Shown here: positions 1 through 64,000 of the stretch, piece by piece | Layout of the letters: every line of letters begins with the position of its first letter | Position numbering within the stretch: the stretch's first letter is position 1 | Source of the DNA: Lachnospiraceae bacterium | Lineage (GTDB): Bacteria > Bacillota > Clostridia > Lachnospirales > Lachnospiraceae | Assembly (NCBI GenBank): GCA_015057115.1 | Contig: SVEZ01000001.1 | Span: 1-64,000, forward strand | Direction: 5' to 3' | DNA: 64,000 nt | Position numbers and translations under genes: made by a program | The notes under the pieces: model-generated | Databases searched by the model: none | What the model saw: only the letters and a program-made list of their open reading frames with translations | What the model was told of the DNA's origin: nothing

Positions 1-3
1 AAA

Positions 4-32
4 CTGCCACCAGACCAAAATCTGATGGCAGA
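4..32. terminator. Stem-loop at window edge, possible terminator
   Basis: CTGCCA at the left pairs with TGGCAG at the right, extended by a CAGA/TCTG inner pair, around an A-rich loop. An A/T-rich stretch follows. It could terminate a gene lying left of the window, but that gene is not visible, so the role is a guess. Confidence 0.35.
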
Positions 33-179
33 AATTTTATATTTTTTCGATTGTCTACTTGACGGGGAGCGGTTCATTTCGTATCCACAGCCCCGATTTC
101 ATGGGCGTATTTTTTTCTTTTTGATGTGATTTGTGATGGAGACTTCCCGGCGAACTTTTTTCCCTGCCGGTCAAACGCA

Positions 180-400
180 ATCCGTTAGCCCCATGAGGAT
201 TTCTTCTCCCCAGGCTATTGTTTTTCCAAACGTTCACATAGCCTCACAATGAATTTTGCTCCGTAGGCTAACATTGCGGTTTGCCTCAGAACATATTTTG
301 CTTCCAGGCAATGATGCCTGTTTGCCTCGCAGACATTTTCTCCCCATAGGCTAACGGTTTTTGTTAGCCTGATTGCGTTTTTCACCCGCCAGGCTAGTTT
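180..400. repeat. Intergenic array of GGCTAAC/GTTAGCC motifs
   Basis: The first 520 bases contain no convincing gene. Within them a short motif recurs in both orientations: GTTAGCC at 184, AGGCTA at 212, TAGCCT at 239, TAGGCTAAC at 264 and again at 347, GTTAGCCT at 363 and AGGCTAG at 391, with shorter GCCT variants between. The 347 and 363 copies form an inverted pair. The layout, degenerate 6-9 base words at irregular 20-80 base spacing, resembles the different-sequence arrays at 41.0-41.35 kb and 56.0-56.5 kb. Function is unknown. An ORF of 60 codons here has no coding character. Confidence 0.5.
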
Positions 401-520
401 TGGGTGTTATAGACGGCCACATTTCGTTCATTTTCATTTTTAATGCGCAACCCCCAGATATTCTTCTATTATTTCACCCTTTCAGCCGTAGTCAGTACGC
501 TTTCTATATTGAAGATTCAG

Positions 521-2197
521 TTAAACGACTATAAAATTTTCTATATTATTCTCGAAAATCTGTCCATCTGAAATATGCAAAATCCGATCCACGTAGGATA
601 CCCGCTTTGCGTCATGCTCCACAACAATAACTTTTCTATTTCTATAATATTTCTTAAAAAGCTCCGAAAACCGCCCTTTAAATTCTTCATCCAAATTTGC
701 CAGCGGTTCATCCAAAATGATAACCTCTGCATCGCTCAACGCTGCACGTATAAGCTCCACCTTTTTCTTTTGTCCAGAAGAAAGCCGAACCTCGTTCCCC
801 AGAATCGTTTCCATCCCCGCCTTCATTTCTTTCACATCCCGTAGAAATAAGAAGTCCTCGCATATCTCCTGCAAGAATGTTTCCTCAATAGGTTTTTCGC
901 ACATTCCCAGCATAATATTTTCCCGCAAGGTCATTCCGGAAAGCACACATGGATTTGCAGCAAAATATCTTATTCCAAGTAGGCTTTCTCTTTGCATTTT
1001 TGAGACCTCTGTTCCGTCTATCATAAAAAGGCCGTCGCTTACACTTTCTTCCCCAAGAAGCATTTTGGTAAATGTCGTCTTTCCGGAACCATTCATTCCC
1101 AGCACAGCATACGAATTCTCCATATTCAAATCCATCGTTACATCCGCAAATAGTACCTTCTCACCAAAACATTTTTTCATATGCAAAAAGGAAAGTTCCT
1201 CCAGATCCATTCTGCTGCACTCGCTTTCCTCTTCCAATTCCAGGATTCCCAGCAATCTTTTTACATTCAATAACATTGGCTGAAGTGAGGTAAGCATCTG
1301 TATCACCGACATAAAATGTCCGGAAAACATAGACATATAGGAATAAAATACAATATACTCCTGCATCGTCACCTTTCCAGCCATCACCTCTCTACCCATT
1401 CCCAAAAAGAGAAGCATCTTTCCCGCATACATACAACTCTTACTTGCCGTTGAAATACAAACCACTTTTTTATTTTGAATAAGTCGCTTTGCTTTGATCA
1501 TTTCCATATTTCGTCTAGCAAAAGCAACCACATTTTCTTTCATGTTTTCATACCGGATGGCATGCATCTCTCCCAGTTCTTCATTTAAATATCTTTGGAA
1601 TTCATTTTCACTTTTCAAGCATTCCAACGCACAGTTTTTCACGGGTTTTACCCCTTTTTTCTGTATCAATCCAACCACAATCTGGATAACGGCAAAACTT
1701 CCTGCCCACATAGGTGAAATCCACACAAGTGTTGCTCCGATATAAATCAATACCGCTATACTAAAGGCATATGATATGATTTTAAACACATACGCCACAA
1801 CGGCTTCACTATCCTCCTGAATAATACTGTACTGTTCCCCCTCAGAATACCGCTCAATTTTTTCCTTGCGTGAACATAACACCCTTAACGCCCGCTCTTT
1901 CAATTTCATTACTACATCAAGTTGAATCTGTACATCCAGTTTTGCAGAAAAAATGCTGATTAAAATTGTTGCCAGTCCAACCACCGCAGTGACAACCAAA
2001 AAGAGGAAAAAACTCCTTTCATCTCTTTGATACAGTGCATCCGTTACGCCTGCAAGAACGTGGGTTTCCAAAAGTGCAGATGCTTGTATTATCAATGTAA
2101 AGAGCGCCGAGAGAAAAAGTTTCCCTTTATTATTACCAAATTCTCGTAATGCTTTTTGAAAATATATTCGTATTTCATGTACCGTTCCCTGTTTCAT
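521..2197 (-). CDS. ABC exporter, fused membrane and ATPase domains (RiPP cluster)
   Basis: A 558-residue half-transporter. The N-terminal ~310 residues carry the hydrophobic segments of an ABC exporter membrane domain. The C-terminal half is the ATPase: Walker A GMNGSGKTT, signature LSSGQKK, Walker B VIILDEP and a switch His in VVEHD. There is no N-terminal C39 peptidase domain, so leader removal must come from another protein if this pump exports the cluster peptides. It is the last gene of the minus-strand run that starts with the radical SAM gene at 9275, about 90 bases after precursor peptide 1. GAGGGAAG precedes the ATG. The natural inference is export of the modified peptides; self-protection is an alternative. 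Membrane-domain family membership is clear, the substrate is inferred from context only. Confidence 0.85.
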   Translation of the reverse strand: MKQGTVHEIRIYFQKALREFGNNKGKLFLSALFTLIIQASALLETHVLAGVTDALYQRDERSFFLFLVVTAVVGLATILISIFSAKLDVQIQLDVVMKLKERALRVLCSRKEKIERYSEGEQYSIIQEDSEAVVAYVFKIISYAFSIAVLIYIGATLVWISPMWAGSFAVIQIVVGLIQKKGVKPVKNCALECLKSENEFQRYLNEELGEMHAIRYENMKENVVAFARRNMEMIKAKRLIQNKKVVCISTASKSCMYAGKMLLFLGMGREVMAGKVTMQEYIVFYSYMSMFSGHFMSVIQMLTSLQPMLLNVKRLLGILELEEESECSRMDLEELSFLHMKKCFGEKVLFADVTMDLNMENSYAVLGMNGSGKTTFTKMLLGEESVSDGLFMIDGTEVSKMQRESLLGIRYFAANPCVLSGMTLRENIMLGMCEKPIEETFLQEICEDFLFLRDVKEMKAGMETILGNEVRLSSGQKKKVELIRAALSDAEVIILDEPLANLDEEFKGRFSELFKKYYRNRKVIVVEHDAKRVSYVDRILHISDGQIFENNIENFIVV

Positions 2198-2288
2198 TCG
2201 CTTCCCTCATTTTTTTCTTTCCTTCGTCCATATTTCCTTTTCAAAAAGCACGCGGCGTCTTTAATACGCACACGTGCTCTCTATCACT

Positions 2289-2450
2289 TTAGCAACGTTT
2301 TATAATGGCTCCATACGTCCCCCACGGAATTGTTACATCTGAACCCCCACCTAATCCGCCTGCAGGTACCACCTTTTTTGATGTCTCAATTTCCTCCTCC
2401 GGTAAAAGTTCAGCTTCCAATTCTTCTCCCCATAATGTTAATGTATCCAT
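2289..2450 (-). CDS. RiPP precursor peptide 1
   Basis: A 53-residue peptide starting at an internal Met of a longer open frame. The start is fixed by GGAGGAAAAACAA before ATG, identical to the site before precursor 2. The leader begins MDTLTLW, shared with the two other small ORFs at 4163 and 7726, and is acidic (LPEEEIE). The junction reads VVPAGG and the presumed core is Gly-rich then aromatic (IPWGTYG), ending KRC. Unlike the other two precursors it has no internal Cys; its only Cys is the last residue. It lies 29 bases after lipoprotein 1 and before the ABC exporter. Substrate of the radical SAM enzyme at 7971 is an inference from leader conservation and linkage. Confidence 0.78.
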   Translation of the reverse strand: MDTLTLWGEELEAELLPEEEIETSKKVVPAGGLGGGSDVTIPWGTYGAIIKRC

Positions 2451-2479
2451 TTGTTTTTCCTCCGCTTTCTTTAAAATAA

Positions 2480-4090
2480 TTACCTTGTTTTTCTTCTCAC
2501 TCGCTCTAGTTCGTTCTGAATCCACTCCCAAGTGTCTTCCTGCAATTGCTTAAACGTGATGCCCAGAATTTCATCCGGTTCGCCGTCACTCTGCGCCCAT
2601 TCCACTAACTTATCCATGCCATAAGTGTCATATACATATTTTGCCATACAACCACGCATCGAATAGCCAAATGCATCATTACGGAATTTTTCCAATGAAA
2701 AAAACTTCTTTACTAACCCATTGGAAAAGCAATACTCTACAACCTCCAACATATTGTATTTTGTAATCGGCTGTTGTTTTTTTTCATTCCAAAATCCCGC
2801 TTCTTGATAGGACTGCCTTACAGTTTCATCTTCACATCTTTTCTTGAAATAGTTGTCCTGCATTTCGCCGGTTCTCTCTATCTCTGCAATCCACACTGCA
2901 AAGAATTCCGGAAAATAACGATTATCAACCGGCAAAATTTTTCCTTCCCCTATGGTCAAATAATGAACGTATTCATGCAACAGGGAATACTTTACCTGTT
3001 CCCAATCATGGTATAAATATATACAATTATTTATCGGAGACTGTCTTCCAGATACAGCTTCATCTGAATTGTCACCATTCTCACCTTGAACAAATTGCGT
3101 AATCATATACGGTTTTCCAATTTTTGGGGGTAACCAATTCTCTAAAAACTCACGTACATTCGCAAAATCCTTTCTTCGTAGCGGTTCTATCTCTTTATAT
3201 TGTTCCATCATCTCTTTATAGCCGAGCTGTTTCACATCTCGATCATCCCAAACCCAGATTGCATCGTTTTCCGGAAGTTCGTAGCTCTCCATCATGCCAA
3301 TTTTTGTGTCATGTGCCCGATATGTATTTGGAACAAAAAATGCCTTACAGAACTCTTCATATTTATTTTTGCAACCAATAGACTTCAACCAATCATTTTT
3401 CAACGCAACCAGCTTGGTTTTGTCATATTCTTTTATGTCTCGGCAAAGTGTCTCATAGTCTTTAAAAGAATACTTTTCAACATACCAGCTGGCGAAAGAT
3501 TTTACAGCATACCGGCAAAGTTCTGCCTCCTTCTCCGTCATATACACCGACTCCACCATCGGACTGCAAAAGTCTAAAAGATATAAATTTTCGCAATCAT
3601 CAAAGCTCCTTTTCAGCTCGTTCTGATCTGCCTCATCTTTTTTAATCAGATCCCGGTTTACTGCATACAGATAAAACAGCCCATACTGCTCCCCGCAGTT
3701 TACCGGATAAACGCTTTCCATCACATTGAAAATTCCTTCAGCAGTCAACTCACTATCCAACGGTATCTGCTGTTCTCCGGTAGAAAAACCAAGATAGACA
3801 ACGGCATTTTCTTTCTTATCCGAAAAAATTTTGCTTCCATACCTAATCACTTGATTCAAGTCATTAACCCGTTTTGTAGCCTTACTTTCATCAAAAGCTC
3901 CTGACTGAACGACGTAACGTACACCATCCAGTTCCGTGAAGTAACAGGGTTGGTTTCTACCGTTAATCTCCTCTCGATGATTTGCCCACTTGACTTCTAC
4001 AGTCTGTGCCTGTTCATGTTCTTCTTTTCCACAGGCAGTGAATACTATCACCAGAAGTAGTATGAGTGCTATACGTTTTATCTGTTTCAT
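2480..4090 (-). CDS. Lipoprotein with gluzincin-type HEYVH motif (1), RiPP cluster
   Basis: A 536-residue protein with a lipoprotein signal peptide (lipobox FTAC, Cys 20) and therefore probably anchored outside the membrane. Residues 372-376 read HEYVH in the context LLHEYVHYLT, followed about 25-30 residues later by PEFFAVWIAE, which could supply the third Glu ligand of a gluzincin zinc peptidase. Cys residues are frequent in the N-terminal half. It is almost identical to lipoprotein 2 (4358) over roughly residues 1-340 and the last 55, but differs around and after the catalytic motif. It starts after TAGGAGAGAAGG. Gene order lipoprotein-then-precursor suggests a peptidase that matures or degrades the exported peptide; immunity is the alternative. 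No characterised homologue is recognised. Confidence 0.8.
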   Translation of the reverse strand: MKQIKRIALILLLVIVFTACGKEEHEQAQTVEVKWANHREEINGRNQPCYFTELDGVRYVVQSGAFDESKATKRVNDLNQVIRYGSKIFSDKKENAVVYLGFSTGEQQIPLDSELTAEGIFNVMESVYPVNCGEQYGLFYLYAVNRDLIKKDEADQNELKRSFDDCENLYLLDFCSPMVESVYMTEKEAELCRYAVKSFASWYVEKYSFKDYETLCRDIKEYDKTKLVALKNDWLKSIGCKNKYEEFCKAFFVPNTYRAHDTKIGMMESYELPENDAIWVWDDRDVKQLGYKEMMEQYKEIEPLRRKDFANVREFLENWLPPKIGKPYMITQFVQGENGDNSDEAVSGRQSPINNCIYLYHDWEQVKYSLLHEYVHYLTIGEGKILPVDNRYFPEFFAVWIAEIERTGEMQDNYFKKRCEDETVRQSYQEAGFWNEKKQQPITKYNMLEVVEYCFSNGLVKKFFSLEKFRNDAFGYSMRGCMAKYVYDTYGMDKLVEWAQSDGEPDEILGITFKQLQEDTWEWIQNELERVRRKTR

Positions 4091-4162
4091 TCCTTCTCTC
4101 CTAACTAGCTAGGCCAAAATATCTACTAACTTCTAAAAATCCGTTTTATCTTATTTTCGTCA

Positions 4163-4327
4163 CTAACATTTGATTGGATTTGCCATCCGATGGGTATATT
4201 CCGGACCAGAACTGCTAGTTCCGCAACTTCCACCAGCTATCGGCACTGCTACCTTTGACTCTCCAAGTACTCCTTCTTCGAAATCTTCTGTTTCTAATTC
4301 ATCTACCCAAAGTGTTAATGTATCCAT
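4163..4327 (-). CDS. RiPP precursor peptide 2
   Basis: A 54-residue peptide. The ATG is preceded by GGAGGAAAAACAA. The leader starts MDTLTLWVDELE and is acidic; the junction VPIAGG is followed by SCGTSSSG and a variable tail ending IKC. It therefore has two Cys, one just after the Gly-Gly and one at the C-terminus. It shares leader and SCGTS element with precursor 3 and leader and terminal Cys with precursor 1. It begins 30 bases after lipoprotein 2, the same lipoprotein-precursor spacing as the 2450-4090 pair, which argues that the two-gene unit was duplicated as a block. Confidence 0.8.
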   Translation of the reverse strand: MDTLTLWVDELETEDFEEGVLGESKVAVPIAGGSCGTSSSGPEYTHRMANPIKC

Positions 4328-4357
4328 TTGTTTTTCCTCCATTTTTCTTTAAAATAT

Positions 4358-5968
4358 TTACTTTGTTTTTCTTCTCACTCGCTCTAGTTCGTTCTGAATC
4401 CACTCCCAAGTGCCTTCCTGCAATTGCTTAAACGTGATGCCCAGAATTTCATCCGGTTCGCCGTCACTCTGCGCCCATTCCACTAACTTATCCATGCCAT
4501 AAGTGTCATATACATATTTCGCAATGCAACCACGAATCGGATATGTAATCGGGTTCTTTACCATGCTAGCCAATGATAAATTTTTCTTTATCATTCCGTT
4601 GGAATATTCGTACTCCATCAACTCCAAATCTGTATAATTCACAAATGGTCTGTTGTTTTCTCCATCCCAAATTCCAGTTTCCTGATATCCCTGTCTTACA
4701 GCTTCATCTTCACACCTTTTTTGAAAGTATTCTGCACGCATTTCACCAGGTTCCTCTATTTCTGCAATCCATACCGCAAAGAACTCCGGAAAATTATGAT
4801 TATCTATTGGCAAAATTTTTCCTTCCCCCATAGTCAAATAGTGTACGTATTCATGCAGCAGGGAATACTTTACTTTTTCCCAATCATGATATAGGTATAT
4901 GCAGTTATCAAGAGAAACCGTTCTTCCCTCTATTGCTTCATCTGAATTGTCACCATTCTCACCTTGAACAAATTGCGTAATCATATACGGTTTTCCAATT
5001 TTTGGGGGTAGCCAATCCTCTAAAAACTCACGTACATTCGCAAAATCCTTTCTTCGTAGCGGTTCTATCTCTTTATATTGTTCCATCATCTCTTTATAGC
5101 CAAGCTGTTTCACATCTCGATCATCCCAAACCCAGATTGCATCATTTTCCGGAAGTTCGTATCTCTCCGTCATGCCAATTTTTGAGTCATGTGCCCGATA
5201 TGTATTTGGAACAAAAAATGCCTTGCAGAACTCTTCATATTCATTTTTGCAACCAATATACTCTAACCAATCATTTTTCAACGCAACCAGCTTGGTTTTG
5301 TCACATTCTTTTATGTCTCGGCAAAGTGTCTCATAGTCTTCAAAAGAGTACTTCTCAACATACCAGTTGGCGAAGGATTTTACCGCATATTGGCAAAGTT
5401 CTGCCTCCTTCTCCGCCATATACACAGTCTCCACCATCGGACTGCAAAAGTCTAAAAGATATAAATTTTCGCAATCATCAAAACTCCTTTTCAGCTCGTT
5501 CTGATCTGTCTCATCTTTTTTAATCAGATCCTGGTTTACCGCATACAGATAAAACAGCCCATACTGCTCCCCGCAGTTTACCGGATAAACGCTTTCCATC
5601 ACATTGAAAATTCCTTCAGCAGTCAACTCACTATCCAACGGTATCTGCTGTTCTCCGGTAGAAAAACCAAGATAGACAACGGCATTTTCTTTCTTATCCG
5701 AAAAAATTTTGCTTCCATACCTAATCACTTGATTCAAGTCATTAACCCGTTTTGTAGCCTTACTTTCATCAAAAGCTCCTGACTGAACGACGTAACGTAC
5801 ACCATCCAGTTCCGTGAAGTAACAGGGTTGGTTTCTACCGTTAATCTCCTCTCGATGATTTGCCCACTTGACTTCTACAGTCTGTGCCTGTTCATGTTCT
5901 TCTTTTCCACAGGCAGTGAATACTATCACCAGAAGTAGTATGAGTGCTATATGCTTTATCTGTTTCAT
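4358..5968 (-). CDS. Lipoprotein with gluzincin-type HEYVH motif (2), RiPP cluster
   Basis: Also 536 residues, with the same lipobox Cys 20 and the same HEYVH at residues 372-376, followed by PEFFAVWIAE. The DNA of the first ~1000 and last ~170 bases is nearly the same as lipoprotein 1, while residues ~343-480 differ (for example DLELMEYEYSNG against MLEVVEYCFSNG). That is the pattern of a recent duplication with diversification, or recombination, confined to the catalytic/specificity part. The start follows TAGGAGAGACATAA. It follows lipoprotein 3 by 40 bases and precedes precursor 2, so it is probably co-transcribed. Role as in lipoprotein 1: an extracytoplasmic peptidase for the cluster peptide is the best guess. 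Confidence 0.8.
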   Translation of the reverse strand: MKQIKHIALILLLVIVFTACGKEEHEQAQTVEVKWANHREEINGRNQPCYFTELDGVRYVVQSGAFDESKATKRVNDLNQVIRYGSKIFSDKKENAVVYLGFSTGEQQIPLDSELTAEGIFNVMESVYPVNCGEQYGLFYLYAVNQDLIKKDETDQNELKRSFDDCENLYLLDFCSPMVETVYMAEKEAELCQYAVKSFANWYVEKYSFEDYETLCRDIKECDKTKLVALKNDWLEYIGCKNEYEEFCKAFFVPNTYRAHDSKIGMTERYELPENDAIWVWDDRDVKQLGYKEMMEQYKEIEPLRRKDFANVREFLEDWLPPKIGKPYMITQFVQGENGDNSDEAIEGRTVSLDNCIYLYHDWEKVKYSLLHEYVHYLTMGEGKILPIDNHNFPEFFAVWIAEIEEPGEMRAEYFQKRCEDEAVRQGYQETGIWDGENNRPFVNYTDLELMEYEYSNGMIKKNLSLASMVKNPITYPIRGCIAKYVYDTYGMDKLVEWAQSDGEPDEILGITFKQLQEGTWEWIQNELERVRRKTK

Positions 5969-6008
5969 TTATGTCTCTCCTAGCATTTATATTTTTCCGT
6001 TTCCTGTT

Positions 6009-7628
6009 TTACTTCCCATTCCACATTTTCTCAGCTTCTTCATTAACAAAAGCTTCTACCTTCTCATGCAATTCCGGGAACGAAATGCCCAGTACCTCAT
6101 CCGGCACTCCTTCTGCCTGTATCCATTCGATTAGCTTATCCATGCCGTAAGTATCGTAGACATACTTTGCGATGCTTGCTCTGACAGGATAATTCTGCAA
6201 AGTATTATCCATATCCTCCCAGTCCATATTCTTTGTGACCATCCGCTGTTCGTAGCGCGTCGTAGCACCGGAAAACTGAACAAATGCTCCATCTACAAGT
6301 TTCTTTTCCGCATCCCAAAGTCCCTTTTCCTGCCAAATTTTCTTTCCTTCTTCTGATAATGCATTTTTGTCTACCCAGTAACCATACATCCTATTGGACA
6401 GTTCTATCCCTGCAATCCACTCTGCTATAGGTTCATCCATATAGTTAGGTGAATGTATTGTTATGAGTTTTCCGTCACCAACTGTCAAATAATGGACATA
6501 TTCATGGAGCAAAGAATGCGCTACCGAATCCCAATTCACTCGCATTTCAATGAATTTCTCTTCATAATAGGTGAATCCATAAGTATCCTCCGGACCGGTG
6601 TCATCTTTTGTTTGTTCAAAACGAGTAACCACGTATGGTCTTCCCACATCCTCTGGAATGTAGTCTTTTAAATATGCTCTCGCCTCAGCAAAGTCCTCCC
6701 GCCGAAGCGGTTCAATTTCCTGATACCTTCTGACCATTTCTTTATAACCAATGGATTTGACATCCCGGTTCTCCCATGCCCAAATTATATCCGCTTCCGG
6801 CAATTCATACCTTCCCGTAAAAAATTCCCACTCAAAGTGACACTGTTGAAAGAAAAGCTTACCAAACTCCTCATATTTGTTCTTGCAACCAATAGACTTC
6901 AGCCAATCATTCTTCGCCTGCACCAGCCTTTTACTATCATAGCTTTCGATATCACGGCAAAGTGCCTCGTATTCCTCAAAAGAATAAGTATTTTCGTACC
7001 ACTCAGCAAAAAGCTTGGCAGCGCTACGACAAAGTTTTGCCTGTTCTTCTTCCACATAAAAGGATTCCACCATCGGACTTGTAAAATCTAATAAATACAG
7101 ATTATCTTTATCATCAAAGTCCTTTTTAATGGCATCCACGTCGACATCTTCTGCTGCAAGCAAGCCATTTTTCACGCCATAACGGTAGAATAATCCATAT
7201 TGCTCTGCACAGTTTACGGGATATACGCTTTCCATTGCGCTGAAAACGCTTTCCGCTGTCAGTTCTTTATCTAGCGGAATCTGCTGCTCTCCGATGGAAA
7301 AACCAAGGTAGATGATTCCTTCTGCTTTACCACCTGGGAAAATGGTTTCCCCATACTCCAGAAATTGTATCAGGTCTCCAACCATTTTCTCCACCTGCTT
7401 CTTTTCAAACCCGCTTTTATTAGCAACAAAGCGAACTCCATTTTGTGCCGTACACTCACAGTCAGCGGCTTTTCCACTCACCTTTTCCTTGCGGCTTTCC
7501 CATTTCAGGTTTTTCACTACCGCCTTTGCAGTCTCTGCTTTGCCACAGGCTGTAAACAACAGGCTTCCCATTATCAATAGCCCCACTATGCTTAACACTG
7601 TCTGCAATATCCGAATTTTTCTTTTCAT
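6009..7628 (-). CDS. Lipoprotein with gluzincin-type HEYVH motif (3), RiPP cluster
   Basis: A 539-residue, more diverged member of the same family. The signal peptide is longer and the lipobox LLFTAC puts the lipid Cys at residue 28. HEYVH lies at residues 375-379 and is followed by DEPIAEWIAGIE, again a possible gluzincin Glu. Blocks shared with the other two include LGFSxGEQQIPLD, ESVYPVNC, EQYGLFY, and VYDTYGMDKL near the end. AAAGGAGTC precedes the ATG. It follows precursor 3 across a strong stem-loop at 7681-7714. Because precursor 3 precedes it while precursors 2 and 1 follow their partners, this may be the ancestral copy from which the duplicated pairs arose. Confidence 0.8.
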   Translation of the reverse strand: MKRKIRILQTVLSIVGLLIMGSLLFTACGKAETAKAVVKNLKWESRKEKVSGKAADCECTAQNGVRFVANKSGFEKKQVEKMVGDLIQFLEYGETIFPGGKAEGIIYLGFSIGEQQIPLDKELTAESVFSAMESVYPVNCAEQYGLFYRYGVKNGLLAAEDVDVDAIKKDFDDKDNLYLLDFTSPMVESFYVEEEQAKLCRSAAKLFAEWYENTYSFEEYEALCRDIESYDSKRLVQAKNDWLKSIGCKNKYEEFGKLFFQQCHFEWEFFTGRYELPEADIIWAWENRDVKSIGYKEMVRRYQEIEPLRREDFAEARAYLKDYIPEDVGRPYVVTRFEQTKDDTGPEDTYGFTYYEEKFIEMRVNWDSVAHSLLHEYVHYLTVGDGKLITIHSPNYMDEPIAEWIAGIELSNRMYGYWVDKNALSEEGKKIWQEKGLWDAEKKLVDGAFVQFSGATTRYEQRMVTKNMDWEDMDNTLQNYPVRASIAKYVYDTYGMDKLIEWIQAEGVPDEVLGISFPELHEKVEAFVNEEAEKMWNGK

Positions 7629-7680
7629 GTTATAGCGACTCCTTTTTGTTGTTGACTCTTAGCCATCTCATCTTCTTATC

Positions 7681-7714
7681 GGTAGAGTGCAATAGTCTTC
7701 TATCGCACTCCACC
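7681..7714 (-). promoter_or_regulatory. Strong intercistronic stem-loop between precursor 3 and lipoprotein 3
   Basis: A 15-base stem (7681-7695 with 7700-7714, two G-U type mismatches) closes on a four-base loop. On the minus strand it is followed by GATAAGAAG rather than a T-run, so it is not a standard terminator. A stem just after a small, presumably abundant peptide message and before large enzyme genes fits mRNA stabilisation or partial attenuation that gives more precursor than lipoprotein. That role is inferred. Confidence 0.6.
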
Positions 7715-7725
7715 TTTTACTGCAC

Positions 7726-7905
7726 CTAGCATCTAAATTTGTAGCCCTGGAACTGGCTAGGAGCAGGGTCATAACCCCCACCGCCACCACCACTAGTTCC
7801 GCAGCTCCCTCCGGCTACCGGCACTACCTTTTTTGATTCTCCCAGTTCTTCTTCCGTTAATGTAGATGTTTCTACTTCATCTACCCAAAGTGTTAATGTG
7901 TCCAT
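7726..7905 (-). CDS. RiPP precursor peptide 3
   Basis: A 59-residue peptide, the first gene after the radical SAM enzyme. AAAGGAGAAG precedes the ATG. The leader begins MDTLTLWVDEVE, with an acidic stretch LTEEELGES, then KKVVPVAGG. The presumed core starts SCGTS, runs into six consecutive Gly, then YDPAPS and ends FRC. As in precursor 2 there is a Cys two residues after Gly-Gly and a terminal Cys. A Gly run next to a Cys would suit a radical SAM thioether at an alpha carbon, as in sactipeptides or ranthipeptides, but no specific bond can be read from sequence. Too short and too atypical to be found by standard gene length filters. Confidence 0.82.
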   Translation of the reverse strand: MDTLTLWVDEVETSTLTEEELGESKKVVPVAGGSCGTSGGGGGGYDPAPSQFQGYKFRC

Positions 7906-7970
7906 TTTTCTTCTCCTTTTCTTATGTACTTTTTTATATGTTATCGTCGCGACGTGATAACCATTCCCAG

Positions 7971-9275
7971 TTAGGCAATAAATTTTCTTGCCTCGTTAAA
8001 CAGATGATCTGCATCCATTACCAGATCAATTTCCTTTAAAATCTCCGCTTCTTTCCAGATTCCGCAGAACCCTCTGTCAATGGTTCCATGCGTCGAAATT
8101 GCTGACGCCGGACAACCTCCTTTACAAAACAGTGCCATCTTGCACTCTTTGCATTCTTCCAGTGTTGATGTATCTCTTGTTCTAAACTTTTCAACGATAT
8201 CCTTGTATACGACAGTCTGTGGATAAAACTGACCTACACAGTTATTCTTATCCTTTACCAGATTACAATTATATACATATCCATCCGGGGCAAATACCAG
8301 ACCTTCTGACATATTCGCCGAACATCGTATCCGATCTATCTTCCCGTTCTGCAGCTTATCCTTTAAGGAATAAAACATTCCTGTTAATCCTGGGATAATC
8401 CCGCGACCGATATATCTTGCTCTTTTATCAGCATTAATCAGCTTCCTAAGGTGTTCTATCGTCATTAGTTGTCGTTTTGAAGAACATCCCTGAATTCCCT
8501 CATCCATTTCCACATTAATGTTTACATTAATGTTGTCTTCTTTCAACCATCCCAATTCTTCTAATATATCCATAAACTCGATATACTCTTCTATTGAATA
8601 ATCCGGACTAAACACCGTTCCGATGGTTGTATTTATTCCTTCCTTGACCAGAAAATCAACACCCTCGATAATCTTCTGGTAAACATTTTCTATCCCTGTT
8701 TTTCTTTTGCTAAGCTGCATTCGCTCAGTTCCATCAAGAGAAACCGTTACTTTAGGTCGATATTTCTGAATTAAATCTTTATAGAGAAGTAATTCCGCTC
8801 CATTTGTTGTGATTTCATATTCAAGATCGCCAAACTCTTGAAAAATCGCTTCAATTAATTCTCTGTCATTGCTTCGGAAGATTTCACCTCCCATCAAGCC
8901 AATTCTTTTCAATGTTGAATTACAATTCATTTCCTTATCCCACTGTTTTAAAAATGGCTTAATATAGTGTAACATCTCCGGGGACATCTCATCTTTTTTG
9001 AAATGTCTCTCAAAACAGTATTCACATTGAAAGTTACACTTAAACGTCGGTAAAATTCCGATGGTCTCTGCTGCCGCCACTGTTGTTTCTATATAATTTT
9101 CTTCCGTAAGTGGTGCCCGAAACTGTTCGCAGGAAGCATTCTCACAATCATTTTTTAATGTATGAATCGCTTCCCTCACATCGCTTTTATCAACTGCCAA
9201 CATCTCTGCATTCTTCGGATTGATAATCACAATCCCTTTTGATGCTCGCATCACAAACAAGTCGTCTGTATTCAT
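7971..9275 (-). CDS. Radical SAM/SPASM peptide maturase
   Basis: A 434-residue enzyme. The radical SAM cluster motif CNFQCEYC gives Cys 80, 84 and 87. An MGGE stretch follows in the SAM-binding part. The C-terminal third has SPASM-type Cys spacing: RIRCSAN, YNCNLV, NNCVG, then ECKECKMALFCKGGCP and FCGIW, expected to hold auxiliary iron-sulfur clusters. The first ~70 residues precede the barrel and could bind the leader, although no clear RRE was established. Start: AGGAGG six bases before ATG. It opens the operon with precursor 3 only 65 bases downstream and is driven by the minus-strand promoter at 9318-9346. Family assignment is secure; the cross-link formed is unknown. Confidence 0.93.
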   Translation of the reverse strand: MNTDDLFVMRASKGIVIINPKNAEMLAVDKSDVREAIHTLKNDCENASCEQFRAPLTEENYIETTVAAAETIGILPTFKCNFQCEYCFERHFKKDEMSPEMLHYIKPFLKQWDKEMNCNSTLKRIGLMGGEIFRSNDRELIEAIFQEFGDLEYEITTNGAELLLYKDLIQKYRPKVTVSLDGTERMQLSKRKTGIENVYQKIIEGVDFLVKEGINTTIGTVFSPDYSIEEYIEFMDILEELGWLKEDNINVNINVEMDEGIQGCSSKRQLMTIEHLRKLINADKRARYIGRGIIPGLTGMFYSLKDKLQNGKIDRIRCSANMSEGLVFAPDGYVYNCNLVKDKNNCVGQFYPQTVVYKDIVEKFRTRDTSTLEECKECKMALFCKGGCPASAISTHGTIDRGFCGIWKEAEILKEIDLVMDADHLFNEARKFIA

Positions 9276-9317
9276 CCCTAACCTCCTGAATTGTTGCCGT
9301 TGTTTCCTGACACCTCA

Positions 9318-9346
9318 ACATTACCATGCAACACTCGTAGAAACAA
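9318..9346 (-). promoter_or_regulatory. Promoter of the radical SAM RiPP operon
   Basis: On the minus strand a poor -35 box TTGTTT (complement of 9341-9346) is separated by exactly 17 bases from a -10 box TAATGT (9318-9323). The -35 abuts and overlaps the left outer arm of the dyad centred on 9366. A weak -35 touching a regulator site is typical of activated promoters. It is the mirror image of the promoter at 9386-9414. Confidence 0.6.
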
Positions 9347-9388
9347 GGGACATATTAGTCAAGTAGTACTTGACCAACTTGTCCCTTG
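9344..9388. promoter_or_regulatory. 45-bp four-half-site dyad, likely operator of the cluster regulator
   Basis: Outer arms CAAGGGACA (9344-9352) and TGTCCCTTG (9380-9388) and inner arms GTCAAGT (9358-9364) and ACTTGAC (9368-9374) are both perfect and share one centre, base 9366, with 5-base spacers on each side. Both divergent promoters place a weak -35 box the same distance from the centre. A regulator carrying two different HTH domains and binding as a dimer would need four half-sites of two kinds, which is what is seen. It has no T-run, so it is not a terminator. Confidence 0.75.
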
Positions 9389-9414
9389 CTTCCGCTCAGA
9401 TTCCTAGCTACAAT
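9386..9414 (+). promoter_or_regulatory. Promoter of the exported peptide gene
   Basis: A weak -35 TTGCTT (9386-9391) lies at the right end of the dyad, 17 bases before -10 TACAAT (9409-9414). It mirrors the radical SAM operon promoter across base 9366, so both directions should respond to the same bound regulator. Confidence 0.6.
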
Positions 9415-9466
9415 AAACGCATACACGCAAGACGCACAAGCGTCTGCACCATTCAGGAGGTACATT

Positions 9467-9640
9467 ATGAAAAAGAGAAAAACATTACTTGCCCTTACAT
9501 TACTTGTACTTACATTAAGTACACAAACCGTAAACATTGCAGATTTAGCTAATGGTTCTACACTCTCGGAGGATATGCTAAAAACGTCGCATGTATCTAC
9601 AATGAATGATGACGATGAATCAATTCGTCTTAACAAATAG
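9467..9640 (+). CDS. Small exported peptide, candidate signalling pheromone precursor
   Basis: A 57-residue ORF on the plus strand. AGGAGG at 9455-9460 sits six bases before ATG, about as good a ribosome site as exists. The N-terminus is a textbook signal peptide: MKKRK, then a run of Leu/Ala/Thr (LLALTLLVLTL). The rest is hydrophilic and acidic, with TMNDDDES and the end IRLNK. Its 3' end overlaps that of the large HTH/helical-repeat regulator by 11 bases, tail to tail, and its promoter shares an operator with the RiPP operon. Small secreted peptide next to an XRE-helical regulator is the arrangement of RRNPP/Rgg-type quorum sensing. No Cys is present, so it is not a substrate like the three precursors. 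Pheromone function is inferred. Confidence 0.78.
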   Translation: MKKRKTLLALTLLVLTLSTQTVNIADLANGSTLSEDMLKTSHVSTMNDDDESIRLNK

Positions 9641-11486
9641 ACTTTAACTCAGTTAATTTTTTTAATTTATTTTTTTCACGTACATAGTCTCTCGCAAGAT
9701 TATGCAATGCAGCAATCGGATTCAACGGCTCAACATCTGTTGTTTCCGATTGCTCGTTTTTATTCCACCAAAGCGCATACAGCGCACGCACAACACTTAA
9801 TATATCTTTATCACCATATGCCGTATACAATAACTCATTGCACATACAATCCGATTTTTCAAAATTGTTATGATTGCCATAGTAACTCTGAATATACTTC
9901 CACGCATAGGTAATATATATCGCCTTATTTATCTCCTGCGCCGTACCAATGCAATCTCTGTAATAGGTTTCTATTCCTCGTATAATCTTTTCTTTTTCCT
10001 CTTGTTCATCTGACATCACAAAAAGATACAGAATGTAGGATTCTATTTCATCCCACTCGAAATACTTCGCCTTCCTTTCTGCCCAAATCATCTCCACAGG
10101 TATACTTGTTTCGATGGTTTCCCGCATTTTCTGAGCGTGTTCCTGCCGGGAAATTTCACCTAGTTGATACTGTAAGACACTCTCTTCCTGCTGCAAACAC
10201 CTGCGATTGTATTCAATTTCCACCGGAATGTCTCCCTTAATGGCATTCAACCGTTCTCTTGCCTGTTCATACTCAAATCGATTCATCAGCCGAGAAATTT
10301 CCACTGTTTCCAATTTCACTTCCAGTGTAGTTCCCACATAATCCCCCTTGAAAAAGGTTCTTGGCAAATGCAATCGTTCAAACAAATCTACTGCCACAGA
10401 TTTTCGCGGATTAACATGATTGTTTTCTATCCGTCGGATGGTTTTTTCATCACAGATTCCTTCTGCCAATTCTTTTCCGGTCATCCCCAACATCAAACGA
10501 CGGCGCCGGATTACATCATTGGTGCACTCTACATTCCGCAACGCATAGACAATGGCAGTCTCGATGGTTTCTTTTTCTACACCAATCTGCTCATACATCC
10601 ACTCTACTGCCGTTAGCCACCGCTGGTTTTCGTTCTTCTTATCCTGCAACAACAAATATCCCGGATTTCTTTCACAAAGCTCAGACAGCATTTTTTTGCG
10701 GCAATCCAATATTTCCCATAGATAACCCATGTAGTAACAATCCCGCAAACTATCCAACGCTTCAACGAGAAGATCTTCCATCTTGGATAACTCTCTATCA
10801 TCCCATTCCTTCAACTGCTTCTGCTTTTCTTTCTGTCGATACAAATATACCCCTAGCTTAGGCAATACTTTACACGTTCCCCTGGTATCTAGATTTCGGC
10901 TACGAACATAAGAAAGTGTGGCTTCCAGATTCTCATAATTTTTCTCCGGTAGGTAGTTGTAGTATTCAATCAGCGTATCCATTTCTTCTATAGAAAGGGG
11001 CTTCGCCTTCAAATACTCCATGGACAACTCTGGTAGCGTGCAACGAAGGCTTTCTTCTAAGTCCTTTCGGATTGCATCTCGTTCACCACCGCGACATGCT
11101 GCCAGCATGGCCCGCATCCTTAAGAAGAACTGCTTCTCCAATTGGTGCTTTTCTTGGTATTTTTCTTCAAAGATAGCTAGCTGTTCCTCCACCGTAGCAT
11201 AGTCTCTTTTAATCAGACCATAAATTATCTGTATCTTACACTGCCAGCATTCGTACTCCTCCACTGGCAAATAGGTCTGAAAATACTCCGCACCGACACC
11301 CAGTCGCTCCAATAATCGATGGCACACTCCCATAGGTAATTCTTTTTTCTGTTGTTCATAATATGTAAGCATACTTTCGGAGCACAAGCCTATACACAAA
11401 TCTTCTGCCTTGACTCCATGCAGTTCCCGAAGAAACTTTGTGTAATCCGCCAACTCCCAATACGCTTTTTCTGCTAATTCTTCCAT
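9630..11486 (-). CDS. Large regulator with two XRE-type HTH domains and helical repeats
   Basis: 618 residues from the ATG at 11486, chosen because AGAAGGAAAAC precedes it; the open frame extends 28 codons further without a ribosome site. An XRE-like HTH occupies about residues 13-60 (FLRELHGVKAEDL ... LERLGV). A second, better one is near residues 320-375 (RRRRLMLGMTGKELAEGIC, then RRIENN). Each is followed by a long helical region resembling TPR-type peptide receptors. This duplicated HTH-plus-helices layout is compatible with the RRNPP superfamily. It converges on the exported peptide gene, and the four-half-site dyad at 9344-9388 is its most likely target. Activator, repressor or peptide-switched role cannot be told from sequence. 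Confidence 0.82.
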   Translation of the reverse strand: MEELAEKAYWELADYTKFLRELHGVKAEDLCIGLCSESMLTYYEQQKKELPMGVCHRLLERLGVGAEYFQTYLPVEEYECWQCKIQIIYGLIKRDYATVEEQLAIFEEKYQEKHQLEKQFFLRMRAMLAACRGGERDAIRKDLEESLRCTLPELSMEYLKAKPLSIEEMDTLIEYYNYLPEKNYENLEATLSYVRSRNLDTRGTCKVLPKLGVYLYRQKEKQKQLKEWDDRELSKMEDLLVEALDSLRDCYYMGYLWEILDCRKKMLSELCERNPGYLLLQDKKNENQRWLTAVEWMYEQIGVEKETIETAIVYALRNVECTNDVIRRRRLMLGMTGKELAEGICDEKTIRRIENNHVNPRKSVAVDLFERLHLPRTFFKGDYVGTTLEVKLETVEISRLMNRFEYEQARERLNAIKGDIPVEIEYNRRCLQQEESVLQYQLGEISRQEHAQKMRETIETSIPVEMIWAERKAKYFEWDEIESYILYLFVMSDEQEEKEKIIRGIETYYRDCIGTAQEINKAIYITYAWKYIQSYYGNHNNFEKSDCMCNELLYTAYGDKDILSVVRALYALWWNKNEQSETTDVEPLNPIAALHNLARDYVREKNKLKKLTELKSIC

Positions 11487-11513
11487 TTGTTTTCCTTCTT
11501 TCACACAAGGATT

Positions 11514-11559
11514 ATTATACCATAATAGCGACGAGGAGAATACAAATTTATTTGTATTC
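11514..11559 (-). promoter_or_regulatory. Regulator promoter with overlapping 22-bp palindrome
   Basis: An extended -10 TGG-TATAAT (complement of 11514-11519) lies about 28 bases before the regulator start codon. Its -35 position is poor and falls inside a perfect palindrome, GAATACAAAT (11538-11547) and ATTTGTATTC (11550-11559). Autoregulation is plausible. The palindrome differs from the dyad at 9366, so another protein could bind it. Confidence 0.55.
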
Positions 11560-11573
11560 GACGACCGCAAGTG

Positions 11574-11900
11574 ATAACAAGCACTTGTGCTTGTTATACC
11601 ACGAAAGCAGGAGCCAAACGAGCATTTAAAACAAATACTCTCGAAGGGAGTGACAGTCGGCTACGACTGTCAGTTTCGGATTGAGAAGCCGGAATTGTGC
11701 TCGCACTTATTGCGGCTTCTTAATCCGTACATGGCCCGCCTCGCGGGTTATCTCCCTGAGATTGTATTTGGGCATTGCGCTCATTCGGCGACGCTACGCG
11801 ATAACAGCCCCCCGCGGCTGTTATACCACAATTAATGACTTAGGTAAACTACTTACTGCACGATAACAGACGAACGTCTGTTATACCACAAAAGCACGAA
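11574..11900. repeat. Cluster of related palindromes with a shared GTTATACCAC flank
   Basis: Three stem-loops share the outer sequence GATAAC...GTTATACCAC with different stem interiors: ATAACAAGCA/TGCTTGTTAT (11574-11597), ATAACAGCC/GGCTGTTAT (11801-11824) and ATAACAGACG/CGTCTGTTAT (11863-11884). The first and third are followed by a similar AAAGCA-GA-CCAAACGAGC segment. Between them are TGACAGTCG/CGACTGTCA (11651-11672) and a 15-base stem 11677-11691 with 11713-11727. No ORF here looks coding. Covarying stems with constant flanks suggest a REP/MITE-like family or structured RNA. Confidence 0.6.
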
Positions 11901-11960
11901 CCAAACGAGCGCAAAGTGCTCGTTTATGGTCGTTGACCGCTCTCACCCATTTTTTCTTTG

Positions 11961-12210
11961 CTCGGTATAAGCTTATGCTTTTCGCTATCATAGTTCCTGT
12001 TGCTCGGTATAATGTAAAATATTTATACTTCCCGGTTCCTATTATTTTCTCAAAGGCACTTTCAGAGAGCAAATTCTCGGTACAAGAAGCATCTTTCGCT
12101 GCTTTTAAATCCCATTTTCTTTCAAAAAAAGAAAAAATCTCTGTGATTTTCCCGATTCCCTCGGTATGATATTACTCTTTTGGCAAGAGAGATCCTATTA
12201 CTCGGTACAA
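11961..12210. repeat. Five CTCGGTAYRA motif repeats
   Basis: CTCGGTATAA or a near variant occurs at 11961, 12003, 12076, 12160 and 12201, all in the same orientation. Spacings are 42, 73, 84 and 41 bases, so three of four are close to one or two times 42. Pyrimidine-rich sequence precedes each. The array ends 12 bases before a plus-strand promoter. Multiple protein sites is one reading, a decayed repeat family another. Confidence 0.5.
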
Positions 12211-12221
12211 TTCACCCACCC

Positions 12222-12370
12222 TTGACATTCGCTTACAATATGCTATGATATTTCTATAAAGAGGGACTCTACCTGCTGTGTATAACGGGAGGCCCAGAGT
12301 TCTTTCTTTTTGCGTTTTTTCATATTTACAGCAAAAAGCTCCGCCCATGGGCGAAGCTTTTTTTGCTGTA
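12222..12370 (+). ncRNA. Possible small RNA of about 110 nt with its own promoter and terminator
   Basis: TTGACA (12222-12227) and an extended -10 TGC-TATGAT (12244-12249), 16 bases apart, would start RNA near 12256. The predicted transcript has a 7-bp helix GGACTCT/AGAGTTC enclosing CGGGAGGCCC, a U-rich single-stranded stretch, and a terminator hairpin at 12328-12370 with a seven-T run. No start codon with a ribosome site is present. I could not match it to a known riboswitch or 6S/SRP RNA. The terminator also serves the convergent permease gene. Confidence 0.4.
12328..12370. terminator. Bidirectional terminator after the permease gene
   Basis: CGCCCA/TGGGCG forms the core stem, extended by AAAAGCT/AGCTTTT and CAGC/GCTG, with T-runs on both strands. 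It lies 35 bases beyond the stop of the minus-strand permease and also ends any plus-strand transcript from 12256. Confidence 0.8.
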
Positions 12371-12404
12371 ATTGTAATATATAAGCGAAGTAACGAATCT
12401 TCGA

Positions 12405-13916
12405 TTAGTTCTGTCCTACCTTAATCTGTCCAGCTGCGATCTTCTTCTCGTATCTTGCATTTAATACAAGTGCGATAACAGTGAAGAGAACAGGTCCTAC
12501 GATACTCCAGATTGTAGTCTGCATATCACCGTTCATAGCCGGCTCAATGATTGTAAAGATGTTTGCAAATGCAACAGTTGCAGTTACAAGGATTGTAAAG
12601 ATGATGGTTACTGCATCATTCTTAAATACTACGAAGGACTTCTGGATGTTCTGGTTTCTCTTGAATGCAATGAATGCACCGGAGATGAATAAGTATGGTA
12701 AAGTCATAGCAACGTTGGTCATAGATACCAATACGTTGAAGAACTGAGCCATAGCGTCTCCACCCATAGCGATTAAGAGGTCCATAACTACTACAACGCC
12801 ACACTGAATTCTCATAGCGTTCTTAGGCATTCCGTCATCCATTTTGCAGAAGAAGTCCGGCAATAATCCCTTCGGGCTTCCTTCGATTAACTGCTTAAGT
12901 GGTGCGTAGATTAAAGTAAATACAGCACCTGCTAAAGAGCAGAGAATGGAGATACCCATGAAACGAGCGATTCCGTTACCAAATGCAACACAACCTGCTT
13001 TGTTTAAACCGAATACTTTTCCTAACTGGAAACCTAAGTTATTCATAATTACGTAGGAAGCATTTCCCTTGTGTACTGCTTCTGAAGAAAGAGTAGCATC
13101 CCAGTTTGTGAAGATACCTACAGCAAAGATACCGATTGCATATCCGATAGCAATGATGAATGCTGCAATGGTAAGACCCTTACCGAAGTTTTTCTCAGGA
13201 TTTTCTGTCTGATCTACAAGACCACCAACTGCCTCGGTTCCACCGAATGCGAATAATGCATATACAAGGAAACCAAGTACGGAAATCGGTGCTAATAAGC
13301 CCGGGTTTGGAGAAACGAAAATCTTGGACATGCTAGGCATTTCCTGTAATAAGCTTCCACCATTACCGATCCAAACGATTAACGCACCACCGATTAATAA
13401 TACGTTTAAAGCCATACAAGCAATACCACCAACGGTAGATACTACTTTAATTTTATCAAGTCCCTTACTACTGAAGAAGGTAACTACTAAAATGAATACA
13501 ACTCCTAAAATACCAAGTGTCTGAGGAGCATTTAATCCGAATAAGGACCATGTTCCTGTGGTATCCTGTCCGAAGATTGCGTTAGAAACCGGAACCATGA
13601 TACCGGATGAAATATTAACAAGCCAAATTACATAAGATGTATACCACATGAAAGTAGCAACGAATGCATATTTGGTGTTTACACTCTTCTCCATCCAAGA
13701 GAAGATTCCACCCTTTTCATCTTTGAATGCTGAACCATACTCAGCGATCATGAAAGCGAATGGTACAAAGAATACGATAGCAGAAATTACATAAAATGGA
13801 ATTGCTCCGTATCCCATTAAGTAGAATGATCGTGGCATGTTATTGAATCCGTATACGGAAGTGAAGATCATTAAGATCAATGCCACTAAAGAAAGTTTTT
13901 TCTTTTCGTTTGACAT
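12405..13916 (-). CDS. APC-superfamily amino-acid permease, YjeM/GadC-like
   Basis: 503 residues, about 12 hydrophobic segments. The N-terminus LSLVALILMIFTSVYGFNNM followed by PRSFYLMGYGAIP is the start typical of YjeM-like members of the glutamate/GABA antiporter branch, and AEYGSAF with EKGGIFSWM fits the helix 2-3 region of that group. Length is normal. It probably exchanges or takes up an amino acid; the substrate is not known. It is divergent from the XRE regulator at 14154, with about 240 bases between the two starts, so that protein may control it. GGAGAAAAGG precedes the ATG. Stands alone as a transcription unit. Confidence 0.85.
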   Translation of the reverse strand: MSNEKKKLSLVALILMIFTSVYGFNNMPRSFYLMGYGAIPFYVISAIVFFVPFAFMIAEYGSAFKDEKGGIFSWMEKSVNTKYAFVATFMWYTSYVIWLVNISSGIMVPVSNAIFGQDTTGTWSLFGLNAPQTLGILGVVFILVVTFFSSKGLDKIKVVSTVGGIACMALNVLLIGGALIVWIGNGGSLLQEMPSMSKIFVSPNPGLLAPISVLGFLVYALFAFGGTEAVGGLVDQTENPEKNFGKGLTIAAFIIAIGYAIGIFAVGIFTNWDATLSSEAVHKGNASYVIMNNLGFQLGKVFGLNKAGCVAFGNGIARFMGISILCSLAGAVFTLIYAPLKQLIEGSPKGLLPDFFCKMDDGMPKNAMRIQCGVVVVMDLLIAMGGDAMAQFFNVLVSMTNVAMTLPYLFISGAFIAFKRNQNIQKSFVVFKNDAVTIIFTILVTATVAFANIFTIIEPAMNGDMQTTIWSIVGPVLFTVIALVLNARYEKKIAAGQIKVGQN

Positions 13917-14023
13917 AATAAAACCTTTTCTCCTTTGTTTTACTTTAAAATTTTGTGTCTTCCTTCAAAAACCTTTAATACTATAATATAATCGTTCAAT
14001 TTTCTCAAAGTTATATACGTGTC

Positions 14024-14052
14024 TTGACAGGAAACTTTTTGTGGGATATAAT
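14024..14052 (+). promoter_or_regulatory. Sigma-A promoter of the XRE regulator gene
   Basis: TTGACA (14024-14029) and TATAAT (14047-14052) are both perfect consensus with a 17-base spacer. The start codon lies about 100 bases further, leaving a 5' leader in which AAAAGAAACTTTTAAAT resembles the GAAACTTTTT of the spacer. Confidence 0.85.
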
Positions 14053-14153
14053 CATTAAAAGAAACTTTTAAATTGATAATGGCGGTTTATGGCGTGTTCG
14101 GTATTCCTAACCTGCCATTTTTTAGTCATTTGTTGATTTTAAGGAAACGAAAT

Positions 14154-14861
14154 ATGAGTGAAGCATTAAATATCCAACAGTATGTTGGGGAAAATATTCG
14201 TAAATTTCGCCTGGCTCACGGTCTTTCTCTGGAAGATGTGGCAGCAAAGGTTTATAAAAGCAAATCCACCATTTCCAAATATGAAAAAGGTACCATTGCC
14301 ATTGATATTGCTACCCTGGAAGAAATTGCTCTGGCACTGGATGTTCATCCTGCCCAGCTTTTGATGACTTCCGCACCGGACAAGCGGATTCCTCTGACCG
14401 AAGGTCTTTTGGAAGATACCTACATGTTCTCTTACGACGGCAAAGGAAAGCGTATTATCAAGAGTATTATTGAACGGTATCAAACCGATGAAAGCAATCG
14501 CTTTTCCATTCAGCTTTTTTATGATGTTCCTTCCAAGAAGGAACTTGGGGATTGCGTTTGTCTCTACCAGGGATTCAGTTCCAAATACGAGGTTCTGGAA
14601 AATTACTCCTTAGAGAACGCCCGCCATCCTATTGAGCAGATTTGGTTAAGCTGCATTGGTGGCCTTTCTCAGAACCGTATGCAGGTAGGCTTTTTAGCAG
14701 GTCTTTTGAATTCCACCCTGTTACCTGCAGTACGAAAGGTTGTTTTAAGTCCGCACCTCTTATCCGAGGAAGAGTTAATGGATCATCTGGTTTTTACGAA
14801 GGAAGATTTACAAACCATCCGCAAATTAAATATTTTTATTATCGATGAATTCATCGCATAA
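14154..14861 (+). CDS. XRE-family transcriptional regulator
   Basis: 235 residues from the ATG at 14154, chosen for AAGGAAACG just upstream over an earlier in-frame Met at 14073 that has no ribosome site. Residues ~9-62 form an HTH: NIRKFRLAHGLSLEDVAAKV, then KSTISKYEKG and LEEIALALDVHPAQLL. The remainder is an unassigned helical region, perhaps for dimerisation or ligand sensing. It is divergent from the permease gene and may regulate it. Ends just before a shared terminator with gap. Confidence 0.85.
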   Translation: MSEALNIQQYVGENIRKFRLAHGLSLEDVAAKVYKSKSTISKYEKGTIAIDIATLEEIALALDVHPAQLLMTSAPDKRIPLTEGLLEDTYMFSYDGKGKRIIKSIIERYQTDESNRFSIQLFYDVPSKKELGDCVCLYQGFSSKYEVLENYSLENARHPIEQIWLSCIGGLSQNRMQVGFLAGLLNSTLLPAVRKVVLSPHLLSEEELMDHLVFTKEDLQTIRKLNIFIIDEFIA

Positions 14862-14863
14862 TG

Positions 14864-14889
14864 AAAGCCGGGGCGCTAACCCCGGCTTT
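14864..14889. terminator. Bidirectional terminator between XRE gene and gap
   Basis: AAAGCCGGGG (14864-14873) pairs perfectly with CCCCGGCTTT (14880-14889) across six bases. The genes on both sides converge on it, so it can stop both. Confidence 0.88.
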
Positions 14890-14897
14890 TATATTAT

Positions 14898-15917
14898 CTA
14901 TTTTCCTTCACAGGTGTGATAGATGTGGCTTACCAGGTCAAGTACCTTGCTGCTGTAACCCCACTCATTATCATACCATGCTAACAGTTTTACAAAGTGA
15001 TCATTCAACATGATTCCGGATGTCTCGTCGAAAAGACATGTCTCTGTACATCCCTTCAAATCCTGTGAAACCACATCCTCATTTACGTAACCCACAATAC
15101 CCTTCATTTCGTTTAAGGATGCTTCTTTCACTTTTTTACAAATTGATTCGTAATCGGTTGGTGTCTTTAAACGTACCGTTAAATCTACGATGGAAACATC
15201 GTTGGTCGGTACACGGAAAGACATACCGGTTAATTTTCCTTTTACCTCCGGAATAACCAGGCCGCAGGCCTTTGCCGCACCGGTGGTGGAAGGAATAATA
15301 TTATTAAATACGGAACGACCGGTTCTCCAGTCACGACCTGCTCTGGCATCTACTGCCTTCTGCTTTGCGGTCGCTGCATGAATGGTAGACATCAATCCCT
15401 CTTCAATACCATACGCATCGTTAATAATCTTAACCAGTGGCGCAAGGCAGTTGGTTGTACAGGATGCATTGCTGACTACATCATATTCCGGCTTGTATGT
15501 GTCATGGTTAACTCCCATAACAAATGTCGGCATTACAGAATCCTTAGATGGTGCTGTAATAACAACCTTCTTTGCACCGGATTTCAGATGTGCACTTGCC
15601 TGCTCTACTGTATTGAACGCGCCGGTGGATTCGATAATGTATTCTGCTCCGCAGCTCTTCCAATCGATTTTCTCGATTTCGCTTTCGCTGAATACTTTAA
15701 TTTCCTTACCGTTTACAATGATGCATCCGTCTCCTTCTTCTACAGTTCCCGGAAATCTTCCGTGAACACTGTCGTAACGAATCATGTAAACCATATGTGG
15801 AATGTCTGCATTTCTCAAGTTAATTCCACAGAGGTTGAACTCGTCACTTCTCTCCATAATGAGACGGAAAATCACCCCGCCAATTCGTCCAAAGCCATTG
15901 ATTCCTACGTTAATCAT
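14898..15917 (-). CDS. gap: Glyceraldehyde-3-phosphate dehydrogenase
   Basis: 339 residues. The NAD-binding start INGFGRIGG, the catalytic block SNASCTTNC with the active-site Cys, HAATAKQKAVD and the C-terminal WYDNEWGYS are all present. It catalyses NAD-linked oxidation and phosphorylation of glyceraldehyde 3-phosphate in glycolysis. The ARAGRDWRTGRS segment is more like the E. coli GapA/eukaryotic branch than the usual Bacillus GapA. It stands alone, not with pgk-tpi, which occurs in Clostridia with several gap copies. Its promoter is at 15981-16009 and the terminator is shared with the XRE gene. Confidence 0.95.
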   Translation of the reverse strand: MINVGINGFGRIGGVIFRLIMERSDEFNLCGINLRNADIPHMVYMIRYDSVHGRFPGTVEEGDGCIIVNGKEIKVFSESEIEKIDWKSCGAEYIIESTGAFNTVEQASAHLKSGAKKVVITAPSKDSVMPTFVMGVNHDTYKPEYDVVSNASCTTNCLAPLVKIINDAYGIEEGLMSTIHAATAKQKAVDARAGRDWRTGRSVFNNIIPSTTGAAKACGLVIPEVKGKLTGMSFRVPTNDVSIVDLTVRLKTPTDYESICKKVKEASLNEMKGIVGYVNEDVVSQDLKGCTETCLFDETSGIMLNDHFVKLLAWYDNEWGYSSKVLDLVSHIYHTCEGK

Positions 15918-15980
15918 TGCACTTCCCCTTCTTTTTATTAAATTTTTTAGTTTCCTTGATGCCTCAGGGCACCAAGAGAA

Positions 15981-16009
15981 ATTCTAGCACAGACATTTTA
16001 AAGTTTCAA
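15981..16009 (-). promoter_or_regulatory. Promoter of gap
   Basis: On the minus strand TTGAAA (complement of 16004-16009), 17 bases, then TAGAAT (15981-15986). The 5' leader carries a short stem-loop, CTTGGTGCC with GGCATCAAG, between promoter and gene. Confidence 0.75.
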
Positions 16010-16104
16010 TGTAAATCCCCAAGAAAAATGTACTTTCTTTCAAACTTTCTTTATGAAGTTTCCGTGAAGTCTGTTATATTTCAGACTCATCCCAAAAATA
16101 GGGG

Positions 16105-16129
16105 AAGGCAGAGCCTCTCGCTCTGCCTT
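16105..16129 (-). terminator. Terminator of the small ORF at 16170
   Basis: AAGGCAGAG (16105-16113) and CTCTGCCTT (16121-16129) form a perfect 9-bp stem about 40 bases beyond the stop codon at 16170. Confidence 0.7.
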
Positions 16130-16169
16130 CTGAAGTGGTTTTTGTGACAAAATATTAAAATTGGGGAAA

Positions 16170-16421
16170 TTAAGCGTTTCTTACACGTAATGCTGCTTCC
16201 GGTGCATTTAAGGATACCGCTATCTTTCTAAGCTGGCTTGCTGCACTTGCCGCAATACGTCTGATCTTCTTCTCTTCAACTGGTGGCTCTAAGTGGAATG
16301 GGTTCATGTTCCCCTCCATGTTGTAAACCTTTTCGGTTTCAAACCAGTTGTCGTACTCATTTCTAAAATCTACATGATTCAAACTTAAACCTGTGAAATC
16401 ACTTTCCATTACTCTTAACAT
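16170..16421 (-). CDS. Small unknown protein, 83 residues, strongly promoted
   Basis: The start at 16421 is chosen because AAAGGAGAG lies about 10 bases upstream; an in-frame Met ten codons earlier has only a weak site. The acidic N-terminal half (MESDFTGLSLNH, then NEYDNWFE) is followed by a basic, Ala-rich C-terminal end (RRIAASAASQLRKIAVSLN). No Cys, no signal peptide, no membrane segment. It has its own consensus promoter (16481-16509) and terminator, so it should be abundant. I do not recognise the family. Possibilities include a small regulator or a precursor peptide, with no specific support for either. Confidence 0.6.
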   Translation of the reverse strand: MLRVMESDFTGLSLNHVDFRNEYDNWFETEKVYNMEGNMNPFHLEPPVEEKKIRRIAASAASQLRKIAVSLNAPEAALRVRNA

Positions 16422-16480
16422 GCTAAACACTCTCCTTTGTTTGCTAAACATTCTTTACTTTCTTTCTTGATCCTTGATGG

Positions 16481-16509
16481 ATTCTACTCTTGTTTTGCAA
16501 ACTTGTCAA
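16481..16509 (-). promoter_or_regulatory. Strong promoter of the small ORF, with upstream dyads
   Basis: TTGACA (complement of 16504-16509), 17 bases, TAGAAT (16481-16486). Upstream, at 16530-16555, overlapping dyads TGTATT/AATACA and AATACA/TGTATT could bind a regulator. Confidence 0.75.
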
Positions 16510-16578
16510 CACTTTTTTTAAACTATTTTTGTATTTACTTTAATACAAGTGTATTTAGAGGTTTTAAACACATTTAAT

Positions 16579-17862
16579 TCACGCTTTATCCATTTTTAAT
16601 TGCCTTATTAATTCCTTTGCTTTTCGCACTTCTTCGTTATCCGGTTCGTACTCCGGACTGTAACGGACTTTAATATAAATCTGTCTCAGTTCCTCCGCGC
16701 TTTTTTCCTGTTCCCCATAAAACATTGCCATCCTGCCAATATCCTTACTGGTATCCCCCGGGTTCCAAAAAGCACCCCGCTTTAATATCAGCAACAAATA
16801 TTGTCGATAGGTTGCCCGAATTTTTCCCCGGTTGCCTTTTTCCTTGCGCTGCCTTTTCTCTCCTTCGCCGCTCTCATGAACCATAACAAAAGCAGGCTTC
16901 GATAATCTTCGATGCCGGCGAACCAACTTTCGTCTTTCCATCCGCGGAATAATATAGCGCAGTAGCAAAGCCACTACTACAATTGCCGCAATTATCAGAA
17001 GTACCAAAAGCACCTTCTCATTTACCGGCGGAGCCTGAACTCCTTTTGTGGTTTTATCCACCACCCGTTCGGTGTCATCAAAGTATTTTGCCTCTTTTCC
17101 GTGAAAAAGCGAGTCCGCATACACATAGGCATCCCGCAGCTTATCCGTAACATACACAGCGATGGCAGCCATCCACTGCATGAGATATCCCAAGCCGACA
17201 AAAATGCCCGTATAGACATTAATCCAATCCAACCGTTCAAACTGCATTAAAAACTTTGATACCCCGGCACAAACCAGCGCCAGCGCTCCCATAGCCACCC
17301 CGTTTATGATTTTTACCCGATTATCGGAAAGGGCCCCCAGTCGAAGCTGTCGCAGGCAGAAGCTGCCAATAATCACATACAAAAGCGCCAGAAAATAAGT
17401 ATCGAATCCTTTGTGCAAACTAAAAAAGTTGATAAACATCAACACGATTCCCGGTATCAGCCCCGCAATAAAGTTTCGCTTGTAGCTCCAATATACCAGG
17501 TCGTAATTGGAGATAAACACAATCGCCAACAGATAGATCATCACCGGAACAATCGTGATGGCAAACCAATGCTCCTTCATAAAAATCAGCTGTACAATAT
17601 AATCTCGCTGATAACGGTCTGCTATGCGTACCGCAAACTGGTCATTGGATATAAAGATAAGCCCCAGTAGCGGTAAAAGCAACGCCGGCAGGCGTAGAAA
17701 GAGATAGTCTCTCAAACGGTATGAGAGATCCATTGCTACACCTGCCAGCAAAATTACCACTGCAATATAACCATATTCGTTGCGCTCAGGCACAGTCAGA
17801 CACACGGCGGAACCCCAGAGACATAAGCCACCCATAACACGGAATGCCATTACTTCTGCCAT
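16579..17862 (-). CDS. Membrane protein with C-terminal DUF4129-like domain (second copy)
   Basis: 427 residues. About 8-9 hydrophobic segments occupy the first 230, a further one lies near residue 290 (VLLVLLIIAAIVVVALLL), then a basic linker and a cytosolic domain with IRATYRQYLLLILKRG and VRYSPEYEPDNEEVRKAKEL. That end matches the DUF4129-like tails found beside MoxR/DUF58 genes. It is paralogous to the gene at 17875 (same layout and matching YRQYLL and VRYS-DYEP motifs). The four-gene set is widespread and probably concerns the cell envelope, but its biochemical role is not settled. AAGGAGGAG precedes ATG, 12 bases after the upstream stop. Confidence 0.75.
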   Translation of the reverse strand: MAEVMAFRVMGGLCLWGSAVCLTVPERNEYGYIAVVILLAGVAMDLSYRLRDYLFLRLPALLLPLLGLIFISNDQFAVRIADRYQRDYIVQLIFMKEHWFAITIVPVMIYLLAIVFISNYDLVYWSYKRNFIAGLIPGIVLMFINFFSLHKGFDTYFLALLYVIIGSFCLRQLRLGALSDNRVKIINGVAMGALALVCAGVSKFLMQFERLDWINVYTGIFVGLGYLMQWMAAIAVYVTDKLRDAYVYADSLFHGKEAKYFDDTERVVDKTTKGVQAPPVNEKVLLVLLIIAAIVVVALLLRYIIPRMERRKLVRRHRRLSKPAFVMVHESGEGEKRQRKEKGNRGKIRATYRQYLLLILKRGAFWNPGDTSKDIGRMAMFYGEQEKSAEELRQIYIKVRYSPEYEPDNEEVRKAKELIRQLKMDKA

Positions 17863-17874
17863 GATTTCTCCTCC

Positions 17875-19101
17875 TTACTTGCCTGCTTTTAATTGTTTCA
17901 ACAACTGCTTCGCTCTTCGAACTTCCGAACCGGTAGGCTCGTAATCCTCAGAGTAACGCACTTTTACATACAACTCCCGGAGTTCCTTTTCCTCTGCACG
18001 TTGGCCAAAAGCCTCTTCGTTCTTGTCCATTACATCCCCGCTGGTATCCGATTGTCGTATTCGTATTCCCTGTCCAACATTGTAGAGCAGATATTGCCTA
18101 TAGATATTTCGGAGTCGTCCCCTTGCACTGCGTTCTTTTTTCCTCGCCTTCTCGTAATAATAGTCATACTCACAACTAAGCGTATCCTGATCACCCATAT
18201 AATAATTCGGACGTTGATGATCCCGGATATAGCGAATAAAAAAGTACAGAATTACCACCAGCGCAATGATCCCGACAATCACCAGTACGGCGATTACCCT
18301 ATTCGCATACATCTGGTCTTTCGTTATAAGTTGTGCTTTTTCCTCAAAGCGACGCTCTCCCCATGGCTTCTGTTCCGGCAAATTCTTCGCATACTTATCG
18401 GCAATTTTGTCGTACTTGTCATAAAATTTTGCGGGTTTTCTCGTTATCAGCACCACTAGGTTTGCGAACGCATTCAGGATAATTCCCAGTGGAAGTAGCA
18501 GAATCTCCGCGATCATACTCCAATCCAACAGTCCCAGAAGCGTTACCCCTCCGGCCAGAACCGTCGCAAGCAGTAAAGTTCCAAATAACATTGCGCCATT
18601 CAGCACCCTTACCTTCCAACTCTTCGTAGTTCCCAAACGTAATATCCTGAGAATATAACTTCCCAGAAGCACAAAGCCCAACAAGAACAGATATTCATCA
18701 TAAACCTTCTTCTGCATGTAAAAGTTTACCATGACCATGTAGCATAACGTTATGATGACAGATAATATCAAGCCTTTAAAAAACAGCCTCTGAAATTCCC
18801 AAAAGATTGTATCATACCGCTCACTGATTCCGATGTATATAAAATATCCGGTCATGATCAGCGGCGCCACCCAAAGTATTCCGTCATGTGCCAACGGCAC
18901 CGTCAGGAGCGGCAATACTGCCGGCAAAAATCGAAGTCGGTCATGCTCCTTAAGCTGATAAGAAATCGCTGCCGTAATCGCACACACTCCATAGATAGCT
19001 GCAAAAAACGGATAATCGTTCGTCAGATCGCTCACTGGAATAGTTGCAGCCATCACCAGGCAAAGCCATGTGAGGGTTCGCAAAACAAACATTTCCGCCA
19101 C
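17875..19101 (-). CDS. Membrane protein with C-terminal DUF4129-like domain (first copy)
   Basis: 408 residues from a GTG at 19101, chosen because AGGAGG lies seven bases upstream and because the protein then begins VAEMF, parallel to the paralogue's MAEVMAF. Its GTG shares one base with the TAG of the upstream DUF58 gene (TAGTG), implying translational coupling. N-terminal membrane segments, a later single segment (VIAVLVIVGIIALVVILYFF) and a C-terminal domain LRNIYRQYLLYNVGQG with VRYSEDYEPTGSEVRRAKQL. Probably acts with the AAA ATPase and DUF58 protein of the same operon. Confidence 0.75.
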   Translation of the reverse strand: MAEMFVLRTLTWLCLVMAATIPVSDLTNDYPFFAAIYGVCAITAAISYQLKEHDRLRFLPAVLPLLTVPLAHDGILWVAPLIMTGYFIYIGISERYDTIFWEFQRLFFKGLILSVIITLCYMVMVNFYMQKKVYDEYLFLLGFVLLGSYILRILRLGTTKSWKVRVLNGAMLFGTLLLATVLAGGVTLLGLLDWSMIAEILLLPLGIILNAFANLVVLITRKPAKFYDKYDKIADKYAKNLPEQKPWGERRFEEKAQLITKDQMYANRVIAVLVIVGIIALVVILYFFIRYIRDHQRPNYYMGDQDTLSCEYDYYYEKARKKERSARGRLRNIYRQYLLYNVGQGIRIRQSDTSGDVMDKNEEAFGQRAEEKELRELYVKVRYSEDYEPTGSEVRRAKQLLKQLKAGK

Positions 19102-20177
19102 TATTTTTCCTCCTCCCTGCCTTCTCCGGTTAAAATGCAAAGTTCATGCTCCGACATTTCCCGGAAGGAATCTACAATAGGCTGATCCTGCGCCGTAAGG
19201 GGCGGTGTCACCAGAATATAGCTGGTGCCGGATTTTTTTCGTTTGCGGCAACGTGCCTGTAAATCAGCAAAGGTTCCGATGCTCTTGGTTTCCGCACATC
19301 CCAGGGCGTACATCAGGGTGCGGAAATGATTGTTTCCAAGACCTTCTTCCATCCATTTAAACTCTCCCAAGGGTCCCCGTAATGCCCCATTGGTAAAAAA
19401 TTCATAGACCACATGCATTTTTTCCAGCTTCTCGCACACGGTTCGTACAATCTTGAAGCACTCTTCCAGATCGCTGTCCGTTCCGTTCTCCGTGTTAAGA
19501 ACCACCGTCGCTTTTACCTCCATGGTATGGTCGTACTGCTTGACGTAAAGCTGTCCCGCCTGTGCAGTCTTGGTCCAGGAAATACTCTTCATAGGCTCTC
19601 TTCCCGTATATTCACGGAATCCCATGGTGAGTACCGGATCTTCAAAAATGAATCGCCGCACGGACAAATCTCCTAGGAAGCCGCCCAACGCCTCCAATGC
19701 CACCGGATCTTCCGTGTTTCTCGGCATAATTACAACCCTTTCCCGGGATTGTCCACTCTTCACATAAGACTGGATTCCCAAAAGGTCACCAATTTCTATC
19801 TTATATTCGTTCTGCTCATACTCGCCACGCTTGTCAAAGGAAAAATGCATTTGCAGCTTCGCTTTCCCGTGAGGCAACACGTATAGCTTAAAGTTGGATG
19901 CCATGTTAAAAAGCAAAGCGTTGGTGTTCTGCGCAATCCATTCCGGGGATTCCTCAATCTTGATTCCCGCCGGAAGATTTTCAAAAATACGCACATACAT
20001 CATAGGCAAAATCCAGGTGTTTGCCACATAGGTCGTCTGGGTAATAACCTCCTCCGGTTCCGCTAAAATACGGTCATAGGAGGACTTGTAGCGCAGATGC
20101 CCTACAGAGCGTTTCGACCAGATGAGCTCTAAGTAAACCACCAGTGCAATCAGCACCAATACAACAGCAATTATCAT
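19101..20177 (-). CDS. DUF58-family protein
   Basis: 358 residues beginning with one membrane helix (IIAVVLVLIALVVYLELI), then a beta-rich region and the conserved block GREPMKSISWTKTAQAGQLY characteristic of DUF58 proteins, followed by a vWA-like region. It sits four bases after the MoxR-type ATPase gene and overlaps the next start by one base. MoxR-DUF58 pairs are thought to act together in assembling or activating envelope complexes; the target here is unknown. Confidence 0.85.
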   Translation of the reverse strand: MIIAVVLVLIALVVYLELIWSKRSVGHLRYKSSYDRILAEPEEVITQTTYVANTWILPMMYVRIFENLPAGIKIEESPEWIAQNTNALLFNMASNFKLYVLPHGKAKLQMHFSFDKRGEYEQNEYKIEIGDLLGIQSYVKSGQSRERVVIMPRNTEDPVALEALGGFLGDLSVRRFIFEDPVLTMGFREYTGREPMKSISWTKTAQAGQLYVKQYDHTMEVKATVVLNTENGTDSDLEECFKIVRTVCEKLEKMHVVYEFFTNGALRGPLGEFKWMEEGLGNNHFRTLMYALGCAETKSIGTFADLQARCRKRKKSGTSYILVTPPLTAQDQPIVDSFREMSEHELCILTGEGREEEK

Positions 20178-20180
20178 AGT

Positions 20181-21116
20181 CTATAGTCTCTCCAACGGTA
20201 CTGCAATTTTTGTAAGCAAATCCTCCATATAGTTTTCCGCATCCTTGGTGTTTCCTGTGGGGATACGATGAGGCAATACGCACATTGCTTCTCTTTTTAC
20301 ATCCTCAGGAATCACATAGTCTCTGCCTTCCATAGCCGCCACAATCTGAGAAGCTTTATAAAGCGCCAGACCACCACGGGTAGAAACACCGCATACCAAA
20401 TGTTTATCTTCACGAGTTGCTGTAATAATATTCATCATATATTCAACCACTTCGTCACTAACCTTTACCTTGGCAATTTCTTCTTTGCAGGCAAAAAGCT
20501 CTTCCTTTGACACCACCGGTTGAAGTTCTTCCAATAAGGAAACCGTTTCTTTTCTTCTTAAGACCTCAATTTCCTGCTCTTTTTCCATATAACCCATGGA
20601 CAATCGCATAAAGAAACGGTCCATCTGGGCTTCCGGAAGCGGGAAGGTTCCATAGGATTCGATGGGGTTCTGGGTTGCCATTACCATGTAAGGCTCCTCC
20701 ATGGGATAAGTGTTTCCGTCAATGGAAATCTGTTTCTCCTCCATGGTCTCCAACAGTGCCGCCTGGGTTCTCGGGGTTGCACGGTTAATTTCGTCTGCCA
20801 GAATGATGTTGGCAAAAAGCGGTCCCTTGCGGAACTCAAATTCCCCGGTCTTCTGATTGTAAAAGTGAATACCGGTTAAATCCGAAGGAAGCAAGTCCGG
20901 CGTAAACTGTATACGCTTGAAATCCCCTCCGATGCTTTTGGAAAAAGCGCGCAGTAACATGGTCTTTCCGGTTCCCGGTACATCTTCCAACAACACATGG
21001 CCCCCACCAAGGAAGCATACCAAAACCTGCTTCATTACCTCTTCTTTTCCATAAATAATTTTGCTGACATTTCCCACGATCTTGTTCGTGTAATCCATCA
21101 CCATAGTTTGATTCAT
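20181..21116 (-). CDS. MoxR-family AAA ATPase
   Basis: 311 residues. Walker A DVPGTGKT, Walker B NIILADEINRATPRTQAALLE, and MVMATQNPIESYGTFPLPEAQ followed by DRF are hallmark MoxR blocks. First gene of the MoxR-DUF58-DUF4129-DUF4129 operon; GGAGGGACGT precedes its ATG. Chaperone-like remodelling ATPase in the cytosol, expected to act on the neighbouring proteins. Confidence 0.92.
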   Translation of the reverse strand: MNQTMVMDYTNKIVGNVSKIIYGKEEVMKQVLVCFLGGGHVLLEDVPGTGKTMLLRAFSKSIGGDFKRIQFTPDLLPSDLTGIHFYNQKTGEFEFRKGPLFANIILADEINRATPRTQAALLETMEEKQISIDGNTYPMEEPYMVMATQNPIESYGTFPLPEAQMDRFFMRLSMGYMEKEQEIEVLRRKETVSLLEELQPVVSKEELFACKEEIAKVKVSDEVVEYMMNIITATREDKHLVCGVSTRGGLALYKASQIVAAMEGRDYVIPEDVKREAMCVLPHRIPTGNTKDAENYMEDLLTKIAVPLERL

Positions 21117-21230
21117 ACGTCCCTCCTGATTTAGCTTTTTTTAACCATGGTATAAAGGTATAACTTTTTTCACAGAAAAGCAATACTTTCGTGCAACTTT
21201 ATGAAAATTTAAGAATTGACGCGAAACAAA

Positions 21231-21262
21231 AAAAGAGGCACGAACAAGCCCGTGCCTCTTTT
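21231..21262 (-). terminator. Terminator of the riboflavin operon
   Basis: AAAAGAGGCACG (21231-21242) and CGTGCCTCTTTT (21251-21262) form a perfect 12-bp stem with a T-run on the minus strand, about 50 bases past the ribH stop. Confidence 0.88.
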
Positions 21263-21310
21263 ATGTTTCTTCCGCAATATCTCACCGATCCGCGTGCCGG
21301 TGCTTCGATT

Positions 21311-21775
21311 TTACACCTGTCCCAGCACGTTCGCCATCTCAATGGCACCTAACGCGCAGTCGTAGCCTTTGTTTCCGGCTTTGGTGCCGGCGCGCTCGAT
21401 TGCCTGCTCGATATTGTCGGTGGTAAGGACGCCAAACATTACCGGAATGCCACTAGCTAAAGATACCTGAGCGATGCCTTTACTCACTTCGCTGCATACA
21501 TAATCATAATGGCTGGTGCTGCCCCGGATTACGGCACCCACACAAATGATGGCATCGTACTTGCGACTTTCCGCCATTTTCTTAGCTACCACGGGGATTT
21601 CAAAGGCTCCCGGTACCCAAGCCAAATCGATGTTGTCATCTTCTACACCGTGACGAGTTAATCCGTCCACAGCGCCTCCAATCAGCTTGGATGTGATAAA
21701 CTCATTAAAACGGGCAGCCACAATGCCCACCTTCATATTCTCTTTTGCTACTACGTTTCCTGATAAAACCTGCAT
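21311..21775 (-). CDS. ribH: 6,7-dimethyl-8-ribityllumazine synthase
   Basis: 154 residues, the normal length. AARFNEFIT at the start, [28 protein letters not shown] and [16 protein letters not shown] are standard lumazine synthase blocks. Condenses the pyrimidine intermediate with 3,4-dihydroxybutanone phosphate, the penultimate riboflavin step. Last gene of the rib operon. Confidence 0.96.
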
Positions 21776-21815
21776 TTTTGTTTCCTCCTACGAAATCTTG
21801 TTTCTTTATGATACA

Positions 21816-23027
21816 TTACTGGGCAATTCGGAAGGTTTCTTCCGTCATAATATGTCCCATTTTTTCTTTCTTGGTTTTTAAATAGAACGCATCGAATTTC
21901 TGTGCTTTTATCTCAATCGGCACCCGCTCTTTAATGGAAATACCATACCCGTTAAGGCCATAGACTTTTTCCGGATTGTTGGTAAGCAGGCGAAGCTCTT
22001 TTGCTCCCAACTCCCGCAAAATCTGAGCACCAATCCAATATTCCCGAAGATCCGGGGCAAACCCCAACTTCACATTAGCCTCCACCGTATCAAAGCCCTG
22101 CTCCTGCAGTTCGTATGCTTTTAATTTGTTAATAAGTCCAATGCCTCTACCTTCCTGCCGCATGTACAAAAGCACACCCCTGCCTTCTTTTTCAATCTGC
22201 CGCATGGCGGCTTCCAACTGCTTTCCGCAGTCGCAGCGCATGGAATGAAAAACGTCCCCTGTAAGACACTCGGAATGTACACGGCACAAAAGATCCATGC
22301 CGTCCCCGATTTCTCCTTTTACCAAAGCTACGTGGTGCTCCCCGGTTAAAGTATTGATAAAACCGTAAGCCTTAAATTCCCCGAAATCCGTAGGCATTTT
22401 TACTACCGCTTCTTTTTTTACAAAGGTTTCATGCAACCGCATGTAATCCTGCAAATCCGCAATAGTGATAAAGGTAAGGTTATGCTCTTTTGCCAGCTTA
22501 TCCAATTCCGGCTTGCGCATCATATGTCCGTCCTCTGCCATAATCTCGCAGCAAAGACCACACTCTGTCAGCCCTGCCAGACGCATAAGGTCTACGGTGG
22601 CTTCCGTGTGCCCGTTTCGTGTGAGGACACCACCTTTTTTTGCAATCAGCGGAAAGCAATGTCCGGGTCTTCTGAATTCCTCCGGTTTTGCATCCAGCTC
22701 TGCTGCCCGCCGCATGGTCATGGCTCTTTCGTATGCGGAAATTCCGGTGGTAGTGTCCCTGTGATCGATGCTTACGGTAAAAGCGGTTTCATGGTTATCC
22801 GTGTTCTTCGTCACCATAGGCGGAATATTTAACCGCTCTGCAATCTCTTCCGACATAGGCATACAAATCAGCCCCTTGCCCATACTTGCCATGAAGTTCA
22901 CCTGCTCTCCGGTTACGGTTTGGGCGGCACAAATCAAATCTCCTTCATTTTCCCGATCGTCATCGTCAGTAACCAGAATCATTTTTCCCTTTCTTAAATC
23001 ATCCAATGCCTGCTTTATTGTATCCAT
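21816..23027 (-). CDS. ribBA: Bifunctional DHBP synthase / GTP cyclohydrolase II
   Basis: 403 residues. The first ~200 residues are 3,4-dihydroxy-2-butanone-4-phosphate synthase ([30 protein letters not shown]). The second half is GTP cyclohydrolase II with zinc Cys in [12 protein letters not shown] and MRCDCGKQL, and RQEGRGIGL. Supplies both precursors for the lumazine ring. It lies between ribE and ribH with short gaps, as in Bacillus-type rib operons. Confidence 0.96.
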
Positions 23028-23047
23028 TTTTCCTTCTCCTTCTTCTA

Positions 23048-23686
23048 TTAAAAGTATCCATGTTCCGTCAGAAAATCCATGGTAATCTTTTTTTCTTTTT
23101 TCTCTTCTTCCTCTTTGCCCATTAGGCGCTTTACATACTTTCCAAGAATGTCATTTTCCAGATTCACGGTTTGTCCCCGTTTCCAGGTTTCCATGTTGGT
23201 CTCTTTTCGTGTGTGGGGAATCAGGGATACGTGGAAGGCTTCCTCCTCCAGCTTTGCCACCGTAAGGCTTACGCCGTCAATGGCAATGGAGCCTTTTTCC
23301 ACGATTCCATCCAAAATTTCCTTTCCGGCTCTGACTTCTACCCAGACCGCATTCTGCTCTTCCTTCACTTCGCCGATTACTCCGGTGCCGTCAATATGTC
23401 CGCTGACAATATGACCGCCAAACCGCCCGTCTGCTGCCATGGCGCGTTCCAGATTCACCGGGGTTCCCGGTTTTAATGCTCCCAAGTCCGTCATGCGCAG
23501 GGTTTGGGGCATCACGTCTGCGGTAAAATCCTCTGCACCCTTATGTGTCACTGTCAGGCAAACTCCGTTTACCGCAATGCTGTCTCCGATTTTGGTTCCT
23601 TCCAACACCTTTTTTGCCCGGATTCGGAGATTACCCGGGGCATTCGCCAAAAGGGTGCCGGTTTCTTCTATAATTCCTGTAAACAT
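23048..23686 (-). CDS. ribE: Riboflavin synthase, alpha subunit
   Basis: 212 residues. It starts [10 protein letters not shown], and the two lumazine-binding repeats each show a [13 protein letters not shown] or [13 protein letters not shown] block and the [11 protein letters not shown] segment. Dismutates two lumazines to riboflavin. Second gene of the operon; between it and ribD lies a palindromic insertion. Confidence 0.95.
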
Positions 23687-23730
23687 ATTTTTCCTCGACT
23701 TTCTTATTACTTATCGCCGGTAGTCGCCCG

Positions 23731-23862
23731 GCAAGTGCTGCATCTCCCTCACATGGACGCTCTCGCTCAACTTCCGACGTAGCGGTACATAAGGCACCGC
23801 TTCGCACTGCCTAAGTACCGACGTCTCCAGATGCCATGCTTCCGGGATATGCAGCACTTGGC
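23731..23862. mobile_element. Palindromic MITE-like insertion at the ribD 3' end
   Basis: A ~130-bp segment is bounded by inverted arms sharing CAAGTGCTGCAT (23732-23743, complement at 23849-23860, extended by TCCC). Inside, CGGTACATAAGGCA pairs imperfectly with TGCCTAAGTACCG, so the whole would fold into one long hairpin. It codes for nothing itself but contains the ribD stop codon. No transposase is present, so any mobility would be in trans. Recognition is by structure only. Confidence 0.6.
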
Positions 23863-24980
23863 GAACGTGACACTCTATATGTAATAAGAATGTCCTCGTC
23901 CCAGTTTGTTACTTCTACCGGTCGTAGCATTACCGCATCTGGAAGGGGAAGCCCTTCACCTCCGATGGGACTTTTGCCGCCGCCTCCAAGAAGTTTGCCA
24001 CCGATATAGGCGTATACCTTATCCACCAGCCCTTCTGCTAAAAAACTTCCATTTACTTCTGCTCCGCCTTCTACTAATAGACTATCAATTTCGGCTTCGT
24101 ATAGTTTTTCCATCAATGCCGGGAGGCTGACTTTGCCGTTTTTCTTTGGCAGCCGCACAACCGTTACGCCTTTTCCAACTAGGCGTTCCTCTTTTGACGG
24201 CTCCATATCACAGGTGGCTACCCAAAGGGGAATTCCTGCACTTTCGGCCTCCGGAATGTTCTCCCGGTTTCTGGCGCTTTTGACCAGCTTGCAGTCCTCC
24301 GGAATACGACCTCTCGTATCCAGCACAATCCGCAAGGGATGGCTGGGATTTTCCACCCCGCGGCAGGTCAGCATGGGGTCGTCTTTTTCCACCGTACCCA
24401 TTCCTACCAGAATAGCGGCATATCGATTCCGCAGTCTGTGCACATGGGCCCGCGCTTTTTCCCCGGTTATCCACTGGGACTGTCCATCAGATGCGGCAAT
24501 CTTGCCATCTGCAGTCATGGCATACTTAAGCGCCACCAGCGGTCGCTTTTCTCCTATATAATGAAAGAATATGTCATTGATGGCATCGCAGTCTGCCTTC
24601 AAAAAATCTTCTTCCACTTCAATTCCCGCATCCCTCAATTGCTTTACTCCTTTTCCCGCCACCAGCGGATTGGGATCCTTCGAGCCGATTATCACCTTCG
24701 CGATTTTGGCTTCCAGAATTGCTTCGGTGCAGGGCGGCTGCTTTCCATGATGACAACAGGGCTCCAGGGTCACATACATGGTGGCTCCCTCCGGGCTTTC
24801 ACAGCAGTGCTTCAGCGCATTCCTCTCCGCGTGGAGCCCGCCGTATTTTTCATGGTAGCCTTCCCCTATAATTTTTCCGTTTTTTACAATCACCGCTCCC
24901 ACCAATGGGTTGGGATTGGTATGCCCCTCGCCTTTTTGCGCCAGCTCTATGGCCCGGCGCATGTAATCTTCGTAATTCAT
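23811..24980 (-). CDS. ribD: Bifunctional diaminohydroxyphosphoribosylaminopyrimidine deaminase/reductase
   Basis: 389 residues. The deaminase domain has HAERNAL and TLEPCCHHGKQPPC zinc ligands, then the reductase domain with LKYAMTADGKIA and LVEGGAEVNGSF. The expected end is at DEDILITYRV; the extra ~19 residues rich in Ser/Gly/Ala (SRSPSAAYPG onward) are encoded by the palindromic insertion at 23731-23862. The enzyme should stay functional, since the added tail lies beyond the reductase fold. First gene of the operon, behind an FMN riboswitch and a tandem repeat. Confidence 0.95.
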   Translation of the reverse strand: MNYEDYMRRAIELAQKGEGHTNPNPLVGAVIVKNGKIIGEGYHEKYGGLHAERNALKHCCESPEGATMYVTLEPCCHHGKQPPCTEAILEAKIAKVIIGSKDPNPLVAGKGVKQLRDAGIEVEEDFLKADCDAINDIFFHYIGEKRPLVALKYAMTADGKIAASDGQSQWITGEKARAHVHRLRNRYAAILVGMGTVEKDDPMLTCRGVENPSHPLRIVLDTRGRIPEDCKLVKSARNRENIPEAESAGIPLWVATCDMEPSKEERLVGKGVTVVRLPKKNGKVSLPALMEKLYEAEIDSLLVEGGAEVNGSFLAEGLVDKVYAYIGGKLLGGGGKSPIGGEGLPLPDAVMLRPVEVTNWDEDILITYRVSRSPSAAYPGSMASGDVGT

Positions 24981-25008
24981 TGCTTTTCCCCCCTTCTGTT
25001 TTACCTAT

Positions 25009-25225
25009 GTGCTCTGCACTATCCTCTCACTAGCACTCGCTCTAAGCTCGAGCAGTGTTCGGATATGGCTCGCACTAAATTCCTCTGCGCCCTTTGGGCT
25101 TGATTCATTAAGTGCTCTGCACTATCCTCTCACTAGCACTCTCTTTGAGCTCGAGCAGTATTCGGATATGGCTCGCACTAAATTCCTCTGCGCCCTTTGG
25201 GCTTGATTCATTAAGTGCTCTGCAC
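25009..25225. repeat. 103-bp tandem repeat in the rib leader
   Basis: The word GTGCTCTGCAC starts at 25009, 25112 and 25215, exactly 103 bases apart. The two full units are almost identical, differing at a few bases near 25041-25070 and their counterparts. The units therefore lie between the riboswitch terminator and ribD. Short ORFs within it look like chance. A recent duplication of a repeat unit is likely. Confidence 0.85.
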
Positions 25226-25231
25226 AAAAAA

Positions 25232-25255
25232 ACTCCCCTGAAATTTCAGGGGAGT
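25232..25255 (-). terminator. Riboswitch-controlled terminator
   Basis: ACTCCCCTGAAA (25232-25243) and TTTCAGGGGAGT (25244-25255) are a perfect 24-base palindrome followed on the minus strand by seven T. It lies about 80 bases after the FMN aptamer and is the natural off-state hairpin. Confidence 0.85.
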
Positions 25256-25334
25256 CCATCTTTTCTATAAAATAAGCTCCGGAATTCGAAAACTCCAGAG
25301 CCTGCGTCTCATCTAATAATATCTTCATCGACAC

Positions 25335-25440
25335 ACTTTCTTCCATCCAGACTTTACTGTCGGCTTCGGAATTACACCGAATCATGCCTTACGGCTCGCG
25401 GGCTTTACCGCCGGTAGGGAATTTCACCACTCCCTGAAAA
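25335..25440 (-). promoter_or_regulatory. FMN riboswitch (RFN element)
   Basis: On the minus strand the aptamer core reads TTCAGGGAGTGGTGAAATTC-like at the 5' end, then CCCTACCGGCGGTA, AAGCCCGCGAGCC, TTCGGTGTAATTCCGAAGCC, GACAGTAAAGTCTGGATG and GAAGAAAG. These are the conserved junction segments of the RFN element in the right order. Binding of FMN should favour the terminator at 25232-25255 and reduce ribD-ribE-ribBA-ribH expression. Confidence 0.95.
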
Positions 25441-25529
25441 TGTTGTTGCAATTATTCTGTTTCCACTTATTATATTACGCAATTAACATCATTTTGTCAA
25501 TACGGCACTATTATCATTTTTCACACAGG

Positions 25530-25898
25530 CTATTGCAAAATCAGCATGGCAAGCTTTTTACCACAAACAATCCCTACGATGCAGCATGCCACGCTCAATG
25601 CAATATAGCCGCCCCCTGCCAGATAGCGTTTGCTTTCCAGCAGATTGAACGCTTCCAGCGAAAACGTGGAAAATGTGGTAAAACCTCCGCATACACCGGT
25701 TTTCCAGAATAGTACGGCATTCTCCGACACGCCTTCCCGGCTGCCTGCAAAGCCTACCACAAACCCGATTAAAATAGCACCCAAAATATTGGTTGCCAAT
25801 GTTAATATAGGAAAGTCTGCCCGAATTGGTATCAGGCTGATGGCATACCTTCCCAATGCTCCCAAGGCACCGCCCAGTGCCACAAATAAAAAACTCAT
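25530..25898 (-). CDS. crcB: Fluoride channel CrcB/Fluc
   Basis: 122 residues, four hydrophobic segments. GGALGALGRY, the conserved Asn in LATNILGAILIGF, and GVCGGFTTFSTFSLE are family signatures. Exports fluoride as a dual-topology dimer. Only one crcB copy is here, which is normal for a homodimer. No fluoride riboswitch could be made out in the 85 bases upstream. Confidence 0.93.
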   Translation of the reverse strand: MSFLFVALGGALGALGRYAISLIPIRADFPILTLATNILGAILIGFVVGFAGSREGVSENAVLFWKTGVCGGFTTFSTFSLEAFNLLESKRYLAGGGYIALSVACCIVGIVCGKKLAMLILQ

Positions 25899-25983
25899 AT
25901 ACTTTTCTCCACTTTTTTATTCTCTCAAGCTATTTTCATCCGGCAAGAAACCAATAGCCTATTTTAGCACAATTACCATTCTT

Positions 25984-26622
25984 CTAAAATAGAATGTTTT
26001 CCGGCTTCTCCACAAGGAAGGTTGCTCCTGCATTTTCCAGTTCTTCTCTATCACCGTATCCCCAAAGGACACCGGCGCAATCAATTCCAATTTCTTTTGC
26101 CACAGTAATATCATACTTCCGGTCACCTACCATCAAGACGTGGCTCAAGTCACTTATGCCACATTCGCTTAGCGCATGACGGATGACATCCAGTTTGGTA
26201 GGGCGTTCCTCGCTTGAAGTTGCCACCACATCAAAATACTGTCTCAACCCGAAATGCTCCAGCACGATGGTTGTTCCCCGAATGCTTTTTGAGGTTGCGA
26301 CCGCCAGCTTTTTGCCCTGCTCCTTCAGTTCCTTCAATAACTCTTTGATTCCCGGATAGACTTCATTTTCATAGACGCCTTTTTTCAAATAATACTGTTT
26401 GTAGAAAACAATTGCTTTTTCCGTTTCTTCTTGTGTATAACCCAGTACATTTCCAAAGGAATCCTCCAGAGGCGGCCCCACAAATTTTCTTAGCTGACTT
26501 TTATCGGAAACTATTCCGCCCATCTTCTGAATGGCATATTCGAAGCCATTCACAATGCCGAGACCGGAATCCGTAAGGGTTCCGTCTAAATCAAATAATA
26601 TTGTTTCATATTTCTCTTTCAT
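25984..26622 (-). CDS. HAD-family hydrolase, phosphoglycolate-phosphatase-like
   Basis: 212 residues. Motif I LFDLDGTLTDSG, Ser/Thr motif II in LAVATSKS, a Lys in RPTKLDVI, and motif IV VGDRKYDI are in the expected order, with a helical cap of the Gph/PpaX type between I and II. A phosphatase for small phosphorylated metabolites, exact substrate unknown. It begins the long minus-strand run of small accessory genes, seven bases after the kinase-methyltransferase fusion. Confidence 0.88.
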   Translation of the reverse strand: MKEKYETILFDLDGTLTDSGLGIVNGFEYAIQKMGGIVSDKSQLRKFVGPPLEDSFGNVLGYTQEETEKAIVFYKQYYLKKGVYENEVYPGIKELLKELKEQGKKLAVATSKSIRGTTIVLEHFGLRQYFDVVATSSEERPTKLDVIRHALSECGISDLSHVLMVGDRKYDITVAKEIGIDCAGVLWGYGDREELENAGATFLVEKPENILF

Positions 26623-26629
26623 AGCTTGC

Positions 26630-27772
26630 TTATCCCTTTCTAAAAATCACAATATGTTCTCTGTCTTCTTTATCAGCTCTGTAAACAATTGTATATCCCT
26701 CCAAAAACGTCTCTACCTCTTCCCGTGAATATGGATGAAATAGCATTCCATTGCGGTTTTCACCGGTATACCGCATCGTCCCATCCCACAAAACCTGATG
26801 GGGTTCTTTCAAATCATCCACTTCCACCATATCAAAAGACAACAGAATTAGTCCGCCTTCTTTTGTTATTCTAAGCAATTCCCGTAACGCCTTCTTAGCA
26901 TCTTCTACCGTTAAATGGTCTAACACCGCATGTGCAATTACACCATCAAAGCACTCTGATACATAGTGTGTCTCGAAAATAGATGCAATCTTAACATTAT
27001 TTTCCTCCGCGCCGTATTTTTTCAATGCATTCCTTGTTAATTCAACCGCAGTTTCAGAAACATCAAAGCTATCTACTTTAAAACCATTTGATACAAAAGC
27101 TAAGGAATATGCCCCAAATCCGCACGCCGCATCACAGACTTTTACAATCTTATTTTCCTTGAAAAAATTAATTTCCGGGCTTTCCATTTTATAATATTTT
27201 TCAAGATATGTATTCAATTCTACGGGTTTTTCCGCTTTCCAGCACGCTTCCCAATACTCGCTGTAATCCGCAATTTTCTCCTTCTGCAACCACGCATCCG
27301 CTTCCTCTCTGGAACGAAAAATCGTAATATTCTTGCTTTCCCGATACTGCTCTACCAATTCATAAATACGCGGAAGCTGCTCCTTGGGGAAATCCAGTAT
27401 ATATTGCCGAAACTCTGGATCAAACTCTTGCTCTATCCATGGCATATCTTCCCGTTTCGTACCAATTCGTGCTTCTGCACCTTCCAAACATTGCTCCATG
27501 GGATAATCCAGAACAAAAACATCGGTACATGCTTCAAACCGCATTGGCAGTGTTCTCTGGTAATTGCCATCAATAATCCAGTCCTCTGTCTGCACAATTC
27601 TTTGAAGCTCCGAATCGAACTCCTCCCGGGTAACCGTTGTTTTATCCGGTTTATGAAAAAGCATATCCATATAATATAACGGCAATCCCGTCTTATCCCG
27701 CAGTTTTCTGGCAAAAGTGCTTTTTCCTGCTCCGGGACTGCCGATAACCATGATACGTTTCATTTTTCCCAA
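26630..27772 (-). CDS. Fusion: P-loop kinase-like domain plus SAM methyltransferase
   Basis: 380 residues with two domains. Residues 1-~165 resemble the FlaR/topology-modulation type P-loop proteins, with Walker A GSPGAGKSTFARKL and a WIIDGNYQRTLP segment. Residues ~185-380 are a class I methyltransferase: VCDAACGFGAYSLAF (SAM motif I), FDVSETAVE, FDGVIAHAVLDHL and LLRITKEGGLILLSFD. The two parts are usually separate proteins. No stop or frameshift separates them, and the linker reads smoothly. Substrates of both domains are unknown. Confidence 0.8.
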   Translation of the reverse strand: MGKMKRIMVIGSPGAGKSTFARKLRDKTGLPLYYMDMLFHKPDKTTVTREEFDSELQRIVQTEDWIIDGNYQRTLPMRFEACTDVFVLDYPMEQCLEGAEARIGTKREDMPWIEQEFDPEFRQYILDFPKEQLPRIYELVEQYRESKNITIFRSREEADAWLQKEKIADYSEYWEACWKAEKPVELNTYLEKYYKMESPEINFFKENKIVKVCDAACGFGAYSLAFVSNGFKVDSFDVSETAVELTRNALKKYGAEENNVKIASIFETHYVSECFDGVIAHAVLDHLTVEDAKKALRELLRITKEGGLILLSFDMVEVDDLKEPHQVLWDGTMRYTGENRNGMLFHPYSREEVETFLEGYTIVYRADKEDREHIVIFRKG

Positions 27773-27789
27773 TTCCTTTCTCCTTCGCT

Positions 27790-28140
27790 CTATTGATTAG
27801 CATATTGTTTCAACTCTTTATTAGGAACCCACTCCCTTGTTTCGCTCCATAGATGCGGATAAACGCCGATGATTGCTCCTTTGTCCAACAGGCCGTAAAC
27901 ATGCGGGAAATCCAAACCGCCGCCATCTTCCCATTTAACTTCGCAATTCAATTTTTCTGTGTCAATTACCAGGAGTACCCTCTCGCTTTCATCATCTTTA
28001 AAATTCGGAGCCACGAGACGGTATGTATCAAGCTGCGAGCAATGTACAAATCCATATCTATCCAAGCTTTTTTGACCGTAATGCCCTGTTTTGATTTCAT
28101 TCTCATATTCATTTTTTATAGCGGCATGTATAATAATCAT
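27790..28140 (-). CDS. DUF952 family protein
   Basis: 116 residues. IHAA near the start, GFVHCSQLDTY and GGGLDFPHVYG are conserved in DUF952 proteins, a small cytosolic family of unknown function. Its start overlaps the stop of the GNAT gene upstream by four bases (ATGA), so the two are translationally coupled. Confidence 0.82.
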   Translation of the reverse strand: MIIIHAAIKNEYENEIKTGHYGQKSLDRYGFVHCSQLDTYRLVAPNFKDDESERVLLVIDTEKLNCEVKWEDGGGLDFPHVYGLLDKGAIIGVYPHLWSETREWVPNKELKQYANQ

Positions 28141-28718
28141 TTCAACCTCTCCTCATCACCGGAACGGTTCCAGAAATCCTTCTCCATTTGCAGGTATTTT
28201 TCCCGCGTCAGTATGCAGGAATCAACGATTTTTTCCGCGCCATCCCAGGGCCTTGTCATTTCATAAGTGTGGTCATACGCAAAACCGAAGTGTTCTGCGA
28301 CTTTCCGGGACTTGACATTATCCTGAAAATATTCGTATGTAAAATCAACCGCGTTCAGTTTATTGAAAGCAAGGTCCAATAGCAATGCCACTATTTCCTT
28401 TCCGTATCCATTGCCTTGGTATTTCGTGCCGATTCCAATACCGGATTCCTCAAAATGTCCGGGAGATATTTCTTTGATTCCGCAAAAGCCAATGGCCTCA
28501 TCCGTTTTTCTGTCTGCTACAAGATAGGCATAATGATCTTTCTGAAACTCCATCGTTCGTTGACAGCGTTCTATTGCTTCTTCTTCCGTTACCGTTGGCT
28601 GAAACAACATCCATTGATAGACCTCCGGGTCTCCCCACACATTCCGGAGCATGGACTTGTAATCGCTTTCTTTTGCCTTGCGAAGAAGGATGTGCTCTCC
28701 TTCTAACCTCTCAAACAT
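28137..28718 (-). CDS. GNAT N-acetyltransferase, RimJ/RimL-like
   Basis: 193 residues from the ATG at 28718, preferred because AGAGGTGAT lies six to seven bases upstream; the Met six codons earlier would sit on this site. LRKAKESDY at the start, GFCGIKEISPGHFEESGIGI and GTKYQGNGYGKEIVALLLDLAF give the acetyl-CoA binding fold. C-terminal NVKSRKVAEHFGF. Acceptor unknown. Confidence 0.85.
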   Translation of the reverse strand: MFERLEGEHILLRKAKESDYKSMLRNVWGDPEVYQWMLFQPTVTEEEAIERCQRTMEFQKDHYAYLVADRKTDEAIGFCGIKEISPGHFEESGIGIGTKYQGNGYGKEIVALLLDLAFNKLNAVDFTYEYFQDNVKSRKVAEHFGFAYDHTYEMTRPWDGAEKIVDSCILTREKYLQMEKDFWNRSGDEERLK

Positions 28719-28743
28719 CCGCAAATCACCTCTCATTTTGTCA

Positions 28744-29205
28744 TTACTTTAATTCCATGTTAATGGATTTTTCCGTAAAACCGCATTTCTTGTACATTTC
28801 GTAAGCCGCCCGGTTCTTTGCGTTTACCTGAAGTTCGATGGCATCGGCGCCTGCAATAGTCTTTAATTCTTTCACTTTTTCGAAAAACAAATGTCCGATT
28901 CCCTGTCCTCGATAGCTCGCCTCAACCGCCATACTCACAATAAATATTACATCTCTCGTCACATGAGCAGGGCTTTCAATGTGTTTATAGTCAATTTCCA
29001 GCACTCCGACAACCTTTCCGTCAGCTTCCGCCACATACAGGTTACCGCTTTTGCACATCAAATCAAAAATTTCTTCCGATATAAGACTTTCATTGGATTT
29101 GTAAATGTCCGGTCGCCATTCCACGTGCATTTCCTGCACCTGATTCATAATGTTACGAACCGCTTCAAAATCCGCTTTTTCCGCTTTTCTTACTTCTCTA
29201 TTCAT
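28744..29205 (-). CDS. GNAT N-acetyltransferase
   Basis: 153 residues. VRKAEKADFEAVRNIMNQV at the start and SYRGQGIGHLFFEKVKEL for the pyrophosphate loop, then NAKNRAAYEMYKKCGF. A small acetyltransferase of unknown acceptor, one of five separate GNAT genes between 28.1 and 38.8 kb. Confidence 0.88.
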   Translation of the reverse strand: MNREVRKAEKADFEAVRNIMNQVQEMHVEWRPDIYKSNESLISEEIFDLMCKSGNLYVAEADGKVVGVLEIDYKHIESPAHVTRDVIFIVSMAVEASYRGQGIGHLFFEKVKELKTIAGADAIELQVNAKNRAAYEMYKKCGFTEKSINMELK

Positions 29206-29224
29206 TCTTGTCTGCTCCTTACTG

Positions 29225-29746
29225 CTACTTCATCATAGAAATTGCTTCTTCCACAGAAATACACTGCGCAAACCGTTCCGGCCACATCATTTCGTTGTAA
29301 TACCGGTAGGTTGTTTCCGCGTTCATGTAATCATTGTCAAATGTGGAATTTGCACCTTCCGGGACGATAACCTTGAATCCCTTTTCAAAAGCAGACTTAA
29401 TGGTTGCATCTATACAGAAATTGGTCTGTAGGCCAATAATCATCAGTCTCTTATCTTCCTGCTGCTGCAAGTACTCGGCTAACTCCTTATTGCCAAAGCA
29501 ACTACAGATTGTCTTAACAAAGATTTTCTCCGAATTCTTTGGTGCAACCTGCTCCGCAATTTCAAAGTCCTCATCTCCAACAGAGAACCCGGTTCCTGGA
29601 CCATCATCATGCTGAACATAGATCACTTCAACATGATTATCCCTTGCCGCTGAAATAACTCTTTTCGTTTCCTTTATAAAAGATTCAAAATTGTATAACC
29701 GGTTATCGGTAATTCCTTTTTGGATGTCGATGACTAATAAAATCAT
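29225..29746 (-). CDS. Isochorismatase-like cysteine hydrolase
   Basis: 173 residues. Asp in LLVIDIQKG, Lys in IFVKTICSCF and Cys in LQTNFCIDATIKSAFEKGF form the family catalytic triad in the right order. Could be a nicotinamidase- or biuret-hydrolase-like enzyme; substrate unknown. Its start lies inside the end of the Bro-N remnant. Confidence 0.88.
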   Translation of the reverse strand: MILLVIDIQKGITDNRLYNFESFIKETKRVISAARDNHVEVIYVQHDDGPGTGFSVGDEDFEIAEQVAPKNSEKIFVKTICSCFGNKELAEYLQQQEDKRLMIIGLQTNFCIDATIKSAFEKGFKVIVPEGANSTFDNDYMNAETTYRYYNEMMWPERFAQCISVEEAISMMK

Positions 29747-30026
29747 GTTTCGTTTCCGCCTTTCTCAATAACTGCTCGGTATTGGCAACGTCGGTTAAGC
29801 GCTTTTTCCCATCGTGCGCTGTCATTTTCAAACCGTGACAATTTGTCACGGTTTCATTTCCTTCTTCTCTCAGTCGCTGCTTAAGTTTTCTCCAATATCC
29901 GGTCGCATCCTTGCTTTCTGTCAAAACCTGCACCACGTCTACAATGGAAAAATACCATTCTTCTTCGGTCTCCACCCATGCTGTACGAATGGGTTGTTCT
30001 TCAAATAGCAGCACTTCGTCTGCCAT
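29703..30026 (-). pseudogene. Truncated Bro-N domain protein (phage-type antirepressor remnant)
   Basis: 107 codons from an ATG with GGAGGAG upstream. The N-terminal portion (VETEEEWYFSIVDVVQVLTES, shown up to DATGYWRKLKQR) is a BRO N-terminal domain as in phage antirepressors and DNA-damage-induced proteins. After LTDVANTEQLLR the conserved sequence stops and an unrelated basic tail follows, running into the isochorismatase start. The full-length protein would be over 200 residues, so this is a truncated remnant, or a short Bro-N protein still expressed. Confidence 0.7.
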
Positions 30027-30085
30027 AAAATTTTTCTCCTCCCTCTTTGTGTTTCCCTCCATTTGAATTTATTAAATCTCTCTCA

Positions 30086-30703
30086 TCATTGCCGCTTTCT
30101 ATACACACAATATCCTTGTCGTAAAAGATTTTCAACTAAAAATTCTCTTTGCGATACTTTTCCCGTACTCCTTGTTGAATCAATAATTCGTATGCTCTTT
30201 TTCTCACCATCTATGAATTCCTTAAAAATCATTACATGAGAGCGTATTGCTAAAACATCACCCTGACGAATGTCGACGATATCAATTACATCTGCAATAT
30301 CGGGAATATTTTTTGCAGCAATTTTCTTCGGCAATCCCCAACATACCGACAATAAGCCGGAACAATCCACCCCTACTGTATTCCAACTCCCATACCGCGT
30401 TATGTCCTCCGGGACATTTCCTGCCGGTTTTCCATCCGCAATTCCTTTGTCGAACTCTTCTAAAGACGATGCATTGCCCCAACCATAAGCAACGCCTCTA
30501 TTTATTTCATTTGGTTTCCACCATCCGCATGCCAGTTCTTCCCCTTTCCATGTGATATCCGGAGTTTCAACATATCTCCCCATCTCATCTTTACCATGCA
30601 TCACATTTCTCTCTGTTGGATACCATTCGTGATTTGCATATGATAGTGCTTTTTCAACTACCTGTTTTCCCCAAATATTATTCATCATCCAATTCCTTCT
30701 CAC
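30086..30703 (-). CDS. NlpC/P60-like hydrolase, apparently cytosolic
   Basis: 205 residues. VGVDCSGLLSVCWGL supplies the catalytic Cys of the NlpC/P60 fold and QGDVLAIRSHVMIFKEF the His. No signal peptide, membrane helix or wall-binding domain is present, unlike typical cell-wall hydrolases. ITYGWGN-like aromatic stretch (GVAYGWGNASS) resembles amidase relatives. It may act inside the cell or be a truncated copy. Confidence 0.65.
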   Translation of the reverse strand: MRRNWMMNNIWGKQVVEKALSYANHEWYPTERNVMHGKDEMGRYVETPDITWKGEELACGWWKPNEINRGVAYGWGNASSLEEFDKGIADGKPAGNVPEDITRYGSWNTVGVDCSGLLSVCWGLPKKIAAKNIPDIADVIDIVDIRQGDVLAIRSHVMIFKEFIDGEKKSIRIIDSTRSTGKVSQREFLVENLLRQGYCVYRKRQ

Positions 30704-30716
30704 ATTATCCTTTATA

Positions 30717-31121
30717 TTACTGACATTTCATAAATCCACAGCATCCGATTTCCGACATTTCCGAAAAGCCCATGGATTTGTAGAAAGCCACAGTTTTAGG
30801 CGTATTGTCAGTTGCCAGCTCAATCTGGCGAACATTGCTATATCGCTCCAGGACCGCCTTCAGCAAAGCAGTTCCGATTCCCTGTCTTTGTTTATCCGGA
30901 AAAACAAGAATGTCTTGTACAAAAACGATTGTTGCTCCATCACCAACAGCCCTTATAATACCGAGAAGTTCTTCCCCTTCGTAGGCCGCTAAAGTCAGCA
31001 TGGAATTTTTATATCCTTCTTGTAAAACAGACATGTTCTCCGTATAGGCAGTCCAGCCCACCGCCGTGTAAAGGCGACGTATTTCCTCTTCATTATATTT
31101 TGTATATTCTCTAATTTCCAT
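30717..31121 (-). CDS. GNAT N-acetyltransferase
   Basis: 134 residues. VFVQDILVFPDKQRQGIGTALLKAV is the acetyl-CoA loop region, shown here up to the family limit; VAFYKSMGFSE closes the fold. Length suits a minimal GNAT. Acceptor unknown. Its start codon overlaps the end of the next GNAT gene upstream. Confidence 0.85.
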   Translation of the reverse strand: MEIREYTKYNEEEIRRLYTAVGWTAYTENMSVLQEGYKNSMLTLAAYEGEELLGIIRAVGDGATIVFVQDILVFPDKQRQGIGTALLKAVLERYSNVRQIELATDNTPKTVAFYKSMGFSEMSEIGCCGFMKCQ

Positions 31122-31557
31122 CCCTTTTTCTCCTTATCATCTCAAGATACGGCATTTCCTCAAACCCATTTTTACCATATGTTTTCATTGCCCTTTCGTT
31201 TTCTCTCTCCACTTCCAATCGGTTTATGGAGTCCGGATATTGCTCTTTTAACCACTGGAAAAATTCTGTGGCAATTCCATTTCCCCTCAATTCTTCTTCA
31301 AGATAGATATCTTCTATCCAGATACAATGCTTGCCGAATTCCGTACTATAGCTATGAGCAATCATTGCATATCCCTTTACTTTTCCATCTTTATCAGGAA
31401 AAACGAAGCCTTCCAAATATGGAGAGCCCGAAACACATTCCTCTACATTACTTTCATAAATTTCCTCTGAGCCATCTGTCATTACCGCATCGGAATGATA
31501 AAACTTTCGCATCATTTCAATTACATAAGGTTTATCTTCCGCTGTCATTTTTCTCAT
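31111..31557 (-). CDS. GNAT N-acetyltransferase
   Basis: 148 residues from the ATG at 31557, which follows GGAGGAAAAAAG and overlaps the stop of the deaminase gene (ATGA). IEDIYLEEELRGNGIATEFF is the cofactor loop; ERAMKTYGKNGFEEM is the end of the fold. Acceptor unknown. Part of a tightly overlapping three-gene unit with the deaminase and the 2H phosphoesterase. Confidence 0.85.
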   Translation of the reverse strand: MRKMTAEDKPYVIEMMRKFYHSDAVMTDGSEEIYESNVEECVSGSPYLEGFVFPDKDGKVKGYAMIAHSYSTEFGKHCIWIEDIYLEEELRGNGIATEFFQWLKEQYPDSINRLEVERENERAMKTYGKNGFEEMPYLEMIRRKRDGN

Positions 31558-31988
31558 TCGCTTTTTTCCTCCGCGTAGCGTTCTTTTCCCCACCAATTCG
31601 GCATCAGCTCTTTTAACGTAATGGTCTGTCTTTTTTCAAAATCCACCATGATCTCCATATCTTCATTTTCTTCATTAAACTGATAAAGAAATTCCCGACA
31701 TGCTCCGCAGGGACCGCTACCGCCACCGGCAGGTGCGCTATCCCGGAATGCAATAAGCCGTTTTATCTTTGTCTGCCCGCTGTTTACATACATATTCAAT
31801 GCAGCAACACGTTCTGCGCACAGATTCATAACACCGCTGCAACTCTCTATGCAGAATCCCACAAATATCTCACCATTCTCGGCCTCTAAGGCACAAACTA
31901 CGTTGTGCGCATAAACAAAAGGCGTAACTTCCTCCGGATGATACTGCTCTTTTGCTTTTTCATACATTTTTTCCCAGATGTCCATCAT
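31554..31988 (-). CDS. Cytidine/blasticidin deaminase-like protein
   Basis: 144 residues. NLCAERVAALNMY and SGPCGACREFL give the C-A-E and P-C-x-x-C zinc and proton-shuttle residues of the tetrameric cytidine deaminase class. The substrate could be a nucleoside or an antibiotic such as blasticidin S; sequence alone does not say. It overlaps the 2H phosphoesterase gene by four bases. Confidence 0.85.
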   Translation of the reverse strand: MMDIWEKMYEKAKEQYHPEEVTPFVYAHNVVCALEAENGEIFVGFCIESCSGVMNLCAERVAALNMYVNSGQTKIKRLIAFRDSAPAGGGSGPCGACREFLYQFNEENEDMEIMVDFEKRQTITLKELMPNWWGKERYAEEKSE

Positions 31989-32443
31989 CCCAACTCCTTT
32001 TCTATAACAATAATGGATTCTCCTTTTTCTCCTATCATCTCGACCGATATCCTATTTACGATTGTTTCAAACCGGTCGGTAATACTTTTTACATGCTCAT
32101 ATGCCCTATTTAGTTCTTCTTCCTCTTCAAACTTCCCTACCGTGATATGCGGGACATACTGCACGCCCAGATCGAATGCTTTGAATTTCTGTGCGTATAA
32201 CTTATTATGTATTAGTTCAATGACATCCTTTCCTTTTATCATATCCAAAAAAAGGTATCTTCCAAATTGATCCTTCTCTTTGCTAAATCCACATAGAGCT
32301 ATTGGAAACGATTTGATGTCATCCAAGCAACTTTCCAGCACCTTTTCTAATTCTTCGTTTGTAATTTCAGAATCGAAGGGAAAAACAAGTGTAATGTGTG
32401 GTCTGACAAGCTTTGCCAGCGGATCATATTTTCTATAGTCCAT
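31985..32443 (-). CDS. 2H phosphoesterase (2'-5' RNA ligase family)
   Basis: 152 residues. Two His motifs, VRPHITLVFPF and YVPHITVGKF, are spaced about 80 residues apart as in the 2H superfamily. Such enzymes hydrolyse cyclic phosphodiesters on nucleotides or RNA ends; this one's substrate is unknown. Confidence 0.88.
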   Translation of the reverse strand: MDYRKYDPLAKLVRPHITLVFPFDSEITNEELEKVLESCLDDIKSFPIALCGFSKEKDQFGRYLFLDMIKGKDVIELIHNKLYAQKFKAFDLGVQYVPHITVGKFEEEEELNRAYEHVKSITDRFETIVNRISVEMIGEKGESIIVIEKELG

Positions 32444-32578
32444 TTACTACTTACCCTCCATAGTGTCAGCCATCTTCTGTACTTCTATTGTTTTGGCTTG
32501 TCATCCTTTTTATGAAATTTCCAAATCCGTAAGCCAGTTTTGATTTTCCACCCGCTTTGGCTGACAAAAAATACAAAC

Positions 32579-33148
32579 TCATACTTTCTCGGCACTTCCC
32601 CCGGCAATCACGCTGCAAAACTCCCGAATTTTCGCCTCCTGAAGAATCTCCTCCACATCTGCGCCTACCATATCCAATCCCGTAGCCTTAAAAAGCTTCA
32701 CCTCCGGGATGCCGTAGAAATTCTGCGCCAATGCTTTCACATAGCCAAAACCGAATTCTTCCGGGAAGAAATCTCCTCCGGCGGTTGTGACATAATAAAG
32801 CTTCTTCGCCTTGCACATGCCTTCCGGAATTCCCTGCTCGTTATAACGAAAGGTTACACCGACCACGTTAACTAACTCCAAATATTGTTTTAAAATTGCG
32901 GGAAAAGAAAGATCCCAGAACGGTGCCGCAATCACTATGGTATCTGCCTCTGCAAACTGTCTGGCATAGGCAACGGTTTCATCAGCCAGCCCGTCCCGTT
33001 TTGCCAAAAACGTTTCATCAACTGTAGGCAGATTTTCCTCCGGCAGCACCAGATGCGTAACCTCGCCCTCCAGCTTTGCCAAAAGATGTTCTGCCAGTTT
33101 CTTCGTCCGTGACTCCTTACGGACACATGCATCCACAAAAAGAATCAT
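32579..33148 (-). CDS. Flavodoxin-fold NAD(P)H oxidoreductase
   Basis: 189 residues from the ATG at 33148, which follows GGGAGGG and lies just after the upstream stop. FVDACVRKESRTKKLAEHLL at the start, DTIVIAAPFWDLSFPAILKQYLE and TTAGGDFF mark an FMN-binding NAD(P)H dehydrogenase of the AzoR/AcpD type. Probably reduces quinones or azo compounds. Confidence 0.85.
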   Translation of the reverse strand: MILFVDACVRKESRTKKLAEHLLAKLEGEVTHLVLPEENLPTVDETFLAKRDGLADETVAYARQFAEADTIVIAAPFWDLSFPAILKQYLELVNVVGVTFRYNEQGIPEGMCKAKKLYYVTTAGGDFFPEEFGFGYVKALAQNFYGIPEVKLFKATGLDMVGADVEEILQEAKIREFCSVIAGGSAEKV

Positions 33149-33149
33149 T

Positions 33150-33929
33150 TTAACACCCTCCCTCAATGATTTTCACTCCCAACTCAAATGCTAAAAACAT
33201 AATCTTGGTTTTCTCGTCCAGTTGCACTTCCCCCGCTAAGGATCTAGGCTGCCAGCTGGAATGATCCAAGTTGTCTGCCGCATAGAAAAACTGGAAAAAC
33301 TCCGTTCCCCGAAAATCGCAAACCGCCTGCATTCCGGCGCACTCCATCTCCACACAAATGGCTCCCATCTCTTTTCTCCGGTTCACCCGCTCTCTGGTTT
33401 CCCGGTAAATGGCATCCGTTGTCCACGTAGTTCCTTCCACGTAGGGGTAACCGCATTCCTTTAACACTTCCTTAAATTCCGGTATGTATTTTTTATTCAC
33501 CTCAATGGTATCCGACGGCGGTGCGTAATGGTAGCTCGTTCCTTCATCCCGAATCGCTTTTGTTGGAATAATGATACCGCAAGATTCAATGGACTTATCC
33601 AACACCCCGCAGGTTCCAAGAATAATGAGGCGCTTACTTCCCATTGCCATTAACTCTTCGTAGTTTCCCACACAAATGGGTTCCCCAACAAATGAATGAA
33701 ACAGTGCGAACCGCTTCCCCTTGTATACCACCTCGTAAACCGGAATAAGCCCGGTGGAAGAATGAAGTTCTCCAATTTGTTTTGCATCCGGAAACGTTGC
33801 AAGAACTGCATCGAATAATTTCCATGAAAAACAGGAAATCGTCACCTCCGGAAAATTCTCAATAGGCTCTACTACCCGCTCCGGATTAATGACTGCATTA
33901 CGTTCTGATTCAAATTCTTCTAAAAGCAT
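33150..33929 (-). CDS. Nucleoside phosphorylase (purine/uridine type)
   Basis: 259 residues. LIILGTCGVLD, IRDEGTSYHY, and CVEMECAGMQAVC (the ribose-binding Met-Glu) are signatures of the PNP/UDP family 1. Cleaves a nucleoside with phosphate to base plus ribose 1-phosphate. Directly precedes the oxidoreductase gene. Exact base specificity not readable. Confidence 0.87.
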   Translation of the reverse strand: MLLEEFESERNAVINPERVVEPIENFPEVTISCFSWKLFDAVLATFPDAKQIGELHSSTGLIPVYEVVYKGKRFALFHSFVGEPICVGNYEELMAMGSKRLIILGTCGVLDKSIESCGIIIPTKAIRDEGTSYHYAPPSDTIEVNKKYIPEFKEVLKECGYPYVEGTTWTTDAIYRETRERVNRRKEMGAICVEMECAGMQAVCDFRGTEFFQFFYAADNLDHSSWQPRSLAGEVQLDEKTKIMFLAFELGVKIIEGGC

Positions 33930-33996
33930 AATTTTCCCTCTTCCTTTGTTTTGTCCCTATAATATTTTGACATTTTAACAAAAGAAGAGGGAATTG

Positions 33997-34890
33997 TCAA
34001 CATTCCAAAAGGCACTTTTCAGCGACCCGATTTTCCACCACCACCCGGGAGTTTTCCGGCACGGGGGTGGTAAGAAAAGTGTTGCTTCCTATGATAGAAT
34101 GATTTCCTATTACTGTGTCCCCACCCAGGATGGAGGCACCGGCATAAACAGTTACATAGTCTCCGATAGTGGGGTGGCGCTTTCTTCCGTAAAGCTGCCG
34201 CCCTCCCCTGGTGGACAGGGCTCCGATTGTGACGCCCTGATAGATTTTTACATGCTGACCAATAACGGCAGTTTCTCCGATGACAACACCGGTTCCATGG
34301 TCGATGAAAAAGTAACTTCCTATGGTCGCTCCGGGGTGAATATCAATACCGGTCTGCGCATGGGCATATTCCGTCATAAGACGGGGAATAACCGGCACCC
34401 CCAAGCGGTACAACTGATGAGCCAGCCGGTAAGCAGTAATTGCCATTATTCCCGGATAGGCGAGAATCACTTCCTCTACACAGCCCGCTGCCGGATCCCC
34501 GTAAAAAATCGCCAACAAATCCGTCTCCACCATACTTCGGATTGTGGGAATGGCTTCCATAAATTCTTTACAGATTTCATAACCCTTTTCTTTTTTCTCT
34601 TCCTCCGAGCCCACACCCTCTCCAAAATCCAAAGTCAATGTCACCAGCTTATTCAGATGGTAAAATATGTCCTCTAATGTTACCGCCATGCTGTTCTGCG
34701 GATTGTAAATTTTTACCTTTCCGTCCCGGAAGTATCCCGGGAAAACAATCTGAAATAAATGTTGTAAAAGTCGGTGAACCTCAGCTTTATCCAAGCGATT
34801 GTATACATTCATCCTGTCAATATGCTTGTTCCCGTTCAAATCCGCTAAAATGTTCTGCACGATTTCATCAATCTGCCTTGCATCAATCAT
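33997..34890 (-). CDS. cysE: Serine O-acetyltransferase (EpsC-type, long form)
   Basis: 297 residues from the ATG at 34890, which follows AAGGGGAAAC 16 bases after cysK. An N-terminal helical part of ~150 residues is followed by the catalytic His region YAHAQTGIDIHPGATIGSYF and left-handed beta-helix hexapeptides (GVVIGETAVIGQ, VTIGALSTRGG, GASILGGDTVIGNHSIIG). This long SAT type occurs in Clostridia and Bacteroidetes. It makes O-acetylserine for CysK, its operon partner. Expression is probably under the leader-peptide attenuator at 35868-36043. Confidence 0.93.
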   Translation of the reverse strand: MIDARQIDEIVQNILADLNGNKHIDRMNVYNRLDKAEVHRLLQHLFQIVFPGYFRDGKVKIYNPQNSMAVTLEDIFYHLNKLVTLTLDFGEGVGSEEEKKEKGYEICKEFMEAIPTIRSMVETDLLAIFYGDPAAGCVEEVILAYPGIMAITAYRLAHQLYRLGVPVIPRLMTEYAHAQTGIDIHPGATIGSYFFIDHGTGVVIGETAVIGQHVKIYQGVTIGALSTRGGRQLYGRKRHPTIGDYVTVYAGASILGGDTVIGNHSIIGSNTFLTTPVPENSRVVVENRVAEKCLLEC

Positions 34891-34906
34891 CCGTTTCCCC
34901 TTTTCC

Positions 34907-35839
34907 TTACTCTGTAAAAAGCGCCGTCGAATAGTAACGGTCTCCACTGTCCGGCAATAGCGCCACAATTACCTTCCCCTCATTTTCCGGCCGTTTTGCA
35001 AGTTCTATCGCTCCATGAAGAGCGGCACCGGAAGAAATACCTACGGAGATTCCTTCTTTTTTTGCAAGCAATCTGGCTGCTTTCAGTGATTCCTCAAAGG
35101 GGGCCTTGAATATTTCATCGTAGATTCCGGTGTTTAAAATATCCGGCACAAAACCGGCTCCAATTCCCTGAATCTTGTGGGCTCCGGCCTTCCCTTCGGA
35201 AAGCACCGGTGAGTCCTCCGGCTCCAGTGCCACCACTTTCACATTCGAATTCTGCCCTTTTAAATATTCTCCGGTTCCCGTCACTGTTCCACCGGTGCCC
35301 ACACCTGCAATAAAGATATCCACTTTCCCATCTGTATCTCTCCAAATTTCCGGCCCTGTGGTTTCTCTGTGAATTGCAGGATTCGCCGGATTTACAAATT
35401 GTCCCGGTAAAAAAGCGCCGTCTATTTCTTTTGCCAATTCCTCCGCTTTTGCAATTGCTCCCTTCATGCCCTTTGCACCTTCTGTAAGCACCAGCTCTGC
35501 ACCATAAAACTTCAAAATTCTGCGTCGTTCTTCACTCATGGTTTCCGGCATGGTAAGGATGGTTCGATAGCCCTTTGCCGCCGCAATGGCCGCCAGACCA
35601 ATACCGGTATTGCCGGATGTGGGCTCGATAATCACAGAGCCTTCCTTCAACAGTCCCTTATCTTCCGCATCTTCAATCATGGCTTTTGCCACCCGATCCT
35701 TCACGCTTCCCGCGGGATTAAAATACTCCAGTTTCACCAGAACCTTTGCTTTCAACTCCAGTTCCTTCTCAATGTTTGTCACCTCTAAAAGTGGTGTGTT
35801 TCCAATTAACTCTACTGCTCCCTTGTAAATCTTGCTCAT
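34907..35839 (-). CDS. cysK: Cysteine synthase A (O-acetylserine sulfhydrylase)
   Basis: 310 residues. GNTPLLEV, PAGSVKDRVAKAMI with the PLP Lys, EPTSGNTGIGLA, GVGTGGTVTGTG and GISSGAALHG are the canonical blocks. Converts O-acetylserine and sulfide to cysteine. AAAGGAGG precedes ATG. First structural gene behind the Cys-rich leader peptide. Confidence 0.96.
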   Translation of the reverse strand: MSKIYKGAVELIGNTPLLEVTNIEKELELKAKVLVKLEYFNPAGSVKDRVAKAMIEDAEDKGLLKEGSVIIEPTSGNTGIGLAAIAAAKGYRTILTMPETMSEERRRILKFYGAELVLTEGAKGMKGAIAKAEELAKEIDGAFLPGQFVNPANPAIHRETTGPEIWRDTDGKVDIFIAGVGTGGTVTGTGEYLKGQNSNVKVVALEPEDSPVLSEGKAGAHKIQGIGAGFVPDILNTGIYDEIFKAPFEESLKAARLLAKKEGISVGISSGAALHGAIELAKRPENEGKVIVALLPDSGDRYYSTALFTE

Positions 35840-35867
35840 TTCTTTTTCCTCCTTTAAACATAAAAAA

Positions 35868-35891
35868 GCCCGGGGCTATTCGCTCCCGGGC
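35868..35891 (-). terminator. Leader terminator upstream of cysK
   Basis: On the minus strand GCCCGGG pairs with CCCGGGC (35868-35874 and 35885-35891, plus a G-U pair) and is followed by six T. It sits ~50 bases after the leader peptide stop and ~30 before cysK, so it can abort transcription into the operon. Confidence 0.82.
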
Positions 35892-35941
35892 CGGTTACCT
35901 GATATGACTGGAAAATGCTTGTTTATCTGTTGTACATTTTC

Positions 35942-36043
35942 TTATGAGACGTAAAGCTTAGCACGCAAACGCCCCAGCCATATAGTATGCCCGGGAATAG
36001 TACAACAACAACAAATTGCGTAGTTCTGTTTACGTGTAGACAT
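35942..36043 (-). CDS. Cys-rich leader peptide (candidate cysteine attenuator)
   Basis: A 33-codon ORF starting ATG at 36043 after AAAGGAGACG, ending TAA at 35942-35944. Residues 11-14 are four consecutive TGT Cys codons (NYAICCCCTIPG). Downstream are a terminator (35868-35891) and cysK-cysE. Right after the Cys run, Pro-Gly is encoded by CCCGGGC, which is complementary to the GCCCGGG arm of the terminator. Ribosome stalling for lack of charged Cys-tRNA could therefore free an antiterminator. The gene arrangement is directly visible; the switching is inference. Confidence 0.82.
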   Translation of the reverse strand: MSTRKQNYAICCCCTIPGHTIWLGRLRAKLYVS

Positions 36044-36072
36044 TGTTTCGTCTCCTTTCAATCATTGGAAAC

Positions 36073-36101
36073 ACTATAACGCAAGTTTTATTCTCTGTCA
36101 A
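36073..36101 (-). promoter_or_regulatory. Promoter of the cys leader-cysK-cysE unit
   Basis: TTGACA (complement of 36096-36101), 17 bases, TATAGT (36073-36078). Initiation near 36066 gives about 23 bases before the leader peptide start. Confidence 0.85.
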
Positions 36102-36112
36102 GAATTTTTTAG

Positions 36113-36144
36113 GAAAAGGCAGCCTGCTAATGGGCTGCCTTTTC
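36113..36144 (-). terminator. Terminator of the MerR-flavoprotein unit
   Basis: GAAAAGGCAGCC (36113-36124) and GGCTGCCTTTTC (36133-36144) form a perfect 12-bp stem directly after the stop at 36148, on the minus strand. Confidence 0.85.
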
Positions 36145-36147
36145 TTT

Positions 36148-36675
36148 TTAACCATTTATAAAATTCTTAATTCTTTCCCGCACCGCCTCGGAACTCATCA
36201 AGTCCCCATCGATGCTTTTCTTTCCAAACTCCTTTGCTGCCAAAAACAAAAACTTCGGTTCCTCTTCCGCCTGGTATTCCATGGCTTTCCGAAAGTTTTC
36301 TTCGCCAGTGTTGCTGATAACCACTACTTTCTTGGACACCTTTAAGTATTTTTCCAATATCTCCGGTCGACCTTGAAAATAGCACTGGCTCCGCTCATTG
36401 AAAATAAAAAAGTTCGCATTGGGATAATCGCAATAATTCGGTATTATGAAATATGCCGCATCACTTCTGGTAATGGCTTCCAACAGTTTCACTTCCATGT
36501 CCTCAATATGAGGGCAACGTTCCCGGTCTTTGAAGCATTCATATTCACATTTCCCACAGGGTTCTATGGAAAAATCCGCAAAACTGAAAATTTCTCCACC
36601 GACTTGCTCTGCAATATATCGGGAAATTTGCTCGCAATTTCCGTTTTTCCGACTGCTGAATGAAACAATCACCAT
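36148..36675 (-). CDS. Flavodoxin-like NAD(P)H-dependent reductase
   Basis: 175 residues from ATG 36675 (AGAGGAATAACGGGA upstream), preferred to far upstream Met codons that overlap the MerR gene. FSSRKNGNCEQISRYI is a flavin phosphate loop; CGKCEYECFKDRERCPHIED is a Cys cluster seen in the iron-sulfur flavoprotein-like reductases. It overlaps no other gene and follows the MerR stop by 13 bases, so the pair is probably co-regulated. Confidence 0.8.
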   Translation of the reverse strand: MVIVSFSSRKNGNCEQISRYIAEQVGGEIFSFADFSIEPCGKCEYECFKDRERCPHIEDMEVKLLEAITRSDAAYFIIPNYCDYPNANFFIFNERSQCYFQGRPEILEKYLKVSKKVVVISNTGEENFRKAMEYQAEEEPKFLFLAAKEFGKKSIDGDLMSSEAVRERIKNFING

Positions 36676-36688
36676 TCCCGTTATTCCT

Positions 36689-37417
36689 CTACTTTCTAAA
36701 ATATTCCTCGATTGCCCGGCAGGTAAACGCTCCTGTTCCCTCGCCACCGGCCTTATCAATGTTCTCGGTAAATTCGCCGCCTGCGGCATACATTTTACCC
36801 AGTCCCAAAAGAATTTCGTCCGTACAATTATAAAAATGTTTTGTAATGTAGGCCTGCAAATCCTTTACCAATGCCTGCACTTCCGGTGCAGAAGCTTCTT
36901 CCTCTTTCAGATTCCCAAACTCCCGGAAAATCTTCATGAAATCACTCATTACGTTCTTTTCATCGGTTTTGGACCAGCTCTTACTCTTCTCGGAAAACTC
37001 CTGATATGCCTCTGTCGTTCCCCACTCTTCCTTTGCCCGTTTTGCGTAGTCCTCTAATTTCTTTGAATCAAATGCTGAAAAATCCATCCGAATCTCTCCT
37101 CTCTTGCTTATAGTTTTTGCAAAGCGAATGAGATTTTCAATATGTTCTTTTTTTAATTCCAAAAGCGTAATCTGTTGCTTTACCGCTTTTTCCTTATCAA
37201 AGTCCGGCCGATTTATGATTTCTTTGATGTCCTTTAGCGGAAACTCCAACTCTCGAAACAGAAGGATTTGCTGTAGTTTCTCCAGCTCTGCATCCCCATA
37301 CAATCGATAGCCCGCTTCCGTGTAATTCATTGGCTTAAGCAACTCTATTTTGTCATAATATTGCAGGGTTCGCACGCTCACCCCCGTCAGTTTACTGACT
37401 TCATTGACTGTCATCAT
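36689..37417 (-). CDS. MerR-family regulator with TipA-like C-terminal domain
   Basis: 242 residues. The N-terminal DNA-binding domain TVNEVSKLTGVSVRTLQYYD and YRLYGDAELEKLQQIL is typical MerR. The coiled linker (EKAVKQQITLLELKKEHIENL) is followed by a ~110-residue helical domain of the TipAS type, which binds thiopeptide or other multidrug ligands in relatives. Start at ATG 37417 or the next codon. It probably autoregulates from the 19-bp-spacer promoter just upstream and co-regulates the flavoprotein gene. Confidence 0.88.
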   Translation of the reverse strand: MMTVNEVSKLTGVSVRTLQYYDKIELLKPMNYTEAGYRLYGDAELEKLQQILLFRELEFPLKDIKEIINRPDFDKEKAVKQQITLLELKKEHIENLIRFAKTISKRGEIRMDFSAFDSKKLEDYAKRAKEEWGTTEAYQEFSEKSKSWSKTDEKNVMSDFMKIFREFGNLKEEEASAPEVQALVKDLQAYITKHFYNCTDEILLGLGKMYAAGGEFTENIDKAGGEGTGAFTCRAIEEYFRK

Positions 37418-37445
37418 ACGCCTCTCTCCATTCGCTTATGTGATA

Positions 37446-37476
37446 ACTATAAACTATGACGTAACGTCAGAGTCAA
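37446..37476 (-). promoter_or_regulatory. MerR-type promoter/operator, 19-bp spacer
   Basis: TTGACT (complement of 37471-37476) and TATAGT (37446-37451) are separated by 19 bases. A perfect 13-base palindrome, TGACGTAACGTCA (37457-37469), lies within the spacer. An overlong spacer with a central palindrome is the hallmark of MerR-activated promoters. Confidence 0.85.
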
Positions 37477-37486
37477 GGGATAATTT

Positions 37487-38239
37487 TTACTTTTTTGCAC
37501 AGGTTGCCCAAAAGCTTGGAATGCCCAGTTCGTGCAGCCTTCCTTCCCCGTTGGTATCTTCATATACGCTCGACAGCTGAAAACCCGCTTCCAGCTGGCC
37601 GCCAATCTGTTCTTCCAGCGTATGGGAAAACTGTATACCGCAGTCCTCATCCTCTAACTGCTTCCTCTGCTCCGGATTCTTCAGCGGATTAAAAGGCAGA
37701 CTGTTTACAATTTCTTTTTCCGCCTCATCTACCAGATAATTTACGCCATTATCCAAGCCTGCAAGCAAACGCCCTCCCTTTTTCAAAATGCGATAGCATT
37801 CCTTCCAGATTGGTTTTACTTCCTCCACATAGCAGTTGGAAACCGGATGAAATATCAAATCGAATTCTTCATTATCGAAAGGCAGCGGCTTTGTCATATC
37901 TCCTTGGATAATGCGGATTTCATAACCTTCCCGCTGTGCAACCATTTTCTCGCTTTCAATCTGCCTACCGGAATAATCCAGCACCGTGCACTCTGCTCCC
38001 AATGCTGCAAAAATCGGCATCTGCTGCCCGCCGCCACTGGCAAGCCCCAGCACCTTTTTGCCTTTCAGCTCCCCAAACCATTCCTTTGGCACCGGCTTCG
38101 TAGGTGTCAAAAGCATTTCCCACTCGCCGCATTTCGCTTTTTCATATATCTCATGGGAGACAGGAATTCCCCACTCCCAACCTTCTTCAATCCACCGGTC
38201 AATGGTGGATGCGTTAATGTCCTGATAATTCTGAGTCAT
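37487..38239 (-). CDS. Class I SAM-dependent methyltransferase
   Basis: 250 residues. VLGLASGGGQQMPIFAALGA is motif I with an unusual SGGG loop, then VLDYSGRQIE, FDLIFHPVSNCYVE and CYRILKKGGRLLAG. A small-molecule methyltransferase of unknown substrate. Stands between the GNAT gene at 38259 and the MerR promoter. Confidence 0.87.
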   Translation of the reverse strand: MTQNYQDINASTIDRWIEEGWEWGIPVSHEIYEKAKCGEWEMLLTPTKPVPKEWFGELKGKKVLGLASGGGQQMPIFAALGAECTVLDYSGRQIESEKMVAQREGYEIRIIQGDMTKPLPFDNEEFDLIFHPVSNCYVEEVKPIWKECYRILKKGGRLLAGLDNGVNYLVDEAEKEIVNSLPFNPLKNPEQRKQLEDEDCGIQFSHTLEEQIGGQLEAGFQLSSVYEDTNGEGRLHELGIPSFWATCAKK

Positions 38240-38258
38240 GTTTTGTGCCTCCTAATCT

Positions 38259-38744
38259 CTATTCTAGCCGCAAAACCGCAATCACTTCCTCGCCATCCAT
38301 ATCCCCTGTCTCCTTAAATCCAAAGGATTCATATAGCTTCTTTGCCACAACATTTTCCGGTTCATAGGATAACCAGCAATACTCTGCCTTTCCGCAGGGA
38401 CAGGTCTTGATAAAATCAAGTGCCAGTTCCAAAGCTTTTCGCCCATATCCTTTCCCCTGATACTTTTTGTCAATCATAAGCCGCCAGAAGTTGTAGTTAT
38501 TCTCTGCAATCTTTGGCGCATCCTCCCAATAATCATCAGAATCGTAGCCAATCATCAAAAATCCCACCAGCTGCTCATCCTCATATATTCCAAACGGAAA
38601 GGCATATCCATTTGCAGTAATCGCCGTATATGCCTCAATAATACTTATCTCATTACTGGCAACAAACTCTTTCTGGGATTCGTGTACTTCTAATTCCAGA
38701 ATATCCCATACGTTTTTACCATTCACTTTTTCCAGATGTAACAT
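38259..38744 (-). CDS. GNAT N-acetyltransferase (spermidine-acetyltransferase-like)
   Basis: 161 residues. VAFSN-like start (EFVASNEISIIEAYTA), LMIDKKYQGKGYGRKALELAL and NVVAKKLYESFGFKETG are characteristic of BltD/PaiA-like GNATs. The EVIAVLRL end is complete. Polyamine acetylation is possible, unproven. Confidence 0.85.
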   Translation of the reverse strand: MLHLEKVNGKNVWDILELEVHESQKEFVASNEISIIEAYTAITANGYAFPFGIYEDEQLVGFLMIGYDSDDYWEDAPKIAENNYNFWRLMIDKKYQGKGYGRKALELALDFIKTCPCGKAEYCWLSYEPENVVAKKLYESFGFKETGDMDGEEVIAVLRLE

Positions 38745-38761
38745 CTTTTCCCCTCCCTCTC

Positions 38762-39211
38762 CTACTTCAACACTACCTTCCAGTCCTCACCGTTTACAAG
38801 ATATTGGAACTCGGTAAGCTCCGGTGAATTCATAACCGTTAGCAGTTCATCAAAATCATCCACTGTCCCAAACTCCGACAACTTTTCATAAGGTATCCAT
38901 TCCATTTTTCCTTCCTCGGAAGATTGTAATGACCCTTCATACTCTGTAGACTTAAATAAGAAAACCACATATCTACCGTTTTCAATAGGGAACTGCTTTA
39001 CTCCTACCAACTGCGGCTGCAGAATGGTTAGTCCGGTTTCTTCCTGCATTTCCCGAACAACCGCATCCACAAAAGATTCTCCCGGCTCTACGTGACCACC
39101 CGGCAAAGTAACTCCATGCCAGTCTTTTTTTATTCTATGCTGTAATAAGATTTTGCCGTCCTCTTCTAACAGGCATAATACTCCCAACTCTACATTTTCC
39201 GTTCTGCTCAT
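38762..39211 (-). CDS. NUDIX hydrolase (MutT/8-oxo-dGTPase-like)
   Basis: 149 residues. The Nudix box is GGHVEPGESFVDAVVREMQE with ETGL following, complete and in the usual place. Likely hydrolyses a nucleoside diphosphate derivative. Overlaps the VOC gene upstream by four bases. Confidence 0.9.
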   Translation of the reverse strand: MSRTENVELGVLCLLEEDGKILLQHRIKKDWHGVTLPGGHVEPGESFVDAVVREMQEETGLTILQPQLVGVKQFPIENGRYVVFLFKSTEYEGSLQSSEEGKMEWIPYEKLSEFGTVDDFDELLTVMNSPELTEFQYLVNGEDWKVVLK

Positions 39212-39585
39212 TCTTCCTTCTCTCCCATAGGTGTTCCTACTTCAATCAAATTTCCATCCAAATCATAGAAGCGGACTACCTTCTGTCCCCAGCTATGGGT
39301 CATCAGTCGGTTCACGTACTGAATATCAGGATACAGTTCTTCCAGCTTCTTAACAAAGCCCTCAATATCCTTTTCTTCAAAATACAATTCGCAGGCATTA
39401 CTTTCCGGCAGAATTTCCCGTCCCAGAAATTGTTTCCAGATTTTTTCATCCTGCAATACCAATCCTTCCGTCAAAATCATATTGCCATCGTTATCAAGAA
39501 TCATGTCCAAACCAAACAGGTCATGATAAAATTTCCGGGATTTCTCAATGTCCTTTACAACGATTAAAACATTTCGTAACCGCAT
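39208..39585 (-). CDS. VOC-family (glyoxalase-like) protein
   Basis: 125 residues. LRNVLIVVKDIEKSRKFYHDL at the start and VVRFYDLDGNLIEVGTPMG at the end match the paired beta-alpha-beta-beta-beta VOC fold. Metal ligands cannot be fixed with certainty. Could be a lyase, dioxygenase or resistance protein. Confidence 0.88.
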   Translation of the reverse strand: MRLRNVLIVVKDIEKSRKFYHDLFGLDMILDNDGNMILTEGLVLQDEKIWKQFLGREILPESNACELYFEEKDIEGFVKKLEELYPDIQYVNRLMTHSWGQKVVRFYDLDGNLIEVGTPMGEKEE

Positions 39586-39621
39586 ACGCTCCTCCTTTTC
39601 ACACCTCGCATCATGTAATTG

Positions 39622-40056
39622 CTACGCTTCCCAGTGCTCCAGTTCCTCAGCTGGATATGCATTCGTCCAATGGTAGGGTTGCAGTTTCTCCAATTCCACA
39701 AATAACAGTTCATTTGATTTTGTTGTAACCGCAACCTGCACATCCGTGCCCCAATACCGCAGCCTTTCCTGACAGATACCGCAAGGGGATAACACTCGGT
39801 AATCCGAGTTTTCATCATCCCTTACCAGACACATACAATGAGTCACTTTTTCATTGTACTTATGTGCTTCCAGCATGGCTCCGGTCTCAATGCACAAACA
39901 CGCAGACTCGTTTGCTGTCTCAATGGATACGCTGGTATAATAGTGTCCCGCAGAAGTATGCACAACACCTGCTCCGCCCCATCCTTCGGGATATCGTTTC
40001 TCTATCAATTCCACAGCCAAGCGGTACATTTCCTGTTCTACTTTTAAGTCTCTCAT
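39622..40056 (-). CDS. Cytidine deaminase-like protein
   Basis: 144 residues. CLCIETGAMLEAHKYN and SPCGICQERLRYWG give C-I-E and P-C-x-x-C zinc motifs. Replacement of the usual C-A-E by C-I-E and the insertion pattern suggest a diverged deaminase. Distinct from the deaminase at 31554. Confidence 0.85.
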   Translation of the reverse strand: MRDLKVEQEMYRLAVELIEKRYPEGWGGAGVVHTSAGHYYTSVSIETANESACLCIETGAMLEAHKYNEKVTHCMCLVRDDENSDYRVLSPCGICQERLRYWGTDVQVAVTTKSNELLFVELEKLQPYHWTNAYPAEELEHWEA

Positions 40057-40069
40057 TTTATCCTCCTTA

Positions 40070-40990
40070 TCATCTCTGCCCGCTCCATTCCTTCAACCAG
40101 CTTCGTATGTATTCCTTATATTCTTCTTCATTTGACTGAAACTGCAAAAAATACACATAACACTGTGCCATATAATAAAAAACCGCTTCCCGGTTACACT
40201 CCCCGGCTATTGCGTATCCTGTCAGAAATGCTTCTACCTCTTTCCGGCTTTTTAAAAACTTCTGTCCGGGGCGACGAAAAATCGCCCAGGCAATGTCAAA
40301 GTCCCGGTTTCCATATCCCGCCAGTTCAAAATCCAGAATGGCACTGATATGTCCATTCTCCCACAGTACGTTGGCATAGTGGAAGTCTCCGTGGCAAAAG
40401 CATGTCACCGGATTTTCCGGTGCTTTTGCAAACATGGGCTTCAAATATTCCAACCCGGATTTTTCCAGCATTTCAGTTGGCGGTGCATGGAAAAATTTGC
40501 GGTCTTTTACCGGCTCTGCACTTGGTCTCAGCCTGTGGATTTTCGCAAGTGCTTCCCCATATTCTTCCATATAAGAAAGAGACTCCAGCTTCTTATTTTC
40601 ACCAAGAATTACAGAAAGCCGCTCTCCCGGTAGCTCTTGCGTCACAGAAAATGCCCGGCATCCCGGCTGTCCTTCCGCTGCTGAAAATGCCCGGCTATCC
40701 GAATCCTTTGAGTCCGCCGGGCAAAAATCTTCACAAACACCACAATCCAGCACCTTTGGCACTACCGAAGTTCCAATCTGCCGTAAAATCGCAACTTCAT
40801 TTCCAATGGCTGCCCCATTCTGCCGTTCCACCTTGATATAGGCTAACGTTTCTTTTCCTTCGTATAATCCTTTTACATGAAATACATCATTTCCCGCATG
40901 GGGATACCCCAATACTTCCGTCAGCGTAAACCTCGCCATTGGAAGCAAAAACGGATCAACGGTTTCCCTCCATTTATCCGGATGCTTCAT
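40070..40990 (-). CDS. Aminoglycoside phosphotransferase/choline kinase-like protein
   Basis: 306 residues from ATG 40990, chosen for AGGAGGTAGCA upstream. The catalytic HGDFHYANVLW and the Mg motif ILDFELAGYGNRDFDIAW are intact. The N-lobe has an insertion with an imperfect internal duplication, RAFSAAEGQPGC then RAFSVTQ, mirrored in the DNA. Could phosphorylate an aminoglycoside, choline or homoserine; resistance function cannot be claimed. Confidence 0.82.
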   Translation of the reverse strand: MKHPDKWRETVDPFLLPMARFTLTEVLGYPHAGNDVFHVKGLYEGKETLAYIKVERQNGAAIGNEVAILRQIGTSVVPKVLDCGVCEDFCPADSKDSDSRAFSAAEGQPGCRAFSVTQELPGERLSVILGENKKLESLSYMEEYGEALAKIHRLRPSAEPVKDRKFFHAPPTEMLEKSGLEYLKPMFAKAPENPVTCFCHGDFHYANVLWENGHISAILDFELAGYGNRDFDIAWAIFRRPGQKFLKSRKEVEAFLTGYAIAGECNREAVFYYMAQCYVYFLQFQSNEEEYKEYIRSWLKEWSGQR

Positions 40991-41059
40991 TGCTACCTCC
41001 TCCACTCCTTCTCATATTACATTCTAAACTTCCAAATTGCACCTTTCGTCGGTAGTACA

Positions 41060-41320
41060 AAATTTTGTGTTTTTAATTCTTACCTACGAAGAGCTATTCC
41101 CTCGCTGTCAGTAGGTAAGAAAATCGTTTAATATCACGTTTTTAATGCTTTTCTCCTTCAACAATCCCAAATCATTCCCGAAGATTGCTCTAATTTACCT
41201 ACTGTACCCCGACACTGTGCATTTAAGTCTGTAAACGGATTTTTTCGCATACCTACCAAACGAAAGAAAACCACCCTTGTGTAGGTAGTTTTCTCAAAAC
41301 AGCTTTTTTCGATTACCCAC
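41060..41320. repeat. Degenerate GTAGGTA/TACCTAC repeat region A
   Basis: Between 40990 and 41354 no gene is credible. TTACCTAC (41080) and GTAGGTAA (41111) form an inverted pair; further copies are TTACCTAC at 41195, TACCTACC at 41250 and GTAGGTAG at 41281. The segment 41281-41320, with CAAAACAGCTTTTTTCG at its core, closely matches 56368-56411 in region B. A dispersed repeat family of unknown function. Confidence 0.6.
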
Positions 41321-41353
41321 GGATTCCTCAAATGGGACTTCCGGTATGTAACT

Positions 41354-41572
41354 CTACCCCAACTTCTTTCGATACCGGTTATAATAAATAACCGCGGACA
41401 CAATATTCACTGCTGCCAGTGCCATATCCAACACAAAACGGCCGTTGGAAAAACCGCCTTTTTGTGTCATGGCAAGGCCCAAAAACAGCAACACTAACAC
41501 CATATTACAAATAAAGGTGTTGCGATCCCGCATTGGATCGTTTTTCTTCTTGTTATCTTTCTTTGCTTCCAT
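41354..41572 (-). CDS. Small membrane protein
   Basis: 72 residues. A charged N-terminus rich in Lys/Asp (MEAKKDNKKKND), a hydrophobic segment (ICNMVLVLLFLGLAMT), a second one (MALAAVNIVSAVIYY) and a basic end. AAAGGTATAG precedes ATG, 14 bases after the L,D-transpeptidase stop, so it is the last gene of the envelope operon. Family not recognised. Confidence 0.65.
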   Translation of the reverse strand: MEAKKDNKKKNDPMRDRNTFICNMVLVLLFLGLAMTQKGGFSNGRFVLDMALAAVNIVSAVIYYNRYRKKLG

Positions 41573-41586
41573 TTCTCTATACCTTT

Positions 41587-43020
41587 CTAGTCATCTTCTT
41601 TCACATAGGAGAACGCGTTGGAAACCTGAGCCGCCGTATTGGTCAGCTTCACTTTCTCCCGATAATATGCTACCACCGGTGTTCCAACTTCTATCATGGA
41701 GAAAAGCTTCTCCGCCTTCTTGGCCGGGATGTTGACACAACCGTGAGAGCCATTGGTCTTGTAGATTTCCTTGCCAAACTCAGATCGCCAGCTGGCGTCA
41801 TGAATTCCAATATTGTAGGCAAATGGCATGAAATATTTTACGTCTGAGGAATAATTCTCTCCCACCAAGGTTGCATTCCTCTCTTTGTATACGATTTTAT
41901 AAACACCATCCACAGAACCGTTATGATGGCTTAAATTACCGGAAACAATGCTGGTGGAAAGCTTCTTCTTCCCTTCTTTGTAATACCAAAGCTTCTGCTT
42001 GGTATAATCAATTTCTATGTAGGTATCGCCAATATCATCCAGGCCGCTCTTTAATGCCCGTTGCTCATATATCGGCTCACGGCTCACTTCCTTGCCGGCG
42101 GCAAGGTCTGCCATAATTTGCTCTGCTTCCTTGGCTTTATTGATAACCCAGCCGTAATCACCACCACCGATTTTGACCTTATCGCCTTTGGTGGTTTTAA
42201 ATTCCCGGACATCTCCGTAGGTATTGTATTTTGTAGCCAGGTATTGCACAAATTTCGCCACTTTTTCCGGATCAACAGATACCTTTCCTTTTTTGGTTAC
42301 TTTGATTAGCTTTAAAATATCATCTCCGGAAAGATTTTCGTCTTCTCCCTCAATCTCATAGTGAATGGAGGTTGCAAGATACCCCTCTATTGCCTGAGCG
42401 GTTTCTTTCAAACTGGGATCGTCGGAAGTAATTGCCGGCTTCACATAGCAGTTATCCGATAAGGTTATGGTATATTCGCCCTGGGCAACCGCCTCGTTAA
42501 CCTCCGCCGTCAAAATCTCCGTAATCGGTTCATTTCCCAATACCTCCGGCACCATTTCATAGTGCTCCTCATCCAGTTCCATGTAAGCATCCTGCGGTTT
42601 TTCGATATATTCTTTTTCAAAAAGCGGCAGCTTCAAGGTCTCTTGTTGTAAAAGCGCTTCATCATAGGTAATTTCCGACTTGAGACTGTACTCATGCTTC
42701 TTACCCACTTCCAACGGCCATAAGAAATTGCTCTGACCTTTCAGAATCTTCTCTTCTTCGCCGGAATCCTTGTATGCATAGGAAAAATCCTCACCTTTAA
42801 TGGTAAAAGTAGAATCCTTCCGGTCCCGAATAGTCAGGATGTAACCTCTCGCTTTTCTTTTGTTTTTTGTAATGACATACTCCGGTGTTTTGTTACCGCA
42901 TTTTACGGAGTTGATGGAGGTTTTTGGAAAATAGTGTCCGCTAAAATACACTCCAACACCCACATAAACACCTGCCAGTACAATAAAAAACGCACTCGCT
43001 ATGATTGCTGCTTTTTTCAT
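41587..43020 (-). CDS. L,D-transpeptidase (YkuD) with putative PG-binding domain
   Basis: 477 residues. An uncleaved-looking N-terminal membrane helix (IIASAFFIVLAGVYVGVGVYF), a central region of the kind called putative peptidoglycan-binding 4 in Clostridia, and a C-terminal YkuD domain with IGIHDASW and NGSHGCVNIPAKKAEKLF carrying the catalytic Cys. Makes 3-3 cross-links in peptidoglycan or attaches proteins to it, outside the membrane. Lies at the end of a phospholipid operon. Confidence 0.92.
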   Translation of the reverse strand: MKKAAIIASAFFIVLAGVYVGVGVYFSGHYFPKTSINSVKCGNKTPEYVITKNKRKARGYILTIRDRKDSTFTIKGEDFSYAYKDSGEEEKILKGQSNFLWPLEVGKKHEYSLKSEITYDEALLQQETLKLPLFEKEYIEKPQDAYMELDEEHYEMVPEVLGNEPITEILTAEVNEAVAQGEYTITLSDNCYVKPAITSDDPSLKETAQAIEGYLATSIHYEIEGEDENLSGDDILKLIKVTKKGKVSVDPEKVAKFVQYLATKYNTYGDVREFKTTKGDKVKIGGGDYGWVINKAKEAEQIMADLAAGKEVSREPIYEQRALKSGLDDIGDTYIEIDYTKQKLWYYKEGKKKLSTSIVSGNLSHHNGSVDGVYKIVYKERNATLVGENYSSDVKYFMPFAYNIGIHDASWRSEFGKEIYKTNGSHGCVNIPAKKAEKLFSMIEVGTPVVAYYREKVKLTNTAAQVSNAFSYVKEDD

Positions 43021-43055
43021 TCTCAGTCACCTCTGTTTCGTAAGCTGTCCCTACG

Positions 43056-43517
43056 TTATTTACAAACATCCACCCATTCCGGATGATTCGTAAGACTTTC
43101 CAATTCATCTATTCCCAGACGAACTGCACTGTTTCCGCTTCCGCAAGCAGGATACACTTCGTCGTAAACCTTCAGGGATTCATCCAGATAAACCGTTACT
43201 CCATCATGAATTCCGAAGGGGCAAACGCCTCCGATGGCATGTCCGATAAAAGATTCTACCTCTTCTGGAGTCAGCATTTTGGCCTTGGCATGAAAAAGAT
43301 GCTTATATTTCGCATTATCAATCTTCTTGTCTCCGGCGCACAGAATCATAATGGGTTTTTCATCCACCTTAAAGGTCAGGGATTTCGCAATTTTCCCCGG
43401 TTCTGTTCCCACGGCCAAAGCTGCCAGTTCCACCGTCGCAGAAGATTCTTCAAATGTCAGCACCCGATCCCCAAAACCGGCTGCCGCTACATATTCCTTC
43501 GCTTTTTCAAATGCCAT
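43056..43517 (-). CDS. YbaK/EbsC-family aminoacyl-tRNA deacylase
   Basis: 153 residues from ATG 43517, following ATCTTTTA-poor sequence but beginning MAFEKAKEYVAAAGF as in the family; an earlier Met seven codons upstream overlaps psd. LTFKVDEKPIMILCAGDKKID and IGHAIGGVCPFGI are the editing-domain blocks. Probably hydrolyses mischarged tRNA (Cys-tRNAPro type or similar). Confidence 0.88.
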   Translation of the reverse strand: MAFEKAKEYVAAAGFGDRVLTFEESSATVELAALAVGTEPGKIAKSLTFKVDEKPIMILCAGDKKIDNAKYKHLFHAKAKMLTPEEVESFIGHAIGGVCPFGIHDGVTVYLDESLKVYDEVYPACGSGNSAVRLGIDELESLTNHPEWVDVCK

Positions 43518-43521
43518 ACTT

Positions 43522-44328
43522 TTATCCTCGCTTTCCAATACATTGTCCCTGTTTTACAGGTATCTCAATATGACGCTTCGTTGCCGCAAACCACTTGGGA
43601 TTAACAGAAACCGCATCCTTTTTTACCATAAGAATAATGGTGGAACCACCGTATTCAAAATAGCCCTTCTCCTGGCCTCTGCGCACACATGCCTTCTCAT
43701 GCAGATTTCGAATCCGTCCTACCAGCATAGCGCCGACTTCCATCTGAATCACATCCCCAAAGTGTTCTGTGTGAAGCAGGGTATATTCTCTGGCATTTTC
43801 CGTAAAAACCGGCACATTCCGAAGGGCAATGGGACGTACCGTATGCAGGAGTCCCGGAATAAATGTATTCCCTTCTTTGTGCGCATTATCCGGATAACAA
43901 TACCGGTGATAATGATGCACGCATAACCGGAATACATAGCAGGTTCCGCCTTCAAATTCCTCTGCCAGCTCTTTATTTCGCAAAAGATCTGCCACCCGAT
44001 AGTGACTCTGTTTTACCGGAAGTACCCTTCCCTGACGAATAGGATAGACACTCAAATAACCGTCGCAGGGTGACACCAGATGATCCGGATTAAAATCCAC
44101 CGGACGGTTTTTTCTTTTAATTTTTCGGCAAAAGCAATCGTTGAAGCTTTCGAATCGCTTGGGTTCGTATTCCTTTAAAGAAATATGATTCTTTTTCAGG
44201 AAAAAGGGAATCAAAATACGAGACCAGCTTGCATCAAGCATTTCTCCACAAAAAACGGAAAGGCGCGGATTCGTTAGAATTTTAAGCGCTGCCCGTCCTA
44301 CACAGGTTTCATACAAAAACTTAAGCAT
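43522..44328 (-). CDS. psd: Phosphatidylserine decarboxylase
   Basis: 268 residues. VSPCDGYLSVYPI early and the C-terminal GYFEYGGSTIILM, where the GST Ser becomes the pyruvoyl group by self-cleavage. Converts phosphatidylserine to phosphatidylethanolamine at the membrane. It follows pssA by 41 bases, its metabolic partner. Confidence 0.95.
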   Translation of the reverse strand: MLKFLYETCVGRAALKILTNPRLSVFCGEMLDASWSRILIPFFLKKNHISLKEYEPKRFESFNDCFCRKIKRKNRPVDFNPDHLVSPCDGYLSVYPIRQGRVLPVKQSHYRVADLLRNKELAEEFEGGTCYVFRLCVHHYHRYCYPDNAHKEGNTFIPGLLHTVRPIALRNVPVFTENAREYTLLHTEHFGDVIQMEVGAMLVGRIRNLHEKACVRRGQEKGYFEYGGSTIILMVKKDAVSVNPKWFAATKRHIEIPVKQGQCIGKRG

Positions 44329-44369
44329 CCTCTTCCACTCCTTTCCGATTTAAAGTCGGTCCTATAAAA

Positions 44370-45068
44370 TTATCTCCAACGCAAAAATGCCATAATAACC
44401 AATCCCAGGAAATCAATGGCTCCGATTCCCACCATAATCAGGATTCCTCTCATTCCCGGCTTTCTTACAGGAATCGGCATCAAAAATGCCAATGATGAAA
44501 GAATCATTCCCACAAAATAAAATGGTGTAATATCCCAGGGAGTAATGTACTGCAGGGATACAACCAACGGAAATACCAACGCTGCGCTGGTTACAGGCAG
44601 ACCCTCATAATACTTTCGGGTACCGCCTTCCTTCTGCTGCCGTTCTTCTTCCATAACATTAAAATATGCCAGACGAATCAGGGTTGCCAGCATATAGATA
44701 ATCATAATGGCATAAAACATGCTGATGAAGGGAAAGGTGGACATCTTTTCCACGTGATGTCTCGGAAGCTCCGGAATTGCCGGAAGCACCCGAAGCATTG
44801 CATTTCCGATACAGGCCGGAAGCACACCAAAGGCCACTAAATCCGCCAATGAGTCAATCTGAATACCAAACTTGCACTCACAAACCGTTCGATTCTTCTT
44901 GCTTCGTGCCACTTTTCCATCAAAAGCATCACACAAACCGCATATCATTAAAAAGAATATTCCAAGGTACGGATGACCGCCGCCATTTAAGCAAACTAAA
45001 ATACCGGTTCCCGCAGAAGCCAAAGAGGCGTAGGTCAGCCACACTGTATAATCATAATATCCCAGCAT
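44370..45068 (-). CDS. pssA: CDP-diacylglycerol-serine O-phosphatidyltransferase
   Basis: 232 residues from ATG 45068, which follows GGGAGAAAAAC and overlaps the flippase stop by 17 bases; an earlier Met at 45104 has no clear site. The CDP-alcohol phosphotransferase signature is CDAFDGKVARSKKNR, then FGIQIDSLADLVAFG with the paired Asp. About seven membrane helices. Makes phosphatidylserine for psd. Confidence 0.93.
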   Translation of the reverse strand: MLGYYDYTVWLTYASLASAGTGILVCLNGGGHPYLGIFFLMICGLCDAFDGKVARSKKNRTVCECKFGIQIDSLADLVAFGVLPACIGNAMLRVLPAIPELPRHHVEKMSTFPFISMFYAIMIIYMLATLIRLAYFNVMEEERQQKEGGTRKYYEGLPVTSAALVFPLVVSLQYITPWDITPFYFVGMILSSLAFLMPIPVRKPGMRGILIMVGIGAIDFLGLVIMAFLRWR

Positions 45069-46095
45069 GTTTTTCTCCCAACTTTCTATGAATGTATCCA
45101 ACAATAACTACAAATAAACCAACTGTCACACTACCGTAAAAGGTAATTCCACGGCATAACAATTCCATGGTAACCACTTCGCTTTTAGAAAGCACCTGCT
45201 GCAAACCATCTAACATCAGATAGTCCGCAATACCCATGCCTCCCGGAATGGGCACACAGTTAGACCCCAAGGCTACAAAGCATTGAATTACACTAACATG
45301 CCATGCCTTGCCAAGTCCATATCCCATGGACATAAATACAAAAAAGCTCACGGCAATCTGGGAAATTCTCTGTAAGAGATTCCAGAAAAAGATTTCCAGT
45401 AAAAGATGGCCGTGTCCGAAAATCGTTTCCGCACACTCGCCATATTCCTGTATCAACCGTTCTAACCGCTTCCTTCGCTTCTCCGCACGCTTCACCATAT
45501 GAAGTTTCTCCAAAATATGCAAAAACCACTCACAAATGCCGTGAAGCAACGATGCCTTTTTAAGGAGCATGTAAAAGAAAATTCCCAGTCCTATGAGTAC
45601 CAGCCCCCCGGCTGCAATCAAAAGTCTTGCGACTATGGAGAATTCCCGGAAGTAACCAAATCCGAATACCACAGCCAACCCGCTTAAAACCAAAAGCGCT
45701 GCCGTGTACATCACAAGGTTAATCAGCAAAGATGCCGTAACAGCCGATGCCGGAATTCCATCCTTTAACATAAAATAGGCACTTGCAGGCTGTCCTCCGG
45801 AAGCGGAAGGCGTTACCGCCGAAAAATATACATCCGCACCACCGTAGGTAATACCCTGCATTACCTTCCGTTTGTATCCCAATCGTTTCGTAATCCGAAT
45901 CAATGCCATACCTTCAAAAAAGATAAAGCCGAACATACTGGCAAATGCCATCAACAGCCATCCAGGATTCGCCCGGTGCAAAAACTGGCGAAGCATTTCC
46001 ATCGAAAATTCTTTGCTTTGGGATGTGATAGCATATACTGTCAATCCTGCCAGTATTAAGGAAATCACAGCCCATACTATTTTTTTTCTATCCAT
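45052..46095 (-). CDS. LPG-synthase-type transmembrane flippase domain protein
   Basis: 347 residues, about eight membrane helices, matching the N-terminal flippase domain of MprF-like proteins (AVTPSASGGQPASAYFMLKDG, NCVPIPGGMGIADYLMLDG). The C-terminal lysyl-transferase domain is absent. It may flip a lipid made by this operon. Interestingly a DUF2156-GNAT protein at 59668, the other half of MprF-like fold, is encoded elsewhere. Confidence 0.87.
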   Translation of the reverse strand: MDRKKIVWAVISLILAGLTVYAITSQSKEFSMEMLRQFLHRANPGWLLMAFASMFGFIFFEGMALIRITKRLGYKRKVMQGITYGGADVYFSAVTPSASGGQPASAYFMLKDGIPASAVTASLLINLVMYTAALLVLSGLAVVFGFGYFREFSIVARLLIAAGGLVLIGLGIFFYMLLKKASLLHGICEWFLHILEKLHMVKRAEKRRKRLERLIQEYGECAETIFGHGHLLLEIFFWNLLQRISQIAVSFFVFMSMGYGLGKAWHVSVIQCFVALGSNCVPIPGGMGIADYLMLDGLQQVLSKSEVVTMELLCRGITFYGSVTVGLFVVIVGYIHRKLGEKHAGIL

Positions 46096-46741
46096 TTTTT
46101 CTACTTTCTATTTTTCTGCTAATCCATAACCCAAGTTCTACAACTATAACTGCCCCCACCATGTCTACTACCATGTGCTGCTTCAGAAATACGGTGGAAG
46201 CAAATACCAGCAGTGAAAAAATCAAAACCACCGGCGCCACCCATTTGGGCAAATTCTTCATCTGCATAATGCCCCGAAAACAAGTCCAGCTTTCCAGGCA
46301 ATGGATGGACGGAAACAGATTGTTTGGCGCATCCATTATATATACAACCCCCGTAAGCTGTTCCCAGATTCCACCTCCGGCAATTTCCGGACGCAAAATC
46401 GTGGTGGGGTATACCACAAACGCCACCAGACAACAGGCTTTGGCAATCAGTTCTCCTCTGCAAACGTATCTGCAGAAAGCTTCATTTTCTCTCGCAATCA
46501 AAATATAACAGATTACCCACTGAGCAAAGGCCAGCAGATAAACCGACACAAATCCCGGCACAAAAGGTATCATGCCGTCCAAGGGCAATGCCATGGAATG
46601 GTGCACCCGTCCATTGGTAAACAAGCGGGTCACAAAGTATGTCACAAAATTCAAAACCAGCATCGCACCTATGGGCACAACGCTGTACTTCGGTATAATT
46701 CGAAATAATCTCTCCCTCACAACTCCTCGTTCCTTTCCCAT
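46088..46741 (-). CDS. PAP2-family phosphatase
   Basis: 217 residues, six membrane helices. NLFPSIHCLESWTCF and STVFLKQHMVVDM are the second and third PAP2 motifs (His catalytic), although the first, Lys-rich motif is not obvious. Probably a membrane lipid phosphatase, or a phosphatidylinositol/inositolphosphotransferase relative. First gene of the envelope operon, driven by the promoter at 46766-46795. Confidence 0.85.
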   Translation of the reverse strand: MGKERGVVRERLFRIIPKYSVVPIGAMLVLNFVTYFVTRLFTNGRVHHSMALPLDGMIPFVPGFVSVYLLAFAQWVICYILIARENEAFCRYVCRGELIAKACCLVAFVVYPTTILRPEIAGGGIWEQLTGVVYIMDAPNNLFPSIHCLESWTCFRGIMQMKNLPKWVAPVVLIFSLLVFASTVFLKQHMVVDMVGAVIVVELGLWISRKIESRKNG

Positions 46742-46765
46742 CTATCTCCCAAAATAGACTGTTTT

Positions 46766-46795
46766 ATTATAAACCAAGTCAGGGTAATCTGTCAA
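46766..46795 (-). promoter_or_regulatory. Promoter of the envelope/phospholipid operon
   Basis: TTGACA (complement of 46790-46795), 18 bases, TATAAT (46766-46771). It reads into the PAP2 gene. Confidence 0.85.
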
Positions 46796-46848
46796 TGAAG
46801 CCCCGATTTTGTAAGCCTTTTGTAAGATTTACCCTTCTCCACGCAAAA

Positions 46849-46882
46849 AAAAGATGCCGCTCATCTAACGGCACCTTCTTAC
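46849..46882 (-). terminator. Terminator after the DUF6033-like gene
   Basis: On the minus strand AAGGTGCCG and CGGCATCTT flank a ~9-base loop, followed by eight T. It lies just beyond the stop codon at 46903. Confidence 0.8.
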
Positions 46883-46902
46883 TTTTCTTCTTATACAATA
46901 AG

Positions 46903-47538
46903 TTATACGGAATAATCGATCTTATCTCCGGTCTGGATTTCCTCAAGAGGAAGCTTATCCCAATCAATTTGATCAATTTTCTCAAAAAGATCCTGTAACC
47001 CGGTGGCAGTAAGATCTGTATGTCTCGCCATAATCTTATCCTTCTGCTCGCTTAACTGCTCAAGCTGTGCATAAATGGAAAGGCTTTGATCTTCCTTAAA
47101 GGAAATCGCAACATGCTCCAGAGTAGCTCCGCCTTTTAACTCCTGTCCTAAGGCACGGTTGATACCCAGACGCTCAGCGATGGACTTGGATAACTCCACA
47201 GCCTTCTCCATACCGGCAGTTTTCTCTTTTGCATAGGCTTCATTGTCAGCCATTTTCTCCAACTCTTCGCTGGTAAAAATTACGGAAAACTCTTTATCGC
47301 TTTTACCCAACTGCTCCTGCATCTCTTCCTGGCCGTCTGCGGCAATGAAATTGTAATCCCCGTAAGTCTTTCTTAACTTTTCCAGATACGCTTTCGCCTT
47401 GTCGGAAAGATTCCCTTCTGTCTTGGTCAGTTCTTTATCGACTTTGTCTGTTTTCTTTGCCCCGGTGGTTTTGGAAGTTTTGGTCTTCTCCAACGGCTGA
47501 TTTAAATTCTTATTGTTAACGCCAATTCCCTGAATCAT
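46903..47538 (-). CDS. DUF6033-like unknown protein
   Basis: 211 residues, no signal peptide, Lys/Thr-rich disordered start (KTSKTTGAKKTDKVDKELTK), then helical. SDKAKAYLEKLRKTYGDYNFI resembles the DUF6033 proteins common in Lachnospiraceae. EEMQEQLGKSDKEFSVIFTSEELEKMA is followed by a coiled-coil-like region. GGAGGTCCG precedes ATG. Third gene of a unit with FIST and MCP; may be part of the same signalling or motility regulon. Confidence 0.65.
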   Translation of the reverse strand: MIQGIGVNNKNLNQPLEKTKTSKTTGAKKTDKVDKELTKTEGNLSDKAKAYLEKLRKTYGDYNFIAADGQEEMQEQLGKSDKEFSVIFTSEELEKMADNEAYAKEKTAGMEKAVELSKSIAERLGINRALGQELKGGATLEHVAISFKEDQSLSIYAQLEQLSEQKDKIMARHTDLTATGLQDLFEKIDQIDWDKLPLEEIQTGDKIDYSV

Positions 47539-47573
47539 AATTCGGACCTCCTTTTCCTTATTGATTGGTGAAT

Positions 47574-48533
47574 TTATTCTTTACAAATCCGGTCAACAAC
47601 GGCCGGATACTGATCCAAAATATTGGAAATATCCTCGAAGATCAAACTCTTCTGAGTGATGTTTCTTGACATTGCTTCAATGTTACTCTCCACATCCTCA
47701 TAAAATGCTTTGGATGTATCGATGGTATCGTTTACAGAATCCAGATGCTGGGAACACTCCTCAAAAGCCTTGTCCATATCTGCACTCTGATCATCAATCT
47801 CTTTGGCAACTTCACGAATACTGGTTACCACTTCTTCCGTCTGATTAATATGCTCCAAGGACTCTGCCATAGCTTTTCTGGTTTCTTCCAAAGATTCCAT
47901 CAAGTGCTTGTTGTTTGCCTCCAGCTTCTCCATGGAATCACCGATGGATTCTACCAGATTCTTGGTATCTACGGAAAGCAGGTTAACCTGCTCTGCAACT
48001 ACGGCAAATCCTCGTCCGGTCTCACCGGCTCTGGCCGCTTCAATGGAAGCATTTAATGCTAACAGGTTGGTCTGGTTTGCAATACCACTAATCTGCTGAA
48101 CCGTGTCCATAATGGCTTTGAAGTTCTCGTTAAATTCATTAACGACCTCACCCACATCTGCAATCATTTCGTCTACGGAAATGGATGCCTGTCTCACATT
48201 CTCGATATCTCCCTTGGATTCCTCCGCTGTCTGATGAATCTTTTCTACAATGGCGCTAAAATTCTTCGTAACATCCGTTACTTCTTCAAACTTGCTCTGG
48301 AAGTCCTGAACCACTCCTTTTATCATCTGGTCCTGCTCCTGCAGTGCCTCAAAAGAATGGCGAATTCCCCGGAAGTCTTCCTCTTCTCTCTGCAATTTGT
48401 TCTTCTCATTTGCCAGATACTTGCTGGACTCTATAATTGGCGACAGTTTCTTTCTCAACTCTGCCGTATTCTCTTTTGGTTTCTGCTGCGTCGGTGCAGC
48501 CTTTACTTCTGTATTCTTTTTTCTGCCAAACAT
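47574..48533 (-). CDS. Soluble methyl-accepting chemotaxis protein
   Basis: 319 residues, no membrane helix. The hairpin tip [20 protein letters not shown] and [11 protein letters not shown] are present; the N-terminus is a coiled coil with a Lys-rich start. It is a cytosolic chemoreceptor lacking a recognisable sensor domain and probably takes its input from the FIST protein encoded just upstream. Confidence 0.92.
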
Positions 48534-48560
48534 CTGTTATTCCTCCTTGAATACCTTTTT

Positions 48561-49655
48561 CTATGAAAAGATAGCACATACCATGGTCTGGTTTACGTGC
48601 TGACGATTATACTGCTCACCGCCGCCAATGTAGCCTGCAAAAGGTGCCACATCTGACATATTCTTTAAGAACTCGTTCAAATACCCTTCTTTCTCAAAAA
48701 GCATATAACGGTAAATACAGTTAATTGCAAAAATCATGGAAGGTTTTGCCACCAGCTCTTTAATCTGTCCTCTGGTTTCCCGGTTAATCTCTTTGTAATC
48801 CAAAAGCTTCAAAATATACAGCGCATCGTTCTGGTTAACACGCTTGTAGTTGGAAATTGCTCCGTTGGAGGTTACACCATTCATGGAGGCAATGTAAATA
48901 TCCTGATTGATGATTCGTCCAAAAGGCTCTTTTAAAACATTATCAACAATCTTATTCTTATCTACTCCGGTTTCTTCCGCATAAACAACAGCCGCCGGAC
49001 GATGATCCAATTCTACGACCTCTCTGTTTTCCATGTTCACCTTGGTTGCAATGTGAACCGGACCGTCGGATTTGTCGTAAATATTCTCTCGAAACACATA
49101 CGCCTTGCCATTGGTGTTCCGAACAACCATGTACGCACAGGCATCCCCATAGACCTTTCCGTTAAAAGCAACAAGGGACGGTTTTCCTTCCGGCGCACCA
49201 TACACCGTTCCGCCTGCCAGTCCTACACCCTTGGGAACAAGCACCGTATTCATGGAGGAAACCAGCGCCTCCTCGTTGTTGGTACAAAATTCCAAGCACA
49301 AAGTATCGTCTGTTTTCGGTGATACTCGTTTTACACTGTCCGCAAGTCTCCACATATCCGACAAGGGATCGCTTTTCAGATTTCGGATTAAGCCTGCCGA
49401 CAGCTGGGCCTCCCCGGTAATGGCTGTCATCACCAATAAACTCTTATCCCCAATGGTGGTGCCATGGTAACAAATACCTGCTGTACCAATTGTCGGCGTC
49501 TCCGGATATTTCTTCTTAAGTTCTGCCGCTATCTCAGTAAGTCGTTGATAATCACACATAAAAATGATTCCCAACGGTTTCTCTACCCCGGTACTAACCT
49601 CTGCTACTGCCTCCTGAACTCCCGGCTTCTTACTGGATTTAATTATGCTTTTCAT
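48561..49655 (-). CDS. FIST-domain sensory protein
   Basis: 364 residues. The FIST N-terminal part (GIIFMCDY..LTEIAAELKKKYP, PTIGTAGICYHG) and FIST-C (DHRPAAVVYAEETGVD ... FGRIINQDIYI, AINCIYRYMLFEKEG and FAGYIGGGEQ) are clear. FIST is a cytosolic sensory domain often paired with MCPs or kinases; amino acid binding has been suggested. With the soluble MCP 27 bases downstream it makes a plausible two-protein receptor. Confidence 0.88.
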   Translation of the reverse strand: MKSIIKSSKKPGVQEAVAEVSTGVEKPLGIIFMCDYQRLTEIAAELKKKYPETPTIGTAGICYHGTTIGDKSLLVMTAITGEAQLSAGLIRNLKSDPLSDMWRLADSVKRVSPKTDDTLCLEFCTNNEEALVSSMNTVLVPKGVGLAGGTVYGAPEGKPSLVAFNGKVYGDACAYMVVRNTNGKAYVFRENIYDKSDGPVHIATKVNMENREVVELDHRPAAVVYAEETGVDKNKIVDNVLKEPFGRIINQDIYIASMNGVTSNGAISNYKRVNQNDALYILKLLDYKEINRETRGQIKELVAKPSMIFAINCIYRYMLFEKEGYLNEFLKNMSDVAPFAGYIGGGEQYNRQHVNQTMVCAIFS

Positions 49656-49704
49656 AGTAACCCTCCTTGAAGTATTATACGCATTCTGACCTTGTATAAA
49701 AGCG

Positions 49705-49748
49705 CAATAGGGAAGACTGAATCAATTCGAATTCAGACTTCCCTATTG
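49705..49748 (-). terminator. Terminator of the SCP2-like gene
   Basis: CAATAGGGAAGACTGAAT (49705-49722) pairs with ATTCAGACTTCCCTATTG (49731-49748), 17 of 18 matches, directly after the stop codon at 49750. Confidence 0.82.
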
Positions 49749-49749
49749 T

Positions 49750-50139
49750 TTATTTCTTTTTAGTTGTTTTTGTTGTTGTTTTCTTTGTTGTCGTCTTCTT
49801 TGTTGCCTTCTCTTTAGCTGGCTCTACCGCCTCGTAAATGGCAATTCCCTGATCCAAATCTCCCCAAGCCTTCAGTCTATCACTCCTGTATGCTTCTAAA
49901 AGATCTGCCTTCTTAGCTGCCATATCCAAAGCAGTCTGGTAATCCGTTGTAAGGATTAAATTCCGATCGTAGTACTCATATGGCTGTACATCAATCTTTC
50001 CTTCGGCAAACTCCACATAAAACGCTCCCTCTGCTTCTCCTTCAATATTAAATTGAACAGCAAAGTGTTGTTCTACTTTAGATGCGTCCAGCTTCTGATA
50101 GAGGCTGCGCAATTCCTTTACAAGTTCACGGTATGTCAT
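49750..50139 (-). CDS. SCP2-like lipid-binding domain protein with Lys/Thr-rich tail
   Basis: 129 residues. Residues ~1-105 fit an SCP2 sterol-carrier fold (FNIEGEAEGAFYVEF, LTTDYQTALDMAAKKADLLEA, GDLDQGIAIY). The C-terminal ~20 residues are a low-complexity KTTTKKTTTK-type basic tail, reminiscent of nucleic acid or surface binding. Function unknown. Confidence 0.7.
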   Translation of the reverse strand: MTYRELVKELRSLYQKLDASKVEQHFAVQFNIEGEAEGAFYVEFAEGKIDVQPYEYYDRNLILTTDYQTALDMAAKKADLLEAYRSDRLKAWGDLDQGIAIYEAVEPAKEKATKKTTTKKTTTKTTKKK

Positions 50140-50236
50140 ATTCTATTCCTCCGTTAGTTTGTCAGTTATATGGATGCATTTGTATACACCCGCGCCTCAC
50201 TCTATATTACCAGATAAATGTGTCTATCTTGTTACA

Positions 50237-50827
50237 CTAGTCTGTAATTTCCAGCATTTCAATCTCAAAGTTCAATTCTTTACCGGCCATTTCATGGTTT
50301 GCATCAAAGGTCACTGTGGTTCCCTCATGGGCAATCACTTTTGCCGGCACCTGGCGTCCCAGGGAATCCAGCAGGTAAACGTAGTCACCAACTACCAAAT
50401 CCTTGGATCCCGGCATGTCTTCCTCTTCAAAGGTTACAATTGCTTCCGGATCTGCCTTGCCGTAAGCTTCTTCCGGCATCAGATGAACCGTCTTCTTCTC
50501 GCCCACTTCCATATTTATAACTGCTTTGTCAAAGCCAAGGATCATCATACCTACGCCGCAAACAAACTCCAAGGGTTCTCCTCTGTCATAAGAAGAGTCA
50601 AACTGGGTTCCATCGTCAAAAGTTCCTTTATAATGCACCTTACAGGTCTTACCGCTATTCTTTCCTTCGAGTTTCGGCGAAATACCTCCGCCGCAGCCTC
50701 CACAGCCGCTTCCGCAGCCGCCGTCGCAGCCACAGCTATCCTGACCTTCTGCAGTCCCGCAACCGCCACCGCAGCCGCATCCACCATTCATCTGTTCTTC
50801 TTCGTTTAACTTATTTTCCACCTTCAT
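50237..50827 (-). CDS. slyD: FKBP-type peptidyl-prolyl isomerase, SlyD-like, with N-terminal Cys/Gly metal-binding tract
   Basis: 196 residues from ATG 50827, chosen for GGAGGAAGC upstream. VHYKGTFDDGTQFDSSYDR and LEFVCGVGMMILGFDKAVINM form the FKBP part, with the SlyD insert-in-flap domain (PEEAYGKADPEAIVTF). Cys/Gly-rich repeats (NGGCGCGGGCG, CGSGCGGCGGG) precede it. SlyD proteins usually have a His-rich tail at the C-terminus; here a Cys-rich tract is at the N-terminus. Nickel or other metal handling is likely. Confidence 0.9.
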   Translation of the reverse strand: MKVENKLNEEEQMNGGCGCGGGCGTAEGQDSCGCDGGCGSGCGGCGGGISPKLEGKNSGKTCKVHYKGTFDDGTQFDSSYDRGEPLEFVCGVGMMILGFDKAVINMEVGEKKTVHLMPEEAYGKADPEAIVTFEEEDMPGSKDLVVGDYVYLLDSLGRQVPAKVIAHEGTTVTFDANHEMAGKELNFEIEMLEITD

Positions 50828-50896
50828 AGCTTCCTCCAATTCTACAAAATTACTGTTCTTTCATTATAACAGTCTTACTCTTCTTTTGCCAGTTTT

Positions 50897-52021
50897 TTAT
50901 AAACCGGACAACTGATGTAGCAACACCATGCCTGCTAAGAAAAGCAGGTTTATGCCCGTAAAATATAGCAGGTATTTTCCCTTTTTTTCACTATAGGCAT
51001 TGCTGAAGGCCTTATAGGAAATGAGGCTGGCCATAGATGCAATCAGAGTTCCCAGTCCGCCCACATTCACGCCTCGCAGAAGCTCTTCATAGTCCTTTGC
51101 AAAATCCATCATTAGAAGAGTTGCCGGAACATTACTGATTACCTGACTGATACCGATAGCCGTAAAAAATTCATGCCCCGCAATAAGTCCCTTCAGCATA
51201 TGGTGCACCTGGGGAATCCTTCCGATATTTCCGGTAAAAATGAAAAATCCCACGAAGGTCAAAAGCAACACATAGTCAGCTCTTTTTAATATCTTCGCAT
51301 CCAGTACCATGGTCAAGGCAAAGGTAATTCCCAAAAGCACCTGCCAGGGAATCATCCTTAATACCACCAAAATAGCTAATAGAAACAGCACGCCGTAAGC
51401 TGCCACTTCCATGGAATTACTGTCTTTTTGCGACGGATTAACCGCTCCCGCCGTCCGAATCCTTTTGGTTTTCTCCGGCAAGAACAAAAGCATAATCACC
51501 AGCAGCGCCACCGTTAGCAAGGTATAAGGGAGCATACTCCCCGTAAACTGTTTTAAACTCATACCGGTTGCTCCGTAAAGGTACAAATTCTGGGGATTTC
51601 CAATAGGTGTCAACATACTTCCCAGATTCGCGGCAACGGTTTGCAAAACCACCACCCGGATGGTCAAATCCTCTCTTCCTGCATCTTTTAACACCATAAT
51701 TGCAAAGGGCACAAAAGTTAAAAGCGCTACATCGTTGGTTATCAGCATGCCGCTGAAAAAGCATAAAAATACCAGGATTGCCCCTACCTGCAGCCCGTTT
51801 TTCTCCTTTTTTAACATGCCGCCGGCAATCCGCTCAAACACCCCGTTTTCCGAAAAGCCCTGAATAATAACCATAAGGCTCCAGAGAATTCCCAGAGAAC
51901 GGAAATCGATATACGAAATATAGCTTTTATCCGGTGTTACAAAAAATGCAGATATAATCGCCAATATCCAGGCTGCCGCCAACACCGGGTCACACTTTTT
52001 CAACCATGTCATTTGTTTCAT
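50897..52021 (-). CDS. SLC13/ArsB-NhaD-type anion transporter
   Basis: 374 residues, ~10 membrane helices. MLITNDVALLTFVPFAIMVLK up to the limit and GSMLTPIGNPQNLYLYG are the paired conserved loops of citrate/arsenite/Na+ symporter relatives (CitMHS, ArsB superfamily). Substrate unknown. Starts one-gene unit after SlyD in the opposite order; AACAATG context gives a moderate ribosome site. Confidence 0.85.
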   Translation of the reverse strand: MKQMTWLKKCDPVLAAAWILAIISAFFVTPDKSYISYIDFRSLGILWSLMVIIQGFSENGVFERIAGGMLKKEKNGLQVGAILVFLCFFSGMLITNDVALLTFVPFAIMVLKDAGREDLTIRVVVLQTVAANLGSMLTPIGNPQNLYLYGATGMSLKQFTGSMLPYTLLTVALLVIMLLFLPEKTKRIRTAGAVNPSQKDSNSMEVAAYGVLFLLAILVVLRMIPWQVLLGITFALTMVLDAKILKRADYVLLLTFVGFFIFTGNIGRIPQVHHMLKGLIAGHEFFTAIGISQVISNVPATLLMMDFAKDYEELLRGVNVGGLGTLIASMASLISYKAFSNAYSEKKGKYLLYFTGINLLFLAGMVLLHQLSGL

Positions 52022-52291
52022 TGTTTTTCCCGCTTTCTATCATAATACGGTTCTATTGTACCAATTTCCCGGCTTTGGGGCTAGTCCTGTTTCTCTGTTT
52101 TTTGTATACACCACTTTATATATTTATAAGCGGCAAATATCCTTCACAAAAGTGTGATTTTTCGATGAATTCTTTTCATAATTTTCATGTTTTTATAACC
52201 AAAAATTATAGACTTTTGTATCTTCTTATGCCATAATGAAGTTAGTTATTGTTAATTTTCGTGGAGAATTTGTATTATCAAGGAGGATTTT

Positions 52292-54304
52292 ATGAGTAAG
52301 AAACCAAAGAAAGAAAAAACCGGCTCAGTTGGCATTACCGGCAGTGTTAAGACACGGTTGATTTTCGCCATGCTGGCAGTTGCTGTTATTCCGTTGGTAG
52401 CAGCGATTGGCATCAGCTATTATTCTTCAACTACCAAAGCACGTGACGACGCCAAGGAAAACCTGCAGTGGCAAGCTCACTATCTGGAGTCTGAAATCAA
52501 TGGTGTAATCGCTAAAAACCAGACTGCCATCGAAGCCATTGCTTCCGCCCCCAGTACCATTGCTTTTATGAAGGATGAAACCACCGGAAAAGACGAAGTT
52601 TTAAAACAAATCGTTTCCGTAAACGATTCCTTTGGTGATGGAAACGCTATTGTTATTACCAATGCACAGGGTATGATGCAGATGCGTTCTGACGGTGCAG
52701 ATCTTGCAGATATTTCCGAGCGTGATTATTTTAAAACCGCAATGAGTGGCACCCCAAGTATTTCTGATATCTTGGTTAGTGCTTCCACCAAACAGCGTAG
52801 TATCTGTATCGCCACTCCGATTAAGGATCCGGCAAGCGGCCAGATTATCGGAACGGTACATCGTAACTTTAATATGAGCGCTTTTCACGAGTTGTTAAGC
52901 AGCAAAGCAAAGGAAGCGTTCTTAATCGATTCCCAGGGACTTTTAGCTGCTCATTCCCAGTACGAAATCGACCCGGATGCTGAACCCCAGGATTTTAGCC
53001 AGTCACCTTACATGACCTCCGGTAAAGAATCCGATACCTATTTAAGCACTGCAACAGGAAAGCGCTCCTATGTTTCCTATTATAAGGAGCCTATTTCCGG
53101 CTATACTGTTTGTGTTGGCGTTTCTGAAAAAGAAGTGTTAAGTTCTGCAAGAGCAAGCGCTATGCGTATTGTGTTCCTTGGAATTTTTATGGTAATTGTG
53201 GTTATCTTTATTTCCTTCTATCTGGCTAACTCCTTTACCAAACCGGCGTTAGCCGTAGATGCGTTATTACACGATCTTGCTCAGGGACGATTCAAGCGTA
53301 TTGAAAAGTTTACCAACCGTAAAGATGAATTTGGTCAGATGGTGCGAAACTCCAATGCCGTTGTTGATAAACTGGATGATATTGTGGGACAGATTAAGGC
53401 ATCTTCCAACCATGTAGGCGAGTCTTCTCAGGAATTGTCTATTATGGCCAACCAGATTGCCGCTACTACCGACAGCGTTGCCAATGCTGTTCAGGAAATC
53501 GCTGCAGGTGCTATGCAGCAGGCGAAAGAAGTACAGGATTCTGCTGAAAATACTGGTTTAATTACCGATGCCGTTGAAAATGTTCAGGGCAGCACCTCCG
53601 ATTTGAATTCTTTGGCAGAACGTATGAAACAGGCTTCCGAGACTTCTACCAATTCTCTGAAGCGCTTCCAGGAAACCAGTGCTATCATGTCTGAGAAGAT
53701 TGAAGAAATCTCCACCAAGATTTCCGCTACTCAGAATGCGGTTTCCGATATCAACGAGCACGTGGAAGGTATTTCCGGAATTGCAGCACAGACCAACCTG
53801 CTTTCCTTAAATGCTTCCATCGAGGCTGCAAGAGCCGGTGAAGCCGGTCGTGGATTCGCCGTTGTTGCAGAGGAAATTCGTAAGTTGGCTGATGATTCCG
53901 AAAGCATGGCTTCCGAAATCCGCAGCGTAATGGATGCATTATTAACCCAGTCTCAGGATGCCGTTGCCGCTGCCGGAGAAATCATGGAAGGCAATGCCGC
54001 GCAGCAGGAAGCTTTAAGTCAGACTCTGGAATCTGTAGAAGGTATGTTAAACGATATCGATGCCACCGTTGGCAGTGTAGCTCAGATTGCCGGTCAGACC
54101 GACACCTGTGTAACCAGCAACCGTGTTGTTTCCAATGCTATGTCTTCTCTTTCCGCTATTTCCGAAGAGAACGCTGCTGCTACCGAAACCACCGGTGCTT
54201 CTGTTGAGGAGTTATCCGCAACCGTAACAACCCTCGCTGCTTCCGCAGATGGATTGAAAGAAGTTGCTGAAATGCTGAATAAGGAAATGGAATTCTTTGA
54301 ATAA
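52292..54304 (+). CDS. Methyl-accepting chemotaxis protein with Cache sensor
   Basis: 670 residues. Membrane helix 1 at ~24-46, an extracellular double-Cache (dCache) domain to ~285 with [20 protein letters not shown] and GIMSAF-like blocks, helix 2 ([20 protein letters not shown]), HAMP, then a signalling domain with [19 protein letters not shown] and [18 protein letters not shown]. Ligand probably a small amino or organic acid, not readable. Starts after AAGGAGG. One of the few plus-strand genes. Confidence 0.94.
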
Positions 54305-54317
54305 ACTTGATATTCGA

Positions 54318-54347
54318 AAAGCCCGGCGAATTTCCTCGCCGGGCTTT
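54318..54347. terminator. Bidirectional terminator after the Cache-MCP
   Basis: AAAGCCCGGCGA (54318-54329) and TCGCCGGGCTTT (54336-54347) form a perfect 12-bp stem, used by the plus-strand MCP and the convergent gene at 54374. Confidence 0.9.
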
Positions 54348-54373
54348 CTTTTTCCGTTTACGCTACTTCCCTA

Positions 54374-55117
54374 TCAGTGCATGTCAAACCAATCCAGCAA
54401 GGTCACTTCCCGCTTGGTTCTGCCCCATCGCTGATAACAAAGCATTACTTCTTCTATATTTCCGCCTTCCCGTCTAACCAGTTCTTCTACCGTCAGGAAG
54501 CTTTTCCAATAGTAATAAAAAACGGTGGTCATTCCTTTTTCATAGACACTCTGATCAAATCCATTTAAGGACTGCTCTCCGTTCTGCTCTTCAAACAATT
54601 CAATCAACAGGCGGTTGATTTCTTTTTCTTTCTCATACTCCGCCTGGGTTAAATACCACTTTCTACTGATATATTCTGCCATGCCTTCTTCAAACCACAT
54701 GGTTTCTTCAAACAGCTCATCCCAAAAATATTCGCTCCAGTGTACGAATTCGTGTCCGAAAATTTGACGCACCTGGCTAATGGGCAAGTTCTCATAATAA
54801 TCCCGCACCTTTCCCACCTTCTCATCCCACATATCATAGTCTTTAAGTTGAGACAGGTAGACTCCTTTCCACGCATCCAAATATGGTGTCATAACAGTTC
54901 GCCAATCATTTGTGAAAGCCGGAACCGGAAGTTCTGTTATCAGCTCTGTGGCACTCCTGTAATCTGTCCATACAATACACTTGGGGATTTCTTTTACTCC
55001 CATATCACTTTGAAGCATGTTTACATACTCCTCCATGCCCTCCATCAAAAGCGGCGTATGTTTTTTCAGTTCCTGCAATTCCTCTTCATTTTTACATAAA
55101 TACAACTGCTCCATGGT
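54374..55117 (-). CDS. Unknown protein with HEFVH gluzincin-like motif
   Basis: 247 residues from ATG 55117, chosen for AAGGAGACGG upstream. FGHEFVHWSEYFWDELFEE has an HExxH motif, and TMWFEEGMAEYISRKW offers the Glu of a gluzincin (E then E about 18-20 residues on). No signal peptide or membrane helix, so cytosolic. The HExxH sequence differs from the RiPP-cluster lipoproteins. Function unknown. Confidence 0.7.
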   Translation of the reverse strand, partial: TMEQLYLCKNEEELQELKKHTPLLMEGMEEYVNMLQSDMGVKEIPKCIVWTDYRSATELITELPVPAFTNDWRTVMTPYLDAWKGVYLSQLKDYDMWDEKVGKVRDYYENLPISQVRQIFGHEFVHWSEYFWDELFEETMWFEEGMAEYISRKWYLTQAEYEKEKEINRLLIELFEEQNGEQSLNGFDQSVYEKGMTTVFYYYWKSFLTVEELVRREGGNIEEVMLCYQRWGRTKREVTLLDWFDMH

Positions 55118-55220
55118 TCCGTCTCCTTTTCTGCCAGATGGTGTCAAGTCCGGTACTACCTACCGGGGTGTGTTCCATATCATATCACATTGGCTTGATG
55201 CGTGCAAGCCGTGTGTCACG

Positions 55221-56024
55221 TTAGTCCGCCAGTAATCTATGCATTTTCTGCTTAAGAAGATCGATATCCAGTGGTTGATCCGTCGTTTCCATTGACATAA
55301 TCAAATTTTGCCCCACAAATATTTCATTGTTCTCATATTCCGCTATCTTTCGGAATGCATTTACCGCATATTCCTCTTTATCAATCATTCCGAAATGCTC
55401 CCAATATACTGTATCATCTCGCTTCACGTCGTAAATCGCAAAATCCGGATAAACCGTATGATATCCATTGATGCACAGATATGGTTCATACTGGTAAGGT
55501 ATCTTCATTTTATAGAGCAAGTCTGCAATAATTTTTTCTGACTTCGATCTTACAAGTTCCCCTCGCTCCGTCTTATACGTTCGCTCCATGGGATACGGAT
55601 TCTGACTGCCCGGATGTTCTTCCATCCACTCACTAATACGCTTCTCCACAGGTTTTTCAAAGGGCCTAACCAACTGCTTGCGTCCCTCTGCCATGTCCTC
55701 ATACAACGCTCCTAACTGTTCTACTTCATACTGTTTTAGGAATTTCTTTATAGCGCTTTTTGTTCTTTCTATGCGCTTTAATAACATCCTCTCATAGTCT
55801 CTCTGAACCGTTTTCTTTACTATCGGCCATTCTGCTTTGGGAACAAAGTGGTACTTTTCTTCCCCCTCCGGTCTGATATAACACTGTGTAACACCATGAT
55901 TTTTCGCGAAACGTACACGTCCTTCCGGACATTTGTCCCATCGCTCCTTATTTCTAAGAATCCTTTTTTCAATCTGCTCCAATTCCTGAAGCTGTCCTTC
56001 CAATAGTTCTCTGTAATTCTTCAT
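55221..56024 (-). CDS. PD-(D/E)XK nuclease-like unknown protein
   Basis: 267 residues. N-terminal coiled coil (ELLEGQLQELEQIEKRILRN). C-terminal GELVRSKSEKIIADLLYKM, a Glu/Lys helix, then YPDFAIYD and YWEHFGMIDKEEY reproduce the E...D-E-x restriction-endonuclease-like pattern (Asp in PDF, Glu in WEHFG). A nuclease fold is likely; partner genes are absent. Confidence 0.6.
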   Translation of the reverse strand: MKNYRELLEGQLQELEQIEKRILRNKERWDKCPEGRVRFAKNHGVTQCYIRPEGEEKYHFVPKAEWPIVKKTVQRDYERMLLKRIERTKSAIKKFLKQYEVEQLGALYEDMAEGRKQLVRPFEKPVEKRISEWMEEHPGSQNPYPMERTYKTERGELVRSKSEKIIADLLYKMKIPYQYEPYLCINGYHTVYPDFAIYDVKRDDTVYWEHFGMIDKEEYAVNAFRKIAEYENNEIFVGQNLIMSMETTDQPLDIDLLKQKMHRLLAD

Positions 56025-56039
56025 TTTACCTACTCCTCC

Positions 56040-56420
56040 TAACTTTCTCTTATTTAACGGGTAACCTCAAATTTCTGTTTTTTCAAAACTACCCACTATC
56101 CTTGTATTTTTTCCTTCTCGTATGTGCCACTCCTTTTTTGTTTTTAGTTTCCTACCGACTAAAATGACATTATTCTTGTCTCGTAGGTATTTATATAGAT
56201 ATTTTCCTGTCAATCCGTCATTTAAACTCTCATTCTTGCAAAATCCCACCCCAAAACGTTATTTTCATTTTTTTATCTACCTACCGAATGGCTGGATTTT
56301 CCATATAGTGGGTAAGATTTTGAAACACGTTTTTTCACACTACATACGGTTCAACGATTCTTCCCATGTAGTACGTAATTTTCCAAAACGCTTTTTTTTC
56401 GGTTACCTACCGCCCACGGT
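56040..56420. repeat. Degenerate GTAGGTA/TACCTAC repeat region B
   Basis: A 480-base interval with no convincing gene. GGGTAACC (56060), CTACCCAC (56090), CCTACCG (56152), GTAGGTAT (56183), CTACCTACC (56277), AGTGGGTAAG (56318) and TTACCTACC (56403) recur. The 56368-56411 segment aligns with 41281-41320 of region A. Pairs in opposite orientation could form hairpins. Function unknown. Confidence 0.6.
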
Positions 56421-56507
56421 GATTAATAATATTCGTCTGTAATTTCTCTGATATTTTGGACGGGGCGCCGAACGCGCCCCACCCGAATGAGTATTCTTTA
56501 ATGATTT

Positions 56508-56900
56508 TTAGAACTTGATAACTTCCGGCGCTGCCGTAAAGGAACTGATTGTTGCTGTTGCATCCTTAAAATAGTATACTATGGTGTTGCCATCGTCAGG
56601 ATCATACATTTTCTTTAGGTCAGGATATGCGTCAAGCATTGAAACTCTAGCTTCACGGCGGTCGTCTTCCACCAATTCACCTGCCACACGAATCCATGCA
56701 CCATCCTTAAATGCTGAAACCTCTACTTTAGGATTCTTTGCAATCTGCTTTGCCACATCCTTTACTTTTCCGGTTTGAATATACAGCTTTCCTTCAAATT
56801 CATGGGCTGTACCAAAAGGACGAACTCTAGGCTGATCGCCTTCCACTGTCGCCAAATAATACACCCCTGCTTCTTTTAAAAATTTAACTACCCGTTCCAT
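56508..56900 (-). CDS. Pyridoxamine 5'-phosphate oxidase-like flavin protein
   Basis: 130 residues. YYLATVEGDQPRVRPFGTAHE and VEVSAFKDGAWIRVAGEL, with a split-barrel fold, typify the PNPOx-like family that binds FMN or F420. Not the true PdxH (too short, substrate residues absent). Reductase or heme-utilisation-type roles are possible. Confidence 0.87.
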   Translation of the reverse strand: MERVVKFLKEAGVYYLATVEGDQPRVRPFGTAHEFEGKLYIQTGKVKDVAKQIAKNPKVEVSAFKDGAWIRVAGELVEDDRREARVSMLDAYPDLKKMYDPDDGNTIVYYFKDATATISSFTAAPEVIKF

Positions 56901-56965
56901 AAAGCACCTCCGTTTTTATGACTATTGTACACCGTCTTTTTCTATTTTTCAAATAACTTTTCGAA

Positions 56966-57523
56966 TTACCCTCTGACCTGCACAACCAGCGGTGCAAAGG
57001 CTGCGTTTTTATGGAAAACCTCCTGGTAAATCCGTGTACACTTCTCATAAAGCGCAAAGGTCTTTAATGCTTTTTCCTCGTCATAGTATACTTTCCAGGT
57101 TCCAACATACTTCGCGTTTTGTGCCTGGTTTTTAATAAAAGCCTCCACATCCCTTGGGGGGTACCCCAAAAACAATCCGATTTCGTGAGGAAACTCTTTT
57201 TGTGCATTGACCCGGTAAATCATTCTTGCCACGCATAACTCCGTATCATCCACCGGATACTTCAGCTCCGATAAAAGCGCCTTTGCCAATGGGTCTGCCA
57301 AATCCTTTTTCAGGCGTTCCGGACGGTACATATAAATCAGAATCCGCTTCTCCATATATTTCACCGGCAAAATCCGCAATCCCTTGGGAACCAGTATCGC
57401 ATTAAACCGTCGAAGACTCTCATTTAACGCTTCTGCATCCTCCACCGGGCAGGTAAACAAAGAAGCTGTTTTAATGCCCGCCATGGTGGGAGAACAATGT
57501 AAAACAACTAAATCTTCTGACAT
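56966..57523 (-). CDS. DUF3793 family protein
   Basis: 185 residues from ATG 57523, chosen because GGAGAGGTGAGG is correctly spaced for it, whereas the GTG three codons earlier is on that site. VVLHCSPTMAGIKTASLFTC is the family signature, followed by LGLFLGYPPRDVEAFI-like text (IGLFLGYPPRDVEAF). Function unknown; the family is often next to flavodoxin or iron-transport genes. Under an operator that overlaps its -10 box. Confidence 0.87.
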   Translation of the reverse strand: MSEDLVVLHCSPTMAGIKTASLFTCPVEDAEALNESLRRFNAILVPKGLRILPVKYMEKRILIYMYRPERLKKDLADPLAKALLSELKYPVDDTELCVARMIYRVNAQKEFPHEIGLFLGYPPRDVEAFIKNQAQNAKYVGTWKVYYDEEKALKTFALYEKCTRIYQEVFHKNAAFAPLVVQVRG

Positions 57524-57570
57524 CTTCCTCACCTCTCCTGTGCTGTTTCTTCGTCATACACTCTCCATTC

Positions 57571-57610
57571 GTTAGTGTAAACTAATCCTTTATTGTTAGT
57601 TTACACTAAC
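57571..57610 (-). promoter_or_regulatory. Operator and promoter of the DUF3793 gene
   Basis: GTTAGTGTAAACTAA (57571-57585) and TTAGTTTACACTAAC (57596-57610) are exact inverted copies around 10 bases. On the minus strand a TTGACA box (about 57628) precedes a -10 TAAACT by 17 bases, and that -10 lies inside the upstream arm. The motif resembles DtxR/Fur-type metal boxes of Clostridia, so repression by a metal sensor is plausible. The metal identity is a guess. Confidence 0.75.
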
Positions 57611-57649
57611 CGCAATATTTTGTCAATACCCAGCTTCTCTTTTCCATAA

Positions 57650-57682
57650 AAAAAGCTCCGCCTAAGCGAAGCTTTTCAATGT
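57650..57682 (-). terminator. Terminator after the anti-sigma/STAS pair
   Basis: On the minus strand AAAGCTTCGC and GCGGAGCTTT pair around a 4-base loop, followed by T-run. It is a close relative of the terminator at 12328. Confidence 0.78.
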
Positions 57683-57712
57683 AATCGTCAATACGTTCCG
57701 TTCCACGTTGGA

Positions 57713-57763
57713 TTAAATGTTAAAGGACAACTTCTCAGGTAAGCTATCCTTTTCTCTCTTCAC
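57713..57763 (-). CDS. Possible 16-codon ORF after the anti-sigma gene
   Basis: A GTG start with GAGGGGTGA five to six bases upstream and a short open frame reading (V)KREKDSLPEKLSFNI. It lies 14 bases after the end of the RsbW-like gene and before its terminator. A ribosome site this good is unusual in a true trailer. Too short to be sure. Confidence 0.3.
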   Translation of the reverse strand: MKREKDSLPEKLSFNI

Positions 57764-57777
57764 GTTGTCACCCCTCG

Positions 57778-58188
57778 TTATTCTACACGCTTATAGATAG
57801 ATGTTATATTCTGTCCATCTACATATTCGTATTGAATATCATCCATGTTCTTCTTTACCATCAGAATACCCAATCCGCCAATCTCCCGCTCCTCAGCAGA
57901 CAGAGTTATATCCGGATCCGCTTTTGCCAAAGGATCATAATGCATTCCGCAATCCACAAGCTGAATTCTGACCATGCGTGATTCTTCAAGATACTCAAAT
58001 GTAATCTTGGCTTTACCAACAACATCATGATATGCATAGTGAGCAATATTGACAAAAAGCTCTTCCACCGAAATATCAATTTTCATCTGGGCCTTCATAT
58101 CGCATCCAACTTCTTCCAGATTCTGATCTATGAAGTCTATAACCTTTGGCAAATTCACGAGGGTGGCATCCAATTCAATTGATTTCAT
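57778..58188 (-). CDS. Anti-sigma factor-like ATP-binding protein (RsbW/SpoIIAB-type HATPase)
   Basis: 136 residues. LFVNIAHYAYHDVVGKAKI carries the N-box Asn and IVDCG-like LVDCGMHYDP and EREIGGLGILMVKKNMDDI the G boxes of the RsbW-like HATPase_c family. It should phosphorylate or sequester the STAS protein encoded immediately upstream. Whether a sigma factor or other target is involved is unknown; no sigma gene follows. Confidence 0.87.
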   Translation of the reverse strand: MKSIELDATLVNLPKVIDFIDQNLEEVGCDMKAQMKIDISVEELFVNIAHYAYHDVVGKAKITFEYLEESRMVRIQLVDCGMHYDPLAKADPDITLSAEEREIGGLGILMVKKNMDDIQYEYVDGQNITSIYKRVE

Positions 58189-58202
58189 AGGCTGTCCTTT
58201 TC

Positions 58203-58502
58203 TTAAACAATCGTCAAAATATCACTAAATCCAGTTACTTCAAAAATTTCTTTTACTTCCTCAGACACATTCTTAACTATCATTTTGCCCTGCTTATTCA
58301 TGGTTTTCTGCGCAGAAAGCAGCACACGTAAACCAGCACTGGAAATGTACGCAAGTTTTTCCAAATCAAAGCACAGCTCCGTAATCCCTTCAATTGACTC
58401 TTTTACACTTTCCTCCAGCTGTGGTGCTGTAGTCGTATCCAACCGTCCGTTCAAAGCAATCACCAAACTGTTGTTTCCATTCTCCTTTGAAATTGTAAGC
58501 AT
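58203..58502 (-). CDS. STAS-domain anti-sigma factor antagonist
   Basis: 99 residues, normal for RsbV/SpoIIAA. VIALNGRLDTTTAPQLEE and LEKLAYISSAGLRVLLSAQK, with Ser-Ser phospho-acceptor, are diagnostic. Partner of the RsbW-like protein 14 bases downstream. Confidence 0.93.
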   Translation of the reverse strand: MLTISKENGNNSLVIALNGRLDTTTAPQLEESVKESIEGITELCFDLEKLAYISSAGLRVLLSAQKTMNKQGKMIVKNVSEEVKEIFEVTGFSDILTIV

Positions 58503-58653
58503 AATCGTCCTCCTATAAATTTTAGTGAAAAATTATTGTGTTATGGCTATTCTACACATTTTATATGTCAAAATTGTGTAAAATAGCAGTGAAAAGATAC
58601 CTCTTTACCAGATATCCGGAAACTGCTGTCATAACTTTCACTTTTTCCATGAC

Positions 58654-58686
58654 AAAAGGAACAGATGGCGAGCCGCCTGTTCCTTT
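58654..58686 (-). terminator. Terminator of the nitroreductase gene
   Basis: AAAGGAACAG (58655-58664) and CTGTTCCTTT (58677-58686) form a perfect 10-bp stem with GC loop, five bases after the gene stop. Confidence 0.75.
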
Positions 58687-58690
58687 ATAC

Positions 58691-59497
58691 TTAAATCCGC
58701 ACACTGCAAATGTATTCTGCATCTCCCGGAATCTGGATTCCCGGATCCTGAATCTCTACATCGCCCTGTTTTCCTTTGTCTTCCAAGCCCATCATGAAAT
58801 GACATAAAGCAATCCCTACATCTATTTTCTGTAAATCCCCTGTTGCATCCGAAATATAGCCTTTGTCCTTCTTCTCATAAAAATGATAAACACCGTCTTT
58901 CAATATAAGTCTCCAGGGCTGTTTATTCACTGCCGATGGTGCCCAGCGCACCATTTCCAGGATCTCCGCCATTTCATCATCCGCTGTTAACGGCTGTCCC
59001 CAGGCTTCCGCAAAAAACAGCTTATCCCCTGTCATGCGGTTGTCAGCGCCGATTCCCTTTCTCATTACCGATTCTTTAACAGATTTCTTCTTTGCCGGAT
59101 ATCCCAACGGACTTACACAAGGCATCATTTCCCATTCCTGTACCTTGGCCGCTGCCTCAAATGTTTCGCGCTTCATGGTTCCACCAATCCAGACAGTTCC
59201 TATGCCCAGTTTCCAGGCATGGATAACCATTTTTTCAAAGGAGTATCCATATGCCACATCCGCATAGGGCCTTTTTTCCACCTTTCCTGCTACATATAAC
59301 TGTTCGCCGGAAAGGACTGGACTGGACAGCCCATTTTCCTTTGCATCTAAAAACACGAACTCCACCGGAATATCAAATGGATTTTTAACTTCTTTGACAT
59401 ACTCTTCCAGGTCCCGCCAGTGTTCCTCGCGAAGCATTATTCCGTCGTAAGTACGAAAACTTTTCCTTCCTTGTATTACTTCTAATAGTTTACTCAT
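58691..59497 (-). CDS. Nitroreductase-family flavoprotein
   Basis: 268 residues. IQGRKSFRTYDGIM begins, MVRWAPSAVNKQPWRLIL is the FMN-binding centre, and FGYSFEKMVIHAWKLGIGTVWIG-type text (IHAWKLGIGTVWIGG) follows. This is the TM1586-like double nitroreductase layout with duplicated halves. Probably an oxygen-insensitive reductase of nitro compounds or quinones. AAAGGAGAG precedes ATG. Confidence 0.85.
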   Translation of the reverse strand: MSKLLEVIQGRKSFRTYDGIMLREEHWRDLEEYVKEVKNPFDIPVEFVFLDAKENGLSSPVLSGEQLYVAGKVEKRPYADVAYGYSFEKMVIHAWKLGIGTVWIGGTMKRETFEAAAKVQEWEMMPCVSPLGYPAKKKSVKESVMRKGIGADNRMTGDKLFFAEAWGQPLTADDEMAEILEMVRWAPSAVNKQPWRLILKDGVYHFYEKKDKGYISDATGDLQKIDVGIALCHFMMGLEDKGKQGDVEIQDPGIQIPGDAEYICSVRI

Positions 59498-59667
59498 GTT
59501 TGCTCTCCTTTCCCTTTTTCGCTATTATATTTTGCAAAACTTTTTTTGTCAAGCACCCGCTATGTATTTAGCAACACTACCCATCCTTTTATCATCTGCT
59601 ATTGATTTTGTCCCTAACCCGTGCTATAATAATTGTGCACAATTGAATTATGCAAAAGGAGTTAGTT

Positions 59668-61089
59668 ATGTTAGAATTTGAACCATATTCCCTTGATGCG
59701 TTAAACAGGGCTCTGCCTTATATCCATAAAAATGCTGCTCTTGCCAGCGATTATTCCGCAGGCTATCTTTTCATGTGGCAAAAAAGCAATGCTGTTTCTT
59801 TCTGTTTTTGGAAAAATACCTGCGTTATTCGTCAGACCATTGGCGAACAGGCTGCTTTCAGTTGGCCCATGGGCGAACATCCGGATGAAATGCTGGACGA
59901 GCTGCTTGTCTACGTGAAGGAACACCAGCTAGCCCTGCGTTTTTATCCCATTACAGAAGATCAGTTGACTACATTACGTCAGGATTCCCGATTTTCCCAG
60001 TCCCTTGGGGCGTATGATCGACGATGGAGTGATTACCTGTACTCCTTTGAAGACGTTCTGACTTTCCGGGGGCGAAAGTACAGTGGCCAACGCAATCATA
60101 TTAACAAGTTCCGGCGTTTATACGGCGAACCGCAGATTCGCTTTATTACACCTGCCGATCATGCCGGCATACATACGTTTCTCACCTCATATTCGCAGGA
60201 ACATCCTTCCAGAAGCGCGTTGGAAGAATTGGAGCTAACGCAAACCCTGAATCTGTTGGAGGTCTACGAACCCCTCGGACTGTTTGCCGCCTGTATGGAA
60301 TACAACCATACAATTATTGCGCTCAGTATCGGGGAACTAATCGGAGATACCCTTATTATTCATGTGGAAAAAGCTCTTACCAGTTTTGATGGCATATATC
60401 CTACGATGTATCAGGGATTTGTCCAACTTGTTGCCAGTCAGATTGGCTACCCTCTCCGCTATGTAAATCGCGAGGATGACGCCGGCGATTCCGGACTTCG
60501 CACATCGAAAATGCAATACCATCCGGTTGAAATGATCCACAAATATCTGGTTCATGTACACTCTCCTGGTGTTTTACTGAAAGAATATCCCGTTTTAAAA
60601 GGAGATTCTTTATTCATTACCGGATTTCGGGATACTGATAAACAGAACTATTTTGCTTTAAACACGGACATAGAAAACAACCGTTTCTGGGGCTATGACT
60701 ATCGTGAGGATATAGGTATCACTCCCCCGGCTGATGAAGATACCTTTTTTGACGCCGCATGGCACGATATGCAAGCCGGCGATTCTATAAACTTTGCTTT
60801 GCGGCTTCGTGAAGACGGGGAAATGATTGGAGAAGGCATTTTGTGGAATTTCAAAGAAAATCATACTGCTGAACTGGGCTGCCGCCTGCTTCCCGGCTAT
60901 CATGGCAGGGGATATGGCAAGCTGGCTTTCGGGCTTCTCACTCAGTTCGCCGAAACGCAGCTTCACCTGCGTGTGGTTGCACGTTGCTACCACCAAAATC
61001 TTCCTTCCAGTCGAATGATTACCGCAAATGGTTTTCAAAAGACCGGCGAGGATGAAACATTTTTCTATTTTGAACACCCTACAGCATAA
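59668..61089 (+). CDS. Fusion: DUF2156 (phosphatidylglycerol lysyltransferase-like) plus GNAT
   Basis: 473 residues from ATG 59668 after AAGGAG; a Met six codons earlier lies on that site. The N-terminal ~290 residues match DUF2156/LPG synthetase C-terminal-like (FRGRKYSGQRNHINKFRRLY, HVEKALTSFDGIYPTMYQGF, YVNREDDAGDSGLRTSKM). The C-terminal ~170 form a GNAT: GCRLLPGYHGRGYGKLAFGLL and NLPSSRMITANGF. No membrane helices. It could acylate or aminoacylate a substrate; unknown. Confidence 0.87.
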   Translation: MLEFEPYSLDALNRALPYIHKNAALASDYSAGYLFMWQKSNAVSFCFWKNTCVIRQTIGEQAAFSWPMGEHPDEMLDELLVYVKEHQLALRFYPITEDQLTTLRQDSRFSQSLGAYDRRWSDYLYSFEDVLTFRGRKYSGQRNHINKFRRLYGEPQIRFITPADHAGIHTFLTSYSQEHPSRSALEELELTQTLNLLEVYEPLGLFAACMEYNHTIIALSIGELIGDTLIIHVEKALTSFDGIYPTMYQGFVQLVASQIGYPLRYVNREDDAGDSGLRTSKMQYHPVEMIHKYLVHVHSPGVLLKEYPVLKGDSLFITGFRDTDKQNYFALNTDIENNRFWGYDYREDIGITPPADEDTFFDAAWHDMQAGDSINFALRLREDGEMIGEGILWNFKENHTAELGCRLLPGYHGRGYGKLAFGLLTQFAETQLHLRVVARCYHQNLPSSRMITANGFQKTGEDETFFYFEHPTA

Positions 61090-61094
61090 AAAAA

Positions 61095-61129
61095 GGGGGA
61101 GCAGTTCCATTGAATGGACCGCTTCCCCT
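61095..61129. terminator. Terminator after the DUF2156-GNAT gene
   Basis: GGGGAGCAGTTCCATT and AATGGACCGCTTCCCC pair with few mismatches, in both orientations with flanking A/T runs. It can stop both the plus-strand gene and the remnant on the minus strand. Confidence 0.8.
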
Positions 61130-61163
61130 CCAAATGATAAGCGATTTCACCGACAAACTTACC

Positions 61164-61379
61164 TTACTTTCTATAATGTTCCTCGATAGATACCGCTGTC
61201 TTTATGCATGGGACAAGTCCGGAAAATACAGATTGTCCCGTTCGATAGACAGTAGCATATCCCCTCTGTAAAAAAAACCTGTAATCGTCTGCGCCGTCGT
61301 ACTCTTTCTCGTAATCTTCTATGACGCGCTTCATCAGTTTCGCTGCTAGCCCCTGCTTACGGTAGTCGGGATCGGTCAT
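61164..61379 (-). pseudogene. C-terminal GNAT fragment
   Basis: 71 codons in frame, starting with MTDPDYRKQGLAAKLMKRV (cofactor loop) and ending normally. The N-terminal half of a GNAT, ~70 residues, is missing: only QIGTV just upstream is in register, after which LRR-type sequence begins. A deletion remnant. Confidence 0.75.
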
Positions 61380-61410
61380 GACCGTTCCGATCTGAATGTA
61401 GTAAGTTCAT

Positions 61411-61719
61411 CTAAGTCAATTGCGTCGCCTGTATATGCGCATTCTGTTTTTTAAAAACAGAAAAAACTTTCACGAACGGTACTTTTGGATTAATTCCCAG
61501 AAGCGCATCTCCATCCATATCGTGTAACTTCACTGTTTTAATTCGAACATTCTCCAAATTCATATTATTATCAAAAATATACATTCCAAGCAACTCAATT
61601 CCTTTAGGAAATGTAACCTCATGATTGCATATACGATCAGGAAGAGATTTCCTACATGATAGTACTCTCCCAATTTCTGGAATGCCCAGTAGAATCCGGG
61701 GGCGAACACTTTCTTTTTT
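61411..61719 (-). pseudogene. Fragment of a BspA-like leucine-rich repeat protein
   Basis: Reading across 61719-61411 on the minus strand gives GIPEIGRVLSCRKSLPDRIC, then HEVTFPKGIELLGMYIFDNN and NLENVRIKTVKL. The spacing V-FP-GI--LG--IF--N--LE-V-I resembles LRR_5 surface protein repeats, and NPKVPFVKVFSVFKK resembles their C-terminal cap. No N-terminus, start site or signal peptide is found. A surface-protein remnant joined to the GNAT fragment. Confidence 0.6.
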
Positions 61720-63249
61720 TTAATCTGTTTCCTGTTGTGTACTTCTGATTATTAACAGTACCACAACCATGGCGGCAATACTAACCGGCAAGGATATCAT
61801 CCAGCTTCTGACAAAACCGGCAAAAACATATCCCACAGCAGAAACTGCTGCTACCGTCAGTGCATACGGCAACTGAGTGGAAACGTGCTTAATGTGCTCA
61901 CACTCACCACCTGCCGATGCCATAATAGTAGTATCGGAAATTGGTGAACAATGATCGCCACACACTGCACCTGCCATACATGCGGAGATGGAAATAATCA
62001 TCAGTTCGTTGGAAATATCGCTGTGGAATGCGCTTACCACAATCGGAATTAACAAACCAAAAGTTCCCCATGAGGTTCCGGTTGCAAAAGCAAGACCGGC
62101 ACCAATGATGAAGATAAATGCCGGCAGGAAGTTCATAACCATTCCGTTTTCCGCTACTTTTTCCACCAAAGAGGCCACATATTCTGCTGCTCCCAAGGAA
62201 TCTGTCATACTCTTTAAGGTCCAGGCAAGGGTAAGAATTAAAATTGCCGGAACCATGCTCTTAAATCCCTCCGGAATGGCATTCATGCACTCCTTAAAAT
62301 CAAGTACTCTGGTTATCAAGTAGAATAAAAGGGTTAAACAAAGGGCTACGGAAGAACCAAGTACCAAGCCCACAGATGCATCGGCATTTGCGAAGGCGTC
62401 GGCAAAACTCTCACCTTTGAAAAATCCACCGGTATAAATCATTCCGATTACACAGCAGATAATCAACGCTACAATCGGGAATACCAGATGGATTACCTTA
62501 CCCTTGGAAGAAATCGGTGGATTCGGCTGATCCTCTGCACCGGTAATACTGGATTCATCCGGTACCTTGTCTATGACCGGTTTAACCTCCAGTCCCTTTT
62601 CTGCCCTCTTCATTGGGCCATAATCGAATTTACCAAAGATAATCACCAACATCATGGTAAAAGTTAAAAATGCATAGAAGTTATACGGTATTGCTTTAAT
62701 AAAAAGTGCCAAGCCGTTGGTTCCAACCACAAAGCCCGTAACCGCTGCTGCCCAGGATGAAATCGGGGCGATAATACAAACCGGAGCTGCGGTAGCATCA
62801 ATAAGATAGGATAATTTTTCTCTGGAAACATTATGACGATCCGTAACCGGACGCATTACAGAACCAACCGTAAGGCAGTTAAAATAGTCATCAATAAAAA
62901 TCAAGACACCTAAGGCGATGGTGGCCAACTGTGCTCCGGTTTTGGATTTCACATGGGTAGAAGCCCATCTTCCGAAAGCAGCCGATCCGCCTGCACGGTT
63001 CATCAACATAACCACACTTCCAAGAATAACCAAAAAGATTAAAATTCCCACATTCCAGGGGTCGGAAAGCTGAGCAATCATGCCATCCTTTAAAATGTGA
63101 TTCAACGCTTTTACCGGATTGAATTCTGCATATAGTAATCCTCCGGCTACAATACCAATAATGAGGGACGAATATACTTCCTTCGTAATCAACGCCAATA
63201 AAATCGCAATAATCGGGGGAAGTAATGCCCATAATGAATTTGCAAACAT
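61720..63249 (-). CDS. NhaC-family Na+/H+ antiporter-like transporter
   Basis: 509 residues, ~12 membrane helices. GVLIFIDDYFNCLTVGSVMRPV with the paired Asp, APISSWAAAVTGF, and GTSWGTFGLLIPIVVSAF, CGDHCSPISDTTIM are the NhaC signatures. Probably a Na+/H+ or amino acid:Na+ antiporter-type protein. Stands alone. Confidence 0.9.
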   Translation of the reverse strand: MFANSLWALLPPIIAILLALITKEVYSSLIIGIVAGGLLYAEFNPVKALNHILKDGMIAQLSDPWNVGILIFLVILGSVVMLMNRAGGSAAFGRWASTHVKSKTGAQLATIALGVLIFIDDYFNCLTVGSVMRPVTDRHNVSREKLSYLIDATAAPVCIIAPISSWAAAVTGFVVGTNGLALFIKAIPYNFYAFLTFTMMLVIIFGKFDYGPMKRAEKGLEVKPVIDKVPDESSITGAEDQPNPPISSKGKVIHLVFPIVALIICCVIGMIYTGGFFKGESFADAFANADASVGLVLGSSVALCLTLLFYLITRVLDFKECMNAIPEGFKSMVPAILILTLAWTLKSMTDSLGAAEYVASLVEKVAENGMVMNFLPAFIFIIGAGLAFATGTSWGTFGLLIPIVVSAFHSDISNELMIISISACMAGAVCGDHCSPISDTTIMASAGGECEHIKHVSTQLPYALTVAAVSAVGYVFAGFVRSWMISLPVSIAAMVVVLLIIRSTQQETD

Positions 63250-63474
63250 ATAGTATCCTCCTTTACTGTCAAAAATTATACCATATTTTTCCGCAATAAA
63301 CTATACAATTCAGTCATTTTTCACATTTTGAATCCCAATAGTCCATATCCAACATATTATTTGTGCGTTTTGCAAAAGATGTCTTAATTTAAGCACAAGT
63401 TTTAAAAAGCATTTACCTGATATGCGGAATCTGCTACCATAAATTTAGTAATTATTTACAGAAAGGAAATGTCC

Positions 63475-64000
63475 ATGTACGCAATTTTAATTCCTTATAT
63501 AGAAACAGAAGAAGGCGACTGCCTTCTGTTAGAAGTGCGTTCTATGCACGTCCCACAACCGGGTGAGGTCTGTTTTCCCGGCGGAAAAATAGAAGCCGGC
63601 GAGACAGCTGCGGAAGCTGCCATCCGGGAAACCTGCGAAGAACTAAGCATTCCTCCTTCTTCCATAAAAATTTCGGAAGAACTGGCGCCGGAGCTAATGG
63701 AGGACGGCAGGCGGATTTATCCGGTAACCGCTAGGCTTTCTCCATCTGCACTGGATTCCATAAAACCATCCTGTGCAGAGGTAGCTTCGTTTTTCCTACT
63801 GCCTTTATCCTGGTTGAAGAATCATAATCCTGCCTGCTACCGGCTCACAGGTTCAAGGATAGATATGGAAAACTTGCCAACCATTCTTCGGGAGTATTTG
63901 TCACATTACGCACCTTTTCAAAACACTCACGATACATTTTACTGGGAATATGAAAATCACGGCATTTGGGGTATGACCGCCAGGGTAATCCGGCGCCTTC
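63475..64000 (+). CDS. NUDIX hydrolase, CoA-pyrophosphatase-like (partial, cut by window end)
   Basis: Open from ATG 63475 (GAAAGGAAATGTCC upstream) to the last base, about 175 codons so far. The Nudix box is GGKIEAGETAAEAAIRETCE with ELSI, complete. PQPGEVCFPGGK before it is typical of the CoA-diphosphatase group (PGQISFPGG). C-terminus lies outside the window. Confidence 0.85.
   Translation, partial: MYAILIPYIETEEGDCLLLEVRSMHVPQPGEVCFPGGKIEAGETAAEAAIRETCEELSIPPSSIKISEELAPELMEDGRRIYPVTARLSPSALDSIKPSCAEVASFFLLPLSWLKNHNPACYRLTGSRIDMENLPTILREYLSHYAPFQNTHDTFYWEYENHGIWGMTARVIRRL

What the first reader, a model, noticed from the sequence alone, without database searches (positions are those of the whole stretch)
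2289..11486. Candidate pheromone-controlled radical SAM RiPP system
One locus holds a double-HTH regulator with helical repeats, a 57-residue exported peptide facing it tail to tail, a radical SAM/SPASM enzyme, three leader-sharing precursors, three lipoproteins with HEYVH motifs and an ABC exporter. Streptococcal Rgg/SHP systems also control radical SAM peptides, but here the regulator is a different, duplicated type, the precursors carry the MDTLTLW leader and a terminal Cys, and dedicated lipoprotein peptidases are present. I recognise no named class with this combination.
Basis: partly seen in the sequence, partly recalled or inferred. Interest (0 to 1): 0.95.

Follow-up and report, generated by a model that had tools for sequence, protein, structure and literature searches.

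The report
Double-headed pheromone switch for modified peptides
A bacterium (likely of the gut family Lachnospiraceae) carries genes for a likely enzyme-modified peptide product beside a regulator whose sequence is two copies of one unit end to end, a small likely exported peptide gene that is predicted to act as its cell-to-cell signal, and a 53-base DNA palindrome through which the pair would likely switch the whole set on.

Summary
On the minus strand lie a 618-aa regulator, a radical SAM/SPASM gene, three MDTLTLW precursors, three HEYVH lipoproteins and, outside the given range, an ABC exporter; a 57-aa peptide gene with a signal-like start overlaps the regulator tail to tail. The regulator is an internal duplication of an HTH+repeat unit (half against half E 4.6e-18); its model resembles PlcR/Rgg receptors. 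The genome has seven such regulators, six facing such a peptide. Over 23 regulator loci the peptide occurs in 16 (3 of 177 control genes) and a long palindrome follows in 15 (8 of 172). In the window the palindrome (9340-9392) lies between the divergent peptide and radical SAM genes; related half-sites recur beside regulators elsewhere. The radical SAM family is rare: three copies here, one distant relative among 392 genomes of the order. One copy lacks regulator and lipoproteins, and lipoproteins also sit beside a regulator without radical SAM, so they are not tied to the enzyme. Best reading: a doubled, RRNPP-like pheromone receptor likely controls an unnamed radical SAM RiPP operon. Control, chemistry and peptidase targets are inferred. 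New variant of a known kind.

The parts
9630..11486 (-). Regulator, 618 aa: two head-to-tail HTH + helical-repeat (TPR-like) units (about 1-309 and 310-618)
9467..9640 (+). 57-aa exported-type peptide, likely pheromone precursor, convergent with and overlapping the regulator by 11 bases; tail HVSTMNDDDESIRLNK
9340..9392 (.). 53-bp dyad, likely operator: CAAGGGACA-N5-GTCAAGTA mirrored by TACTTGAC-N5-TGTCCCTTG, in the divergent intergenic region between the peptide gene and the radical SAM gene
7971..9275 (-). Radical SAM/SPASM protein, 434 aa, likely precursor-modifying enzyme
7726..7905 (-). Likely precursor A (59 aa), MDTLTLW start, C-terminal Cys
6009..7628 (-). Lipoprotein 1, HEYVH...E, likely zinc peptidase (gluzincin)
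4358..5968 (-). Lipoprotein 2, same family
4163..4327 (-). Likely precursor B (54 aa), MDTLTLW start, C-terminal Cys
2480..4090 (-). Lipoprotein 3, same family
2289..2450 (-). Likely precursor C (53 aa), MDTLTLW start, C-terminal Cys
521..2197 (-). ABC exporter (permease + ATPase), no peptidase domain among its Pfam matches; outside the range given

Best explanation
The locus holds a radical SAM gene with three likely precursor genes that share their start, next to a regulator made of two copies of one HTH-plus-repeat unit and a convergent small, likely exported peptide gene; the peptide is likely the regulator's pheromone, and the pair would likely switch on both the peptide gene and the RiPP operon through the 53-bp palindrome between them. 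Shown by sequence or calls: gene order, the internal duplication of the regulator, the recurrence of peptide and palindrome beside its relatives, the intact CX3CX2C and SPASM cysteines, the shared start of the precursors. Predicted: the PlcR/Rgg-like fold of each half and the gluzincin fold of the lipoproteins. Inferred: the peptide leaves by Sec, is trimmed outside, returns through an Opp importer (SBP_bac_5-type binding proteins are encoded) and binds the helical repeats; one chain carries two DNA-binding heads, so a dimer would meet four half-sites, which fits a long dyad with separate outer (GGGACA) and inner (GTCAA) elements; the activated operon makes precursors that the radical SAM enzyme modifies after binding the hydrophobic-x-hydrophobic-Trp leader; the ABC protein exports them; the lipoprotein peptidases cut peptides at the cell surface (RiPP leader or pheromone, not resolved).
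For: Duplication: N-half against C-half hhalign probability 99, E 4.6e-18 over 240 columns; HTH against HTH 98.5; repeats against repeats 91.8; cross controls (each HTH against the other half's repeats) 0.6 and 0.2. Fold: best Foldseek match PlcR with PapR and DNA (probability 1.00, E about 1e-3, TM by target 0.58), with Rgg2 and a Listeria regulator in the list; residues 322-606 align with nearly all of PlcR, 41-307 with NprR. Pairing: 16 of 23 regulator loci against 3 of 177 control genes, Fisher 1e-15. Palindrome: 15 of 23 against 8 of 172, Fisher 2e-11; three copies at one locus, one before the peptide gene and two beside flanking units. A further check: of 30 loci fetched by the outer-arm pattern alone (1500-base flanks), the one that also has the inner half-site is the only one with a regulator, and it has a facing peptide. 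Peptide tails: 11 of 17 share [IV]x[PTL]x[NSDH][DN], window included, against a maximum of 3 in 2000 shuffles. The C18 locus repeats the arrangement. SBP_bac_5 proteins present, 5 matches.
Confidence: 0.7

Rival explanations
1. The regulator-peptide pair is a real signalling pair, but its target is its own gene pair or the lipoproteins; the radical SAM and precursor genes are neighbours under other control.
For: Regulators without radical SAM outnumber those with it (2 of 7 own-genome regulators have it); lipoproteins follow a regulator without radical SAM at C24; the C19 radical SAM locus has no regulator.
Against: In both regulator-linked loci the radical SAM gene is the first gene on the other side of the palindrome, and precursor, lipoprotein and ABC genes follow on one strand with gaps under 100 bases in the window and up to 149 at C18.
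Confidence: 0.13
2. The facing peptide is not a pheromone but a small secreted effector, a bacteriocin-like peptide or a membrane toxin held down by antisense overlap with the regulator.
For: 6 of 17 peptides lack the tail motif; the 3' ends overlap in several loci, as in antisense pairs.
Against: The overlap is not constant: peptide and regulator stops lie from about 93 bases overlapping to 68 bases apart; sequences diverge between paralogues while position is kept, as expected for private signals; the regulator model is of pheromone-receptor type.
Confidence: 0.1
3. The long palindromes are terminators or repeat elements, not operators, and tell nothing about control.
For: Some dyads found in the same way are terminator-like (the one upstream of the C19 radical SAM gene runs into T6; one in L018 at 9543 ends in T7); one other genome (G598) has 8 matches with the same outer arms (5 listed).
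Against: In the window no predicted gene ends between 9276 and 9466 and no T-run follows on either strand; the AAGGGACA dyad occurs once in the genome; three copies at L016 lie beside different units; related half-sites sit beside regulators of other genomes.
Confidence: 0.12
4. The lipoproteins are immunity or pheromone-degrading proteins and not maturation peptidases of the RiPP.
For: They occur beside a regulator without radical SAM (C24) and alone (C7), and none was found on C19, whose radical SAM locus has its own precursors and ABC.
Against: Five of nine copies lie inside the two full operons; the fold list contains a lanthipeptide zinc peptidase, EryP, though only at rank 33 and E 0.33.
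Confidence: 0.4

Closest known systems
Rgg/SHP-controlled RaS-RiPP operons of streptococci (review PMC13361665: outline and sections 12, 13, 15 seen)
   Same: A peptide pheromone with a cytoplasmic HTH/helical-repeat receptor is linked to a radical SAM enzyme, small precursors and a transporter.
   Different: Here the regulator has two HTH units in one chain, the peptide is a 57-aa signal-peptide type and not a short hydrophobic one, three lipoproteins with a zinc-peptidase motif are added, and none of the sixteen named core motifs is common to the six precursors (by eye). The GRC subfamily's terminal-Cys thiolactone is tied to ThiF-like enzymes (recalled; PMC12250964 seen as a search listing only); none is among the operon's Pfam matches.
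RRNPP/RRNPPA receptors (PlcR, NprR, Rgg, Rap, AimR); screen PMC10075063 (passages seen)
   Same: HTH plus helical repeats, adjacent small peptide gene with signal-like N-terminus, predicted fold of each half.
   Different: 618 aa and internally duplicated; the published signature and screen used receptors of 250-500 aa, so this class lay outside it. No paper in the library holds both RRNPP and Lachnospiraceae.
Radical SAM/SPASM RiPP maturases (CteB/SCIFF, CbpB, PapB, Clo7bot families)
   Same: CX3CX2C and seven-Cys SPASM; best solved relative 5wgg (CteB, name recalled), E 4e-9 over profile positions 70-400; best NCBIfam model TIGR04163 CbpB.
   Different: Far below every equivalog cut-off among the 25 rows shown (59 of 375 bits for CbpB).
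Gluzincin metallopeptidases (M30 lugdulysin, M9 collagenase, M1)
   Same: HExxH with a Glu 20 residues after the second His; best fold matches are of this kind.
   Different: No Pfam or NCBIfam model above cut-off, fold E-values weak (best 8e-3).

Membership tests
RRNPP quorum-sensing pair (five criteria of PMC10075063) | Propeptide of 10-100 aa | tested here: met
   57 aa
RRNPP quorum-sensing pair (five criteria of PMC10075063) | Propeptide secreted by Sec | tested here: inconclusive
   Basic N-terminus and hydrophobic stretch by a hydropathy rule; no SignalP at hand
RRNPP quorum-sensing pair (five criteria of PMC10075063) | Receptor of about 250-500 aa | tested here: not met
   618 aa, two units in one chain
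RRNPP quorum-sensing pair (five criteria of PMC10075063) | Peptide-binding TPR repeats in the receptor | tested here: inconclusive
   Predicted helical repeats like PlcR and NprR; no Pfam TPR match at E up to 1
RRNPP quorum-sensing pair (five criteria of PMC10075063) | Receptor and propeptide genes adjacent | tested here: met
   Convergent, 11-base overlap; 16 of 23 loci
RRNPP quorum-sensing pair (five criteria of PMC10075063) | Mature peptide binds the receptor and changes its activity | not testable with these tools
   needs binding or expression data
Rgg/SHP RaS-RiPP | Rgg-type single-HTH regulator | tested here: not met
   Two HTH units
Rgg/SHP RaS-RiPP | One of the sixteen named core motifs shared by the precursors | tested here: not met
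   Six precursors read by eye against the list in PMC13361665; none of the motifs is common to all
Radical SAM/SPASM peptide maturase | CX3CX2C cluster motif and seven-Cys SPASM domain | tested here: met
   Sequence; Pfam Radical_SAM 42.2 bits, cut-off 29.5; TIGR04085 SPASM domain 46.3 bits, cut-off 27
Radical SAM/SPASM peptide maturase | Membership in a named maturase family (curated cut-off) | tested here: not met
   All named maturase models among the 25 of 57 rows shown are far under cut-off
Radical SAM/SPASM peptide maturase | Modifies an adjacent precursor peptide | not testable with these tools
   needs co-expression and mass spectrometry
Gluzincin metallopeptidase | HExxH plus downstream Glu | tested here: met
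   H375, E376, H379, E399 invariant in 8 sequences and in 11
Gluzincin metallopeptidase | Gluzincin fold | tested here: inconclusive
   Best matches M30, M1, M9 but E 8e-3 or weaker

The most novel reading that the evidence does not exclude
A previously undescribed class of peptide-signal receptors: two RRNPP units fused in one chain, so that a dimer reads four DNA half-sites in palindromes of about 50 bp. Lachnospiraceae would run many private channels of it in parallel (seven regulators, six with their own signal gene, in this genome), and here two channels would command a radical SAM RiPP family of unnamed chemistry with an LxLW leader and a terminal Cys.
Probability: 0.6. Interest if true: 0.85.

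Novelty: new variant of a known kind. Interest (0 to 1): 0.77.

Why it matters
If true, it gives a family of gut anaerobes a peptide signalling system that a published RRNPP screen could not see because of its length limit, with signal, receptor, DNA site and target all named, so each can be tested with a synthetic peptide and a gel shift. A receptor with two DNA-binding heads in one chain, and possibly two peptide pockets, raises a clean question: does it read two signals or one? It also points to a small radical SAM peptide family whose chemistry is unknown.

Tried and rejected
Searched without result: radical SAM protein in genome contigs (single sequence: 23 stretches matched a pattern, none a relative) and viral contigs; regulator relatives in viral contigs and the window regulator in plasmids. 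In phages one weak match, MT837868.1 (21.5% identity), an unverified 6-kb faecal scaffold whose other ORFs look bacterial to me by eye, so I do not count it. PADLOC gave only weak HTH, ABC and viperin-like matches; defence rejected. Named streptococcal RaS-RiPP class rejected (see membership). GRC-type thiolactone considered because of the terminal Cys; no ThiF-like match in the operon. The outer arms of the palindrome alone are a poor predictor: 31 of 397 family genomes match, against 18 with the reversed control by my count of the table, and only 1 of 30 fetched loci (one per other genome, 1500-base flanks) has a regulator. The promoter scan gave fewer sites (22) than shuffles (mean 29.6) and was not used. 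In the FastTree of regulator halves the N-halves form one group with support 0.58 only, and the C-halves came out as not monophyletic in the tree as I rooted it; I do not lean on it. A PDB sequence search of the regulator gave nothing useful. Foldseek and VIA-align rows include unrelated TPR proteins that score as high.

Rows dropped before the 23-locus counts: 26 regulator loci were at hand; L025 (partial match), L044 (cut by contig end) and L049 (partial) were left out, and so was a 79-aa fragment on C4 of the own genome. L019, L022 and L048 are frame-broken and were kept; without these three the peptide count is 15 of 20 and the dyad count 13 of 20. L077 was found later and is in neither count. 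L021 has a 23-aa and L048 a 74-aa facing ORF with a good ribosome site that my filter does not accept; both are counted as no. Control genes come from the same loci, not from whole genomes; shuffles keep base content only.
Full report
WHAT IS THERE. On the minus strand, in order of reading, lie the regulator (11486-9630), the radical SAM/SPASM gene (9275-7971), precursor A (7905-7726), two lipoproteins (7628-6009, 5968-4358), precursor B (4327-4163), a third lipoprotein (4090-2480), precursor C (2450-2289) and an ABC exporter (2197-521). On the plus strand the 57-aa peptide gene 9467-9640 faces the regulator and overlaps its 3' end by 11 bases. The space 9276-9466 is therefore a divergent region between peptide gene and radical SAM gene. 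The gaps from the radical SAM gene to the ABC gene are all under 100 bases, so one transcript is likely (inference).

THE GENOME REPEATS THE DESIGN. The window's genome (G000, 2.62 Mb, 25 contigs, 96% complete, unnamed; Lachnospiraceae is inferred from the named relatives of the regulator) holds three radical SAM copies (C17 window; C18, 52%; C19, 51%), seven regulators plus a 79-aa fragment (the C5 one is frame-broken), and nine lipoproteins. C18 repeats regulator, facing peptide, radical SAM, one precursor, two lipoproteins, ABC. C19 has radical SAM, ABC and two precursors, without regulator or lipoproteins, just before genes that look like infC, rpmI and rplT by eye. C24 has a regulator and two lipoproteins without radical SAM; C7 two lipoproteins alone. 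So lipoproteins go with the regulator as often as with the enzyme; at C19 the enzyme stands with precursors and ABC only.

THE FACING PEPTIDE IS A RULE. I tested the 3' end of 23 regulators (7 of the own genome, 5 from four other genomes among the 200, 11 from named Lachnospiraceae or unassigned records) for an opposite-strand ATG ORF of 20-110 aa with ribosome site, basic start and hydrophobic stretch: 16 of 23, against 3 of 177 other genes of the same loci (Fisher 1e-15). Own genome: 6 of 7, C24 missing. Tails differ between paralogues, but 11 of 17 (the 16 plus L077) share [IV]x[PTL]x[NSDH][DN] (window VSTMND, others ISPMND, IAPLSD, VSTYSD); 2000 shuffles reach 3 at most (motif written after seeing the tails). 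Only the window's own peptide in this genome has the motif.

THE PALINDROME. Upstream of the window's peptide gene lies a 53-bp dyad, 9340-9392 (score 18, none of 200 base shuffles as good): CAAGGGACA-N5-GTCAAGTA, mirrored. Dyads of score 12 or more and 40 bp or longer lie within 500 bp downstream of 15 of 23 regulators and 8 of 172 control genes; of those 8, two are further copies of the L016 dyad and one is L048's own. At L016 three near-identical copies lie at 5189, 7585 (before the peptide gene) and 11502. A related half-site (CAAGGGACAGAGTTGTCAA-like) is seen by eye at ten of the 23 loci: window, L015, L026, L037, L038, L042, L043, L045, L047, L048. The window's arms occur once in its genome. 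A pattern search with the outer arms alone over 397 family genomes hit 31 (reversed control 18 by my count); of 30 fetched loci the only one with the inner half-site, L077, is the only one with a regulator, and it has a facing peptide ending in PGIAPLSDKDTHGTVEK. Against: L017 and L018 have peptide and regulator but no such dyad; L023's may be a terminator; the C18 dyad has another sequence. A regulator with two DNA-binding heads per chain, as a dimer, would meet four half-sites; that the dyad has outer and inner elements fits this, but binding is not shown.

THE RiPP PART. The radical SAM protein has CX3CX2C and the seven-Cys SPASM pattern (sequence; SPASM model over cut-off), nearest CbpB, PapB and DynA models but far below their cut-offs. 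Relatives are few: 8 close proteins (51-99%, at least two of them this genome's own C18 and C19 copies) and 7 distant ones in a word-based search of 5.8 billion; 1 of 200 family genomes at E 1e-60 (itself), 1 of 7 of the genus at E 1e-40 (itself), 2 of 392 of the order at E 1e-60 (itself and G401, E 8e-70). The G401 locus has, by eye, three radical SAM genes, an ABC gene and a 53-aa peptide starting MKSINDLIW. All six precursors of the three own loci begin with hydrophobic-x-hydrophobic-Trp (MDTLTLW three times, NNFEIW, ELKLW, ELNLW) and have Cys as last (5) or last but one (1) residue. The chemistry is unknown, and whether the first 70 residues of the enzyme are a leader-binding domain was not tested. 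The ABC protein has no peptidase match, so leader removal would need another enzyme.

THE LIPOPROTEINS. HEYVH with Glu 20 residues on, lipobox Cys, and predicted fold nearest M30, M1 and M9 gluzincins with weak E-values. They are likely surface zinc peptidases; whether they cut the RiPP, the pheromone or something else is open.

OTHER BRANCHES. In six named loci (L037, L040, L042, L043, L045, L046) large lipoproteins follow the regulator; the three that I scanned match SBP_bac_1/8 solute-binding families. I noticed no radical SAM gene among the ORFs shown there, but did not search for one. So the switch looks general and the RiPP is one output.

LITERATURE. Searches listed streptococcal Rgg/SHP RaS-RiPPs and RRNPP surveys, none on this class; (RRNPP with Lachnospiraceae) returned no paper. 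The library lacks most subscription journals and preprints. Seen: PMC13361665 outline and sections 12, 13, 15; passages of PMC10075063, PMC12700828 and PMC9765709; listings only for the rest.

VERDICT. Control by pheromone is likely but inferred; the doubled receptor with facing signal gene and long operator-like palindrome is the most novel part.

Noticed in passing
L016 (own genome C25:90000-109900), 5189-5239, 7585-7639, 11502-11554: Three near-identical 51-55 bp palindromes, one before the exported peptide gene and two beside flanking secreted-type protein genes without Pfam match: looks like a small regulon of another regulator of the same class.
   Followed up: partly
L037, L040, L042, L043, L045, L046: In other Lachnospiraceae the regulator is followed by 737-790 aa lipoproteins; the three scanned match solute-binding protein families.
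   Followed up: partly
L036 (G401:C17): By eye three radical SAM genes, a 53-aa peptide with an LIW start, a hydrolase-like lipoprotein and an ABC gene: a distant relative of the RiPP part, with no regulator noticed in the 9.6 kb held.
   Followed up: partly
L019, 7917-9960 (own genome C5): A regulator of the family is split into two frames while its facing peptide ORF is intact.
   Followed up: no
window 54374-55147: A second HExxH protein (GHEFVHW), seen by eye, not linked to the locus.
   Followed up: no
window 11556-11910 and 188-355: Short diverged direct repeats at both edges of the locus (for example TGTTATACCAC units at 11592 and 11879; GCCTC...AGGCTAAC units at 241 and 324).
   Followed up: partly
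MT837868.1 (L087): A faecal scaffold filed as Bacteriophage sp. encodes a distant regulator-like protein (627 aa) among ORFs that look bacterial by eye; probably mislabelled.
   Followed up: partly
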